A DNA stretch of 43,689 nt, from assembly GCA_005116885.1 (NCBI GenBank), contig SWDP01000006.1, forward strand, positions 51,377 through 95,065, in the 5' to 3' direction. The notes beneath the pieces are model-generated. The model had not been told where the DNA came from. It made no database searches and saw nothing but the letters and a program-made list of their open reading frames with translations. This document shows, piece after piece, positions 1 to 43,689 of this stretch. A program made the translations under genes and the position numbers. Source of the stretch: Nitrospira sp. Its GTDB lineage: Bacteria > Nitrospirota > Nitrospiria > Nitrospirales > Nitrospiraceae. How positions within the stretch are numbered: the first letter of the stretch is position 1; every line of letters begins with the position of its first letter.

Positions 1-2
1 GG

Positions 3-524
3 AGAGACAAGAAGGTGACGTGGCAATTGATGGGAAATATGTACATGGAGATGCCGATGGACCAGTTGGAGTCGCCCGATCTCAACTCCATGGACGTGGA
101 GCAGACCGTCGTCGGCGAGGAAACAGTCAATGGGGTTCAGACCACCAAGTATAAAATGATTGCGACTAAGAAGGACGGGTCGAAGTTTGGTGGATTCTTC
201 TGGGCGACTAAAGACGGCATCTCGATGAAAATGGATCTCCTGTCCAAAGAGGGCAACAAGAAAATGCGCATGGCGAGCGAGTTGACCAATCTGAAAGTCG
301 AAAAACAAAACCCAGCGTTGTTCGAGATTCCCGCCGGCTATACGAAGAACGACATGGGAGCCATGATGGGGCAAGGCGGGGCTCCGAACATTCAAGAGAT
401 GATGAAGAACGCAGGGCGGGAGAAAGACAAAAGACGAAGTCGAGACAACGCGCCGAGCAAGGGCGATGACGGCGATGAGGCCATCGATGCGGGTAAGATG
501 CTGAAAGGCCTGCTGGGACAATAA
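3..524 (+). CDS. DUF4412-like protein, 5' end outside window
   Basis: The reading frame is open from the window edge, so the true start and any signal peptide lie upstream. A GTG at 15 has no ribosome site and is probably internal. The visible part is about 130 residues of alternating strands: a Met-rich segment, a VxGEETVNGVQTTKY stretch, then FxIPAGY near the end of the fold. This pattern resembles the DUF4412/outer-membrane lipoprotein carrier-like beta domain; the match is from memory and only moderately sure. A charged, low-complexity tail of about 50 residues follows. The next gene begins 15 bases downstream with its own GGAGG, so the two are probably cotranscribed. Function unknown; a periplasmic or envelope role is inferred. 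Confidence 0.6.
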   Translation, partial: RDKKVTWQLMGNMYMEMPMDQLESPDLNSMDVEQTVVGEETVNGVQTTKYKMIATKKDGSKFGGFFWATKDGISMKMDLLSKEGNKKMRMASELTNLKVEKQNPALFEIPAGYTKNDMGAMMGQGGAPNIQEMMKNAGREKDKRRSRDNAPSKGDDGDEAIDAGKMLKGLLGQ

Positions 525-539
525 CGGAGGATTGCGTTC

Positions 540-1505
540 ATGATCCTGTTTAGAATGGCCTGCTGTGCGCTGGCGATTTTCGCTGTGACGGCTTCCTCAG
601 TCCGCGCGGACGATATCTGTTTGGGCGATGAGGAAGAGAAGGCGGCCAAGGCGGCGATTGCCGCTATGAGCAAAGCGGAGAAGTCCGGTCAGCCGGCGGA
701 ACTGTTTGTGGCCTCTCGAGCGATTGCAGACGACGATTGTATCGATCGATTCGACAAGAATGCCCAGGCCAGAGCCAAGGCGAATGTGTCGAAACTCGGC
801 CGGGAATTGGCCAAAGCGGCTGAAGCGAAGGGCTTCTTGTATTCACATGAGCCGGTACGGGTCGATGGGCGGACGTCGGCGTTCCGATATTTTGAAGCCA
901 TCGGTGACTTCAACGAGGCCAACCGGGTGATGCTGAAAACGGTGCATGCGAAACCTGAGGATCCGACGCTCTTCGAAACGGCCTGGGGTGTCGACCGAAG
1001 CCGCCGTGGGCCCCGCGATCCCAAGACGGGCGAGATCCAGCCTCACGCCTCGCCCCCAGCCTATCATGAAGAACTGCGCCACATCGCGTCCACCAACGCC
1101 GACCAATTGATGAAGGCCGAGGAGACGGATGCCCAAGGCCTGTCCGGCAGTGCGCAGGAAGCGATGAAGGCGAGCATGGGCTCGCTTGAGAAGCTGGTGA
1201 AGGCCTCGGCCTGGATGAAGTTTCTGCCGAACGGCGACAAGTTGGCCAAATCGAGGGCCGAGCAGCGTGGCGATACGATTATGAAGCGCGGCGACCCGAT
1301 GTTTACGCAAGGTATTGCGGGAAGATATTACGAATTTGCCGGGTCCTCCAAGGCCAAAGAGGTCAAGGCCAAGCAGGAAGAGATGGGCCGCGCGATGGGG
1401 AAAACAGGCGAGAATGTGAAAGGCGCGATCACGCAGAAAAGCGAGGCGGAGCAGAAAAAATTCAATGATAAAAAAGCCGACCTCGAAAAAGAGCTTGGTT
1501 TTTAG
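540..1505 (+). CDS. Secreted hypothetical protein, helical
   Basis: I do not recognise this 321-residue protein. It starts with ATG preceded by GGAGG and has a clear Sec signal peptide (hydrophobic residues about 4-20, likely cleavage after VRA near residue 23), so it should be periplasmic. The mature part is rich in Ala, Lys and Glu and looks helical, with a TPR-like stretch around residues 110-140 (YFEAIGDFNEANRVMLK) and a highly charged Lys/Glu tail from about residue 270, possibly coiled coil. It follows the DUF4412-like gene by 15 bases in an apparent two-gene unit. A 120-bp foldback repeat begins about 40 bases after its stop. Confidence 0.7.
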   Translation: MILFRMACCALAIFAVTASSVRADDICLGDEEEKAAKAAIAAMSKAEKSGQPAELFVASRAIADDDCIDRFDKNAQARAKANVSKLGRELAKAAEAKGFLYSHEPVRVDGRTSAFRYFEAIGDFNEANRVMLKTVHAKPEDPTLFETAWGVDRSRRGPRDPKTGEIQPHASPPAYHEELRHIASTNADQLMKAEETDAQGLSGSAQEAMKASMGSLEKLVKASAWMKFLPNGDKLAKSRAEQRGDTIMKRGDPMFTQGIAGRYYEFAGSSKAKEVKAKQEEMGRAMGKTGENVKGAITQKSEAEQKKFNDKKADLEKELGF

Positions 1506-1543
1506 CGCCACACGCTTTCCCTGGCTCTGATGGTTGACCTAAC

Positions 1544-1663
1544 AGGATGCTGAAAAAGTCCGCCAGCGGCGTTCTCGCGTCGCTCAGAGGCTCAACGTAC
1601 TGAAGCGTACGCCTCGCCTCCTCGCTCGCTGCGGCCTTGCTGGACGGCCTTTTTGAGCATCCT
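1544..1663 (+). repeat. Foldback intergenic repeat, copy R1
   Basis: This is a 120-bp imperfect palindrome. The left arm begins AGGATGCTGAAAAAGTCCG and the right arm, read on the other strand, begins AGGATGCTCAAAAAGGCCG. A GTAC...GTAC inverted pair sits at the centre. Five further copies occur at 5029, 6057, 10098, 25651 and 32879. It encodes nothing convincing. The size, ends and intergenic position suggest a MITE- or REP-like element. Confidence 0.85.
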
Positions 1664-1724
1664 ACTGCGACTCTGACATGATCATCCATGGTTATATTGC
1701 GACGACATATTGTAAGAAAATCAC

Positions 1725-1748
1725 GTTTTTCAGCAGACTGCTAGCAGG
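1725..1748. repeat. Probable relic of a foldback-repeat end
   Basis: The run TTTTTCAGCAGACTGCTAG at 1726-1744 matches the right end of repeat R2 (TTTTTCAGCATCCTGCTAG at 5137-5155) at 17 of 19 positions, and is followed by AGG completing CTAGCAGG at 1741-1748. No matching left arm is visible nearby, so this looks like a solo or decayed end. The rest of 1664-1845 shows no gene. Confidence 0.45.
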
Positions 1749-1845
1749 CCAGGCAACAGTGAGATGCCCATTGCCGAAACCTCTCGAATTGTAGCTCCCT
1801 TGTAAGCCGACCGTACCAAGAATTCTCTCGCTGAACATTTCCCCC

Positions 1846-1876
1846 TTGACTTAGTTCTAACTAGAACTATTATACT
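1846..1876 (+). promoter_or_regulatory. Promoter with palindromic operator before the NmrA-type gene
   Basis: TTGACT at 1846-1851 serves as a -35 box. The -10 is either TATTAT at 1868 (spacer 16) or TATACT at 1871 (spacer 19). The whole spacer is filled by a perfect inverted repeat, TAGTTCTA at 1852-1859 and TAGAACTA at 1862-1869 around AC. An operator in this position would block RNA polymerase when bound. The size and symmetry suit a dimeric winged-helix repressor of MarR or HxlR type, but no regulator gene is nearby, so the binder is unknown. Confidence 0.65.
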
Positions 1877-1998
1877 GTATTGAGGCAGCCAAGCGAAATC
1901 GAGGTTCATCAGGTTTGATCGTTGGCGTAAGCATGTGGTCGGTTGGTAAGGTGATCGCAGAGAAGATGGTGTAATTTTCAAGAGAAGGAGACGTGATC

Positions 1999-2862
1999 AT
2001 GTTTGTTGTCTTGGGTGCAACAGGGAATACAGGATCGGTGGTGGCCGACACGTTGCTGAGCCGGAAACAGCCGGTGCGGATCGTTGTGCGCTCGGCGGAT
2101 AAAGGTGCGGCGTGGAAAGCGAAGGGAGCGGAGATTGTCGTCGCTTCGCTCGACGACATGTCCTCGTTGACCAACGCATTTGAAGGAGCCAAGGGCGTCT
2201 ATCTCTTGGTACCGCCGAACTATGCAGCAACGGCGTGGCTGGCCGACCAACGAGCACGAATGGATCGTGCCGCAGAAGCGGTGCAAAGAAGCGCGACCAG
2301 CCATGTCGTGTTTCTGTCCTCAGTCGGTGGCCATCTCGCTGAGGGGCTCGGGCCAATTCGAGCCGCTCGCTATGGCGAACAGGCGCTCGGAGCAGCGGCG
2401 AAGAATCTGACGATCCTTCGTCCCTGCTACTTCATGGACAACTGGGCTCCGGTCCTCGGCGCAGCCAAGGCCCAGGGTGTCTTGCCGACGTTCATTGCGC
2501 CTCAAGCGATGGTCCCAATGATCTCGACCAAAGACATCGGCCGGGTGGGAGCGGAGCAATTAATGGCTGGAGGAAAAGGCACACAGATCGTGGAACTCGC
2601 CGGGCCGGAAGAATACAGTCCGGATCAGGTTGCGGCCGCGCTCGGTCAGATTCTGGGAAAGCCCGTCACGGCTCAGCATGCACCCTTGAGCGCGGTGGTG
2701 CCCACATTCAAGTCGTTTGGATTTTCAGACGAAGCGGCGAAACTGTTTGAAGAAATGTACACATCATTTTCCACGGGGAGGATTGGGTACGAACATCCCA
2801 CATCGGTGATTCGGGGTCGGGTGACGCTGGCCGAGGCCTTGAAGGGGTTCGTGAAGGCCTAA
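1999..2862 (+). CDS. NmrA-like / atypical SDR NAD(P)-binding protein
   Basis: This protein of about 287 residues belongs to the NmrA/HSCARG-like atypical short-chain dehydrogenase group. Residues 1-15 form the first strand and glycine-rich dinucleotide loop (FVVLGATGNTG), followed by an Arg-containing strand (VRIVVRSADKG) that suggests NADP(H) preference. The middle contains VVFLSSVGGH and the ILRPCYFMDN segment typical of the family, without a classical catalytic Tyr-x3-Lys. ATG 1999 is chosen because AAGGAG ends 8 bases before it; the in-frame GTG at 1993 is too close to that site. Members act as quinone or NADPH-linked reductases or redox sensors; the substrate is unknown. The palindromic promoter suggests induction by a small molecule. 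Confidence 0.8.
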   Translation: MFVVLGATGNTGSVVADTLLSRKQPVRIVVRSADKGAAWKAKGAEIVVASLDDMSSLTNAFEGAKGVYLLVPPNYAATAWLADQRARMDRAAEAVQRSATSHVVFLSSVGGHLAEGLGPIRAARYGEQALGAAAKNLTILRPCYFMDNWAPVLGAAKAQGVLPTFIAPQAMVPMISTKDIGRVGAEQLMAGGKGTQIVELAGPEEYSPDQVAAALGQILGKPVTAQHAPLSAVVPTFKSFGFSDEAAKLFEEMYTSFSTGRIGYEHPTSVIRGRVTLAEALKGFVKA

Positions 2863-2901
2863 AAATGGTGCGCGATCATGAGTGAGACGAAGGAGGCAAT
2901 C

Positions 2902-3363
2902 ATGAAGACGGATCTCGACAAGGTGAAACAATTGGCCAAGGATCTTCGGAAAGACTACCCGCGCAGTCCACGGGAAAAGCTGGGCGGCTATGTGATCGCG
3001 GCTCGCTGTGTGGACAAGTGTCGGGCGTTCTTGCTCGGGATCAACGGTGAATACAATTACTGGCCCTGTTCGTTAGCCAGCCAATGGTTTTCATTCACCG
3101 GTATCACGCCCGATCAGTTCAGGGAGGTCGTGGCGACCGGAGTCTCAGACGAGGAGATCGGGGAGTGGATCGTCAGTCATTCGCACGTAAAGAATATGGA
3201 TGACGTGTTGAAATGGAACAACAAACTGCGCGATATGCGGCTCAGCGAGATGAGTCTTGAGGCCCAGCAATACCTCGAAGAATATATTCCCAAGGTCGTG
3301 CCGAAGCATCGCCCGGTGTATGTGTGGTTTGATGTATACGATCTGGAGGAGAACCGACTGTAA
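2902..3363 (+). CDS. DUF5069 domain protein
   Basis: This 153-residue protein matches DUF5069: it opens with TDLxKVKQLAKDLRKDYPRSPREKLGGYVIAARCVDKCRAFL and has the conserved GxYNYxCSLASxWF-like block around residues 50-65. The function of the family is not established. ATG 2902 is preceded by AAGGAGG with ideal spacing; the ATG at 2878 would place that site inside the gene. It lies 39 bases after the NmrA-type gene, so it may share its promoter. The many aromatic and paired Cys residues are visible, but no signal peptide or membrane segment is present, so it should be cytoplasmic. Confidence 0.8.
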   Translation: MKTDLDKVKQLAKDLRKDYPRSPREKLGGYVIAARCVDKCRAFLLGINGEYNYWPCSLASQWFSFTGITPDQFREVVATGVSDEEIGEWIVSHSHVKNMDDVLKWNNKLRDMRLSEMSLEAQQYLEEYIPKVVPKHRPVYVWFDVYDLEENRL

Positions 3364-3411
3364 GTTTCACGTTCGCATCACGGGGTTTGAGACGAAGGGA
3401 AGGAGGATCCA

Positions 3412-4308
3412 ATGAGCCATCATGAGACAATCCAGACCGCGGCAACAAAAAACATCGTGGGGATCTATCAGCCAGGCTCCGCTCACATGGTGGGTGATGG
3501 GTTTCCCGTGCGGAATCTCTTTCCCAGCAATGAGCTCGACCGAGAGGTCAGCCCATTTCTCATGCTGGACTATGCCGGGCCGCAGTACTTCACGCCGACT
3601 GACCATCCGCGCGGTGTGGGGGAACACCCGCATCGCGGCTTTGAAATGGTCACCATTGTCTATGAAGGAATGGTGGCGCATCGTGATTCTGCCGGAAACG
3701 CTGGAGTGATTGGCCCAGGCGATGTCCAATGGATGACGGCGGCGTCCGGCATCGTGCATGAAGAACTGCACGAAAAGGAATGGGCCAAGAACGGCGGGAC
3801 GCTTCACGCGATTCAATTGTGGGTCAATCTCCCGAAGGCATCGAAAATGTCGGCGCCTGGCTATCAAACGATCCTCAACGACAATATTCCCGCCGTCGAG
3901 CTCGATGGTGGAGCCGGTCGATTGCGCGTGATTGCCGGATCGTTTCTCGGACATAAAGGCCCGGCACGGACCTTCACACCGGTTGAGTTGTACGATCTGC
4001 AGCTCAAGGCTGGGAAGCGCGTGTCTCTCTCGTTGCACGAAGGGCACAACACCTCGATCTTCGTGCTGGAAGGCCTCGCGTCAGTGAATGGGTCGCAAGT
4101 AGCCGGAGATGCTGAGCTGATTGTGTGCACACGCGATGGCTCGCACGTCACGGTGGAGGCTCAGAAAGACAGCCGGCTCTTGGTGATGGCCGGAGAGCTG
4201 ATCGAAGAACCGATTGCGCGCTATGGCCCGTTCGTCATGAATACCCGTGCAGAGTTGATGCAAGCGGCTCAGGACTATCAAGCAGGGAAGATGGGACATC
4301 TGTCATGA
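3412..4308 (+). CDS. Pirin family protein
   Basis: The 298-residue protein is a bicupin of the pirin family. The N-terminal cupin carries the metal-binding HPHRGFE motif (His72 and His74) and a later HEE segment (about residues 118-123) that completes the iron site. The segment PxxxGFPVRNLFPSN at about 30-40 and PFLMLDYAGP are family hallmarks. Some pirins are quercetin dioxygenases and others are redox-responsive regulators; which applies here cannot be told. AAGGAGG precedes ATG 3412. Its stop overlaps the start of the next gene, a DsbA-family thiol oxidoreductase, in an ATGA, so the two are translationally coupled. Confidence 0.9.
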   Translation: MSHHETIQTAATKNIVGIYQPGSAHMVGDGFPVRNLFPSNELDREVSPFLMLDYAGPQYFTPTDHPRGVGEHPHRGFEMVTIVYEGMVAHRDSAGNAGVIGPGDVQWMTAASGIVHEELHEKEWAKNGGTLHAIQLWVNLPKASKMSAPGYQTILNDNIPAVELDGGAGRLRVIAGSFLGHKGPARTFTPVELYDLQLKAGKRVSLSLHEGHNTSIFVLEGLASVNGSQVAGDAELIVCTRDGSHVTVEAQKDSRLLVMAGELIEEPIARYGPFVMNTRAELMQAAQDYQAGKMGHLS

Positions 4309-4952
4309 CGGATCGCGGACTCACGGTCGAGGTCTATTCCGATATCGTGTGCCCCTGGTGCTACGTCGGAAAGCGGCGGCTGGAACGGGCGTTGGCTCAA
4401 CTGAATGGCGGCGCACAGGCGCGCATTACCTGGTGTCCGTTCCAATTGAATCCGACGATGCTATCTGATGGAATGGATCGGACCGCGTATCTGAAAGCCA
4501 AGTTTGGGAGTTTGGATAACTTTGGGCGGATGGAAGAACAACTCCTCGCTGTCGGTGCGGAAGAACAGATTCCCTTTGCCTTTGAGAAGATTCAGCGGAC
4601 GCCAAATACCTTTGCGGCCCATCGGCTCGTCTGGTATGCCGAACAGCAGGGGAAACAGGACGCAATGGTGGAGGCGCTCTTTCGTGGGTATTTTCTGGAA
4701 GGAAAGAACATCGGTGATGTGAAGACTCTTGCGCATGTGGCTGCAGAAGCCGGACTGGACCGGACAGAGACAGAAGAGTTTCTTGAGGGCGAGAAAGGCG
4801 TGGTCGAGGTCAAGGCCGAAGAAGCGGTCGGTCGGCAACTCGGTATTCGCGGAGTACCCTACTTCGTTTTCAACGGCACTGTGTCCATCTCTGGCGCGCA
4901 GCCTCCGGATATGTTTGTATCTGCCATTCGGCAGGCCGAGAAGCAGTCCTAG
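4305..4952 (+). CDS. FrnE-type DsbA family oxidoreductase
   Basis: This 215-residue protein has the thioredoxin-fold active site CPWC at residues 16-19 directly after the first strand (VEVYSDIVCPWCYVGKRRL), and the helical insertion and C-terminal GVPYFVFNG cis-Pro segment of the FrnE/YwbO branch of DsbA. There is no signal peptide, so it probably works in the cytoplasm as a thiol-disulfide or isomerase-type enzyme, unlike classical periplasmic DsbA. The start at 4305 overlaps the pirin stop (ATGA). The stop is embedded in CTAGCAGG, the terminal 8-mer of the repeat family in this window. Confidence 0.88.
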   Translation: MTDRGLTVEVYSDIVCPWCYVGKRRLERALAQLNGGAQARITWCPFQLNPTMLSDGMDRTAYLKAKFGSLDNFGRMEEQLLAVGAEEQIPFAFEKIQRTPNTFAAHRLVWYAEQQGKQDAMVEALFRGYFLEGKNIGDVKTLAHVAAEAGLDRTETEEFLEGEKGVVEVKAEEAVGRQLGIRGVPYFVFNGTVSISGAQPPDMFVSAIRQAEKQS

Positions 4953-5028
4953 CAGGCTGAGAGGAACTCAGTTCTAGACAATACACTGGTGGAGTATTTC
5001 TCATTGGTGCCGAAGTCAGTATAGCCGC

Positions 5029-5150
5029 AGGATGCTCAAAAAGACCGTCAGCGAGGCCGCAGCCGACGTAAGCACCGGAGGCGTAGCCCCTGGCTACGTT
5101 GAGGATGCTTTCGAGGTGAGAACGACGCTGGCGGGCTTTTTCAGCATCCT
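5029..5150 (-). repeat. Foldback intergenic repeat, copy R2 (inverted orientation)
   Basis: Same family as R1 but in the opposite orientation: it opens AGGATGCTCAAAAAGACCG and closes with CTTTTTCAGCATCCT. The central hairpin is GTAGCC-CCT-GGCTAC at about 5092-5106, whereas other copies have GTACCC/GGGTAC, a paired change that keeps the stem. The right end continues into GCTAG. The ribosome site of the following VOC gene starts about 6 bases beyond the repeat. Confidence 0.85.
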
Positions 5151-5170
5151 GCTAGAAAGGAATGAGGCTA

Positions 5171-5605
5171 ATGGCAGTCCAAGTCTACGGCTGTAACCAC
5201 ATCGTCATTGAGGTGACCGACGCCAAGAAAGCGGTGAAGTTCTATTCGGACGTGTTCGGCTTGAAGATGCTCCGCGGCGGTGAAGGCGCAGCCTGGTGCA
5301 AGTTGGGCGAGCATCAGTTCATGGCGATTTTTGAAGTCGACAAGCTGCAGCCGGATCGCGTGAAACATTTCGGCTTGATGGTCCGAGACGCGCAACAGAT
5401 CAAAGAAGTGCGGCGCAAGCTGATTACTAAATACAAGTTGAAGCTGCAGCCGAATTTCCGGTGCGACTTCCGCGATCCCTGGGGCAATCGCATTCAGGTC
5501 GGCGATCTCAGCGATGAATCGCTGGTCTGGCTCCTCCCTTATCAAGAAGTTCAGAAAGCCGGGATTACATTCACCAACACACCTCGAAAGGAGAGACGGT
5601 CATGA
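5171..5605 (+). CDS. VOC superfamily (glyoxalase-fold) protein
   Basis: This is a single vicinal-oxygen-chelate protein of about 144 residues. The paired beta-alpha-beta modules are visible: NHIVIEVTDAKKAVKFYSDVFGLK at the N-terminus and KHFGLMVRDAQQIKEVRRKL in the middle, then FRDPWGNRIQVGDL, the usual C-terminal metal-ligand strand. Candidate metal ligands are His in NHIVIEV, His in KHFGLMV and the acidic/Gln residues of the last strand. The substrate is unknown. AAGGA sits 9 bases before ATG 5171; ATG 5162 is an in-frame alternative with poorer spacing. The stop overlaps the next start (ATGA). Confidence 0.8.
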   Translation: MAVQVYGCNHIVIEVTDAKKAVKFYSDVFGLKMLRGGEGAAWCKLGEHQFMAIFEVDKLQPDRVKHFGLMVRDAQQIKEVRRKLITKYKLKLQPNFRCDFRDPWGNRIQVGDLSDESLVWLLPYQEVQKAGITFTNTPRKERRS

Positions 5606-5973
5606 GCACAACTAATCTACAGCAGCGACTGAACGATCTATTCGGCTACATCCGTCAAGGCAAGATCGTTGAGGCCATGAATGAGTTCTACGACAAGGAT
5701 GTGAAGATGCAGGACAATGCTAACCCGCCGACCATAGGCCAGGCGGCAAATATTGAGCGGGAAAAGCAGTTCTTGAGCGGCGTCAAGGAGTGGAAAGGGT
5801 TCAACGTGACGGCTTCGGCTGTGGGCGACAATGTCACGTTCTACGAATGCAGTCTGGATTTCATCGCTACCAGCGGACAGCCGGTGCATATGGAGCAGGT
5901 CGTCGTGGCCAAGTGGAACAACGGCAAGATCGTGCATGAGCGGTTCTACTACGATACAGGAGCAAAGAAGTAA
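5602..5973 (+). CDS. SnoaL-like / NTF2-fold protein
   Basis: The 123-residue protein has the NTF2-like cone-fold pattern: an N-terminal helix pair (LNDLFGYIRQGKIVEAMNEFYDKDVKMQDN) then strands ending in VVVAKWNNGKIVHERFYYDTG. Members may be small isomerases or hydrolases, or have no catalytic role; nothing here fixes a substrate. The start overlaps the VOC stop and AAAGGAGAG precedes it, indicating translational coupling with the VOC gene. A partner relation between the two is inferred from this coupling only. Confidence 0.8.
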   Translation: MSTTNLQQRLNDLFGYIRQGKIVEAMNEFYDKDVKMQDNANPPTIGQAANIEREKQFLSGVKEWKGFNVTASAVGDNVTFYECSLDFIATSGQPVHMEQVVVAKWNNGKIVHERFYYDTGAKK

Positions 5974-6056
5974 GGTACGGGGGACATTGGCGAACAGTTT
6001 TGCCATGCAGGACTTAGATGGTTCGCACTCGTTGTACGAAAAAATACCGCCTTTGC

Positions 6057-6178
6057 AGGATGCTCAAAAAGGCCGTCCAGCAAGGCCGCAGCGAGTGAAG
6101 GGCCGAGGCGTACCCTCTGGGGTACGTTGAGGGTCTGAACGATGCGAGAACGCCGCTGGCGGACTTTTTCAGCATCCT
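6057..6178 (-). repeat. Foldback intergenic repeat, copy R3 (inverted orientation)
   Basis: It opens AGGATGCTCAAAAAGGCCG and closes with ACTTTTTCAGCATCCT, in the same orientation as R2. The central hairpin is GTACCC-TCT-GGGGTAC. Its last base lies 4 bases before the AGGA that serves hisH. It generates spurious open frames on both strands. Confidence 0.87.
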
Positions 6179-6192
6179 GCCAGGAACTGGGT

Positions 6193-6801
6193 ATGATTGC
6201 GATTATCGACTACGGCATGGGTAATCTTCGCAGTGTCTCCAAAGCCTTCGAGGCGGTGGGGCATCAGGCGGTGGTCACGCGGGATTCGCACGTGATCGGC
6301 AATGCGAGTCATGTAGTGCTGCCTGGTGTGGGAGCCTTTGGCGATTGCATGGCCAACGTTGAGCGCTATGGGCTAGAGGAACCGATTCGTATCGCGATTC
6401 AATCGGGGAAACCATTTCTGGGAATCTGTTTAGGGCTCCAATTGTTGTTCACGGAGAGCGAAGAGTTTGGAGTTCACAAAGGACTCGGCATCATTCCGGG
6501 CAGGGTCAGGCGGTTTGAGGTTGATCCTGCGCTGAAAGTTCCTCACATAGGCTGGAATCAGGCTGCCATTCAGCGGGCCTGTCCCTTGTTCGAGGGGATT
6601 GCGGATGGAGACCATTGGTATTTTGTGCATTCGTATTATGTTGAGCCGGCCGACCGGAAAATTGTCGCGACGACAACCACATATGGACTCCCGTTTGTGT
6701 CAAGTATCTGGAGAGATAATGTCTTGGCTTGTCAGTTCCATCCTGAAAAGAGCCAGGCCGTGGGGTTGCGGTTGATCAAAAACTTTGGATCCTGGAAATG
6801 A
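6193..6801 (+). CDS. hisH: Imidazole glycerol phosphate synthase, glutaminase subunit HisH
   Basis: HisH hydrolyses glutamine and passes ammonia to HisF to form imidazole glycerol phosphate and AICAR. The 202-residue protein begins MIAIIDYGMGNLRSV as usual and has the class I amidotransferase triad: nucleophile Cys79 in GICLGLQLL, and His183 with Glu185 in FHPEKSQ. ATG 6193 is chosen over an upstream ATG at 6142, which lies inside repeat R3 and gives a non-homologous extension. It heads the run hisH-lipoprotein-hisA-hisF-hisIE-HIT; earlier his genes are not in this window. The stop overlaps the lipoprotein start (ATGA). Confidence 0.96.
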   Translation: MIAIIDYGMGNLRSVSKAFEAVGHQAVVTRDSHVIGNASHVVLPGVGAFGDCMANVERYGLEEPIRIAIQSGKPFLGICLGLQLLFTESEEFGVHKGLGIIPGRVRRFEVDPALKVPHIGWNQAAIQRACPLFEGIADGDHWYFVHSYYVEPADRKIVATTTTYGLPFVSSIWRDNVLACQFHPEKSQAVGLRLIKNFGSWK

Positions 6802-7538
6802 GCACGATGAGTAATACGAGTCGGTCGATGGCCTTGATGGGATTGGCTGTGCTGTTGGTTGTCGGCTGTAGCGGGTCGAAAGTGACCACGAAGGCGTCTG
6901 CGGAATTATCACATTATCAGATTCGTATCATCGCGTTGGTGCCGTTCACGACTCTCGCGACGCCACAAGTCAGGGATGTTTCCGATCAGCACTTCTCGGT
7001 GCCGCCGGAGGTTCGCAGGTCCGATATGGCGATGGCGGTACCGCCGAATATCGAACACCCGCTCAGGCAAACAGTCACCGTGCCGGCTGGCGCTGGGGAT
7101 ATCGTCACGCAATTGCTCTGGAACAGGTTGAAGACAAGGCAGGGTATGACCGTGCTGTCGCCAGGGGAGGCGGCTAGAGCGCTGACGTCTCAAGCGGCGC
7201 TGCAACCTTCTCCCGGTCAATCACAGGCGGTGACGGTGGCGAAGCAGCTCAAGGCGGATGCCTCGCTGATTGGGCAAGTGCGGGTGTATCGGGAACGAGT
7301 GGGTGGTCGCTTTGGCGCCAGCCCACCGGCGACGGTGGGGTTTGAGGCCAAGGTGGTCGCGGCTGACGGGCAAGTTCTCTGGGAAGGGAATTACTACGAA
7401 AAGCAGCGGCCGATGACAGAAGACTTGATGGGATTCATTCAGCGGCGTGGAGTGTTTGTGACGGCGGAAGAGCTGGCGGCGTATGGAGTCGAGCACATGC
7501 TCAACGAATTTCCGTTTGGAACGGCAGTGGAACATTGA
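6798..7538 (+). CDS. Putative lipoprotein within the histidine operon
   Basis: This 246-residue protein has a lipoprotein signal: a hydrophobic segment at residues 11-23 ending in the lipobox LVVGC with Cys24. The mature part runs RIIALVPFTTL, then IVTQLLWNRLKTRQGMTVLSPGEAARAL, VAKQLKADASLIGQVRVYRERVGG and DGQVLWEGNYYEKQRP. That order of strand, helix, 'LKADASLIGQV' and 'DGxVLWEG' is typical of CsgG/LpoB-like envelope lipoproteins that share an anticodon-binding-like fold; the assignment is tentative. It overlaps hisH by 4 bases and lies 18 bases before hisA, so it is cotranscribed with them, although no role in histidine synthesis is evident. Confidence 0.75.
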   Translation: MSTMSNTSRSMALMGLAVLLVVGCSGSKVTTKASAELSHYQIRIIALVPFTTLATPQVRDVSDQHFSVPPEVRRSDMAMAVPPNIEHPLRQTVTVPAGAGDIVTQLLWNRLKTRQGMTVLSPGEAARALTSQAALQPSPGQSQAVTVAKQLKADASLIGQVRVYRERVGGRFGASPPATVGFEAKVVAADGQVLWEGNYYEKQRPMTEDLMGFIQRRGVFVTAEELAAYGVEHMLNEFPFGTAVEH

Positions 7539-7556
7539 GAGGGCGCGGTTCTTTGT

Positions 7557-8282
7557 ATGCTCGTTATTCCTGCGATTGACCTGAAAGATGGCCGCTGTGT
7601 GCGGTTGCGTCAGGGTGATATGGCGGCTGAAACGGTCTATTCCGACGACGTGCCGGCTGTCGCGAGGCAATGGCAACAGGGCGGTGCGGCACTGATTCAT
7701 GTGGTGGATCTCAATGGAGCCGTGGACGGAGAGCCGCGCAATCTTCCTCAGATTGAAACGATCATTCGCACCGTGAGCGTAAAGGTGCAGGTCGGGGGTG
7801 GGATCCGGTCGATCGAGACGGTGCGTCGCTATCTGGGAACGGGTGTAGCCAGGGTAGTCCTCGGTACCGCAGCATTAACCGATCGGTCTTTTTTGGAGAA
7901 GGCCTGCCAAGAGTTTCCTCGTCAGATTCTGTTAGGGTTGGATGCGCGTGACGGGAAGGTGGCGGTCAAGGGGTGGACATCGGTATCGGAGACAAACGCG
8001 ATAGATCTGCTCAAGGAATTAACAGACTATTCCTTGGGCGCCGTGATTTATACCGACATTGCTCGTGATGGTATGTTGGGTGGGCCGAATCTGGCGGCGT
8101 TGCGGGAAGTGGTGGAGTTGTCGTCCTTTCCCGTGATCGCTTCTGGGGGGATTTCTCGGGTTGAGGATCTTCGGGCCGTGCAGGCGCTCGGTCCCAGGGT
8201 TGAAGGTGCGATTGTGGGGAAGGCCCTCTACGACGGCAAACTCGATTATCGAGCCGCGGTCGCGGCCCTCCGTGAAGCATGA
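7557..8282 (+). CDS. hisA: ProFAR isomerase HisA
   Basis: HisA converts ProFAR to PRFAR by an Amadori rearrangement, the step before HisHF. The 241-residue TIM barrel begins [21 protein letters not shown] with the catalytic Asp in AIDLKDG, has [18 protein letters not shown] as the first phosphate-binding half and ends with [15 protein letters not shown]. The second catalytic Asp lies in [17 protein letters not shown] 7557 matches the family start. It is 18 bases after the lipoprotein gene and 58 bases before hisF. Confidence 0.96.
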
Positions 8283-8305
8283 TGAATTCTTTTGTTACAT
8301 GGTCG

Positions 8306-8333
8306 TTTCACCTTTCACCTTTCACCTTTCACG
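8306..8333. repeat. 7-bp tandem repeat in the hisA-hisF gap
   Basis: Four consecutive 7-mers, three TTTCACC and a final TTTCACG, fill most of the short hisA-hisF gap. They end 7 bases before the hisF ATG, in the place where a ribosome site would normally be. Confidence 0.9.
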
Positions 8334-8340
8334 TGCTGCG

Positions 8341-9102
8341 ATGTTGACCAAACGCATTATTCCCTGCCTCGACGTCAAGGACGGCCGTGTCGTCAAAGGC
8401 GTGAGCTTTGTGAACTTGCGCGATGCGGGAGATCCAGTCGAAGTGGCCACCGTGTACGATCGTGAAGGGGCCGATGAACTCTGTTTCCTGGATATCACCG
8501 CCTCGCATGAGAATCGCAAGACCATCATCGAGGTGGTCGAGCAGACGGCGGCGCGGGTGTTCATGCCGCTGACTGTGGGCGGCGGGGTGAGAACGATTGA
8601 AGACATTCGGGCGCTGTTGAGCGCGGGCGCGGACAAGGTGAGTATCAATACAGCGGCGGTCCAACGGCCGGAATTTGTGAAAGAAGCGGCGGAGCGATTC
8701 GGGACGCAATGTATCGTCGTGGCCATCGACGCCAAGCATCGTCCCGCGCCGGCAACAGGGTGGGACGTGTTCACGCACGGCGGACGTCAGTCCACAGGTC
8801 TCGACGTCGTTGAATGGGCCAAGACGATGGCTCGGTATGGGGCAGGTGAGATTTTGCTCACGAGCATGGATCAAGATGGGCAACAGCAGGGTTACGACCT
8901 CGCGTTGACGGCGGCGGTGTCAGAGGCTGTATCGATTCCGGTGATTGCGTCGGGCGGCGTGGGAAGTTTGGCGCATCTCTATGACGGATTTGTCGAGGGT
9001 AAGGCCGATGCGGTGCTCGCCGCGTCCATTTTTCATTTCCGGACTCACACGATTCAGGAGGCGAAAGCCTATCTTCGTCAGAAGGGAGTGGCGGTTCGAT
9101 AA
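8341..9102 (+). CDS. hisF: Imidazole glycerol phosphate synthase, cyclase subunit HisF
   Basis: HisF uses ammonia from HisH to turn PRFAR into imidazole glycerol phosphate and AICAR. The 253-residue TIM barrel starts [23 protein letters not shown], with the catalytic Asp in CLDVKDG, and has [29 protein letters not shown] and [16 protein letters not shown] phosphate-binding halves; the second catalytic Asp lies in [12 protein letters not shown] 8341 is fixed by homology; longer in-frame starts would run into hisA. No Shine-Dalgarno sequence precedes it because the gap is occupied by a TTTCACC tandem repeat. The stop overlaps the hisIE start. Confidence 0.96.
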
Positions 9103-9755
9103 TGGATGTCGGGCGATTGAAATTCGATGCGCAGGGGCTGATTCCAGTGGTCGTGCAGGATTGGCGGGATGGCACCGTTCTGATGGTGGCCTTTATGAAC
9201 CAGGAGGCACTGCAAAAGACCATTGAGACGAAGTCGGTGCATTTCTGGAGCCGGTCGCGCCAGACGTTATGGGAGAAGGGTGAGACCTCCGGCCACACGC
9301 TGCAACTTAAAGACCTGTTTCTCGATTGTGACGGCGATGCCCTTCTTGTGAAGGTCGAGCCGGTCGGCCCGACCTGTCACACGGGAGAGCGGGCCTGCTT
9401 CTTTTCTCGCCTGGATTCGCCGGAGACGAAGACGCCCGAGTCCTGGGGGGGAATTCTCGAGCGTCTCTACCAGATGATCCAAGAGCGGAAGCGCCAGCCG
9501 TCGAGCGAGTCCTATACCTCCAAACTTCTGGAAGGCGGGGTTGATCGAATCCTCAAGAAAGTGGTGGAAGAAGCCGGAGAAGTCGCAATCGCTGGCAAGG
9601 GCGGGAAGAAAGACGAGATTGTCTATGAAACGGCGGATCTATTGTTCCATACCGTGGTGGCGTTGGGATACCACAACATTACGCCGCAAGAGATCTATCA
9701 GGAGCTGGCAACCAGGTTCGGTAAATCTGGATTGAGAAAAGGACCCACCTCATGA
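9102..9755 (+). CDS. hisIE: Bifunctional HisIE: PR-AMP cyclohydrolase / PR-ATP pyrophosphohydrolase
   Basis: This 217-residue fusion performs steps two and three of histidine synthesis. Residues about 1-110 are HisI, with SRSRQTLWEKGETSGHTLQ, the zinc/magnesium-binding DCDGDALLVKVE and CHTGERACFF segments. Residues about 120-217 are HisE, with the VDRILKKVVEEAGEVAIAGKGG metal-binding helix and YETADLLFHTVVALGYH. The start shares one base with the hisF stop (TAATG) and the stop overlaps the HIT gene start (ATGA), so translation is coupled throughout. Confidence 0.96.
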   Translation: MDVGRLKFDAQGLIPVVVQDWRDGTVLMVAFMNQEALQKTIETKSVHFWSRSRQTLWEKGETSGHTLQLKDLFLDCDGDALLVKVEPVGPTCHTGERACFFSRLDSPETKTPESWGGILERLYQMIQERKRQPSSESYTSKLLEGGVDRILKKVVEEAGEVAIAGKGGKKDEIVYETADLLFHTVVALGYHNITPQEIYQELATRFGKSGLRKGPTS

Positions 9756-10096
9756 GCGACTGCCTCTTTTGCAAGATCGTGGCGAGGACTATTCCAGCCA
9801 CGCTGGTCTATGAAGACGATCTGGTCGTCGCGTTCGACGATATCAATCCTCAGGCCCCGACTCATACCCTCGTCATCCCCCGGAAACATGTGACGTCGAT
9901 TGCCGAGCTAGAAGATTCGGATGTCGGGTTGCTCGGGCGGTTGATGCTGGCCGGTAACTTGATTGGAAAATTGAAGGGAGTCGCCGATTCCGGGTATCGC
10001 TTCGTCATCAATACCGGTAAGGATGGTGGCCAGAGCGTGTTTCACCTGCATCTCCATGTATTGGGCGGACGACACATGGCATGGCCTCCGGGCTAG
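9752..10096 (+). CDS. HIT family nucleotide-binding hydrolase
   Basis: The 114-residue protein belongs to the HINT branch of the histidine triad family. It begins CLFCKIVARTIPATLVYEDD with the family Cys pair, carries the loop NTGKDGGQSVFHLHLHVLGGRHMAWPPG and thus the HxHxHxx triad near residues 98-102. Relatives hydrolyse adenosine 5'-phosphoramidates and similar nucleotides. It overlaps hisIE by four bases at the end of the histidine run. Its stop codon sits in CTAGCAGG, the first bases of repeat R4. Confidence 0.93.
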   Translation: MSDCLFCKIVARTIPATLVYEDDLVVAFDDINPQAPTHTLVIPRKHVTSIAELEDSDVGLLGRLMLAGNLIGKLKGVADSGYRFVINTGKDGGQSVFHLHLHVLGGRHMAWPPG

Positions 10097-10097
10097 C

Positions 10098-10218
10098 AGG
10101 CTGTTGATAAAGTCCGCCAGCATCGTTCTCGCATCGTTCAGACCCTCAACGTACCGCAAGGGTACGCCTCGGTCCTTCACTCGCTGCGGCCTTGCTGGAC
10201 AGCCTTTCTGAACAGCCT
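10098..10218 (+). repeat. Foldback intergenic repeat, copy R4 (variant arms)
   Basis: Same family and orientation as R1 but the arm tips read AGGCTGTTGATAAAG on the left and, on the other strand, AGGCTGTTCAGAAAG on the right. The change from GATGCT to GCTGTT is present in both arms. The central hairpin is GTACC-GCAAG-GGTAC. The left end abuts the HIT stop codon directly. Confidence 0.85.
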
Positions 10219-10303
10219 GCAAAAAATCGCGAATGAGTCAGTGGGCGATGGTTTCGGGGTATTCAAGTAGTTTGTCAACAACTGGCCGGTGCAATACGCC
10301 ACG

Positions 10304-10333
10304 TTGACAGATTTCTTTCCCGTCTGTTACCCT
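10304..10333 (+). promoter_or_regulatory. Probable promoter of dnaG-rpoD
   Basis: TTGACA at 10304-10309 is a perfect -35. TACCCT at 10328-10333 with an upstream TG at 10325-10326 makes an extended -10 with an 18-base spacer. A copy of the -35 region in inverted orientation (TGTCAAC at 10273-10279 against GTTGACA at 10303-10309) could be an operator half. The leader to GTG 10410 is about 70 bases. The rest of 10219-10303 shows no gene. Confidence 0.5.
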
Positions 10334-10409
10334 GACCGGTCTATTTTACGATCATTTACAGGTATTAATTTCACCGGCATTCGGTGGGGAAATAGGAGCC
10401 GCGACTCCC

Positions 10410-12224
10410 GTGGGCCGAGGTCTGATTTCTGAAAACGTGATCAACCAAGTCAGAGATCGGATCGATATCGCCGAGGTCGTTGGACATCACGTGAGCCTGA
10501 CTCGGGCTGGACAGAGTCTGAAGGGGCTCTGTCCGTTCCATCAGGAAAAATCACCTTCATTTACGGTGAGTCCTTCCCGCCAGATTTTTCATTGCTTCGG
10601 ATGCGGCGCGGGCGGCGATGTGTTTACGTTTCTGATGCGGATTACCGGCGCGAACTTTCCTGAAACGATTCGTGATCTCGGGCAGAAGCTTGGGATTGAT
10701 GTGCCGGACAGTGGGCCAAGCGCGGGACCTCAGGCTGCGCAGGCGAATCGCCTTGAACCGCTTAATCGGGCGGTCACGGCATGGTTCCAACAGAATTTGC
10801 GGGATGACGTGACCGGCGCGACGGCACGAGGCTACTTGGCCGGCCGGGGCATACAAGCTGAAACGATCGAGCGATTTGAAATTGGCTGCGCCCCGGCTGA
10901 GTGGGACGGCCTCATCAAGGGGCTGAGCAAGCAGGGCTTTGCACAGAACGACTTGGCCTCTGCTGGATTGACGATAGCTCGCGAACATGCCGCCGGGGCC
11001 TATGATCGTTTTCGTTCCCGTGTGATGTTTCCTATCACGGACTTGCGCAAGCGGGTCGTCGGGTTTGGAGGGCGTATCCTTGGCGAGGGGACTCCGAAGT
11101 ATCTGAATTCGCCCGATACTCCCTTATTCAAGAAGGGGCAGACGCTGTACGCGTTGGATCTTGCACGGGAAGCGGTGGCTCGGCTGAAGACCGCGATTGT
11201 GGTGGAAGGGTATTTTGATGTGGTTGCGCTTCATCAAGCCGGACTGACTCATACGGTTGCAACGCTGGGGACTGCTCTGACGGAAGAGCATATTCAGGTG
11301 CTGAGACGGTTTGCCTCGAAGGTCGTGTTGCTGTTCGATCCGGACCAGGCTGGGGTCCGTGCCGCATTGCGAGGGCTCGATCTGTTTGTGAACAGCGGGA
11401 TCGGTGTGAAAGTTGTGACGTTACCGACTGGAGAAGACCCCGATACGTATGTGCGAAAGGAAGGACCTGAAGCCTTCACTCGGTTGGAAGAGCAGGCTCC
11501 GAGTCTCTTGGATTTTGCCCTCGAACATCGGTTGGGCACCGCAGAGTCCAGCACGATTGAAGAGCGTATCCGCAGCGTGGATGATGTGTTGCGGATTCTG
11601 CAAAAAAGCGAACATCCAATCGAACGAGAAGAACGGATTCGTGTCGTGGCAGAACGATTGGGGATCAGCCAACAACGGTTGATTGAACGGTATCCGGCAT
11701 TGGAGCAGTCGGAGCGAACTCGTCCGACGGTCGCTCGATCAGCCGTTCCCACGCCAGCGACGTTCAAGGGTGTGAGCGAGGAGCGGGATCTGGCGTATCT
11801 ACTGCTGCACGGACATTTGACTTCTGCCGATGTACAACGACTGAAGCCCGAAGCCTTTTCGGTTCCGGCCTGTCGGTCCCTCGTCGAGGCGGCGCTGAAT
11901 CACCTTGATCGAGACGGACGAGTCGGGCTCAGGTTGTTACTGGACGCGGTGGTCGATCACCCAGATTGTGGGTCGTTGGCAACTGAGTTGTCCATGCGGG
12001 AAGACCATTTTGATGACGTGAAGGCCCACGTTGCAGGTTGCTTAGAGACGTTGGATAGGAAGCGGGCCGAGGCCGTGTTGCGAGATTTGATCGTGCAACT
12101 CAGGGCCGCCGAACGGGAAGGCCGTGTGGAGGATGCGCGGATGTTGAACGCACAAGTGAATGAATTGCGAATGCACAAGGCCGGCCGGTCCTCTGCCGGA
12201 ATGTTGTCCTTAGTGAAGGAGTAG
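10410..12224 (+). CDS. dnaG: DNA primase DnaG
   Basis: DnaG makes RNA primers at the replication fork. The 604-residue protein has the N-terminal CHC2 zinc ribbon (Cys41, His44, Cys62, Cys65), the RNA-polymerase-like core with the Toprim fold ([16 protein letters not shown] with the catalytic Glu, then LLFDPDQAG) and a C-terminal region that should contact DnaB helicase. The GTG start at 10410 follows AGGAG at 10394-10398 and gives the canonical distance to the zinc ribbon. It is followed after 2 bases by rpoD, the classic macromolecular-synthesis arrangement without rpsU. Confidence 0.97.
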
Positions 12225-12226
12225 TC

Positions 12227-14074
12227 ATGGCGAAACCAGAGTTGCTCGGCGAAGTGAAGAAGCTGATCTCGATGGGAAAAGAGAAGGGCTTTTTGACGTA
12301 TGACGAGCTGAATAGCACGTTGCCAGCGGAAGTGGTGTCCTCCGAACAGTTCGGCAGCATCATGACGATGTTCGGTGAAATGGACATCGAGATCGTCGAT
12401 GCGCCTGAGGGGGAACGGATCAGGAAAGCCCGGGACAGCGAAGAATCAAGTGAGGATGCAGAGGACGCCGAGGTCGAAGCCGGGGCCGGTGCCGGATCCG
12501 GGGAGGAGAATGAGAAGGAAGAAAAAGAGGAGAAGGAGATCGATCTCACTCCCGGCGCACTCAGCCGGACCGACGACCCGGTACGACTCTATCTCAAGGA
12601 GATGGGCAGTGTGGCGTTGTTGAGTCGTGAAGGGGAAATCGAGATCGCAAAGCGCATTGAAGAGGGAAAGAAGGACATCGCCTCGGTCATCTATGGGATG
12701 CCGATGACCATTGAGTTTGTCCTCGCTCTGTACGATCAGCTGAAGAATGGGACCATCGATGTACGTGAGATTGTCCCGATCGTCGAGACCGAGGAGGAAT
12801 TCGAGGAAGAACAAATCCAGCGGGACTATGAAGAGCTTCGGGTGAAGACGCTCGAAGGGTTGAGTTCCGTCCGGAAAATCTCGACGTCGCTCAAGAGCCT
12901 CTATGAAGTGGCTCGGCATGCCAATAGCGATCCTGCGAAACAGAAGAAGATTAAGAAGCAGATCGATACGATTCGCGATCAGGTCGTCGAGAAGATGGAG
13001 TCCGTCAACCTGCACGGGGTGCTGAAAGATCGGATGGTGCAGCGTGTTCGGGAATTGGCGATTCAGATCCGAACGTCGGAGCGGGAGATTGTCAGTTGCC
13101 AGCGGCGGCTTGGGATCAGCGGTGAGGCCGGGGCTGAGGCGCTGAAGAGACTCTGTCGCGAACGGAAAGACTTTCTCGCCGTCAAACGCAGGACGAGCTG
13201 CTCAGAGGAGGCGCTCAACGAAATAAAAAAAGTGTATCAGGCGGCGAAGGGTCGGATTCGAACACTCGAGACCGAAGAGGCCCTCGCCTCTGCGGAAGAG
13301 ATTAAAGATGCAGTCAAGCATCTGGATGTGGCGGAGGACAAGGTCAAGCGCGGGAAAGCCGAGCTGGTCGAGGCAAACCTGCGTCTCGTTGTCAGCATTG
13401 CCAAGAAGTATACGAACCGAGGTCTTCAGTTTCTCGACTTGATCCAGGAAGGCAATATCGGCTTGATGAAGGCCGTCGACAAGTTTGAGTACAAGCGCGG
13501 CTATAAGTTCAGTACCTATGCCACCTGGTGGATCCGCCAGGCCATTACTCGCGCGATTGCCGATCAAGCCCGGACGATCCGTATTCCCGTACATATGATC
13601 GAGACGATCAACAAGCTGATTCGAACGTCCCGCCATCTGGTCCAGAAACTGGGGCGAGAACCGACCCCGGAAGAAATTGCCGAGCGCATGGATTTGCCGC
13701 TCGACAAAGTACGGAAGATTTTAAAGATCGCGCGCGAACCGATTTCTCTGGAGACCCCGATCGGTGAAGAAGAAGACAGCCATTTAGGCGACTTTATCGA
13801 GGACAAGAAGGCGGTGTCTCCTCTGGAGGCTGCGATTCGATACGATCTCCAGCGCCAAATCAATAGCGCACTGGAGACGCTCACTCCGCGGGAGGAAAAA
13901 GTGTTGCGGAAACGGTTCGGTATCGGCGAGGCCACCGACCATACGCTCGAAGAAGTCGGTCAGGATTTCGAAGTAACCCGTGAACGTATTCGGCAGATTG
14001 AAGCGAAGGCCTTACGTAAGCTGCGTCATCCGAGCCGGAGCAAGAAACTGCGCAGCTTTGTGGAAGGTCTGTGA
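12227..14074 (+). CDS. rpoD: RNA polymerase primary sigma factor RpoD
   Basis: This is the housekeeping sigma-70 factor, 615 residues. Region 1.1 is at about 1-70, followed by an acidic Glu-rich linker (about 75-110). Region 1.2 ([23 protein letters not shown]) comes next, then a nonconserved insert of over 200 residues. Region 2 contains the core-binding and -10 motifs ([40 protein letters not shown]). Region 3 and region 4 ([27 protein letters not shown]) close the protein. The start is 2 bases after the dnaG stop, with AAGGAG inside the end of dnaG. Confidence 0.98.
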
Positions 14075-14100
14075 TGAGCGATGAAATATTCCCTCGGAAT

Positions 14101-14129
14101 TTGACTCCCTTTCCTGGACAGCCTAAAAT
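14101..14129 (+). promoter_or_regulatory. Promoter of the CAU tRNA gene
   Basis: TTGACT at 14101-14106 and TAAAAT at 14124-14129 are separated by 17 bases, a near-consensus sigma-70 promoter. The predicted start near 14136 is about 40 bases before the mature tRNA. A GC-rich hairpin (GTCTGC-GGG-GCAGAC at about 14141-14155) lies in the 5' leader. Confidence 0.65.
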
Positions 14130-14177
14130 CGGTTGTGCCGGTCTGCGGGGCAGACACGGGAGAGTCACCGCCTGATC

Positions 14178-14254
14178 GGGCCCATAGCTCAGGTGGTTAG
14201 AGCGGCTGACTCATAATCAGCTGGTCCTAGGTTCAAGTCCTAGTGGGCCCACCA
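14178..14254 (+). tRNA. tRNA with CAU anticodon, probably tRNA-Ile2 (lysidine) or elongator tRNA-Met
   Basis: The 77-base sequence folds as a full cloverleaf: acceptor GGGCCCA/TGGGCCC, D stem GCTC/GAGC, anticodon stem GCTGA/TCAGC with loop CTCATAA (anticodon CAU), T stem CTAGG/CCTAG with loop TTCAAGT, and an encoded CCA. The paired G1-C72 and lack of three G-C pairs in the anticodon stem exclude initiator tRNA. The GC-rich acceptor with A73 resembles Ile2 tRNAs modified by TilS, but an elongator Met cannot be ruled out by eye. Confidence 0.93.
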
Positions 14255-14315
14255 GTGTAGCTGGGGAACTCATCGGTCGAGATCGTTGTTCGGACCAACA
14301 GCAGTTAGGAGTGCA

Positions 14316-15092
14316 TTGAGCCAGAATCTTTCTCCTCTTATCGATCTGCAGAAATTAGATCTCCGCATTGCGGAAATCAAGGAACAGCGCCGGAAAATTC
14401 CCGAACGACTCCAAGTGATTGACACCCCGCTTCGAGAAGCGCGGCAGCTTCATCAGCAGACCAGCGGGTCTGTGGAGACACTGGTCAAAGAGCGGCGGTC
14501 GTTCGAACAGGATCTCGAATCGCATGAAGCGCACACTGAGAAAATGAAGTCGCGGCTGTCCGAGTTAAAGTCCAATAAGGAATACCAGGCTCATCTGTTC
14601 GAGATCGAGGTGGCCAACAAGAAAAAGGGGGATATCGAAGAAAAGATCTTGTTGTGCATGGAGAAGGTTGAACAGCTGCAACAGGCGGCGAAAGACGCGC
14701 AAGAGAAGCTCAGTGCCATCGAGAAATCATTCGCACAGGAAAAACAGGCGCTTGATGAGCTGGAACGCAGGCTCTCAACGGAATTGGCGGATCTCGAATC
14801 GCAGCAGCAAGCCCGTTCGGCTCATGTTGAGAAAGGGCTTCTCAATCGCTATAACTCCATCAAAGCGTCGCGCAAGGATCATGCGCTCGCTGAAATCAAG
14901 GAGGGGAACTGTTCCGGATGCCGGTTGCAGCTTCCGCCACAACTAATTTCACAAGTCAAACGGTCTGAAGATCTCCACACCTGCCCCTACTGCCGTCGGA
15001 TGCTCTACTGGAGTGGGACGATTCCTGTCGAGTCTATACCAGGTTCCGATCTCGAAAAGACGTCCGTCCTTGAGATCGGTGAGTCGGTTTAA
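14316..15092 (+). CDS. Coiled-coil protein with C-terminal C4 zinc ribbon
   Basis: The protein (258 residues from TTG 14316) belongs to the zinc-ribbon family typified by CT398/HP0958. A long antiparallel coiled coil covers residues about 10-185, with characteristic SELKSNKEYQAHLFEIE in the hairpin, and a C4 ribbon follows (CSGCRLQLPPQ, then CPYCRRMLYW). Family members are linked to flagellar or secretion functions in some bacteria; its role here is unknown. TTG 14316 is favoured by AGGAG just upstream; TTG 14286 is in frame but lacks a site. The stop overlaps the convergent RNase HIII stop by two bases. Confidence 0.85.
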   Translation: MSQNLSPLIDLQKLDLRIAEIKEQRRKIPERLQVIDTPLREARQLHQQTSGSVETLVKERRSFEQDLESHEAHTEKMKSRLSELKSNKEYQAHLFEIEVANKKKGDIEEKILLCMEKVEQLQQAAKDAQEKLSAIEKSFAQEKQALDELERRLSTELADLESQQQARSAHVEKGLLNRYNSIKASRKDHALAEIKEGNCSGCRLQLPPQLISQVKRSEDLHTCPYCRRMLYWSGTIPVESIPGSDLEKTSVLEIGESV

Positions 15093-15751
15093 TCGATTTT
15101 TCTCAACACAGCCTGGGTCGTTTTAAAGTGCAGTTTGGCAACCGATTCCAGCCGCTCCTCTCCATGCTTTTTGACGATCATGCGTCCGGCCAGTTCGACG
15201 GCGGGGGATGCCCCTTTGGGCAACGTCGTGCCGATCTCGTCCGAGAGGCGTCGTAATCGCAGGAGGAATTCTGCACGGGCGACGATGGAGGCGGCAGCCA
15301 CTGCCAAATCGGACTCGGCCTTATGGCGTTGTTCTAATGTGATCGTGCGTCCCTTTTTCTGTAAGGCGTTGAGAATCAATCGCTCATCGCCAAACTGATC
15401 CGCGATCGCCCGCCCGCACGAAACCTTTTCCAGTAACGTCTCTAAGGCCTTCGCATGTCCCCATGCCAGCAGGCGGTTTAAGTTTCGGATCTTCGCATAG
15501 AGTTCGTTGTATCGTGGGGGCCCGATTGCAATAATGCTGTGAGGACAAATTGTCCGGATATCGGGCGCCATATCGAGAATGCGTCCGTCTGATATTTTCT
15601 TGCTATCCCGGACCTGCATGAGGGTCAGTTCGCTCTGTGTGGTGGCGTCGACGAAGACGGCGGCGATGACCAGAGGGCCGAAATAGTCTCCCTTGCCGGA
15701 TTCATCGATGCCGATGCGTTCGATGGGGGTGCGCGTCGTCTTGTCGGTCAT
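15089..15751 (-). CDS. rnhC: Ribonuclease HIII, short form
   Basis: RNase HIII cleaves the RNA strand of RNA-DNA hybrids. The DESGKGDYFGPLV motif near residues 16-28 is the HIII signature (HII enzymes read DEAGRGPLAGP), and the later DSKKIS, RHKAESDLAVAAASIVAR and LHFKTT segments complete the active site. At 220 residues it lacks the N-terminal TBP-like substrate-binding domain (about 80 residues) found in most HIII proteins; the DESGKGD motif comes too early for such a domain and nothing upstream extends it. The gene is convergent with the zinc-ribbon gene and divergent from the M48 gene. Confidence 0.88.
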   Translation of the reverse strand: MTDKTTRTPIERIGIDESGKGDYFGPLVIAAVFVDATTQSELTLMQVRDSKKISDGRILDMAPDIRTICPHSIIAIGPPRYNELYAKIRNLNRLLAWGHAKALETLLEKVSCGRAIADQFGDERLILNALQKKGRTITLEQRHKAESDLAVAAASIVARAEFLLRLRRLSDEIGTTLPKGASPAVELAGRMIVKKHGEERLESVAKLHFKTTQAVLRKID

Positions 15752-15865
15752 GGGCCATGGCCCTAGTAGAAAATCTGGGAGCGGCGCGGTAATCTATCAG
15801 ACCGATTTGAAGTGGTCAATTTCGCCGGTGTCGGCAGCGTAGAATCGAGAAGGGAGGGTGGTTCG

Positions 15866-16729
15866 ATGCGGACAGGCACACAGCGTTCACGATGGACATT
15901 CATGATGGTGTTGAGTGCGGCGCTCGTCTCGCTGGTGGGATGTGAAACCAATCCGTACACCGGCCGGTCGCAATTGCTCATGACCTCCGTCTCACAAGAA
16001 ATGCAAATGGGTGCGCAGGCCTATAGCCAGGTGAAGAACGATCCGAAAATGAGGCCATCGCAAGATCCTCGCGAGATTGAGCCGGTGAAGAGAATTGCGG
16101 CTCGGATCGTCGAGGCCGCGAAGCGGTCGAAGTATGGCGAGATGGCGCAGCAGTTTCAGTGGGAGGTGACGGTCATCAAAGATGACAAGACGGCCAATGC
16201 GTTTGCGCTGCCTGGCGGGAAGATGGCGGTGTATACCGGTATCTTCCCCATGGCCAAAACGGAGGCAGGGTTGGCCGCAGTCATGGGGCACGAAGTGGTC
16301 CATGCGTTGGCGCGGCATGGCGCTGAACGGATGAGCCAAGGCCAGTTGACGAATACCACGTTGAAGGTTCTCGGCGTAGCGGCCGGGGCTGCGGGAGGCG
16401 GTGGAATGTTGGGGCAGGCGGCGATGACCGCGTTGGGTGTCGGTGCACAGGTAGGCGTGTTGCTGCCCTTCAGTCGAAAGCATGAATCGGAAGCAGACTA
16501 TATCGGAATCTTACTCGCGGCAGACGCCGGCTATGACCCACGCGAGTCGGTCGCTCTATGGGAGCGGATGGGGCAAGCGTCCGGTGGCGGAGGGCCGTCA
16601 GAATTTATGTCCACGCACCCGAGCCATGAGACCCGCATTGACCAGTTAAAAAAATGGATGCCGGAGGCGATGGCAATTTATCAGACTAGGCAGCCGGTTC
16701 CCGCGGCGGTCTTGCCGGGGGTGCAGTAG
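15866..16729 (+). CDS. M48 family metalloprotease lipoprotein
   Basis: The 287-residue protein is a peptidase of the M48 family similar to the LoiP/YcaL envelope proteases. The N-terminal signal ends in the lipobox LVGC with Cys26, so it should be membrane-anchored. The zinc motif HEVVH (His142, His146) lies in GHEVVHALARHGAERMS, and the third ligand is the Glu of the downstream ESEADYIG helix. THPSHETRIDQL near the C-terminus is typical. GAAGGGAGGG precedes ATG 15866; a GTG at 15812 would place the signal peptide too far in. Likely role: quality control of outer-membrane or periplasmic proteins. Confidence 0.93.
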   Translation: MRTGTQRSRWTFMMVLSAALVSLVGCETNPYTGRSQLLMTSVSQEMQMGAQAYSQVKNDPKMRPSQDPREIEPVKRIAARIVEAAKRSKYGEMAQQFQWEVTVIKDDKTANAFALPGGKMAVYTGIFPMAKTEAGLAAVMGHEVVHALARHGAERMSQGQLTNTTLKVLGVAAGAAGGGGMLGQAAMTALGVGAQVGVLLPFSRKHESEADYIGILLAADAGYDPRESVALWERMGQASGGGGPSEFMSTHPSHETRIDQLKKWMPEAMAIYQTRQPVPAAVLPGVQ

Positions 16730-16752
16730 GTCGAAACTTGTGCAGAGCGCCC

Positions 16753-16782
16753 TTGAAAGCGCACCACGTGCAGTCCTATAGT
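16753..16782 (+). promoter_or_regulatory. rnpB promoter
   Basis: TTGAAA at 16753-16758 and TATAGT at 16777-16782 are separated by 18 bases. The predicted start at about 16790 falls within a few bases of the first base of the RNase P RNA P1 helix, which supports both calls. Confidence 0.75.
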
Positions 16783-16795
16783 GCTCTGGCGCGAG

Positions 16796-17219
16796 GGAGA
16801 AGACTGGGTGATCGCTCGTGGTGGAGACGCTACGAGAGGAAAGTCCGGACTTCAAGGGCAGGGCGCTGGGTAATTCCCAGGCGGAGCGATCCGACACCAG
16901 CACCACAGAAAACAGACCGCCGATGGCCAAGGTGACGGGATTCCAATTCGGTCACCTTGGCTCAGGTAAGGGTGAAACGGTGGGGTAAGAGCCCACCGCG
17001 GTGGTGGCGACATCACCGGCACGGTAAGCGTTGCCCGATGCAAGGCCAAATAGGAAGACATCTGTCGGTTTTCTTCGGAGAGCCGGCGACCGGCTGGCCC
17101 GGCCGAGGTCTTCGGGTAGGTCGCTTGAGGTTCGAGGTAACTCGAATCCCAGAGAAATGATCACCTCTGCTTGGGAGCATATCCCAGGCAAGACAGAATC
17201 CGGCTTATCGGTCTTCTCC
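16796..17219 (+). ncRNA. rnpB: RNase P RNA (bacterial class A)
   Basis: This is the catalytic RNA that matures the 5' ends of tRNAs. Universally conserved blocks are present in order: GAGGAAAGTCCGGAC near 16837, ACAGAAAACAGACCGCC near 16906, GGTAAGGGTGAAACGGTG near 16965, AGAGAAATGATCACC near 17152, and the 3' ACAGAATCCGGCTTAT near 17193. The ends are set by the P1 helix: GGAGAAGAC at 16796-16804 pairs with GTCTTCTCC at 17211-17219. The last 59 bases overlap, antisense, the 3' end of a glutaredoxin-like gene. Confidence 0.96.
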
Positions 17220-17469
17220 ACCGCGCTTTTTTTATAGCTCGTCGCAGCTCTCCTTCCGTCACATGTCCTGAGAAATACTCGATGTCGTCGAGCAGGACCA
17301 CAGGAACCAGTGCCCCATAGCGCTCCAACAGATCTGTATCGCCTTCGATAGATCGCTTCTTTGTGTCGATGTGGAGCTCTCGCTGTAGGCGCACAGCCAT
17401 TCGGTAGACGATATCGCAAAGATGGCAGTCTTTACGAGACAAGATGATCACGCGGATAGGGTTGCTCAT
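17161..17469 (-). CDS. Glutaredoxin-like protein (DUF836 type)
   Basis: The 102-residue protein starts with a thioredoxin-fold strand and a CxxC pair (SRKDCHLC, Cys15 and Cys18), continues with an Asp/Arg-rich strand (IDTKKRSIEGDTDLLERYGALVPVVLLDD, including the cis-Pro VPVV) and a short FSGHVTEGELRRAI helix. This is the DUF836/glutaredoxin-like pattern; a thiol redox role is inferred. The last 19 codons lie antisense to the 3' end of rnpB, so the basic tail after the fold is dictated by the RNA gene. An IS1595-type transposon sits about 100 bases upstream. Confidence 0.82.
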   Translation of the reverse strand: MSNPIRVIILSRKDCHLCDIVYRMAVRLQRELHIDTKKRSIEGDTDLLERYGALVPVVLLDDIEYFSGHVTEGELRRAIKKARWRRPISRILSCLGYAPKQR

Positions 17470-17560
17470 AGTTGAGGCGCGATCCGAACCATTGCGTGGA
17501 GTGTGGAAAATATCATGTAGAGAGGTACGCTGTCAGAGAAGAAGGTTCCCCGACCAACCC

Positions 17561-17568
17561 CCTGCTAT
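17561..17568. repeat. Target-site duplication, left copy (CCTGCTAT)
   Basis: CCTGCTAT directly abuts the left end of the transposon and is repeated exactly at 20219-20226. Eight bases is the usual duplication length for the IS1595 family. Confidence 0.92.
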
Positions 17569-17590
17569 GGCATTAATATACTTGACTCAC
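17569..17590 (+). repeat. Left terminal inverted repeat of the IS1595-type element
   Basis: These 22 bases are the exact reverse complement of 20197-20218. The match stops at the next inward base. Confidence 0.95.
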
Positions 17591-17632
17591 AGTACCCCAA
17601 ACCGGTGGATAAGTGCAAGTGGGCAGACAGGA

Positions 17633-17923
17633 TTATTGGCGTGGATTGGAGGAAATAGGAGCGGGCAGATCGAATTCGAGCTGAGCGTTCCATTGTTGCT
17701 CAGCATTACTCTTAGCAAGATCATCGATGGTTCGCAGAAGGTCGGACATAAGCTTATGATCACGAGAATTGGGATCGATCCACGGTGTATGACAATGCGG
17801 ACATTCGCGTGGAATATTCCACGGTGATGCTGGGGGAAGACTGACGGACGATCTGCATTTACACACAAGCCTCACTGCCGCGACATCCTTAAAATCGGCG
17901 ATGAATCGTTGGGTGATGGTCAT
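17633..17923 (-). CDS. Small zinc-ribbon protein, transposon cargo
   Basis: I do not recognise a named family. The 96-residue protein has a Cys pattern of a small zinc ribbon: CKC at residues about 21-23 and CPHC about 20 residues later, within VRLVCKCRSS...IPRECPHCHTPW. A helical segment (LMSDLLRTIDDLAKSNAEQQW) and a final strand FDLPAP follow. No strong ribosome site precedes the ATG at 17923, but it overlaps the stop of the 59-residue gene (ATGA), which explains translation by coupling. It is the third gene of a minus-strand cargo operon inside the transposon. Confidence 0.7.
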   Translation of the reverse strand: MTITQRFIADFKDVAAVRLVCKCRSSVSLPPASPWNIPRECPHCHTPWIDPNSRDHKLMSDLLRTIDDLAKSNAEQQWNAQLEFDLPAPISSNPRQ

Positions 17924-18099
17924 TCGGCTTCGGCTTTGTTAGGCTTGGAAACCGGATGGCGTTTCCCGTTCCGCCTTGTCAGGCAGATAGTCGTGACGAC
18001 CCCGCGTTCATCCGTCGAGCTTACGCATTCACAATCCAAACCGTCTCCCCCTCCCTCATAGGGCTGTCCATTGGATTCACGAAGAAAAGTCGTCAACAT
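17920..18099 (-). CDS. 59-residue hypothetical protein, transposon cargo
   Basis: This short gene lies exactly between its neighbours: its ATG at 18097-18099 shares bases with the TAA of the 48-residue gene (TAATG) and its TGA shares bases with the ATG of the zinc-ribbon gene (ATGA). The protein has a Gly-rich loop (YEGGGDG), a CEC pair, a likely beta hairpin (ERGVVTTICLTRRNGKRH) and a polar tail ending KAEAE. I do not recognise it. Overlaps on both sides are the main evidence that it is translated; conservation has not been checked. Confidence 0.6.
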   Translation of the reverse strand: MLTTFLRESNGQPYEGGGDGLDCECVSSTDERGVVTTICLTRRNGKRHPVSKPNKAEAE

Positions 18100-18245
18100 T
18101 ATTTCTTTCTCGTTTTCTTGTGCGTTTTGGGCAGTGAGGACTTCGGAACCGTGAGGGCGACTGACATCGCGGCCTTGAACCGCTCGAACGGCGTTTGATT
18201 CGTCTGAGCGGTTGAGGTAGGTTGCTGCGCTGGTTGTTTTGACAT
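18099..18245 (-). CDS. 48-residue basic-tailed hypothetical protein, transposon cargo
   Basis: The first gene of the minus-strand cargo operon. The protein opens with a Gln/Thr-rich stretch, then a helix FERFKAAMSVALTVPKSSL and a strongly basic tail (HKKTRKK). The 'FxRFKxAMxxxLxVPKSxL' pattern occurs in many small uncharacterised bacterial proteins encoded beside toxin-like genes; this recollection is not a verified match. GGAGG lies about 10 bases before ATG 18245; an in-frame upstream start at 18308 lies within the palindromic control region and is less likely. Confidence 0.65.
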   Translation of the reverse strand: MSKQPAQQPTSTAQTNQTPFERFKAAMSVALTVPKSSLPKTHKKTRKK

Positions 18246-18287
18246 TCCTTCGATTCCTCCAGCTGTCTCCTGGCAGAGACGGCTACA

Positions 18288-18306
18288 GGTAAGGTGCGAC
18301 CTTACC
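18288..18306. promoter_or_regulatory. Palindrome in the divergent cargo intergenic region
   Basis: GGTAAGGT at 18288-18295 and ACCTTACC at 18299-18306 form a perfect inverted repeat around GCG. It lies in the 76-base gap between the small-gene operon (leftward) and the DUF3800 gene (rightward). The position suits an operator controlling both directions; as RNA it would form an 8-bp hairpin in the leader. No T-run follows, so a terminator is unlikely. Confidence 0.55.
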
Positions 18307-18411
18307 ACAAATCGAGGGATTATGTCGAACGGAGCAGTTTCTTCAATCGCTCAGATAGACTCGATGGTATTCGGGCTATCAGAGATTAATCGTAAACGAT
18401 GGCGGCTATGT

Positions 18412-19161
18412 ATGTTGCAGTGCGCTACTGATGATAGCGGGAGCGATAATCAGGGTGACAGCCGTGTATTTGTTTTGGCTGGATACGTGTCAGATGAAGA
18501 TCGGTGGAAGGAGTTTTCTAAAGAGTGGTCAACTGCTCTTAATGGTGAGAATCGATCACTAGCGTATTTCAAAATGGTTGAGGCTAATTCACAAAGAGAA
18601 CAGTTCTATGGCTGGCCCGATTCCGAACGTGATTCAAAGCTCGTTGAGCTTGATAAGATAGTTCAAAAATATGCTCTGTTTGACATAAGAGCCGTCTTGC
18701 GGTGGAAGGATTATGAGGAAGTGCAAAGCAAGTACCAGCAATATCCTGTATCACCCTACGAACTACTGTTCAATCGGGTGATGATCGACGCAATCATTGG
18801 CGTGAAAAACTACGGAATCAATGACGTTATTGATTTTTATTTTGATGACCAGAATGAAGTAGGGGATGCCGCACTCAAGGAATTCCGTCGTCAACAATCG
18901 ACATTACCGCCGAGTCTATTGCGATATGTTGCCGGACCACCAAATTTTAAAGACGAAAAGAAGGTGTTGCCATTACAAGCCGCCGACCTGCTTGCATGGC
19001 AGGTGCGCCGTGCGATTTATGAAGAGGAATACCCCGATCGACGTAAGCCACGCCAAAGTATGCAGTGTCTGGAAATCGTCCCGTCACGTCAATGCAATCT
19101 TGATAAGCAATGGTTGGAGGATTTCTACGAATCTATTAGACTGTGGATGAGTGAGGCTTAG
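18412..19161 (+). CDS. DUF3800 domain protein, transposon cargo
   Basis: The protein matches DUF3800: an N-terminal acidic-Ser-Gly motif (TDDSGSDNQG) followed by RVFVLAGYV, a middle strand with adjacent acids (VIDFYFDDQNE) and the C-terminal LPLQAADLLAWQVRR. The conserved acids suggest an RNase H-like, possibly metal-dependent nuclease; the family has no proven general function. ATG 18412 puts the DDSG motif about 7 residues from the start, as in relatives; ATG 18322 is in frame with GAGGG upstream and would add 30 residues. Base composition is visibly more AT-rich than the flanking chromosome. It diverges from the three small cargo genes. Confidence 0.85.
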   Translation: MLQCATDDSGSDNQGDSRVFVLAGYVSDEDRWKEFSKEWSTALNGENRSLAYFKMVEANSQREQFYGWPDSERDSKLVELDKIVQKYALFDIRAVLRWKDYEEVQSKYQQYPVSPYELLFNRVMIDAIIGVKNYGINDVIDFYFDDQNEVGDAALKEFRRQQSTLPPSLLRYVAGPPNFKDEKKVLPLQAADLLAWQVRRAIYEEEYPDRRKPRQSMQCLEIVPSRQCNLDKQWLEDFYESIRLWMSEA

Positions 19162-19217
19162 GGCCCCGCTTTCGTTTTCCTCTCCCCTGCCGTCTGTAAT
19201 CATCAGGCTTCCCACCC

Positions 19218-20153
19218 TTAGATCTTCGTTTGTCCGATCAGGTCTTTATACTCCACGCGCTTCCCTTGGATCGAGGAAAGCGCCGATATAAAGCGACCCT
19301 GATCGTTGCTCTTGCGGGTATTGAACCGGAATGATTGCTCATCGAGATAGCGGAACAAGTGGAACGGTTCGACGCTCACATAGGTGCCCTTGATTCCACG
19401 CTTCAATAAGCTCCAGACGTTCTCAATACCGTTGGTGTGGACGTTTCCTCTCACATATTCCTGAGCATGGTTGATGACGTGATGAGCATACTCTTGGCCG
19501 ACGCGAGTATAGGAAGCCAGTTGGTCAGTGTAGAGGGTCGATCCTGGCTCAACATTGGCCCTGATTTCACGAGCGAGTACCTTGGCTGACGCGACGTTCA
19601 GCACCTTGGTTCGCACCTCTCCATCTCGCTCTAACATGCCCATGACCACGGCCTTTCGGAAGTAGCCTTCTGCCTTCAACGCCTTTTGTTTTTTGTCCTT
19701 ATGCATATTCCTCGCTTTTCCACCGATATAAGTTTCATCCGCTTCCACTTCGCCAGTCAGTTTTCTGTCGAGTGATCCATTCTGCAACACGAGGCGGATC
19801 CGATGCATCATGAACCACGCAGTTTTCTGAGTGACGCCGAGGCTCCGATGAATTTCATACGAACTGATGCCATTCTTGGCGTTGACCATCATCCACATGG
19901 CACACATCCACTTATCGAGCTTGATGGCGCTATCCTCGAAAATAGTGCCCACCTTCACACTGTATTGCTTCTGACAGCTCTTGCAGGCCCATATAGAACG
20001 GGTCTTGATGAAGCGATGTTCTAAAGATTGACAGCGCGGACAGACCGGACCTTGCGGCCAGCGTAGCGCAATGACGAAATCAAAGGTCCGTTGCGGATCA
20101 GAGAAATACTTGATAGCTTCCTGAAGAGTGGTCGGTAACTTGTGCTCGCTCAT
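19218..20153 (-). CDS. IS1595-family transposase
   Basis: The 311-residue protein has an N-terminal zinc ribbon (CPRC at about residues 35-38 and CKSC about 20 further on), a helix-turn-helix-like region (SSYEIHRSLGVTQKTAWFMMHRIR) and an ISXO2-type DDE domain. The catalytic candidates are the Asp in GEVEADETYIGGK, the Asp in LYTDQLASY and the Glu/Asn in HTNGIENVWSLLKRGIKG. The frame is intact, so the element may be active. ATG 20153 is about 45 bases from the right terminal repeat, where the transposase promoter must lie. Confidence 0.95.
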   Translation of the reverse strand: MSEHKLPTTLQEAIKYFSDPQRTFDFVIALRWPQGPVCPRCQSLEHRFIKTRSIWACKSCQKQYSVKVGTIFEDSAIKLDKWMCAMWMMVNAKNGISSYEIHRSLGVTQKTAWFMMHRIRLVLQNGSLDRKLTGEVEADETYIGGKARNMHKDKKQKALKAEGYFRKAVVMGMLERDGEVRTKVLNVASAKVLAREIRANVEPGSTLYTDQLASYTRVGQEYAHHVINHAQEYVRGNVHTNGIENVWSLLKRGIKGTYVSVEPFHLFRYLDEQSFRFNTRKSNDQGRFISALSSIQGKRVEYKDLIGQTKI

Positions 20154-20196
20154 GGCGTCCTCCGTGTGTTGAACGGAATATACGCCAATCAGACTA

Positions 20197-20218
20197 GTGA
20201 GTCAAGTATATTAATGCC
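20197..20218 (-). repeat. Right terminal inverted repeat of the IS1595-type element
   Basis: Exact reverse complement of 17569-17590. It is followed directly by the second copy of CCTGCTAT. Confidence 0.95.
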
Positions 20219-20226
20219 CCTGCTAT
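20219..20226. repeat. Target-site duplication, right copy (CCTGCTAT)
   Basis: Identical to 17561-17568. It ends 3 bases before the -35 box of the ilvB promoter. Confidence 0.92.
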
Positions 20227-20229
20227 CTA

Positions 20230-20259
20230 TTGACGCGTAGAAACACGTGGTGATAGGAT
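20230..20259 (+). promoter_or_regulatory. ilvB promoter, extended -10
   Basis: TTGACG at 20230-20235 and TAGGAT at 20254-20259 are separated by 18 bases, with TG at 20251-20252 giving an extended -10. The predicted start is near 20266, leaving a leader of about 140 bases before ilvB. The transposon's right end is only 11 bases upstream of the -35. Confidence 0.6.
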
Positions 20260-20287
20260 CAGCTATATTTATCCCTGATTTTTCAGA

Positions 20288-20413
20288 ATGTTCCGATCAG
20301 TCGTGGCTGTCGTGCCCCGTCTAAGTGTTGACGAGCTGCCGAGAATCCTATTTTTCGTGCTGACTCCTCTGTCTAGTGCCTCACTAGCGGTAAGGAGGGA
20401 GGTTCTGTCATGA
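20288..20413 (+). CDS. Candidate Val/Leu-rich leader peptide of the ilv operon
   Basis: An open frame of 41 codons starts at ATG 20288 and ends in TGA at 20411-20413, overlapping the ilvB ATG at 20410 (ATGA). Eight Val, seven Leu and one Ile make up about 39% of the peptide, including VVAVV near its start, and three of the Leu codons are CTA, which looks rare in neighbouring genes. A hairpin (CTAGTG-CCT-CACTAG, 20373-20387) lies within it. The ribosome site is weak. A role in attenuation or translational coupling by branched-chain amino acid supply is inferred; a chance frame of this length remains possible. Confidence 0.35.
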   Translation: MFRSVVAVVPRLSVDELPRILFFVLTPLSSASLAVRREVLS

Positions 20414-22185
20414 AGCTCACAGGTGCTGAAATCCTGATCGAATGTCTCAAACGGGAAGGCGTCAAGACAATTTTTGCGCTTCCTGGTGGTGTCGTTCTGA
20501 AGATTTTCGACATGCTTCATCAGCAGAAAGACATTGAAGTGGTGCTGACACGCCATGAGCAGGGTGCGGGCCATATGGCGGAAGGCTATGCCAAGGCGAC
20601 CGGAAAAGCCGGAGTCTGTCTTGTGACTTCCGGGCCGGGTATGACGAACGTGATTACAGCGTTAGCGGATGCGTACATGGACTCCGTGCCGTTGGTGTGT
20701 TTTAGCGGGCAAGTTCCCACCAGCCTGATTGGAAATGATGCGTTCCAGGAAGCGGACAACATGGGATTGAGTCGACCCTGCACTAAATATAACTTCCTGG
20801 TGAAAGATGTGAAGGATCTGGCGGTCACGATCAAAGAAGCATTCTACATTGCGACGACGGGGCGTCCAGGCCCGGTGCTGGTGGATATTCCGAAAGACGT
20901 ATCCATGGATAAGGCGGAATTTGTCTATCCGAGTTCCATCGCTATCCGGAGCTACAATCCAGTGTATGAAGGGAATAAGTGGCAGATCAAGCAAGCGGCC
21001 GAGGCCATGACGAAGGCCAGGAAACCGGTGTTGTATGTCGGCGGCGGTGTCATCTTCTCTGGTGCGTCGCAAGAGTTGATGGAGTTGGCTGAACTGACCC
21101 ATATGCCGGTCGACATGACGTTGATGGGGCTTGGGGCGTTCCCTGGCGAGCATCCCCAATCCATGGGCATGCTGGGCATGCACGGCACCTATTGGGCGAA
21201 TATGGTCATGCATTATTCCGATCTTGTCGTGGCCATCGGAGCACGGTTTGACGATCGTGTGACCGGAAAGGTGTCAGAGTTTTGCCCGCATGCCAAGGTG
21301 ATTCATATCGATATCGATCCGACTTCGATTCGCAAAAATGTCAATGTCGACATTCCAATCGTGGGCGATTGCAAGATGGTGCTCCGTGAGTTGATTCAAA
21401 TTCTTCGTGCCACGGTGAACGGCGATCAACGGGAGTTGCGCAAGCCCTGGTGGGATCAGATCCGCGAATGGCAACAGGCGAACCCGCTTGCGTATCAACA
21501 AGAAGCGGATGGGCCGATCAAGCCGCAGCATGTTATTCAGCGACTGTATGAACTCACGAAGGATCGGGATCCGATTGTATCGACCGATGTCGGGCAACAC
21601 CAGATGTGGGCTGCCCAATATTTTAAGTTGGCGAAGCCAAATCGCTGGTTAACCTCGGGGGGGCTTGGGACCATGGGGTTCGGTTTCCCTGCTGCGATGG
21701 GGGCACAGGCGGCGTTCCCGGGCCGGCTGGTTCTCTGCATTGCCGGAGACGGCAGTATCCAAATGAATATGCAAGAAATGGCAACAGCGGTGGTGCATAA
21801 GTTGCCGGTCAAGATCATTATTCTGAATAACCGATTCCATGGGATGGTCCGGCAGTGGCAGGATCTCTTCTATGAAGGTCGGTATGCCTCGAGCGATTTG
21901 GAGACGACGCCGGACTTTGTCAAGTTGGCAGAGGCGTATGGAGCAGTCGGGCTCAGGGCCAGCAAGCCGTCTGAGATTGATGCCGTTCTCAAGGAAGCGA
22001 TCGCAGTGAACAAGCCGGTTATCGTCGATGTGCCGACGTATCGATATGAAAACGTGTATCCGATGATTCCCGCTGGCGGCTGCAACCATGAAATGATTTT
22101 GGAAGATCCGCCGGCCTTGAGAAATAAGCAGTCTGGAGCGGGGCAGGTGGCTCCGAAGGATTCGGACACGATCCTCACGGCCTAA
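20410..22185 (+). CDS. ilvB: Acetolactate synthase large subunit
   Basis: IlvB is the catalytic subunit of acetohydroxyacid synthase, the first shared step of valine, leucine and isoleucine synthesis. The 591-residue protein begins [27 protein letters not shown], has the catalytic Glu in the [15 protein letters not shown] segment, and the thiamine-diphosphate motif [29 protein letters not shown]. It is full length, with N-terminal TPP-PYR, central FAD-binding and C-terminal TPP-PP domains. AAGGAGG precedes ATG 20410. It is followed after 28 bases by the regulatory subunit ilvN and then ilvC. Confidence 0.97.
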
Positions 22186-22213
22186 TCATCGGTGTCGGGA
22201 GTACAAATTGGGT

Positions 22214-22732
22214 ATGGAACATATTATCTCGGTGACAGTCGAGAATAAGTTTGGTTCTCTGTCTCGCATCGCTGGCTTGTTCAGCGGACGCGGATTCAAC
22301 ATCGAAAGCCTCTCAGTCGCGCCAACGCTTGATCCGTCTATGTCGCAGATGACTATTGTGACATCCGGTGACGAACGGATCATCGAGCAGATTGTGAAAC
22401 AGCTCAATAAACTCATCGATGTCATTAAGGTCGTGGATTTGAACGAGAGCGATTTTGTCTCGCGGGAGACGGCGCTCATCAAGGTGCATACGCGGCCAGA
22501 GGACCGGGCGGAAGCGTTGAGAATCGCTGATATTTTTCGCGCGAATGTGATCGATTCTACGCCGGCGACGTACACGATTGAAGTGACCGGGGACCCGCGA
22601 AAGATCGGAGCCATCATCAACTTGCTGCAGCCGCTGGGGATTAAAGAACTCACACGTACCGGACGGGTTGCGGTTGCCCGTGAGTTGATTCGGTCGACGG
22701 ATGTGCCGGCGAAAAAGATTGCCCGTGAATAG
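22214..22732 (+). CDS. ilvN: Acetolactate synthase small (regulatory) subunit
   Basis: IlvN binds IlvB and confers feedback inhibition by valine. The protein of about 172 residues has the N-terminal ACT domain ([33 protein letters not shown]) and the C-terminal ALS_ss_C domain with RADIFRANV-like [27 protein letters not shown] 22214 matches the usual M-x-HxISV start; TTG 22208 is in frame and better spaced from GGGAG at 22197-22201, so the true start could be two codons earlier. The gene lies between ilvB and ilvC in the same operon. Confidence 0.96.
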
Positions 22733-22769
22733 GCGTGACCTCGGACTCAATGCCCAATCGGTTTCTTGA

Positions 22770-23810
<1,041 letters not shown>

Positions 23811-23936
23811 CAGGAGGTTGAAGCCGACTTCCTCCGTCGATTCAATCGTATTAGCCGAGTTTCAGCGTGGCTAGGCTGGGCCGATGAGAATGATCGTCGG
23901 GTCGGACATCCTTCCTGAATAACCTGAGGCGACTCT

Positions 23937-24587
23937 GTGGCGGATCGTGCCGTCGGTATCCCGTTTGCCAAAGAGGGAATTCCCTTCATCGGGGCGGCTG
24001 TCGGCGTTACACTGCTGGCAGGATGGTTGGGCTGGATCATTGCGACGGTCGGAGCAGCGATCCTGACGCTCTTTGTCTCGTGGTTCTTTCGCAATCCATC
24101 CCGTGTGATTCCCCAGGGGCCACGTCTCGTTCTCGCCTCGGGCGACGGGAAAGTGATCGCTATTGAAGAGGAGTTCGAGTCCCGCTTCATCAAGGATCGT
24201 AGCATCAGGGTTAGCATCTTCTTGAACGTCTTCGATGTGCATATCAATCGGATTCCCTGTGAAGGGATTATTGAGGATGTGCAGTACCAACCAGGGTTGT
24301 TTCTGGTCGCGAGTAAGCCGGATGCGACGTTGAGAAATGAGCAAAATGCGCTCATGATTCGGACCGTAGAGGGTGCGAAAGTATTGTGTGTGCAGGTCGC
24401 CGGGTTGATTGCCAGACGGATCGTCTGTTGGGTGTCGCCAAAAGATCGGGCAGTGCTGGGTGAACGGTTCGGTTTGATTCGATTTGGCTCGAGGATGGAT
24501 ACGTTTCTTCCTCTCGGGACGTCTATAAAGGTTGCGGTCGGCGATCGAGTGAAAGGTGGGGAAACCATCTTGGGAGAACTCCCATGA
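23937..24587 (+). CDS. psd: Phosphatidylserine decarboxylase (short form)
   Basis: The enzyme makes phosphatidylethanolamine from phosphatidylserine. The 216-residue proenzyme has an N-terminal membrane segment (about residues 18-45), the FVSWFFRNPSRVIP and LASGDGKVIAIEE blocks, SIFLNVFDVHINRIP with the conserved His, and RFGSRMD near residue 185. The Gly-Ser in that motif is the self-cleavage site that yields the pyruvoyl group. The GTG start at 23937 follows GAGG about 10 bases upstream. The stop overlaps the pssA start (ATGA). Confidence 0.92.
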   Translation: MADRAVGIPFAKEGIPFIGAAVGVTLLAGWLGWIIATVGAAILTLFVSWFFRNPSRVIPQGPRLVLASGDGKVIAIEEEFESRFIKDRSIRVSIFLNVFDVHINRIPCEGIIEDVQYQPGLFLVASKPDATLRNEQNALMIRTVEGAKVLCVQVAGLIARRIVCWVSPKDRAVLGERFGLIRFGSRMDTFLPLGTSIKVAVGDRVKGGETILGELP

Positions 24588-25390
24588 AGACTGCCGGACT
24601 TCGCCAATCATTTGGAAGAGATGGGAAGCGGCGCAAAGCCGCCATGCATTTGATTCCCAATCTTTTCACGACGGGGAATCTGTTGTGCGGCGTGTTTTCA
24701 ATGCTGTCCGTGTTTAATGCGGACTACATGATTGCAGCAGTCGCCATTCTGGTGGCGATGATCTTCGATATACTTGATGGAAAATCTGCACGGTTGACGA
24801 ACAGCACCAGCCATTTTGGTTTTGAGTACGACTCGTTGTCCGATGTGGTGTCGTTCGGGGTCGCACCAGGCCTCTTGATTTATTCCTGGGCGCTGAGCGG
24901 GCAGGGTATGTTCGGTATGGCGGTGATGTTTGCGTATGTCGCGATGGGCGCGGTCCGGTTGGCCCGGTTTAATTCGACAACCTCTGTGCCGGACGGCAAG
25001 TACTTTACCGGGTTGGCGATTCCTGCAGCAGCTGGGGTAGTGGCGTCGCTCGTGATTTTTGATCACTATAGCCTCAGGATGGGGACGGAAGTGAAGCCAT
25101 TCCTTGTGTTGATTATTACGCTGACCTTGTCGTTCTTGATGGTGAGTACCCTCAAGTATCGAAGCTTTAAAGACATGAAGTTCCGTGGCGGTCGGCACAT
25201 TACCTATCTGGTGTGGGGCATTTTGACGCTCATGCTCTTAGCAGCCTGGCCCCAGGTAATGTTATTTGTTCTCTTTGCAGGGTACGCTCTCCTTGGACCG
25301 GCAGAACGGCTTGTCGGACTTTTTTCCAAAGTGGCTGGGAAGCGTCCATTGCCCAAGACCGAACAGCCAGTGAACGAATCGAAGGTGTAA
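24584..25390 (+). CDS. pssA: CDP-diacylglycerol-serine O-phosphatidyltransferase
   Basis: PssA condenses CDP-diacylglycerol with serine; its product is the substrate of the overlapping psd gene. The 268-residue integral membrane protein has the CDP-alcohol phosphotransferase signature DG(x2)AR(x8)G(x3)D(x3)D in DGKSARL...GFEYDSLSDVVSF, and about eight hydrophobic segments. Its start shares ATGA with psd. The T-box leader of leuA begins 2 bases after its stop, so the leuA transcript could come from read-through as well as from a promoter inside pssA. Confidence 0.94.
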   Translation: MKTAGLRQSFGRDGKRRKAAMHLIPNLFTTGNLLCGVFSMLSVFNADYMIAAVAILVAMIFDILDGKSARLTNSTSHFGFEYDSLSDVVSFGVAPGLLIYSWALSGQGMFGMAVMFAYVAMGAVRLARFNSTTSVPDGKYFTGLAIPAAAGVVASLVIFDHYSLRMGTEVKPFLVLIITLTLSFLMVSTLKYRSFKDMKFRGGRHITYLVWGILTLMLLAAWPQVMLFVLFAGYALLGPAERLVGLFSKVAGKRPLPKTEQPVNESKV

Positions 25391-25392
25391 TT

Positions 25393-25650
25393 GGCTACGA
25401 CGAGGAGTAGTACGCGATTTGCACAGCAGTAGAGAGCTGGTGAATGGTGCAAACCAGCCTGTGTGGCGCCGAACTCGCCTCTGAGCCAGAATCCATGAAA
25501 CCCGAGTAATGGATTCCGTCTCGCCCCCGTGACAGGGTGTAATGAAGCGCCGTGGATAGCGTATGTTGTCCAAGGCTAAATCAGGGTGGTACCACGGAGC
25601 TTCTTGAGCCTCCGTCCCTGGGCGTAGGGATGGAGGCTTTTGTGTTTTTT
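25393..25650 (+). promoter_or_regulatory. T-box leader, leucine-specific, with terminator
   Basis: A complete T-box riboswitch is visible. Stem I runs from GGCT at 25393 to AGCC at 25487, with the AGAGAG bulge and an apical hairpin (GCTGG...GGTGCAAACCAGC). The specifier loop reads GAACTC at 25471-25476, where CTC (25474-25476) is a leucine codon. The conserved T-box AGGGTGGTACCACGG is at 25583-25597. A 12-bp terminator hairpin (25608-25619 with 25626-25637) is followed by a T-rich run to 25650. Uncharged leucine tRNA would bind and prevent termination, raising leuA expression when leucine is short. Confidence 0.93.
25608..25650 (+). terminator. Rho-independent terminator of the leuA T-box
   Basis: GCCTCCGTCCCT at 25608-25619 pairs with AGGGATGGAGGC at 25626-25637 (12 pairs, one G-U) around a 6-base loop, followed by TTTTGTGTTTTTT. 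It is the expression platform of the preceding T-box. Confidence 0.92.
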
Positions 25651-25773
25651 AGATTGCTGAAAATGTCTTCCCGCGGCGTTCTTGGTCGCGTGCCTCCCTG
25701 CGACGTACCCTGCGGGTACGACTCGGTCGTCTCGCTCCCTGCGGCCTTGCGGGGAAGTCATTTTGAGCAATCT
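25651..25773 (+). repeat. Foldback intergenic repeat, copy R5 (divergent, matched arms)
   Basis: The left arm reads AGATTGCTGAAAATGTCTTCC and the right arm, on the other strand, AGATTGCTCAAAATGACTTC. It differs from R1 at several arm positions, but in the same way in both arms. The central hairpin is GTACCC-TGC-GGGTAC. It begins at the base after the T-box terminator T-run and ends about 7 bases before the leuA ribosome site. Confidence 0.8.
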
Positions 25774-25796
25774 CACAAGAGGAGAGAGGTGAAACC

Positions 25797-26858
25797 ATGA
25801 CCCGCATGATTAGAGTTTTTGATACGACGCTCCGGGACGGCGAGCAATCGCCGGGGGCTAGCATGAATGTGGAAGAGAAAATCATGGTGGCGAAGCAACT
25901 CGCGCGGTTAGGGGTCGATATCATTGAGGCAGGGTTTGCGTATAGCTCGCCTGGGGATTTTGAAGCGGTGCGGCGGATTGCTCAGGAAGTCGAGGGCCCG
26001 ACGATTTGCAGCTTGGCGCGGGCTCGTCCGGAGGATATCGATCGAGCCTGGGAGGCATTGAAGGGGGCTCCGAAGGTCCGCATTCATACGTTTCTCTCGA
26101 CCTCGGATATCCATTTGAAGCATCAGTTTAGAATGACGCGTGATGAAGCAAAGAAACGCGCGGTCGAGATGGTGCAACGTGCGCGGGGCTATGTGGAGGA
26201 TGTGGAGTTTTCGCCCATGGATGCCAGTCGTTCCGATCCGGCGTATCTCTATGAAGTGATTGAGGCGGTGATTGCCGCCGGAGCTGGGACGATCAACATT
26301 CCCGACACGGTCGGCTACGCGGTGCCGCAAGAGTTTGGCCGGCTCATTCGGGGCATTCGTGAGCAGGTGCCGAACAGTGCACAAGCGGTGATCTCTGTCC
26401 ACTGCCATAATGATCTTGGCTTGGCTGTGGGGAATAGTTTGGCGGCGGTGTTTGAAGGAGCAGGCCAAGTCGAATGCACCATCAACGGCATAGGCGAGCG
26501 TGCGGGGAACACAGCATTAGAAGAAATTGTCATGGGGCTTCGGACCAGGAAGGATTTCTATCAAGCCGACACGAGGATTCGCACCGAAGAGATTTCGAAG
26601 ACCAGCCGATTGGTCAGCAAGATCACCGGCATGGTGGTGCAGCCGAATAAAGCGATCGTCGGGGCGAACGCCTTCGCCCATACGTCCGGCATTCACCAAG
26701 ATGGGCTGCTGAAGGACAAGACGACCTATGAAATCATGCGGCCGGAGACCTTGGGTATAGTATGGCGCATGGGATCTTGGCTCCCGGCGCTCGGTCGAAA
26801 AGGCACCGGCTCACGTCCTCAGAGGTCTACTACATTATTGCAGGTCGTGGGCAATTGA
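25797..26858 (+). CDS. leuA: 2-isopropylmalate synthase, 3' truncated by a deletion junction
   Basis: LeuA condenses acetyl-CoA with 2-oxoisovalerate, the first step of leucine synthesis. Residues 1-320 are authentic: [18 protein letters not shown] at the start of the HMGL-like barrel, [15 protein letters not shown] with the metal-binding His pair, NGIGERAGN, and [12 protein letters not shown] of the first linker subdomain. After PETLG near 26756 homology stops; 33 unrelated codons lead to TGA at 26856. Full-length enzymes have about 510 residues, so the second linker and the leucine-binding regulatory domain are missing. The downstream bases encode the end of a cupin in another frame. GAGGAGAGAGG precedes ATG 25797. 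Activity of the product is doubtful. Confidence 0.9.
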
Positions 26859-27016
26859 CCGTCGATGATGCTGCCGTCGCGCTGGAAGCTGGTTCCGTCG
26901 TCTATGTGCCCCCTGGAGGCACACAGTCTTTGGAAAATGTTGGGCCTACTGACATCGAGTTCCTGTGTCTGGTCGATCCTGCTTGGCGGCCGGAGGATGA
27001 AGAAGTGTTGGAATAG
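26753..27016 (+). pseudogene. Cupin domain protein, 5' deleted remnant
   Basis: In the frame shifted relative to leuA, the bases from about 26753 encode [20 protein letters not shown], then [36 protein letters not shown] and FLCLVDPAWRPEDEEVLE. This is the second half of a small cupin: the SEVYYIxxGxG and PPGxxHxxxN-type motifs are seen, with Gln in place of the usual His in GGTQSLENVG. The N-terminal third and start codon are missing. ATG 26762 is internal to the original gene. The remnant ends 41 bases before leuB. Confidence 0.8.
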
Positions 27017-27057
27017 AAGTTGGTGCGATCAATACTCACAATAGGGGAGAGTAGCCT

Positions 27058-28131
27058 GTGAAAGCGAAGATAGCCGTATTGGCTGGTGATGGAGTGGGTC
27101 GAGAGATCGTTCCTGAAGCGGTAAAGGTGTTGAAGGCTGTAGCCGAGAAGTTCGGCCATACATTCGAATTTCTCCCCGGTGATGTTGGTGGGCAGGCCAT
27201 CGACAAAGTGGGTGTTCCACTTCCTCAAGAAACGCTGACCTTGGCGAAACAGAGCCACGCGGTCTTGCTCGGTGCGGTCGGTGGTCCGAAGTGGGAGGGG
27301 TTAGAGTATAGCTTGCGTCCAGAGCGTGCGCTGCTGGGTTTGCGAGAGCACCTCGGGCTCTATGCGAATTTACGCCCGGCGAAGCTCTATCCGATGTTGG
27401 CCGATGCCTCCACGTTGAAACGTGACGTGATTGAGGGGATCGACATCCTCGTCGTTCGTGAACTGACCGGCGGTATTTATTTCGGGAAGCCCAAGGGGAT
27501 CGAGAAGTTGCCGAACGGAAGCGAGCGAGGCGTCAACACCGAGGTTTATACGACTGAGGAAATCCAACGTATCGCAAAAGTGGCATTCGAGGCGGCGAGA
27601 AAACGACGGAAAAAAGTGATGTCTGTTGACAAAGCGAACGTGCTGGAGTCATCCGAGCTGTGGCGTCGTGTGGTCACGGACGTTCACAAACACTATCCGG
27701 ATATAGAGTTAAGTCATATCTATGTTGATAATGCGGCGATGCAACTCGTGCGTAATCCAAGGCAGTTCGACGTGATGCTCTGCAACAATATCTTTGGCGA
27801 CATTCTGAGCGACGAAGCCGCGATGTTGACTGGGTCCATCGGCATGTTGCCGTCGGCCAGTATCGGCGCGCAGGTCGGATTGTTCGAGCCGATTCATGGC
27901 AGCGCGCCGGACATTGCCGGAAAGAATGTGGCGAATCCTATTGCGACGATTGCTTCGGCGGCGATGATGCTGTCCTATGGGTTCAAGTTGGATGCGGAAG
28001 CGGAAGCCATCGGGCAGGCGATTGTGAAAACGCTCGATCTCGGTTATCGCACGAAAGACATTCACAGTCTTGGTACTCGCCTGGTCAGCACAACGGAAAT
28101 GGGCGAGGCCATCCTGCGCAATCTGAACTGA
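27058..28131 (+). CDS. leuB: 3-isopropylmalate dehydrogenase
   Basis: LeuB oxidatively decarboxylates 3-isopropylmalate, using NAD. The 357-residue protein has the full isocitrate/isopropylmalate dehydrogenase pattern: [22 protein letters not shown], the substrate Arg-rich [47 protein letters not shown] and [26 protein letters not shown] with the metal-binding Asp residues, and the adenine-site [15 protein letters not shown]. The GTG start at 27058 follows GGGGAG. It probably remains cotranscribed from the leuA T-box despite the deletion upstream. Confidence 0.97.
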
Positions 28132-28149
28132 GAGAGATTTTCGATAGAG

Positions 28150-29355
28150 ATGAAGACTGATCTCACAGCCGGATTGATCCGGACCATTGTCGGTACCGGA
28201 ATCTCAGGCTGGTCAGGTGATGGAACGGTCGCCTCCGCGGCTTGTCTGAATGAGCCGAAGAGTGTGACCCTCGATGCAGAGGGAAATCTCTTCATCGCTG
28301 ATTCGGAGAACCACGTCGTTCGAAAGATTGATCGGAAGACCCTCTGTATCACGACCGTTGCAGGCAGGGTTCAGGCGTTTGACGCAGGGGCGACACCCGT
28401 TCTGCCGGTTTCGAGGTCTGAAGATGTCGATGAGGATCCTCTTGCGGAAATCAGTAAGGTCGACTTGCGCACTGTGACCCAACAGACCGACTTGAGTGGG
28501 ACGGTGCGATATATTGCGGTCAGTGCCGCGCCGGCTATGCACTTCAGTGGTGATGGTGGACCCGCTGATCACGCTCTATTGAATTTTCCAACGGCAGTGG
28601 TGGTCGATCGAGCGGGGCATCTCTATATTGCGGACACCCTGAACCATCGGGTACGGCGCGTGGACGCGGTGACAAGGGCGATTACGACAGTGGCCGGCCT
28701 GGGCAAGCCTCGGTACTCTGGCGATGGAGGATTGGCTGAGGAGGCCGGGTTGAACGAACCGGCTGCCTTAGCGTTGAGCGACGACGGGATTCTCTACATT
28801 GCTGATCAGAGTAACAATCGTGTACGGGCGGTAGATTTGGCCTCGGGAATGATTCGGACGGTCGCAGGGACAGGCACAGCAGCGTATAATGGAGACGGTC
28901 TGACTGCGACAGAGACCGATCTGGCCGGCCCCAGCGGATTGGCGTTGGCATCGGATGGTACGCTGTACATTGCTGATTGTTTCAACCGAAGGATTTGCGC
29001 TGTCGATCCTGTCACTGGTCTGATACGAACTGTGGTAGGGGACGGCGGAGAGTATCGATATCAAGGGTTGGATGAACCGCCCAGCGCCAGTGTCTCTCGG
29101 CCAGCGGGGATTGCATTAGATGAGGCGGGAAATCTCTACATGACCGATTCTGACAATCACCTGGTGCGGCGGTGGGATCGATTGTCAGGGCGTATTGAAC
29201 GCATCGCCGGCGTGGGTGTGTCTGACTATAGTGGCGATGGGGGTGTAGCGCTCGAAGCCGGTTTGAGCTACCCATTTGGAATCGTGTTAGATCGCGCAGG
29301 GCATATGTTCGTGGCCGATACGTTCAATCATCGCATTCGGGAGATCATATTGTAG
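28150..29355 (+). CDS. NHL-repeat six-bladed beta-propeller protein
   Basis: The 401-residue protein consists almost wholly of six NHL repeats with the pattern SGDGG-(A)-LxxPxxVxxDxxGxLYIADxxNHRVRxVD-xxGxIxTVAG. The N-terminal strand GLIRTIVGTG supplies the last strand of the sixth blade, closing the ring. There is no signal peptide or membrane segment, unlike many NHL proteins, so a cytoplasmic scaffold or binding role is likely; no enzyme motif is seen. An insert of about 50 residues separates blades 1 and 2. It sits 18 bases after leuB and 15 bases before asd, within the amino-acid gene run. Confidence 0.85.
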   Translation: MKTDLTAGLIRTIVGTGISGWSGDGTVASAACLNEPKSVTLDAEGNLFIADSENHVVRKIDRKTLCITTVAGRVQAFDAGATPVLPVSRSEDVDEDPLAEISKVDLRTVTQQTDLSGTVRYIAVSAAPAMHFSGDGGPADHALLNFPTAVVVDRAGHLYIADTLNHRVRRVDAVTRAITTVAGLGKPRYSGDGGLAEEAGLNEPAALALSDDGILYIADQSNNRVRAVDLASGMIRTVAGTGTAAYNGDGLTATETDLAGPSGLALASDGTLYIADCFNRRICAVDPVTGLIRTVVGDGGEYRYQGLDEPPSASVSRPAGIALDEAGNLYMTDSDNHLVRRWDRLSGRIERIAGVGVSDYSGDGGVALEAGLSYPFGIVLDRAGHMFVADTFNHRIREIIL

Positions 29356-29370
29356 GTAGGATCGAGGGTC

Positions 29371-30393
29371 ATGTTGAAAAAGAAATCAGGATACGTGGTG
29401 GCCATCCTCGGCGCAACGGGGGCGGTTGGGAAAGAAACTCTTGAGATTTTGGAGGAACGAAAGTTTCCGTTGGCCTCCCTACGTCTGTTTGCCTCAAAGC
29501 GTTCGGCTGGTGAGGTGATGTCGTGCCAAGGCAAAGAGTGGAAGGTCGAAGAACTGACGACGGAGTCGTTGTTTGCCGGTGTTGACTTCGCGTTTATTTC
29601 AGCGACGGACGCCATCAGCCGCGTGTACGGTCAACGGCTTGGAGCGGCCGGGGTTGTCGTCATCGATGACAGCGGCGTCTTTCGGATGGAGGCCGATGTT
29701 CCGTTGGTGGTACCGGAAGTCAACGCCCATGCGCTGACGGCGATGCCTCGCGGCATTGTGTCCATTCCCAATTGCACGACGACCCCGCTTGTTATGGCGC
29801 TCAAGCCGTTGCAGGATGCCGTAGGGGTGAAGCGGGTGGTCGTGACGACGTTTCAATCGGTCTCCGGGACCGGCGCCGCAGCGATGGATGAACTGATGAC
29901 GCAGACAAAAGATCTGATGTCTTTTCGTGACACGAAGGCCAAAGTATATCCCTATCAGATCGCCTTCAACTTGCTGCCGCATATCGGATCTTTCAACGAT
30001 GGAGGCGATTGTTCCGAGGAAGTGAAGATTGCCCGCGAGACGAGGAAAATTCTTGAAACGCCGGCGCTTCGCGTGACGGCGACGACGGTGCGTGTTCCGG
30101 TGTTGCGCTGCCATTCCGAAGCAATTAATGTGGAGTTGGGGCGGCCGCTTAAGCCGAATGAAGCCCGTGCGCTGTTGGCGGCTATGCCGGGGGTGATCGT
30201 GTACGATGATCCCGCCAAGAAGCTCTATCCCATGCCCTTGGATGCGACCGGCAAGGATGAGGTCTACATCGGCCGTGTGAGGGAAGACGAATCGATCACG
30301 AACGGCCTGAATCTCTGGGTGGTGTCCGATAATCTCCGCAAAGGGGCTGCGCTCAATGCGGTGCAAATCGCAGAATATGTCGTTCGAGGCTGA
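29371..30393 (+). CDS. asd: Aspartate-semialdehyde dehydrogenase
   Basis: Asd reduces aspartyl phosphate to the semialdehyde, the branch point to lysine, methionine, threonine and diaminopimelate. The 340-residue protein has the NADP loop VAILGATGAVGKETLEILEER, the nucleophile Cys135 in SIPNCTTTPLVMALKPL, VVTTFQSVSGTGAAAM, the substrate EVKIARETRKIL region and VRVPVLRCHSEAINVE with the catalytic His. Start ATG 29371 fits the family. Its stop overlaps the start of the DUF2905 gene by one base. Confidence 0.97.
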   Translation: MLKKKSGYVVAILGATGAVGKETLEILEERKFPLASLRLFASKRSAGEVMSCQGKEWKVEELTTESLFAGVDFAFISATDAISRVYGQRLGAAGVVVIDDSGVFRMEADVPLVVPEVNAHALTAMPRGIVSIPNCTTTPLVMALKPLQDAVGVKRVVVTTFQSVSGTGAAAMDELMTQTKDLMSFRDTKAKVYPYQIAFNLLPHIGSFNDGGDCSEEVKIARETRKILETPALRVTATTVRVPVLRCHSEAINVELGRPLKPNEARALLAAMPGVIVYDDPAKKLYPMPLDATGKDEVYIGRVREDESITNGLNLWVVSDNLRKGAALNAVQIAEYVVRG

Positions 30394-30647
30394 TGGCTGA
30401 ATGGGGAAATCTCGGAAAAGTATTTGTCGGGGTTGGATTGTGTGTAGTGTTGGTCGGCCTGTTGCTGCTGATCGCAGATCGAGTTCCTGGAATCGGGAAT
30501 CTCCTCGGATGGTTCGGAAAACTTCCCGGCGACATCTCCATTCGACGAGATAACTTCAGCTTTTCGTTTCCCATTGTCACCAGCCTGCTCCTCAGTGTCA
30601 TCCTGAGTCTGGTATTCTATCTGATTACATGGATCTTTCGCCGATGA
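30393..30647 (+). CDS. DUF2905 small membrane protein
   Basis: The 84-residue protein has two hydrophobic helices (about residues 9-28 and 58-81) separated by the conserved GNLLGWFGKLPGDISIRRDNFSFSFPIVTSLLLS loop typical of DUF2905. It should be an inner-membrane protein of unknown function. The start overlaps the asd stop (TGATG-type junction) and its end overlaps the SpoIID-like gene. Confidence 0.87.
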   Translation: MAEWGNLGKVFVGVGLCVVLVGLLLLIADRVPGIGNLLGWFGKLPGDISIRRDNFSFSFPIVTSLLLSVILSLVFYLITWIFRR

Positions 30648-31858
30648 GCCAGTTGAGGAGCAGCGTGTATCGCGCCATTGCGGTAGGGGCCTGTCTTCTC
30701 AGCCTGTCTTCTGGAGCCGAGGCGGCAGAATCGATCCGGGTGCTGCTGTCTGCCGATGTGCTACGGCTCGATATCCGTTCAAGCAATCTGCTGTGGGCGA
30801 CCGACGCAAAAGGCCGTCGTCAGGCCTTGCGCACGCCGGCTCAGATCATCGCTGCCGGCAAGGGGTTTTTATTGAACGGTGTTCGCAGGCAGGCGGAGCA
30901 GTTGACATTGCATGGCGGAGGGCAAGGGCTCACACTGACCTTCCCGCGACCCACTCGGAAGTCCAAAGGGGCGGCGGTGTTATCGGGCGACTCCGGCACA
31001 GAGGTCTCGGTGAGCGGCCTCATTCATCTCGTGCGAAAAGATAAGGGGTTTCTGGTTATTAACCAAGTCGATATGGAAGAGTATGTCAAAGGTGTGGTTC
31101 CTGCCGAGGTCAGTTCAGCGTGGCATCCTGAGATGCTGAAAGCACAGGCGGTTGCAGCCAGAACCTATGCGCTCTATCAGCAGAAGTTGAGTGCCGCGCG
31201 GGAGTATGACGTGGCGGCGACCGTACAAGATCAAGTCTACCGCGGGAAGCAGGGGGTTGATGCTGCGATTCTACGAGCGGTTGAAGAGACGAGAGGGCTG
31301 GTTGTGACCTTCCAGGATGCGCCGATCTACGCAGCGTTCTCATCAACTGCAGCCGGATTGACGGAAGATGCGACGAATGTGTGGTCGAAAGAATATCCGT
31401 ATCTCAAGGGTGTGGAGTGTCCCTTCGACCTGATGTCGCCCTATTTTCAATGGAAGTCTTCCTTCAAAATCGACACCCTCGAGCAGAATTTGCGGGAGCA
31501 GGGCTTTCCTGTGGGTACGATTGCGACGATCACGCCGTTGTCGTTCAGCAGAGGAGGGCGAGTCGCCACGCTGCGTGTTCTCCACTCCGACGGTGAATTG
31601 GTTCTTCGCGGAGAAGAGTTGCGGAAATTGGTTGGCTACACCATCATCCCCAGCACGCAGTTTGCCATCGAGTCGATCGGCCAGGATGTGGTATTGTCCG
31701 GTTATGGTGCGGGCCATGCTGTTGGCATGTGCCAATGGGGCGCGAAAGAACTGGCTGAGTTGGGCTATCCTTTCTCGATGATTCTTCGATATTATTACCC
31801 AGGGACGGAATTGCAGAACATGACGTTGACGAAAGCTCCGACCCCGCCGTCTTCCTGA
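30644..31858 (+). CDS. SpoIID/LytB domain protein
   Basis: The 404-residue protein has a signal peptide (hydrophobic residues about 9-20, likely cleavage after AEA near 27) and a SpoIID/LytB domain in the second half: GFLVINQVDMEEYVKGVVPAEVSSAWHPEMLKAQAVAARTYAL, and the C-terminal GYGAGHAVGMCQWGAKELAELGYPFSMILRYYYPGTEL. In spore formers SpoIID is a peptidoglycan lytic transglycosylase; in this non-sporulating type of organism a cell-wall remodelling role is inferred. ATG 30644 overlaps the DUF2905 stop; ATG 30629 is in frame five codons earlier. Confidence 0.88.
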   Translation: MSQLRSSVYRAIAVGACLLSLSSGAEAAESIRVLLSADVLRLDIRSSNLLWATDAKGRRQALRTPAQIIAAGKGFLLNGVRRQAEQLTLHGGGQGLTLTFPRPTRKSKGAAVLSGDSGTEVSVSGLIHLVRKDKGFLVINQVDMEEYVKGVVPAEVSSAWHPEMLKAQAVAARTYALYQQKLSAAREYDVAATVQDQVYRGKQGVDAAILRAVEETRGLVVTFQDAPIYAAFSSTAAGLTEDATNVWSKEYPYLKGVECPFDLMSPYFQWKSSFKIDTLEQNLREQGFPVGTIATITPLSFSRGGRVATLRVLHSDGELVLRGEELRKLVGYTIIPSTQFAIESIGQDVVLSGYGAGHAVGMCQWGAKELAELGYPFSMILRYYYPGTELQNMTLTKAPTPPSS

Positions 31859-32877
31859 TGCAACTCTCAGCATTCGACTTTCCCTTCGATGCCTCGCTGA
31901 TTGCCACTCAGCCAAGCCTTCCGCGCGATCATGCCAGATTGCTTGTGCTACAGCGTGGCGACCGCTCGCTCGCCCATCGCCGCGTCGACGAATTGCCCGA
32001 GCTTCTTCATCCCGGGGACCTCCTTGTTGTCAATAACACAAAGGTTATGGCCGCACGCGTGACTGGACGGAAGCGCCCGTCCGGGGCGGAGGTCGAGATC
32101 CTCTTTGTGAAGGATCTTGGCGATGCGATGTGGGAAGTATTGATTAAGGGAACGTTTCGGCCTGGACAGATTCTTGAGATGGGCGCAGCGGCGGTTGCGG
32201 TGGTGGTTGAGCGTAACGCCAACAGAACGACAGTTCGGGTTGAGAGCCCTATTCCAGTGTCTGAATGGCTGCAACAACATGGCCGGATGCCGCTTCCTCC
32301 TTACATAAAGCGGGCGCCGACCAACCAGGATCGAGCATGGTACCAAACGATGTTTGCGCAGCATGAGGGCGCGATTGCCGCGCCAACTGCCGGACTCCAT
32401 TTCACATCGGATTTGCTGGACCGATTGCGACAGCGAGAGGTCGAACTGAGGGCTGTCACACTGCATGTCGGAGTTGGAACCTTCAAGCCGGTCACGGTTG
32501 ATCAGATCGAAGATCATCGAATGGCCGCGGAGTGGGTCGAGGTCGGAGTAGAGACGGTGCGTGCTATCGAACAGACGCGCGCAACAGGAAGGCGAATTGT
32601 GGCTGTCGGGACCACGGTCGTACGCGCACTCGAAACTGCGGCTCGCGCGGATGGCCAGATCCGACCCTATCAAGGAGAGACGGATATGTTTATGACACCG
32701 GGGTTCCCGTTCAAGGCGGTGGATGCCCTTCTTACGAACTTTCACTTGCCACGGACCACATTGCTGATGTTGGTCTCCGCATTGGCCGGGACAGAATTTC
32801 TCAGACAGGCCTATGCTGAGGCGGTTCGACAGCGCTATCGTTTCTATAGCTATGGCGATGCGATGTTGATTCTCTAG
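31858..32877 (+). CDS. queA: S-adenosylmethionine:tRNA ribosyltransferase-isomerase
   Basis: QueA transfers and isomerises the ribosyl moiety of S-adenosylmethionine onto preQ1-modified tRNA to make epoxyqueuosine. The 339-residue protein is full length, with FDFPFDASLIATQP near the start, GDLLVVNNTKVMAARVTGRK, GRMPLPPYIKRAPTNQDRAWYQTMFA, GAIAAPTAGLHFTSDLL and GVGTFKPV. It begins in the stop of the SpoIID-like gene (TGATG). The stop codon lies in CTAGCAGG, directly at the edge of repeat R6. Confidence 0.97.
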   Translation: MQLSAFDFPFDASLIATQPSLPRDHARLLVLQRGDRSLAHRRVDELPELLHPGDLLVVNNTKVMAARVTGRKRPSGAEVEILFVKDLGDAMWEVLIKGTFRPGQILEMGAAAVAVVVERNANRTTVRVESPIPVSEWLQQHGRMPLPPYIKRAPTNQDRAWYQTMFAQHEGAIAAPTAGLHFTSDLLDRLRQREVELRAVTLHVGVGTFKPVTVDQIEDHRMAAEWVEVGVETVRAIEQTRATGRRIVAVGTTVVRALETAARADGQIRPYQGETDMFMTPGFPFKAVDALLTNFHLPRTTLLMLVSALAGTEFLRQAYAEAVRQRYRFYSYGDAMLIL

Positions 32878-32878
32878 C

Positions 32879-33000
32879 AGGATGCTGAAAAAGTCCGCCA
32901 GCGGCGTTCTCGCATCGCTCAGACCCTCAACGTACCCCAGAGGGTACGCTTCCGGTCTTCACTCGCTGCGGCCTTGCTGGCCGGCCTTTTTGAGCATCCT
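32879..33000 (+). repeat. Foldback intergenic repeat, copy R6
   Basis: Closest in arms to R1: AGGATGCTGAAAAAGTCCG on the left and, on the other strand, AGGATGCTCAAAAAGGCCG on the right. The central hairpin is GTACCC-CAGA-GGGTAC at about 32932-32947. It begins one base after the queA stop codon. Confidence 0.88.
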
Positions 33001-33093
33001 GCGGCTATTTTGTCATCGGCCTATTCGGTCAGATTCCAACGGAGTATTGCGCACAAACTGAGCTTTCTGCAGCTTGCTGACAGAGTCTGAGCG

Positions 33094-33153
33094 TCATCAA
33101 GTCTTCACGTCCGCAAGTCCCGGACGAAGATTGGCTGTTGTAGGACTTGATGA
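33094..33153. terminator. Nested palindrome between convergent genes, possible bidirectional terminator
   Basis: TCATCAAGTC at 33094-33103 and GACTTGATGA at 33144-33153 are perfect inverted repeats, enclosing a second pair, CGTCCG at 33108-33113 and CGGACG at 33121-33126. The site lies between queA and the convergent SurA-N gene. There is no long T-run, so termination is only inferred. Apart from repeat R6 the region 33001-33176 shows no gene. Confidence 0.4.
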
Positions 33154-33176
33154 CCGATGGCTTCTGACGAGGGGCT

Positions 33177-33884
33177 CTACAGCAACTCGCGGTTGATCTT
33201 GATGGGAATGGTCGTTTTGAGGGATTGCGTGTAGGCCATTAGCGCACGTTGTTGCTTTTGAAAGAGGACGTCCTGTATGGCGCGGTCTTTCGCTTCGCTA
33301 GCTTTCGCAGGGTCTGATTCTGTTTGCCGCAATGTGAGAGCTTGGGCTTCGGCAAGTTCGGCAGGAGTGAGGGCGACGGCGTCGCGGATGATCATCCTGG
33401 CCTTGTTGCTCAGTACTTCCTTCGCTTCCATTGCTTCGAATGTTGCAGGTGTCAAATGATTCGCTGCCAGGAGCTGTTTGTAGACTTCCGGATCGAAGGT
33501 GCCGTTCTTTTGAAAATCAGGGATCTGCATGATGACATCGCGCAAGTCGTCGTCAGTGACAGTGAGGCCCATGTTTTTTGCCGCGATGAGCCAGGTTCGA
33601 TTGTCGACCAGTTGATCCACCACTAATTGCTTGATCGTTTCGTCCTTGAATTCTCCAGGGACTTTATCCTTATAGAAACGGTACGTATTTTCATAGGCAC
33701 GCCGGAATTCATCGTGGGACACCGTGAGATCGCCGACGGAGGCGACTCCGGTGCCGGTGTCAGTGCCGGTCTGTCCTCCTAACCCCCAGCCCATCGTGAT
33801 GACGAAGGCGAGGGCGATGACTCCCATGATAGATTTGAGAAGCCAGGGATAGCTGTGCGACCCTTCGCGAATCAATTTGAGCAT
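33177..33884 (-). CDS. SurA N-terminal domain protein, membrane-anchored
   Basis: The 235-residue protein starts with one membrane helix (about residues 14-35) in the N-in orientation of PpiD, followed by a SurA-N-type chaperone domain: VASVGDLTVSHDEFRRAYENTYRFYKDKVP and LVDQLVDNRTWLIAAKNMGLTVTDDDLRDVIMQIPDFQKNGTFDPEVYKQLLAANHLTPATFE. It then ends in a helical segment without a parvulin peptidyl-prolyl isomerase domain. It probably acts as a periplasmic folding helper at the inner membrane. It is convergent with queA and divergent from the RDD gene. Confidence 0.85.
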   Translation of the reverse strand: MLKLIREGSHSYPWLLKSIMGVIALAFVITMGWGLGGQTGTDTGTGVASVGDLTVSHDEFRRAYENTYRFYKDKVPGEFKDETIKQLVVDQLVDNRTWLIAAKNMGLTVTDDDLRDVIMQIPDFQKNGTFDPEVYKQLLAANHLTPATFEAMEAKEVLSNKARMIIRDAVALTPAELAEAQALTLRQTESDPAKASEAKDRAIQDVLFQKQQRALMAYTQSLKTTIPIKINRELL

Positions 33885-34051
33885 GACAACCTCTGGGAAT
33901 GTTCGCCTATATGGATTCTACTCAGGGGGGCTGCACAAAGGCAAGAGACCACTGCGCCACGCACGACCATATTACGATCGAGTAGAGTTTTCGCGCATCA
34001 TGCCAAGGAAGATTGCGTACAATGTCTGATCTGCAGAAGAATGCTCTTTGT

Positions 34052-34080
34052 TTGTGCTAGGTAGTTCGATTTGTTATACT
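34052..34080 (+). promoter_or_regulatory. Promoter of the RDD gene
   Basis: TTGTGC at 34052-34057 and TATACT at 34075-34080 are separated by 17 bases, with TG at 34072-34073 giving an extended -10. It probably also feeds the mre genes downstream. The rest of the divergent gap 33885-34051 shows no gene. Confidence 0.65.
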
Positions 34081-34105
34081 TTGCTTCTAATTGTAAGGAG
34101 ATCCC

Positions 34106-34564
34106 TTGACAGAGGAGGTCAGAGGGGTTCAGTCAATCAGCGCCGGGGTGTATCCCAAGGCGCAGATGTTGAACCGTGGTATCGCCCGACTGATCGATTT
34201 GTTTATTGTTGCGGCTGCTGGTCAAATGCTCGTGCCGGTAGGTTTTCTTGGAGGATTGGCGTATATACTGATCGCTGATGGATTTTCCGGCGGGCGCAGT
34301 ATTGGTAAACGGTTAATTGGTCTTCAGACCGTGCTTCCAGGTCAGCGTGAGGCGGCAGGCTTTCGGGAATCCATTATCCGCAATCTTCCCTTTGCGGTGG
34401 CGCAGGTGGCATTCGCTATTCCCTATGTGGGATGGCTTATTTCGATAGCAATTGTTGCATTCGAAGCGGTATTGATTGTTGGAAACGAGCAGGGGCGGCG
34501 GTTTGGTGATGAGGTCGCCGGTACCCAGGTCTTGGACGTTGGTCGGCTGGTATCGCCTGACTGA
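34106..34564 (+). CDS. RDD family membrane protein
   Basis: The 152-residue protein has the RDD signature: an Arg in MLNRGIARLIDLFIVAA, two Asp positions in the following helices and SGGRSIGKRLIGLQTV. Three hydrophobic segments are visible (about residues 30-60, 95-115 and 115-130). The family is of uncertain, possibly transport, function. The TTG start at 34106 is supported by AAGGAG 5 bases upstream. It lies 38 bases before mreB. Confidence 0.85.
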   Translation: MTEEVRGVQSISAGVYPKAQMLNRGIARLIDLFIVAAAGQMLVPVGFLGGLAYILIADGFSGGRSIGKRLIGLQTVLPGQREAAGFRESIIRNLPFAVAQVAFAIPYVGWLISIAIVAFEAVLIVGNEQGRRFGDEVAGTQVLDVGRLVSPD

Positions 34565-34584
34565 GCGCGCTACCGTAGTGGTGA

Positions 34585-35652
<1,068 letters not shown>

Positions 35653-35673
35653 GGTTCCATCCCGAACTCCCTT

Positions 35674-36555
35674 ATGTGGATGGCTCATTCTAGTTCTCCC
35701 TACGGTACCAGACGTATTGCGCTTGTTTGCTTTGCCCTGTTGTTGGTGGCTCTCTTCCTGTTCCCCAATCAAATCCAAGGACTTTCACAGTATCTGGGTG
35801 GGCCGGTCGGATACGCCGTGAGTGTCCCACTCGAAGCCATTGCGTCCATCGATACCGGCATTGCGGATCGCTGGGAACAGTACGTGGCGTTGCAAGGGGT
35901 TCGAGAAGAGAACCAACAACTGCGGAAAGAAAACGAATGGCTACGCGGGCAAAATAGCCGGTTGCGAGAGTCGGCTGCTGCGACAGAGCGATTGACGGCG
36001 TTGTTGCGTTTTAAAGAACAGGCCCTTCCCACGATGGTCGCTGCGCAAGTCATCGGGCGTGATGCCACGAATCGGTATCGCACCATTATCCTCAATAAGG
36101 GCGAAAGCGATGGGATCAAGCCGGACATGGGAGTCGTGACCCCTGCCGGTGTTGTTGGGCGGGTGGTGAAAACGACGGGGGTGTCTTCGGTGGTGCTCTT
36201 GGTGACTGATCCAAACAACGCCATCGCTGGGCTTATTCAGCGGACGAGAGATGAAGGCATTGTGGAGGGGACTCAGCAAGGGCTGGCCCAGCTGAAGTAT
36301 ATCCCGCTGTTGTCGACGCTTCGGGATGGCGATCGGGTCGTGACCTCAGGCCTCATCGGAGATTTTCCTCGAGGATTGATGATCGGGACGATTACCCACA
36401 TCGACAAACAGGAAGGCGCCCTCTTCCAGTCCGCCGAGCTCATGCCGGAAGTCGACGTCAGCCGTGTGGAGGAGGTGTTGGTGATTCAGACATCGTACGG
36501 GCAGTCGTCGAAGGCAGGGTCGGGCGCAGAGCTGCTTGAGAAGCCCTTGCCATGA
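35674..36555 (+). CDS. mreC: Rod-shape-determining protein MreC
   Basis: MreC is a bitopic inner-membrane protein linking MreB to the wall synthases. The 293-residue protein has one N-terminal membrane helix (about residues 13-30), a coiled coil with REENQQLRKENEWLRGQNSRLRE at about 75-100, and the periplasmic double beta-barrel (VIGRDATNRYRTIILNKGESDGIKPDMGVVTPAGVVGRV; GDRVVTSGLIGDFPRGLMIG). ATG 35674 lies 21 bases after mreB; ATG 35680 is an in-frame alternative. The stop overlaps the mreD start (ATGA). Confidence 0.95.
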   Translation: MWMAHSSSPYGTRRIALVCFALLLVALFLFPNQIQGLSQYLGGPVGYAVSVPLEAIASIDTGIADRWEQYVALQGVREENQQLRKENEWLRGQNSRLRESAAATERLTALLRFKEQALPTMVAAQVIGRDATNRYRTIILNKGESDGIKPDMGVVTPAGVVGRVVKTTGVSSVVLLVTDPNNAIAGLIQRTRDEGIVEGTQQGLAQLKYIPLLSTLRDGDRVVTSGLIGDFPRGLMIGTITHIDKQEGALFQSAELMPEVDVSRVEEVLVIQTSYGQSSKAGSGAELLEKPLP

Positions 36556-37061
36556 AATTTTTCTTCTACCTTATTCTTGTGCTGCTACTCGTCCCGTTGC
36601 AGACGACGCTATTGCCACATTTGAGCGTGTGGAATATCAAACCGGATTTGGGGCTTGTGGCCGCCGCGCTCATCGGGCTTTTCGCCGGGGAGTTGGAAGG
36701 TCTTCTCATAGGACTCACGATCGGATGGGTTCTCAATCTATTTTCAGCCGGCGAACTATGGTTGAGCCTGCTTACGAATGGAGGGGTTGGTCTCTTGGCA
36801 GGATTCCTGGGGCGGCAGGTGTCGCAAGTGACGTCGTACTCGCTGGGAGGAATGCTGTTGCTGGTATCGTTGGTGAGCGGGCTCCTTGCTGCGATAAATT
36901 TCAAAGGTCTCGACATCTCTCAGATGTGGTGGATGGTCGAGTCGATTGTCGTTCCGCAGGCGTGTTTTGACGGGGCGGCGGGGGCGGGATTTTATTGGTT
37001 ACTCTCTCGACGGTTTGATCTCACCCGCCTGAGGACCGACCGGATGGATGGTCTCTTTTAA
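36552..37061 (+). CDS. mreD: Rod-shape-determining protein MreD
   Basis: The 169-residue protein is nearly all hydrophobic with five or six membrane helices, and begins FFFYLILVLLLVPLQTTLLPHLSVWNIKPDLGLVAAALIGLF, matching the MreD pattern with the LPHL and PDL motifs. MreD is part of the elongasome membrane complex with MreC and RodA. Overlap with mreC by ATGA and position before mrdA support the call. Confidence 0.9.
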   Translation: MKFFFYLILVLLLVPLQTTLLPHLSVWNIKPDLGLVAAALIGLFAGELEGLLIGLTIGWVLNLFSAGELWLSLLTNGGVGLLAGFLGRQVSQVTSYSLGGMLLLVSLVSGLLAAINFKGLDISQMWWMVESIVVPQACFDGAAGAGFYWLLSRRFDLTRLRTDRMDGLF

Positions 37062-37090
37062 TGGGCGTGGAAGAATGCGACTTGTGACGC

Positions 37091-38965
37091 ATGGCAACAG
37101 CTGGTCTGCACGATTCTGAACTCGGGGAACTCCAACGCCGACTGATCATTCTCCGCGTCGGCTTGTTGCTGGTCGTGGCGTTACTCGGACTGCAGCTTTG
37201 GAACTTGCAGATTCGAGAGGGGCCCTACTACCGCGATCTCTCGGAGAACAATCGAACACGCTCGGTCATCATGGAGCCGGCTCGAGGGCTCATTTACGAT
37301 CGCAACGGGGTATTGTTGGCGAATAATGTCCCCAGTTTCACGCTCTATGTTTCGCTTGAAGACGTGACAGATCGTGAGGGGCTCATTCGTCAGCTCACCA
37401 ACCTCCTGGGGCTTGATGAGGCGCTCATCAGGAAGAAACTGGCGGCTCGCGGCAGTAAACAACTGCCGCGTAAAGTGAAAGATCGCTTAACCCTGCGAGA
37501 AGCGACATTAATCGAGTCTCACCGTCTGGATTTGCCCGGGGTCATGGTGCAAGTCGAATCGCAACGGAACTATCCTGGAGGAACGACGGCGTCACATCTC
37601 CTGGGCTATGTCGGGGAAGTCTCGCCTGAGCAATTGGAGAAACCTGAATTTTCCGAGCTGCACCAAGGGAGCGTCGTTGGACAATATGGTGTGGAGAAGT
37701 TTTTCGATCGGCTTATGCGCGGTCAAGCCGGGCAAAAAAGCATAGAAGTCGATGCCATCGGTCATGAGAAGCGAACCGTGGTAGTGGAGCAGCCCCATGC
37801 CGGAGACAATTTGTATCTCACGATTGATGTGCGGCTGCAGAAAGTGGCCGAAAATCTGTTGGGAGAAGAATCGGGCGCGATTGTCGCACTGGATCCGAGG
37901 ACCGGTGATGTGCTGGCGATGGCGAGCCGTCCGGGTTTCGACCCGAATGTCCTCTCGCGGGAGCTCACACCGAAGCAATGGGCTGAGATCGTGCAAGACG
38001 AGGGGCGTCCCTTAAATAATCGAGCCTCGCAAGGGCAGTACCCACCCGGTTCGGTCTACAAAGTGATGATGGCCGCTGCAGCGTTAGAAACCAAAACGGT
38101 GACCCCTTCGACAACCATTTTCTGCAATGGAGGGTATCAGTTCGGTCGCCGTCTGTATCATGACTGGAAAGCTGGGGGGCATGGTTCAGTGGATCTCCGG
38201 CACGCGCTTGTGCAATCGTGCGACGTGTATTTCTATACGGTCGGACAGCGGATGGGGATTGAGACCATGGCTTCCTTCGCCCATCAGTTTGGGTTGGGAG
38301 AAGAGACAGGGATTGAGCTGCCGTCTGAACGGATTGGGATTGTGCCTTCCGAGGCATGGAAAAGGAAGGCCAAGAATGAACCCTGGCTGCCTGGCGAAAC
38401 GATTTCGGCATCGATCGGACAGGGCTACGTGAATGTCACTCCGTTGCAGATGGCGAGTTTGATCGGCACCGTTGCAAACGACGGTGCTATGTTTCGTCCG
38501 CGCTTGGTCCAAGCTGTGATGGATCGAGCGACGGGGGAACTCCAACGTCGGCCTGCGGTGCTCAAGCGGACGTTGAATCTGAGGCCTGGAATCTTGCCGG
38601 TGATTAAAGAGGCGCTGGCGGGGGTCGTTAAAGAGGGGACGGCCACAAAGGCGCAGTCGGCGCTGGTGACGATTGCCGGGAAGACTGGCACGGCCCAGAT
38701 GACGGCGTTACGAACCGGTCCGGAGAAAGACATCCCGAAGAAATTTCGTGATCACGCGTGGTTTGTTGCCTTCGCTCCAGTTGAAGCGCCTACCATCGCC
38801 GTTGCGGTGTTGGGTGAGCATATGGGCCATGGAGGTTCTGCCTCGGCGCCTCTCGCCAAGGAGCTGATCGAGACCTATGTGAAGTTAAATCTTGACGCGC
38901 CCTCTCACGTAAAAGATGGCGCCGTCGTGCGGGTAGGGGACGCCGGAGGCCAGGGAACACGATGA
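37091..38965 (+). CDS. mrdA: Penicillin-binding protein 2 (peptidoglycan transpeptidase)
   Basis: PBP2 cross-links peptidoglycan during elongation, working with RodA. The 624-residue protein has an N-terminal membrane helix (about residues 22-40), the pedestal domain beginning ENNRTRSVIMEPARGLIYDRNG, and the transpeptidase domain with the nucleophile Ser321 in PPGSVYK, the SCD version of the SxN motif in ALVQSCDVYFY, and KTG at Lys531 in IAGKTGTAQ. The stop overlaps the rodA start (ATGA). Confidence 0.96.
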   Translation: MATAGLHDSELGELQRRLIILRVGLLLVVALLGLQLWNLQIREGPYYRDLSENNRTRSVIMEPARGLIYDRNGVLLANNVPSFTLYVSLEDVTDREGLIRQLTNLLGLDEALIRKKLAARGSKQLPRKVKDRLTLREATLIESHRLDLPGVMVQVESQRNYPGGTTASHLLGYVGEVSPEQLEKPEFSELHQGSVVGQYGVEKFFDRLMRGQAGQKSIEVDAIGHEKRTVVVEQPHAGDNLYLTIDVRLQKVAENLLGEESGAIVALDPRTGDVLAMASRPGFDPNVLSRELTPKQWAEIVQDEGRPLNNRASQGQYPPGSVYKVMMAAAALETKTVTPSTTIFCNGGYQFGRRLYHDWKAGGHGSVDLRHALVQSCDVYFYTVGQRMGIETMASFAHQFGLGEETGIELPSERIGIVPSEAWKRKAKNEPWLPGETISASIGQGYVNVTPLQMASLIGTVANDGAMFRPRLVQAVMDRATGELQRRPAVLKRTLNLRPGILPVIKEALAGVVKEGTATKAQSALVTIAGKTGTAQMTALRTGPEKDIPKKFRDHAWFVAFAPVEAPTIAVAVLGEHMGHGGSASAPLAKELIETYVKLNLDAPSHVKDGAVVRVGDAGGQGTR

Positions 38966-40077
38966 TCGACCGGGGATACATGAGCCGCGGCTTCGACAAT
39001 TTCGATGTTCGCTTTATCGGACTGATCTTTGCCATCCTGGGGATTGGTGTCCTGTCGATTTACAGTGTGACGCACGACCAAGGGGTTGCGTTCCCGTTTT
39101 ATGCCAAACAGGTTGTGTGGATTCTGCTTGGTACGGTCGCGTTTCTTGTCATGTGGCTCTCGGACTATCATCGGATTGCGCGGTTAGCGTATCCTGCCTA
39201 TGCGATTATCTTAATCCTATTGACTGTCGTGTTGTTTGAAGGCAGGAGCAGCCGTGGAGCGCAACGCTGGATTCCGATGGGTCCCTTTGCCTTCCAGCCT
39301 TCGGAATTCGCAAAGCTGGTCCTCATTTTGACCTTGGCGCACTACTATTCACAGGCGCCGCGGGTGGGCTGGCTCCAACGAGTGGTGCTTCCGGGACTCT
39401 TGGTGTTGCCGGGGCTGCTCCTGATCCTGAAGCAGCCGGATCTTGGGAGCGGATTGAGCTTTTTGGCGATTTATGCCGCGATGCTGCTGATGGTGGGTAT
39501 GCGGTCGAAGGCGGTGGGGGTCATCCTTTTATTTTCATTGATGCTGTTTCCCTTCGCTTGGGAAATCATGTGGGGGTCATTGCATGATTATCAGCGTCAG
39601 CGCATTATGACGTTTGTCGACCCGGTGTATGATACAGGCGGCAAGGGATATCATGCGCTCCAATCGAGGATTGCCATTGGTGCAGGAGAGTTGACAGGGA
39701 AGGGGCTCTACGGAGGAACACAAAGCCAATTGAAGTTTTTGCCTGAGGGACATACCGACTTTGTCTTTTCAGTGTTTGCAGAAGAATGGGGATTTCTCGG
39801 AGTGCTGGTACTTCTATTGTTGTTCGTCGGGTTGATCTGGCTGTCGCTCGAAGTTGTGGCTCGCGCGAAGGATCAGCTCGGGGCACTGTTGGCGGTCGGC
39901 ATTCTCTGCATGCTGTGTTTTTGCGTGGTGATCAATATCGGCATGACGGCGGGCATGTTTCCCATCGTCGGCATTCCTCTCCCGCTGATGAGTTACGGCG
40001 GGAGTGCGACGATTATGACGATGGCATCGTTGGGCCTGCTGTTGAATGTCAAACGCCGTCGATTAAGTTTCTTTTAG
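38962..40077 (+). CDS. rodA: Peptidoglycan glycosyltransferase RodA
   Basis: RodA is the SEDS-family polymerase that makes glycan strands from lipid II in the elongasome. The 371-residue protein has about ten membrane helices, the GAQRWIPMGPFAFQPSEFAKLVLIL block, the LKQPDLGSGLSFLAIYAAML segment with the essential Asp, LPEGHTDFVFSVFAEEWGFLG and the C-terminal GIPLPLMSYGGSATIMTMASLGLLLNV. It overlaps mrdA by 4 bases. The region between its stop and rng (167 bases) has a possible 56-codon frame at 40084-40254 of doubtful reality. Confidence 0.96.
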   Translation: MIDRGYMSRGFDNFDVRFIGLIFAILGIGVLSIYSVTHDQGVAFPFYAKQVVWILLGTVAFLVMWLSDYHRIARLAYPAYAIILILLTVVLFEGRSSRGAQRWIPMGPFAFQPSEFAKLVLILTLAHYYSQAPRVGWLQRVVLPGLLVLPGLLLILKQPDLGSGLSFLAIYAAMLLMVGMRSKAVGVILLFSLMLFPFAWEIMWGSLHDYQRQRIMTFVDPVYDTGGKGYHALQSRIAIGAGELTGKGLYGGTQSQLKFLPEGHTDFVFSVFAEEWGFLGVLVLLLLFVGLIWLSLEVVARAKDQLGALLAVGILCMLCFCVVINIGMTAGMFPIVGIPLPLMSYGGSATIMTMASLGLLLNVKRRRLSFF

Positions 40078-40244
40078 GGACAGATGATTGCACGGTTTCG
40101 AATGGGTCGGGATCAAAGCAAGCCGCTATATGTTGGGTGCGAACCGTTGAGTCAGCGCGTCGGCGAATGGAGGCCGAACCTGGGGATTCCCCGCGTTCGT
40201 CCCGCATGTCGGCGCGACGATTCTACGGAATGGAAGGAGTCGGT

Positions 40245-41765
40245 ATGGGACTAGAAATTGCGATTACAGTTGCACGCGAGGAAACTCGCGTTGCGGTATT
40301 GGATGGCGGAGTCGTCACGGACCTCTTTGGAGACCGTGCGAAACACAAGGACTTCGTCGGGAACATTTACAAAGGAAAAGTGGCAAAAGTGTTGCCCGGC
40401 ATGCAGGCGGCATTTGTAGACATCGGTCTCGCGAAGGCGGCGTTCATGCACGTGTCGGATCTGTCCTTGGATTCCGAGCCGGGCGATACCCTCGTCGATG
40501 CGGATGAGGAAGACAAGGATGCCGACAAAGACGGGGATATGCTGGGTCCTCGGCGCCAAAGCTCCAAGCCGATCGAGCAGCTGCTGAGCGAAGGGCAAGA
40601 GCTGATGGTGCAGATTTCCAAGGGGCCGATCGGCACAAAAGGATCACGGGTGACAACGTATGTGTCGCTTCCAGGCCGGTATCTCGTGTTTATGCCCAAC
40701 GTGGAACATATCGGTGTATCACGCCGGATTGCCCGAGATGAGGAGCGGGCTCGACTGAAGGACATTATGAAGCGCGTGCGGCAACCTGGTTGCGGATACA
40801 TTGTCCGCACAGTGAGTGAAGGGGTCAAAGAAGACGAGTTGCGTTCCGATGTCGACTTTTTGCACGTGCTTTGGCAGGACATTCTGGCGAAACGTGAGCA
40901 GAAAGGCTCGCCGGCCTTGCTTCATGCCGATCTGAGTCTGAGTTTTCGCGTTGTGAGGGATCTTTTCGGGAAGAAAGTCGATCGATTATGGATCGATTCG
41001 CGTGAGGAGTACCAGGCGGTTCGCGACTTCGTGCAGCGATTCTCGCCGGAGCAAACGTCACGCATTCATTTGTACGACAAAGATGAAAGTCTCTTCGATC
41101 ATCTAGGCGTGGAGCAGGAGATGGCGCGGGCTCTCAGCCGCAAAGTCTGGCTGAAGTCAGGCGGGCATCTTGTGATCGATCATACAGAAGCGATGACCGT
41201 TATCGACGTCAATACCGGACGGTTCGTGGGGAAGCGCGATCAGGAAGAAACCATTCTTCGAAACAATCTTGAGGCGGCAAAAGAAGTCGCCTATCAGATG
41301 AAGTTGCGCGGGATCGGCGGCATCATTATCGTCGACTTTATCGACATGGAACGAGAGAAAAATCGTGACAAAGTGTACCACGCGTTGCTCGATGCGATGT
41401 CGACCGACAAGGCCCGCACCCGAGTGTCTCGAATTTCAGATTTGGGATTGATCGAGATCTCTCGTGAACGGGTGAGAGAGGACCTCCTCCGCTCGCTCTC
41501 TGAGCCCTGCCACTATTGTGAGGGACGAGGCTATACGAAGTCTCCGACCACGGTCGCCTATGAGATATTCCGCGATGTGCGTCGGATCGGCAGCAGCCCT
41601 GAGCCTCAGCGGATCGTCATCGGCGCTCACCCTTCAGTCGTCGGGTTGTTGCAAGATGAAGAACGGCAGGGGCTTGAGGCTGTGGAGCGCGAGTGTGTGG
41701 CGAAAATCATTGTGATGCCGGACGAACACTTGCATCTGGAACAGCACGATCTCGCGGTTCTCTAA
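40245..41765 (+). CDS. rng: Ribonuclease G/E family endoribonuclease
   Basis: The 506-residue enzyme processes or degrades RNA, with a preference for AU-rich single strands in 5'-monophosphate substrates. It has the N-terminal S1 domain (FVGNIYKGKVAKVLPGMQAAFVDIGLAKAAFMHVSDL) interrupted by an acidic insert (about residues 85-100), the 5'-sensor region, the catalytic Asp residues in MTVIDVNTGRFVG and GGIIIVDFIDM, and a zinc-link pair in PCHYCEGRGY. It lacks the long RNase E scaffold tail, so RNase G is the better name. ATG 40245 follows GGAAGGAG; a longer frame runs back into rodA but is not homologous. Confidence 0.93.
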   Translation: MGLEIAITVAREETRVAVLDGGVVTDLFGDRAKHKDFVGNIYKGKVAKVLPGMQAAFVDIGLAKAAFMHVSDLSLDSEPGDTLVDADEEDKDADKDGDMLGPRRQSSKPIEQLLSEGQELMVQISKGPIGTKGSRVTTYVSLPGRYLVFMPNVEHIGVSRRIARDEERARLKDIMKRVRQPGCGYIVRTVSEGVKEDELRSDVDFLHVLWQDILAKREQKGSPALLHADLSLSFRVVRDLFGKKVDRLWIDSREEYQAVRDFVQRFSPEQTSRIHLYDKDESLFDHLGVEQEMARALSRKVWLKSGGHLVIDHTEAMTVIDVNTGRFVGKRDQEETILRNNLEAAKEVAYQMKLRGIGGIIIVDFIDMEREKNRDKVYHALLDAMSTDKARTRVSRISDLGLIEISRERVREDLLRSLSEPCHYCEGRGYTKSPTTVAYEIFRDVRRIGSSPEPQRIVIGAHPSVVGLLQDEERQGLEAVERECVAKIIVMPDEHLHLEQHDLAVL

Positions 41766-41868
41766 AGATTGTGGCTCTCGTGCTGCAAGCCTCACACAAT
41801 CTTCTTGTAAGCAGACTGCGGGTGCGGATTGCTCTCCTAAGGATTCGGGTACGCCTTCCGGTCAGCTC

Positions 41869-42987
41869 ATGACAAGACCGATGTTAGAGCATTGGCTCCG
41901 TCTACGGGCGATCGATGGAGTGGGAGACCTGACGATAGTTCGGTTAGTCCGCGCCTGGCGCTCTCCTGAAGCTGTCCTAAGTGCTTCCCGCGACGAGTTG
42001 ATTCAGAGTGGATGTAGCCCGCTATTAGCAGATGCGATACGGCGCGGACCTGATCGTTCCTCCAGCAGAAGTATCGAGCGTGAGATCGAGGCGATCGAGC
42101 GTGAGCACGTTGAAGTCCGGAGCGTGTTGGATTCTCGATATCCTGCGCGGCTGAACATGATTGCGGACCCTCCTCCACTCTTATATATCACAGGCACATT
42201 GACTGAGCAGGATGAGCTGGCGGTGGCCATCGTGGGTGCACGGCGTGCGACGGCAGCTGGACGTGCCGTAACCGAAGAGTTGAGCCACGACTTGGCAGAA
42301 GCAGGTATGACGGTGGTGAGCGGGCTGGCGCGTGGGATTGATGCGGCGGCCCATCGAGGCGCGCTTGCCGCAGGTGGGCGTACCATTGCGGTGCTGGGAT
42401 GCGGGATCGATCGAACCTATCCATCGGAACATGAGCAGTTACGTCGGCAGATTGAGGAGCGGGGCGCAATTGTATCTGAGGTGGCGATGGGTGTGGCCCC
42501 TCACAGCCATCATTTCCCTCGGCGAAATCGCATCATCAGCGGATTGTCCCTGGGGGTGATTGTGACGGAGGCGGCTGTCGGCAGCGGATCGTTGATTACT
42601 GCAAGATTGGCCGCTGAGCAAGGCCGAGAGGTGTTCGCCGTTCCTGGCTTTGTGAAGCAAGATACCAGTCGTGGAACAAATGCACTACTCAAAGAGGGTG
42701 CGGCCTTGATCGAACGCGCACAGGATGTCATTGACGCATTGTTGCCACAGCTGGAGCCAGCGCTACGAGTGCGTGTGCAGCCTTCTTGTGAGAAGAAGGT
42801 ATCCGGCGATCCTTTAGGTAAAGAAGAACAGTTGGTGTATGATGCCTTGTCGTATGATCCCAGTACTGTGGATGATGTGGTTGTCTCTACACGATTATCC
42901 GTATCTATCGTGATGGGGTTGCTCTTGTCCCTGGAGCTTCGACAGCACGTTACACAGCTGCCGGGACAGCGGTATCTTCGAACATAA
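41869..42987 (+). CDS. dprA: DNA-processing protein DprA
   Basis: DprA protects incoming single-stranded DNA and loads RecA during transformation. The 372-residue protein has an N-terminal helix-hairpin-helix (LRAIDGVGDLTIVRLVRAW), the Rossmann-like core with VAIVGARRATAAGRAVTEELSHDLAEAGMTVVSGLARGIDAAAHRGAL, and GSLITARLAAEQGREVFAVPG, and a C-terminal winged-helix domain (about residues 310-372). No ribosome site precedes ATG 41869. It is followed by topA, a common neighbour. Confidence 0.95.
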   Translation: MTRPMLEHWLRLRAIDGVGDLTIVRLVRAWRSPEAVLSASRDELIQSGCSPLLADAIRRGPDRSSSRSIEREIEAIEREHVEVRSVLDSRYPARLNMIADPPPLLYITGTLTEQDELAVAIVGARRATAAGRAVTEELSHDLAEAGMTVVSGLARGIDAAAHRGALAAGGRTIAVLGCGIDRTYPSEHEQLRRQIEERGAIVSEVAMGVAPHSHHFPRRNRIISGLSLGVIVTEAAVGSGSLITARLAAEQGREVFAVPGFVKQDTSRGTNALLKEGAALIERAQDVIDALLPQLEPALRVRVQPSCEKKVSGDPLGKEEQLVYDALSYDPSTVDDVVVSTRLSVSIVMGLLLSLELRQHVTQLPGQRYLRT

Positions 42988-43062
42988 TTATCGAACAGTT
43001 GCACGGACGTGTATTATTTGGTACGGATGAGAGGGGTACCCTCGTAGCGAATCGGAGTCTTC

Positions 43063-43689
43063 ATGGCCAAGTCACTCATCATTGTCGAGTCCCCGACGAA
43101 AGCACGCACTATCAGTAAGTATCTGGGGCGTGGGTATACCGTCATGGCCTCGGTCGGACATATTAAGGATCTTCCCACCAGCAAGCTTGGAGTGGACCTG
43201 GAGCACGATTTCGAGCCCCAGTATGTGACGATCAAGGGGAAGACGAAGGTCTTGGCGGATATTAAGAAAAAGGCGGACGAGGCCGACAGGGTGTATCTTG
43301 CGTCGGACCCCGATCGAGAAGGCGAAGCCATCGCCTGGCATCTCGAACAGGAATTGCTCGAGAGGCCAAAAACAAAATCGAAGTCCAAATCCAAGTCGAA
43401 ATCAAAGGATCAACCAGAGGGCAAGGTGTTCCGGGTTCTCTTTAATGAAATCACGGAATCGGCCATTAAGCGCGCACTGCAGTCACCCGGGCAGGTCGAT
43501 ATGAAACTGGTCAACGCGCAGCAGGCCCGCCGGGTGCTGGATCGGATCGTCGGTTATCAAGGCAGCCAATTACTCTGGACCAAGGTACGGCGCGGACTCA
43601 GCATGGGTCGGGTTCAGTCCGTGGCGATGCGATTGATTTGTGAACGGGAACAGGAACGAGAAGCGTTTCGGGCGGAAGAGTACTGGTCG
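43063..43689 (+). CDS. topA: DNA topoisomerase I, 3' end outside window
   Basis: TopA relaxes negative supercoils. The first 209 residues are present: AKSLIIVESPTKARTISKYLG with the Toprim Glu9, SVGHIKDLP, and SDPDREGEAIAWHL with the acidic metal-binding triad. FNEITESAIKRAL and NAQQARRVLDRIVGYQ follow. Residues about 103-118 form a low-complexity Lys-Ser repeat (KSKSKSKSK) at the EQEL-KVFRV junction, absent from most TopA proteins I can recall. The frame is open to the window edge, so the catalytic Tyr is not seen. ATG 43063 follows CGGAG weakly. Confidence 0.96.
   Translation, partial: MAKSLIIVESPTKARTISKYLGRGYTVMASVGHIKDLPTSKLGVDLEHDFEPQYVTIKGKTKVLADIKKKADEADRVYLASDPDREGEAIAWHLEQELLERPKTKSKSKSKSKSKDQPEGKVFRVLFNEITESAIKRALQSPGQVDMKLVNAQQARRVLDRIVGYQGSQLLWTKVRRGLSMGRVQSVAMRLICEREQEREAFRAEEYWS

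Follow-up and report, generated by a model that had tools for sequence, protein, structure and literature searches.

The window, that is, the whole stretch of 43,689 nucleotides analysed here, contains on its forward strand a series of genes leading from branched-chain amino acid to phospholipid and leucine synthesis. The genes ilvB, ilvN, ilvC and psd (20410-24587) make up the rest of the presumed transcript upstream of pssA (24584-25390, TIGR00473 above cut-off). Between pssA and a truncated leuA (25797-26858) lies a complete leucine T-box riboswitch (25393-25649, + strand), and leuB (27058-28131, TIGR00169 above cut-off) is found further downstream. A DUF3800 protein and an IS1595-family transposase are encoded just upstream of ilvB (18322-20153). 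The first-pass annotation of this DNA had proposed a leucine T-box before leuA in a diderm genome. This assignment is supported by the covariance model and by covariation, as well as by the specifier, the match to the discriminator base and the gene that follows. The named relatives sharing the locus are Nitrospira, which supports the diderm assignment.

Using Infernal with the Rfam model RF00230, a match was obtained at 25388-25622 on the + strand (90.9 bits, E 1.3e-20), complete over model positions 1-219. The identification holds although this score falls 2.1 bits short of Rfam's curated gathering score (93), which is the reason why the default Rfam scan of the whole window reported nothing but RNase P RNA and a tRNA. 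No second RF00230 match was found in the genome (G000; 3.19 Mb in 49 contigs, 84% complete).

All the parts previously named (apical loop, GAA-CTC specifier, T-box sequence and strong terminator) were located where they had been placed. Stem I (25393-25487), delineated by the RF00230 match, its pairs and their covariation, comprises a base helix, a kink-turn, a specifier internal loop and an apical AG-bulge/GGTG loop. As had been noted, it begins 2 bases past the pssA stop codon (25388-25390), its first pair being 25393:25487. The specifier loop aligns with CTC: GAA (25471-25473) is followed by the codon CTC (25474-25476), predicted to pair with tRNA-Leu(GAG) on the basis of codon conservation and the presence of this tRNA in the same genome. 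The apical module, composed of an AGAGAG bulge and a GGTG-containing loop (25431-25458, from the alignment), is expected to hold the tRNA elbow (PMC7583486). Stem I is followed by Stem II with a GAA/AGTA, S-turn-like internal loop (25489-25516; pairing and covariation), a candidate Stem IIA/B pseudoknot (25517-25537; pairing in the alignment) and Stem III (25549-25576; pairing and covariation). The antiterminator (25583-25619; pairs, covariation and folding) contains the T-box sequence AGGGTGGTACCACGG, which begins at 25583, and a TGGT bulge (25587-25590) complementary to the tRNA end ACCA. The element is completed by an intrinsic terminator hairpin (25608-25637; terminator scan, pairing and folding) whose T-rich tract reaches 25649. 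All these features are on the + strand.

For the window sequence a 53-pair structure was drawn up by hand, and its pairs were then counted in 43 leaders from the same family (hereafter f1, by inference the Nitrospiraceae), aligned with MAFFT. These leaders were drawn from 54 deduplicated ones, so that the count favors well-behaved leaders: 11 were omitted, six of them carrying a repeat inside Stem I (L121, L125, L127, L129, L130 and L131), in addition to L123, L126, L043, L044 and L045. Over the 53 pairs, 94.8% of cells are paired, compared with 84.8% in shuffles, and covariation amounts to 0.386 versus 0.189 in shuffles and 0.06-0.10 when the structure is slid along the alignment; none of 500 shuffles reached the observed value. 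Changes on both sides were found in 31 of the 53 pairs. Much of this signal is carried by Stem II (99.1% of cells paired, both sides changed in 7/8 pairs) and by the upper Stem I helix (94.8% of cells paired). Stem III is looser, with 84.4% of cells paired and changes on both sides in 8/8 pairs. In Stem IIA/B, the two-pair helix is invariant and the CCC/GGG helix (IIB) is the weakest of the structure (77% paired). Chance resemblance to a T-box is ruled out by the E value of the RF00230 match and by covariation above both shuffled and slid controls.

The antiterminator helix AGGG:CCCU, of four pairs, is invariant in all 43 leaders, and the terminator helix shows little variation (94% of cells paired). 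These two hairpins are mutually exclusive as they share positions 25608-25619, the 3' arm of the antiterminator being the 5' arm of the terminator. Folded alone, the antiterminator reaches -12.6 kcal/mol, while the terminator (25608-25645) folds to -26.1 kcal/mol (z -6.2); from these predicted energies, the terminator should win unless the antiterminator is assisted by the tRNA.

Across the phylum, the specifier is a leucine codon in all 94 leaders (CTC in 92, CTG in two) and the TGGT bulge is present in every one of them. A terminator folding to at least -20 kcal/mol was obtained in 93/94, the miss being G131, which lacks TTTT where the script looked. The genome under study encodes a tRNA-Leu(GAG) with the 3' end ACCA, fitting both CTC and TGGT. 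The two genomes with a CTG specifier, G165 and G238 (loci L013 and L017), hold tRNA-Leu(CAG) in addition to the GAG isoacceptor, hence the specifier change has a matching tRNA. A tRNA-Leu(CAG) is also present in G214, whose specifier is CTC.

On these grounds, it is very probable that a T-box sensing tRNA-Leu(GAG) attenuates transcription of leuA inside an ilvB-ilvN-ilvC-psd-pss-leuA transcript. We infer that read-through from upstream, tRNA binding and antitermination would proceed as follows. Polymerase coming from the upstream genes would transcribe the leader, after which Stem I would read the GAG anticodon with CTC and grip the tRNA elbow with its apical part. An uncharged tRNA would pair through its ACCA end with the UGGU bulge, stabilizing the antiterminator and allowing leuA to be transcribed. 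With leucine-charged tRNA, the antiterminator would not be stabilized and the much stronger terminator would form, stopping transcription before leuA. The ilv and phospholipid genes would be unaffected by this termination.

Alternatively, the T-box could head its own transcript, with a promoter in the 3' end of pss and a unit made of leuA and the genes behind it. Such an arrangement exists in more distant families of the phylum: a sigma-70 site was found 43-48 nt before Stem I in 6/6 loci of family f8 (11/12 matches) and in 4/5 loci of family f14 (10/12 matches), of a TTGACA-17/18-CATAAT-like type. Applied to f1, the same test, which scores the sigma-70 consensus only as matches out of 12, gave a mean best site of 6.0/12 within the 120 nt preceding Stem I versus 6.4 in shuffles, with no site of at least 10/12 in any of the 79 genomes listed; a local sigma-70 promoter was thus rejected for this family. 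In the window itself the best site is 6/12, as in shuffles, and extending the search to 400-500 nt upstream returned no site of at least 10/12 in the 79 f1 genomes, 1.3 being expected. A transcript starting within pss is thus unlikely here, and the same switch occurs in the phylum both with its own promoter and, in f1, without a recognizable one. Absence of a recognizable promoter in f1 fits read-through from ilvB to pss. When 20200-31000 was scanned by rules for terminators, none that is strong appeared on the T-box strand before 25606, the weak terminator-like sites within pss not being comparable to that of the T-box. Among the 79 f1 genomes, the distance between the pss stop codon and Stem I is at most 15 nt in 46, 16-60 nt in 31 and more in two. 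The earlier suggestion of an internal attenuator is supported by this short gap (46/79) and by the lack of near-consensus promoters (0/79, versus 6/6 in f8 and 4/5 in f14), and the T-box is likely such an attenuator within a longer transcript.

The state of leuA, whose truncation the first-pass annotation had not anticipated, raises another question. Compared with G214, the closest relative by pss (99%), 763 bp are missing and the gene runs into the cupin gene preceding leuB (region 25797-27016), LeuA being cut at about residue 321 of 515 and covering only positions 4-323 of the 516-position LeuA profile. This deletion may be real or an assembly error, and the controlled gene is therefore possibly dead, or misassembled, in this genome. 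Elsewhere in the genome, the LeuA profile gave a single, weaker full-length match (C46, 249 bits), probably a citramalate synthase, although this assignment is a guess. A broken leuA, together with a score below the gathering cut-off, could point to a degenerate T-box that has lost its switching function. This is very improbable, since only two of the 53 T-box pairs are non-standard in the window (25413:25470, C-C, and 25552:25573, G-A), the T-box occurs in all f1 genomes listed, G214 has an intact 515-residue LeuA and the deletion is explicable by assembly error. As for an ordinary end-of-operon terminator for pss, with the rest of the element a chance likeness, the position of the terminator directly behind pss is compatible with it, but an E value of 1.3e-20, the covariation and the fixed specifier and TGGT make it next to inconceivable, provided that the alignment is sound.

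The palindromic repeat of about 115 nt located between the terminator and leuA (25655-25769, no strand assigned) is dispersed, occurring 40 times or more in this genome, and folds to -51.3 kcal/mol. Relatives have other variants of it in the corresponding position, downstream of the T-box terminator. In genus g2, the left half of Stem I contains about 100 nt of palindromic repeat in eight genomes (loci L121, L125, L127, L128, L129, L130, L132 and L134) and a shorter stretch in two (L131 and L133). In L038, about 1 kb of extra sequence separates the T-box from leuA, including a long ORF with a lipoprotein-like start within repeat sequence.

Among 295 genomes of the phylum, 94 contain an RF00230 match, exactly one each, and in 46 the match is above the gathering cut-off. 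A match was found in all 79 f1 genomes among those listed, which were ordered by kinship, with no match-less genome of the same genus or family among them. The place of the element is conserved: leuA follows in 93 of the 94 genomes (the exception, G003, being at a contig end) and pss precedes it in 91 (the exceptions being G022, G016 and G025). The psd-pss-T-box-leuA order was also found by a pattern scan in eight Geobacter-type loci among the 80 matches listed.

A LeuA tree was built with FastTree from 55 chosen sequences, including partial proteins; two f40 loci and some others, with too little leuA, were dropped. In this tree, two families without T-box, f2 (0.99) and f3 (1.00), nest inside the T-box-bearing Nitrospirota group (0.86), from which the absence of the T-box looks derived. 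Support for the inner branches is low (0.53 and lower), and the f14 LeuA sequences, which are from the same phylum, cluster with those of Geobacter (0.94), so that transfers between lineages may have occurred. Recent acquisition of the T-box and leuA from Firmicutes was rejected, as Nitrospirota and Geobacter-type LeuA sequences group together (0.92) against four Firmicutes sequences.

Variant T-boxes were found in other families of the phylum. In f8, a T-box is present in 6/7 genomes, and in the five loci in which Stem I was read (L048, L049, L360, L361 and L362), Stem I is short and lacks the AG-bulge/GGTG module, yet a terminator is present; L363 fell outside this reading as the motif missed it. 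These T-boxes devoid of the apical module also have their own TTGACA-CATAAT-like promoter. According to a review, transcriptional T-boxes cannot do without the module, while translational ones mostly lack it (PMC7583486), and with respect to this rule the f8 T-boxes are exceptions. The translational ileS T-boxes of Actinobacteria likewise have a Stem I without apical module, but they act on translation start (PMC7583486, PMC1262725), whereas those before leuA in f8 are equipped with intrinsic terminators. Unlike both types, the T-box of the window has a long Stem I. In f14, the leuA T-boxes of G031 and G003 (loci L050 and L100) seem, by eye, to lack Stem II.

The sister family f2 has no RF00230 match in the 18 genomes listed, and a leuA match at E 1e-100 or better is found in 43 of its 48 genomes. 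A hidden weak T-box in f2 or f3 was rejected, as Rfam searches of 11 loci gave nothing down to E 0.1. Family f2 kept psd-pss-leuA and the terminator, the sensor apparently being replaced by a short, mostly leucine-rich ORF in the gap between pss and leuA (L276-L278, L280-L282, L342-L348, L274, L275, L329, L331 and L336). In f2 genera g13, g14, g15, g16 and g143, the 5' arm of the terminator is GCCTTCGTCCC or GCCTTCACCTC, shown by alignment to be a repeat of, or similar to, that of the f1 T-box. The f2 terminator pattern has exactly one match in 8/12 genomes, each just before leuA, and none in 4/12; a backward control gave no match. A generic terminator type was therefore rejected as the source of this likeness. 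No such terminator was found in genus g17, whose pss-leuA gap is about 60 nt, or in the gaps of L338, L339 and L340; L337 and L279 have the terminator and no convincing leucine ORF. In f3, a like terminator is present at L267 and L270 and at none of the other loci inspected.

The ORFs of g13 and g14 are mostly 31 codons long, start mostly 4-6 nt past the pss stop codon behind AAGGA, and in most cases contain a run of three leucine codons, while those of g16 have 28-30 codons and start 0-1 nt past this stop. Between the ORF stop and the T run lie 46-48 nt in six of the seven ORFs measured in g13/g14 (55 nt in L351) and 60-64 nt in 5/5 g16 ORFs. Up to 10 of 31 residues are leucine, with lower values in L351 (2/28), L337 (0/15), L345 and L346 (four each), counts that for a single ORF are mostly weak evidence. 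In-frame pN/pS is 0.62 compared with 0.79 and 1.20 in the other frames, and pN is lower than pS in 54 of 55 pairs among 11 of the 15 ORFs, L277, L280, L345 and L346 being omitted for length changes or divergence. Before the terminator lies an AGGU...ACCU helix, mutually exclusive with it; over 18 distinct sequences, 97.2% of cells are paired in this helix and 100% in the terminator, and both sides changed in two of the four pairs of the AGGU...ACCU helix. Judged from its sequence, this helix can be read as the T-box antiterminator minus the bulge. It may be, with about even odds for and against, that in f2 a T-box ancestral to the phylum lost Stems I-III and the bulge for the tRNA end and became a leader-peptide attenuator in which leucine codons are read by the ribosome, with the same terminator. 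A short ORF may also be conserved for other reasons. The proposed exchange of sensor is the part of the analysis that a specialist would not expect.

The ilv-leu T-box of Bacillus subtilis works by transcription attenuation, and the leu leader of enterobacteria is a leucine leader-peptide attenuator. As predicted for the T-box described here, the former senses tRNA-Leu and controls leucine synthesis; it serves a single ilvBNC-leuABCD operon (PMC12452182), whereas in Nitrospira the element lies behind ilvBNC-psd-pss and before leuA. As the first-pass annotation had stated, leuA T-boxes occur outside Firmicutes: leucine T-boxes directly before leuA, likewise in diderms, are known in Geobacter sulfurreducens and Pelobacter carbinolicus (Wels et al., 2008; PMC2494555). 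These belong to another phylum, and the table of that study names no Nitrospirae genome (PMC2494555). No description of a Nitrospirota T-box was found in the open-access papers searched, the entry lists of Rfam and TBDB being outside this search. Regarding f2, the LEU element of Actinobacteria is a further leucine leader-peptide attenuator (PMC1262725). What f2 has in common with such attenuators is a short ORF containing leucine codons, followed by alternative hairpins and by a terminator ahead of leuA; the difference is that the f2 terminator arm is that of the T-box of a neighboring family.

Collectively, these data add an entire family of nitrifying bacteria (Nitrospira) to the known range of the leucine T-box, which is single-copy there in all genomes listed. 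By its position inside the operon, the attenuator would throttle the leucine branch while leaving the valine/isoleucine and phospholipid genes untouched. The phylum offers a natural series at one locus, with or without own promoter, with or without apical module, with CTC or CTG as specifier, and with the sensor lost but the terminator kept, so that the replacement of one attenuation mechanism by another is testable there. If the proposal for f2 is true, a tRNA-sensing riboswitch would have been turned, in place, into a leader-peptide attenuator.
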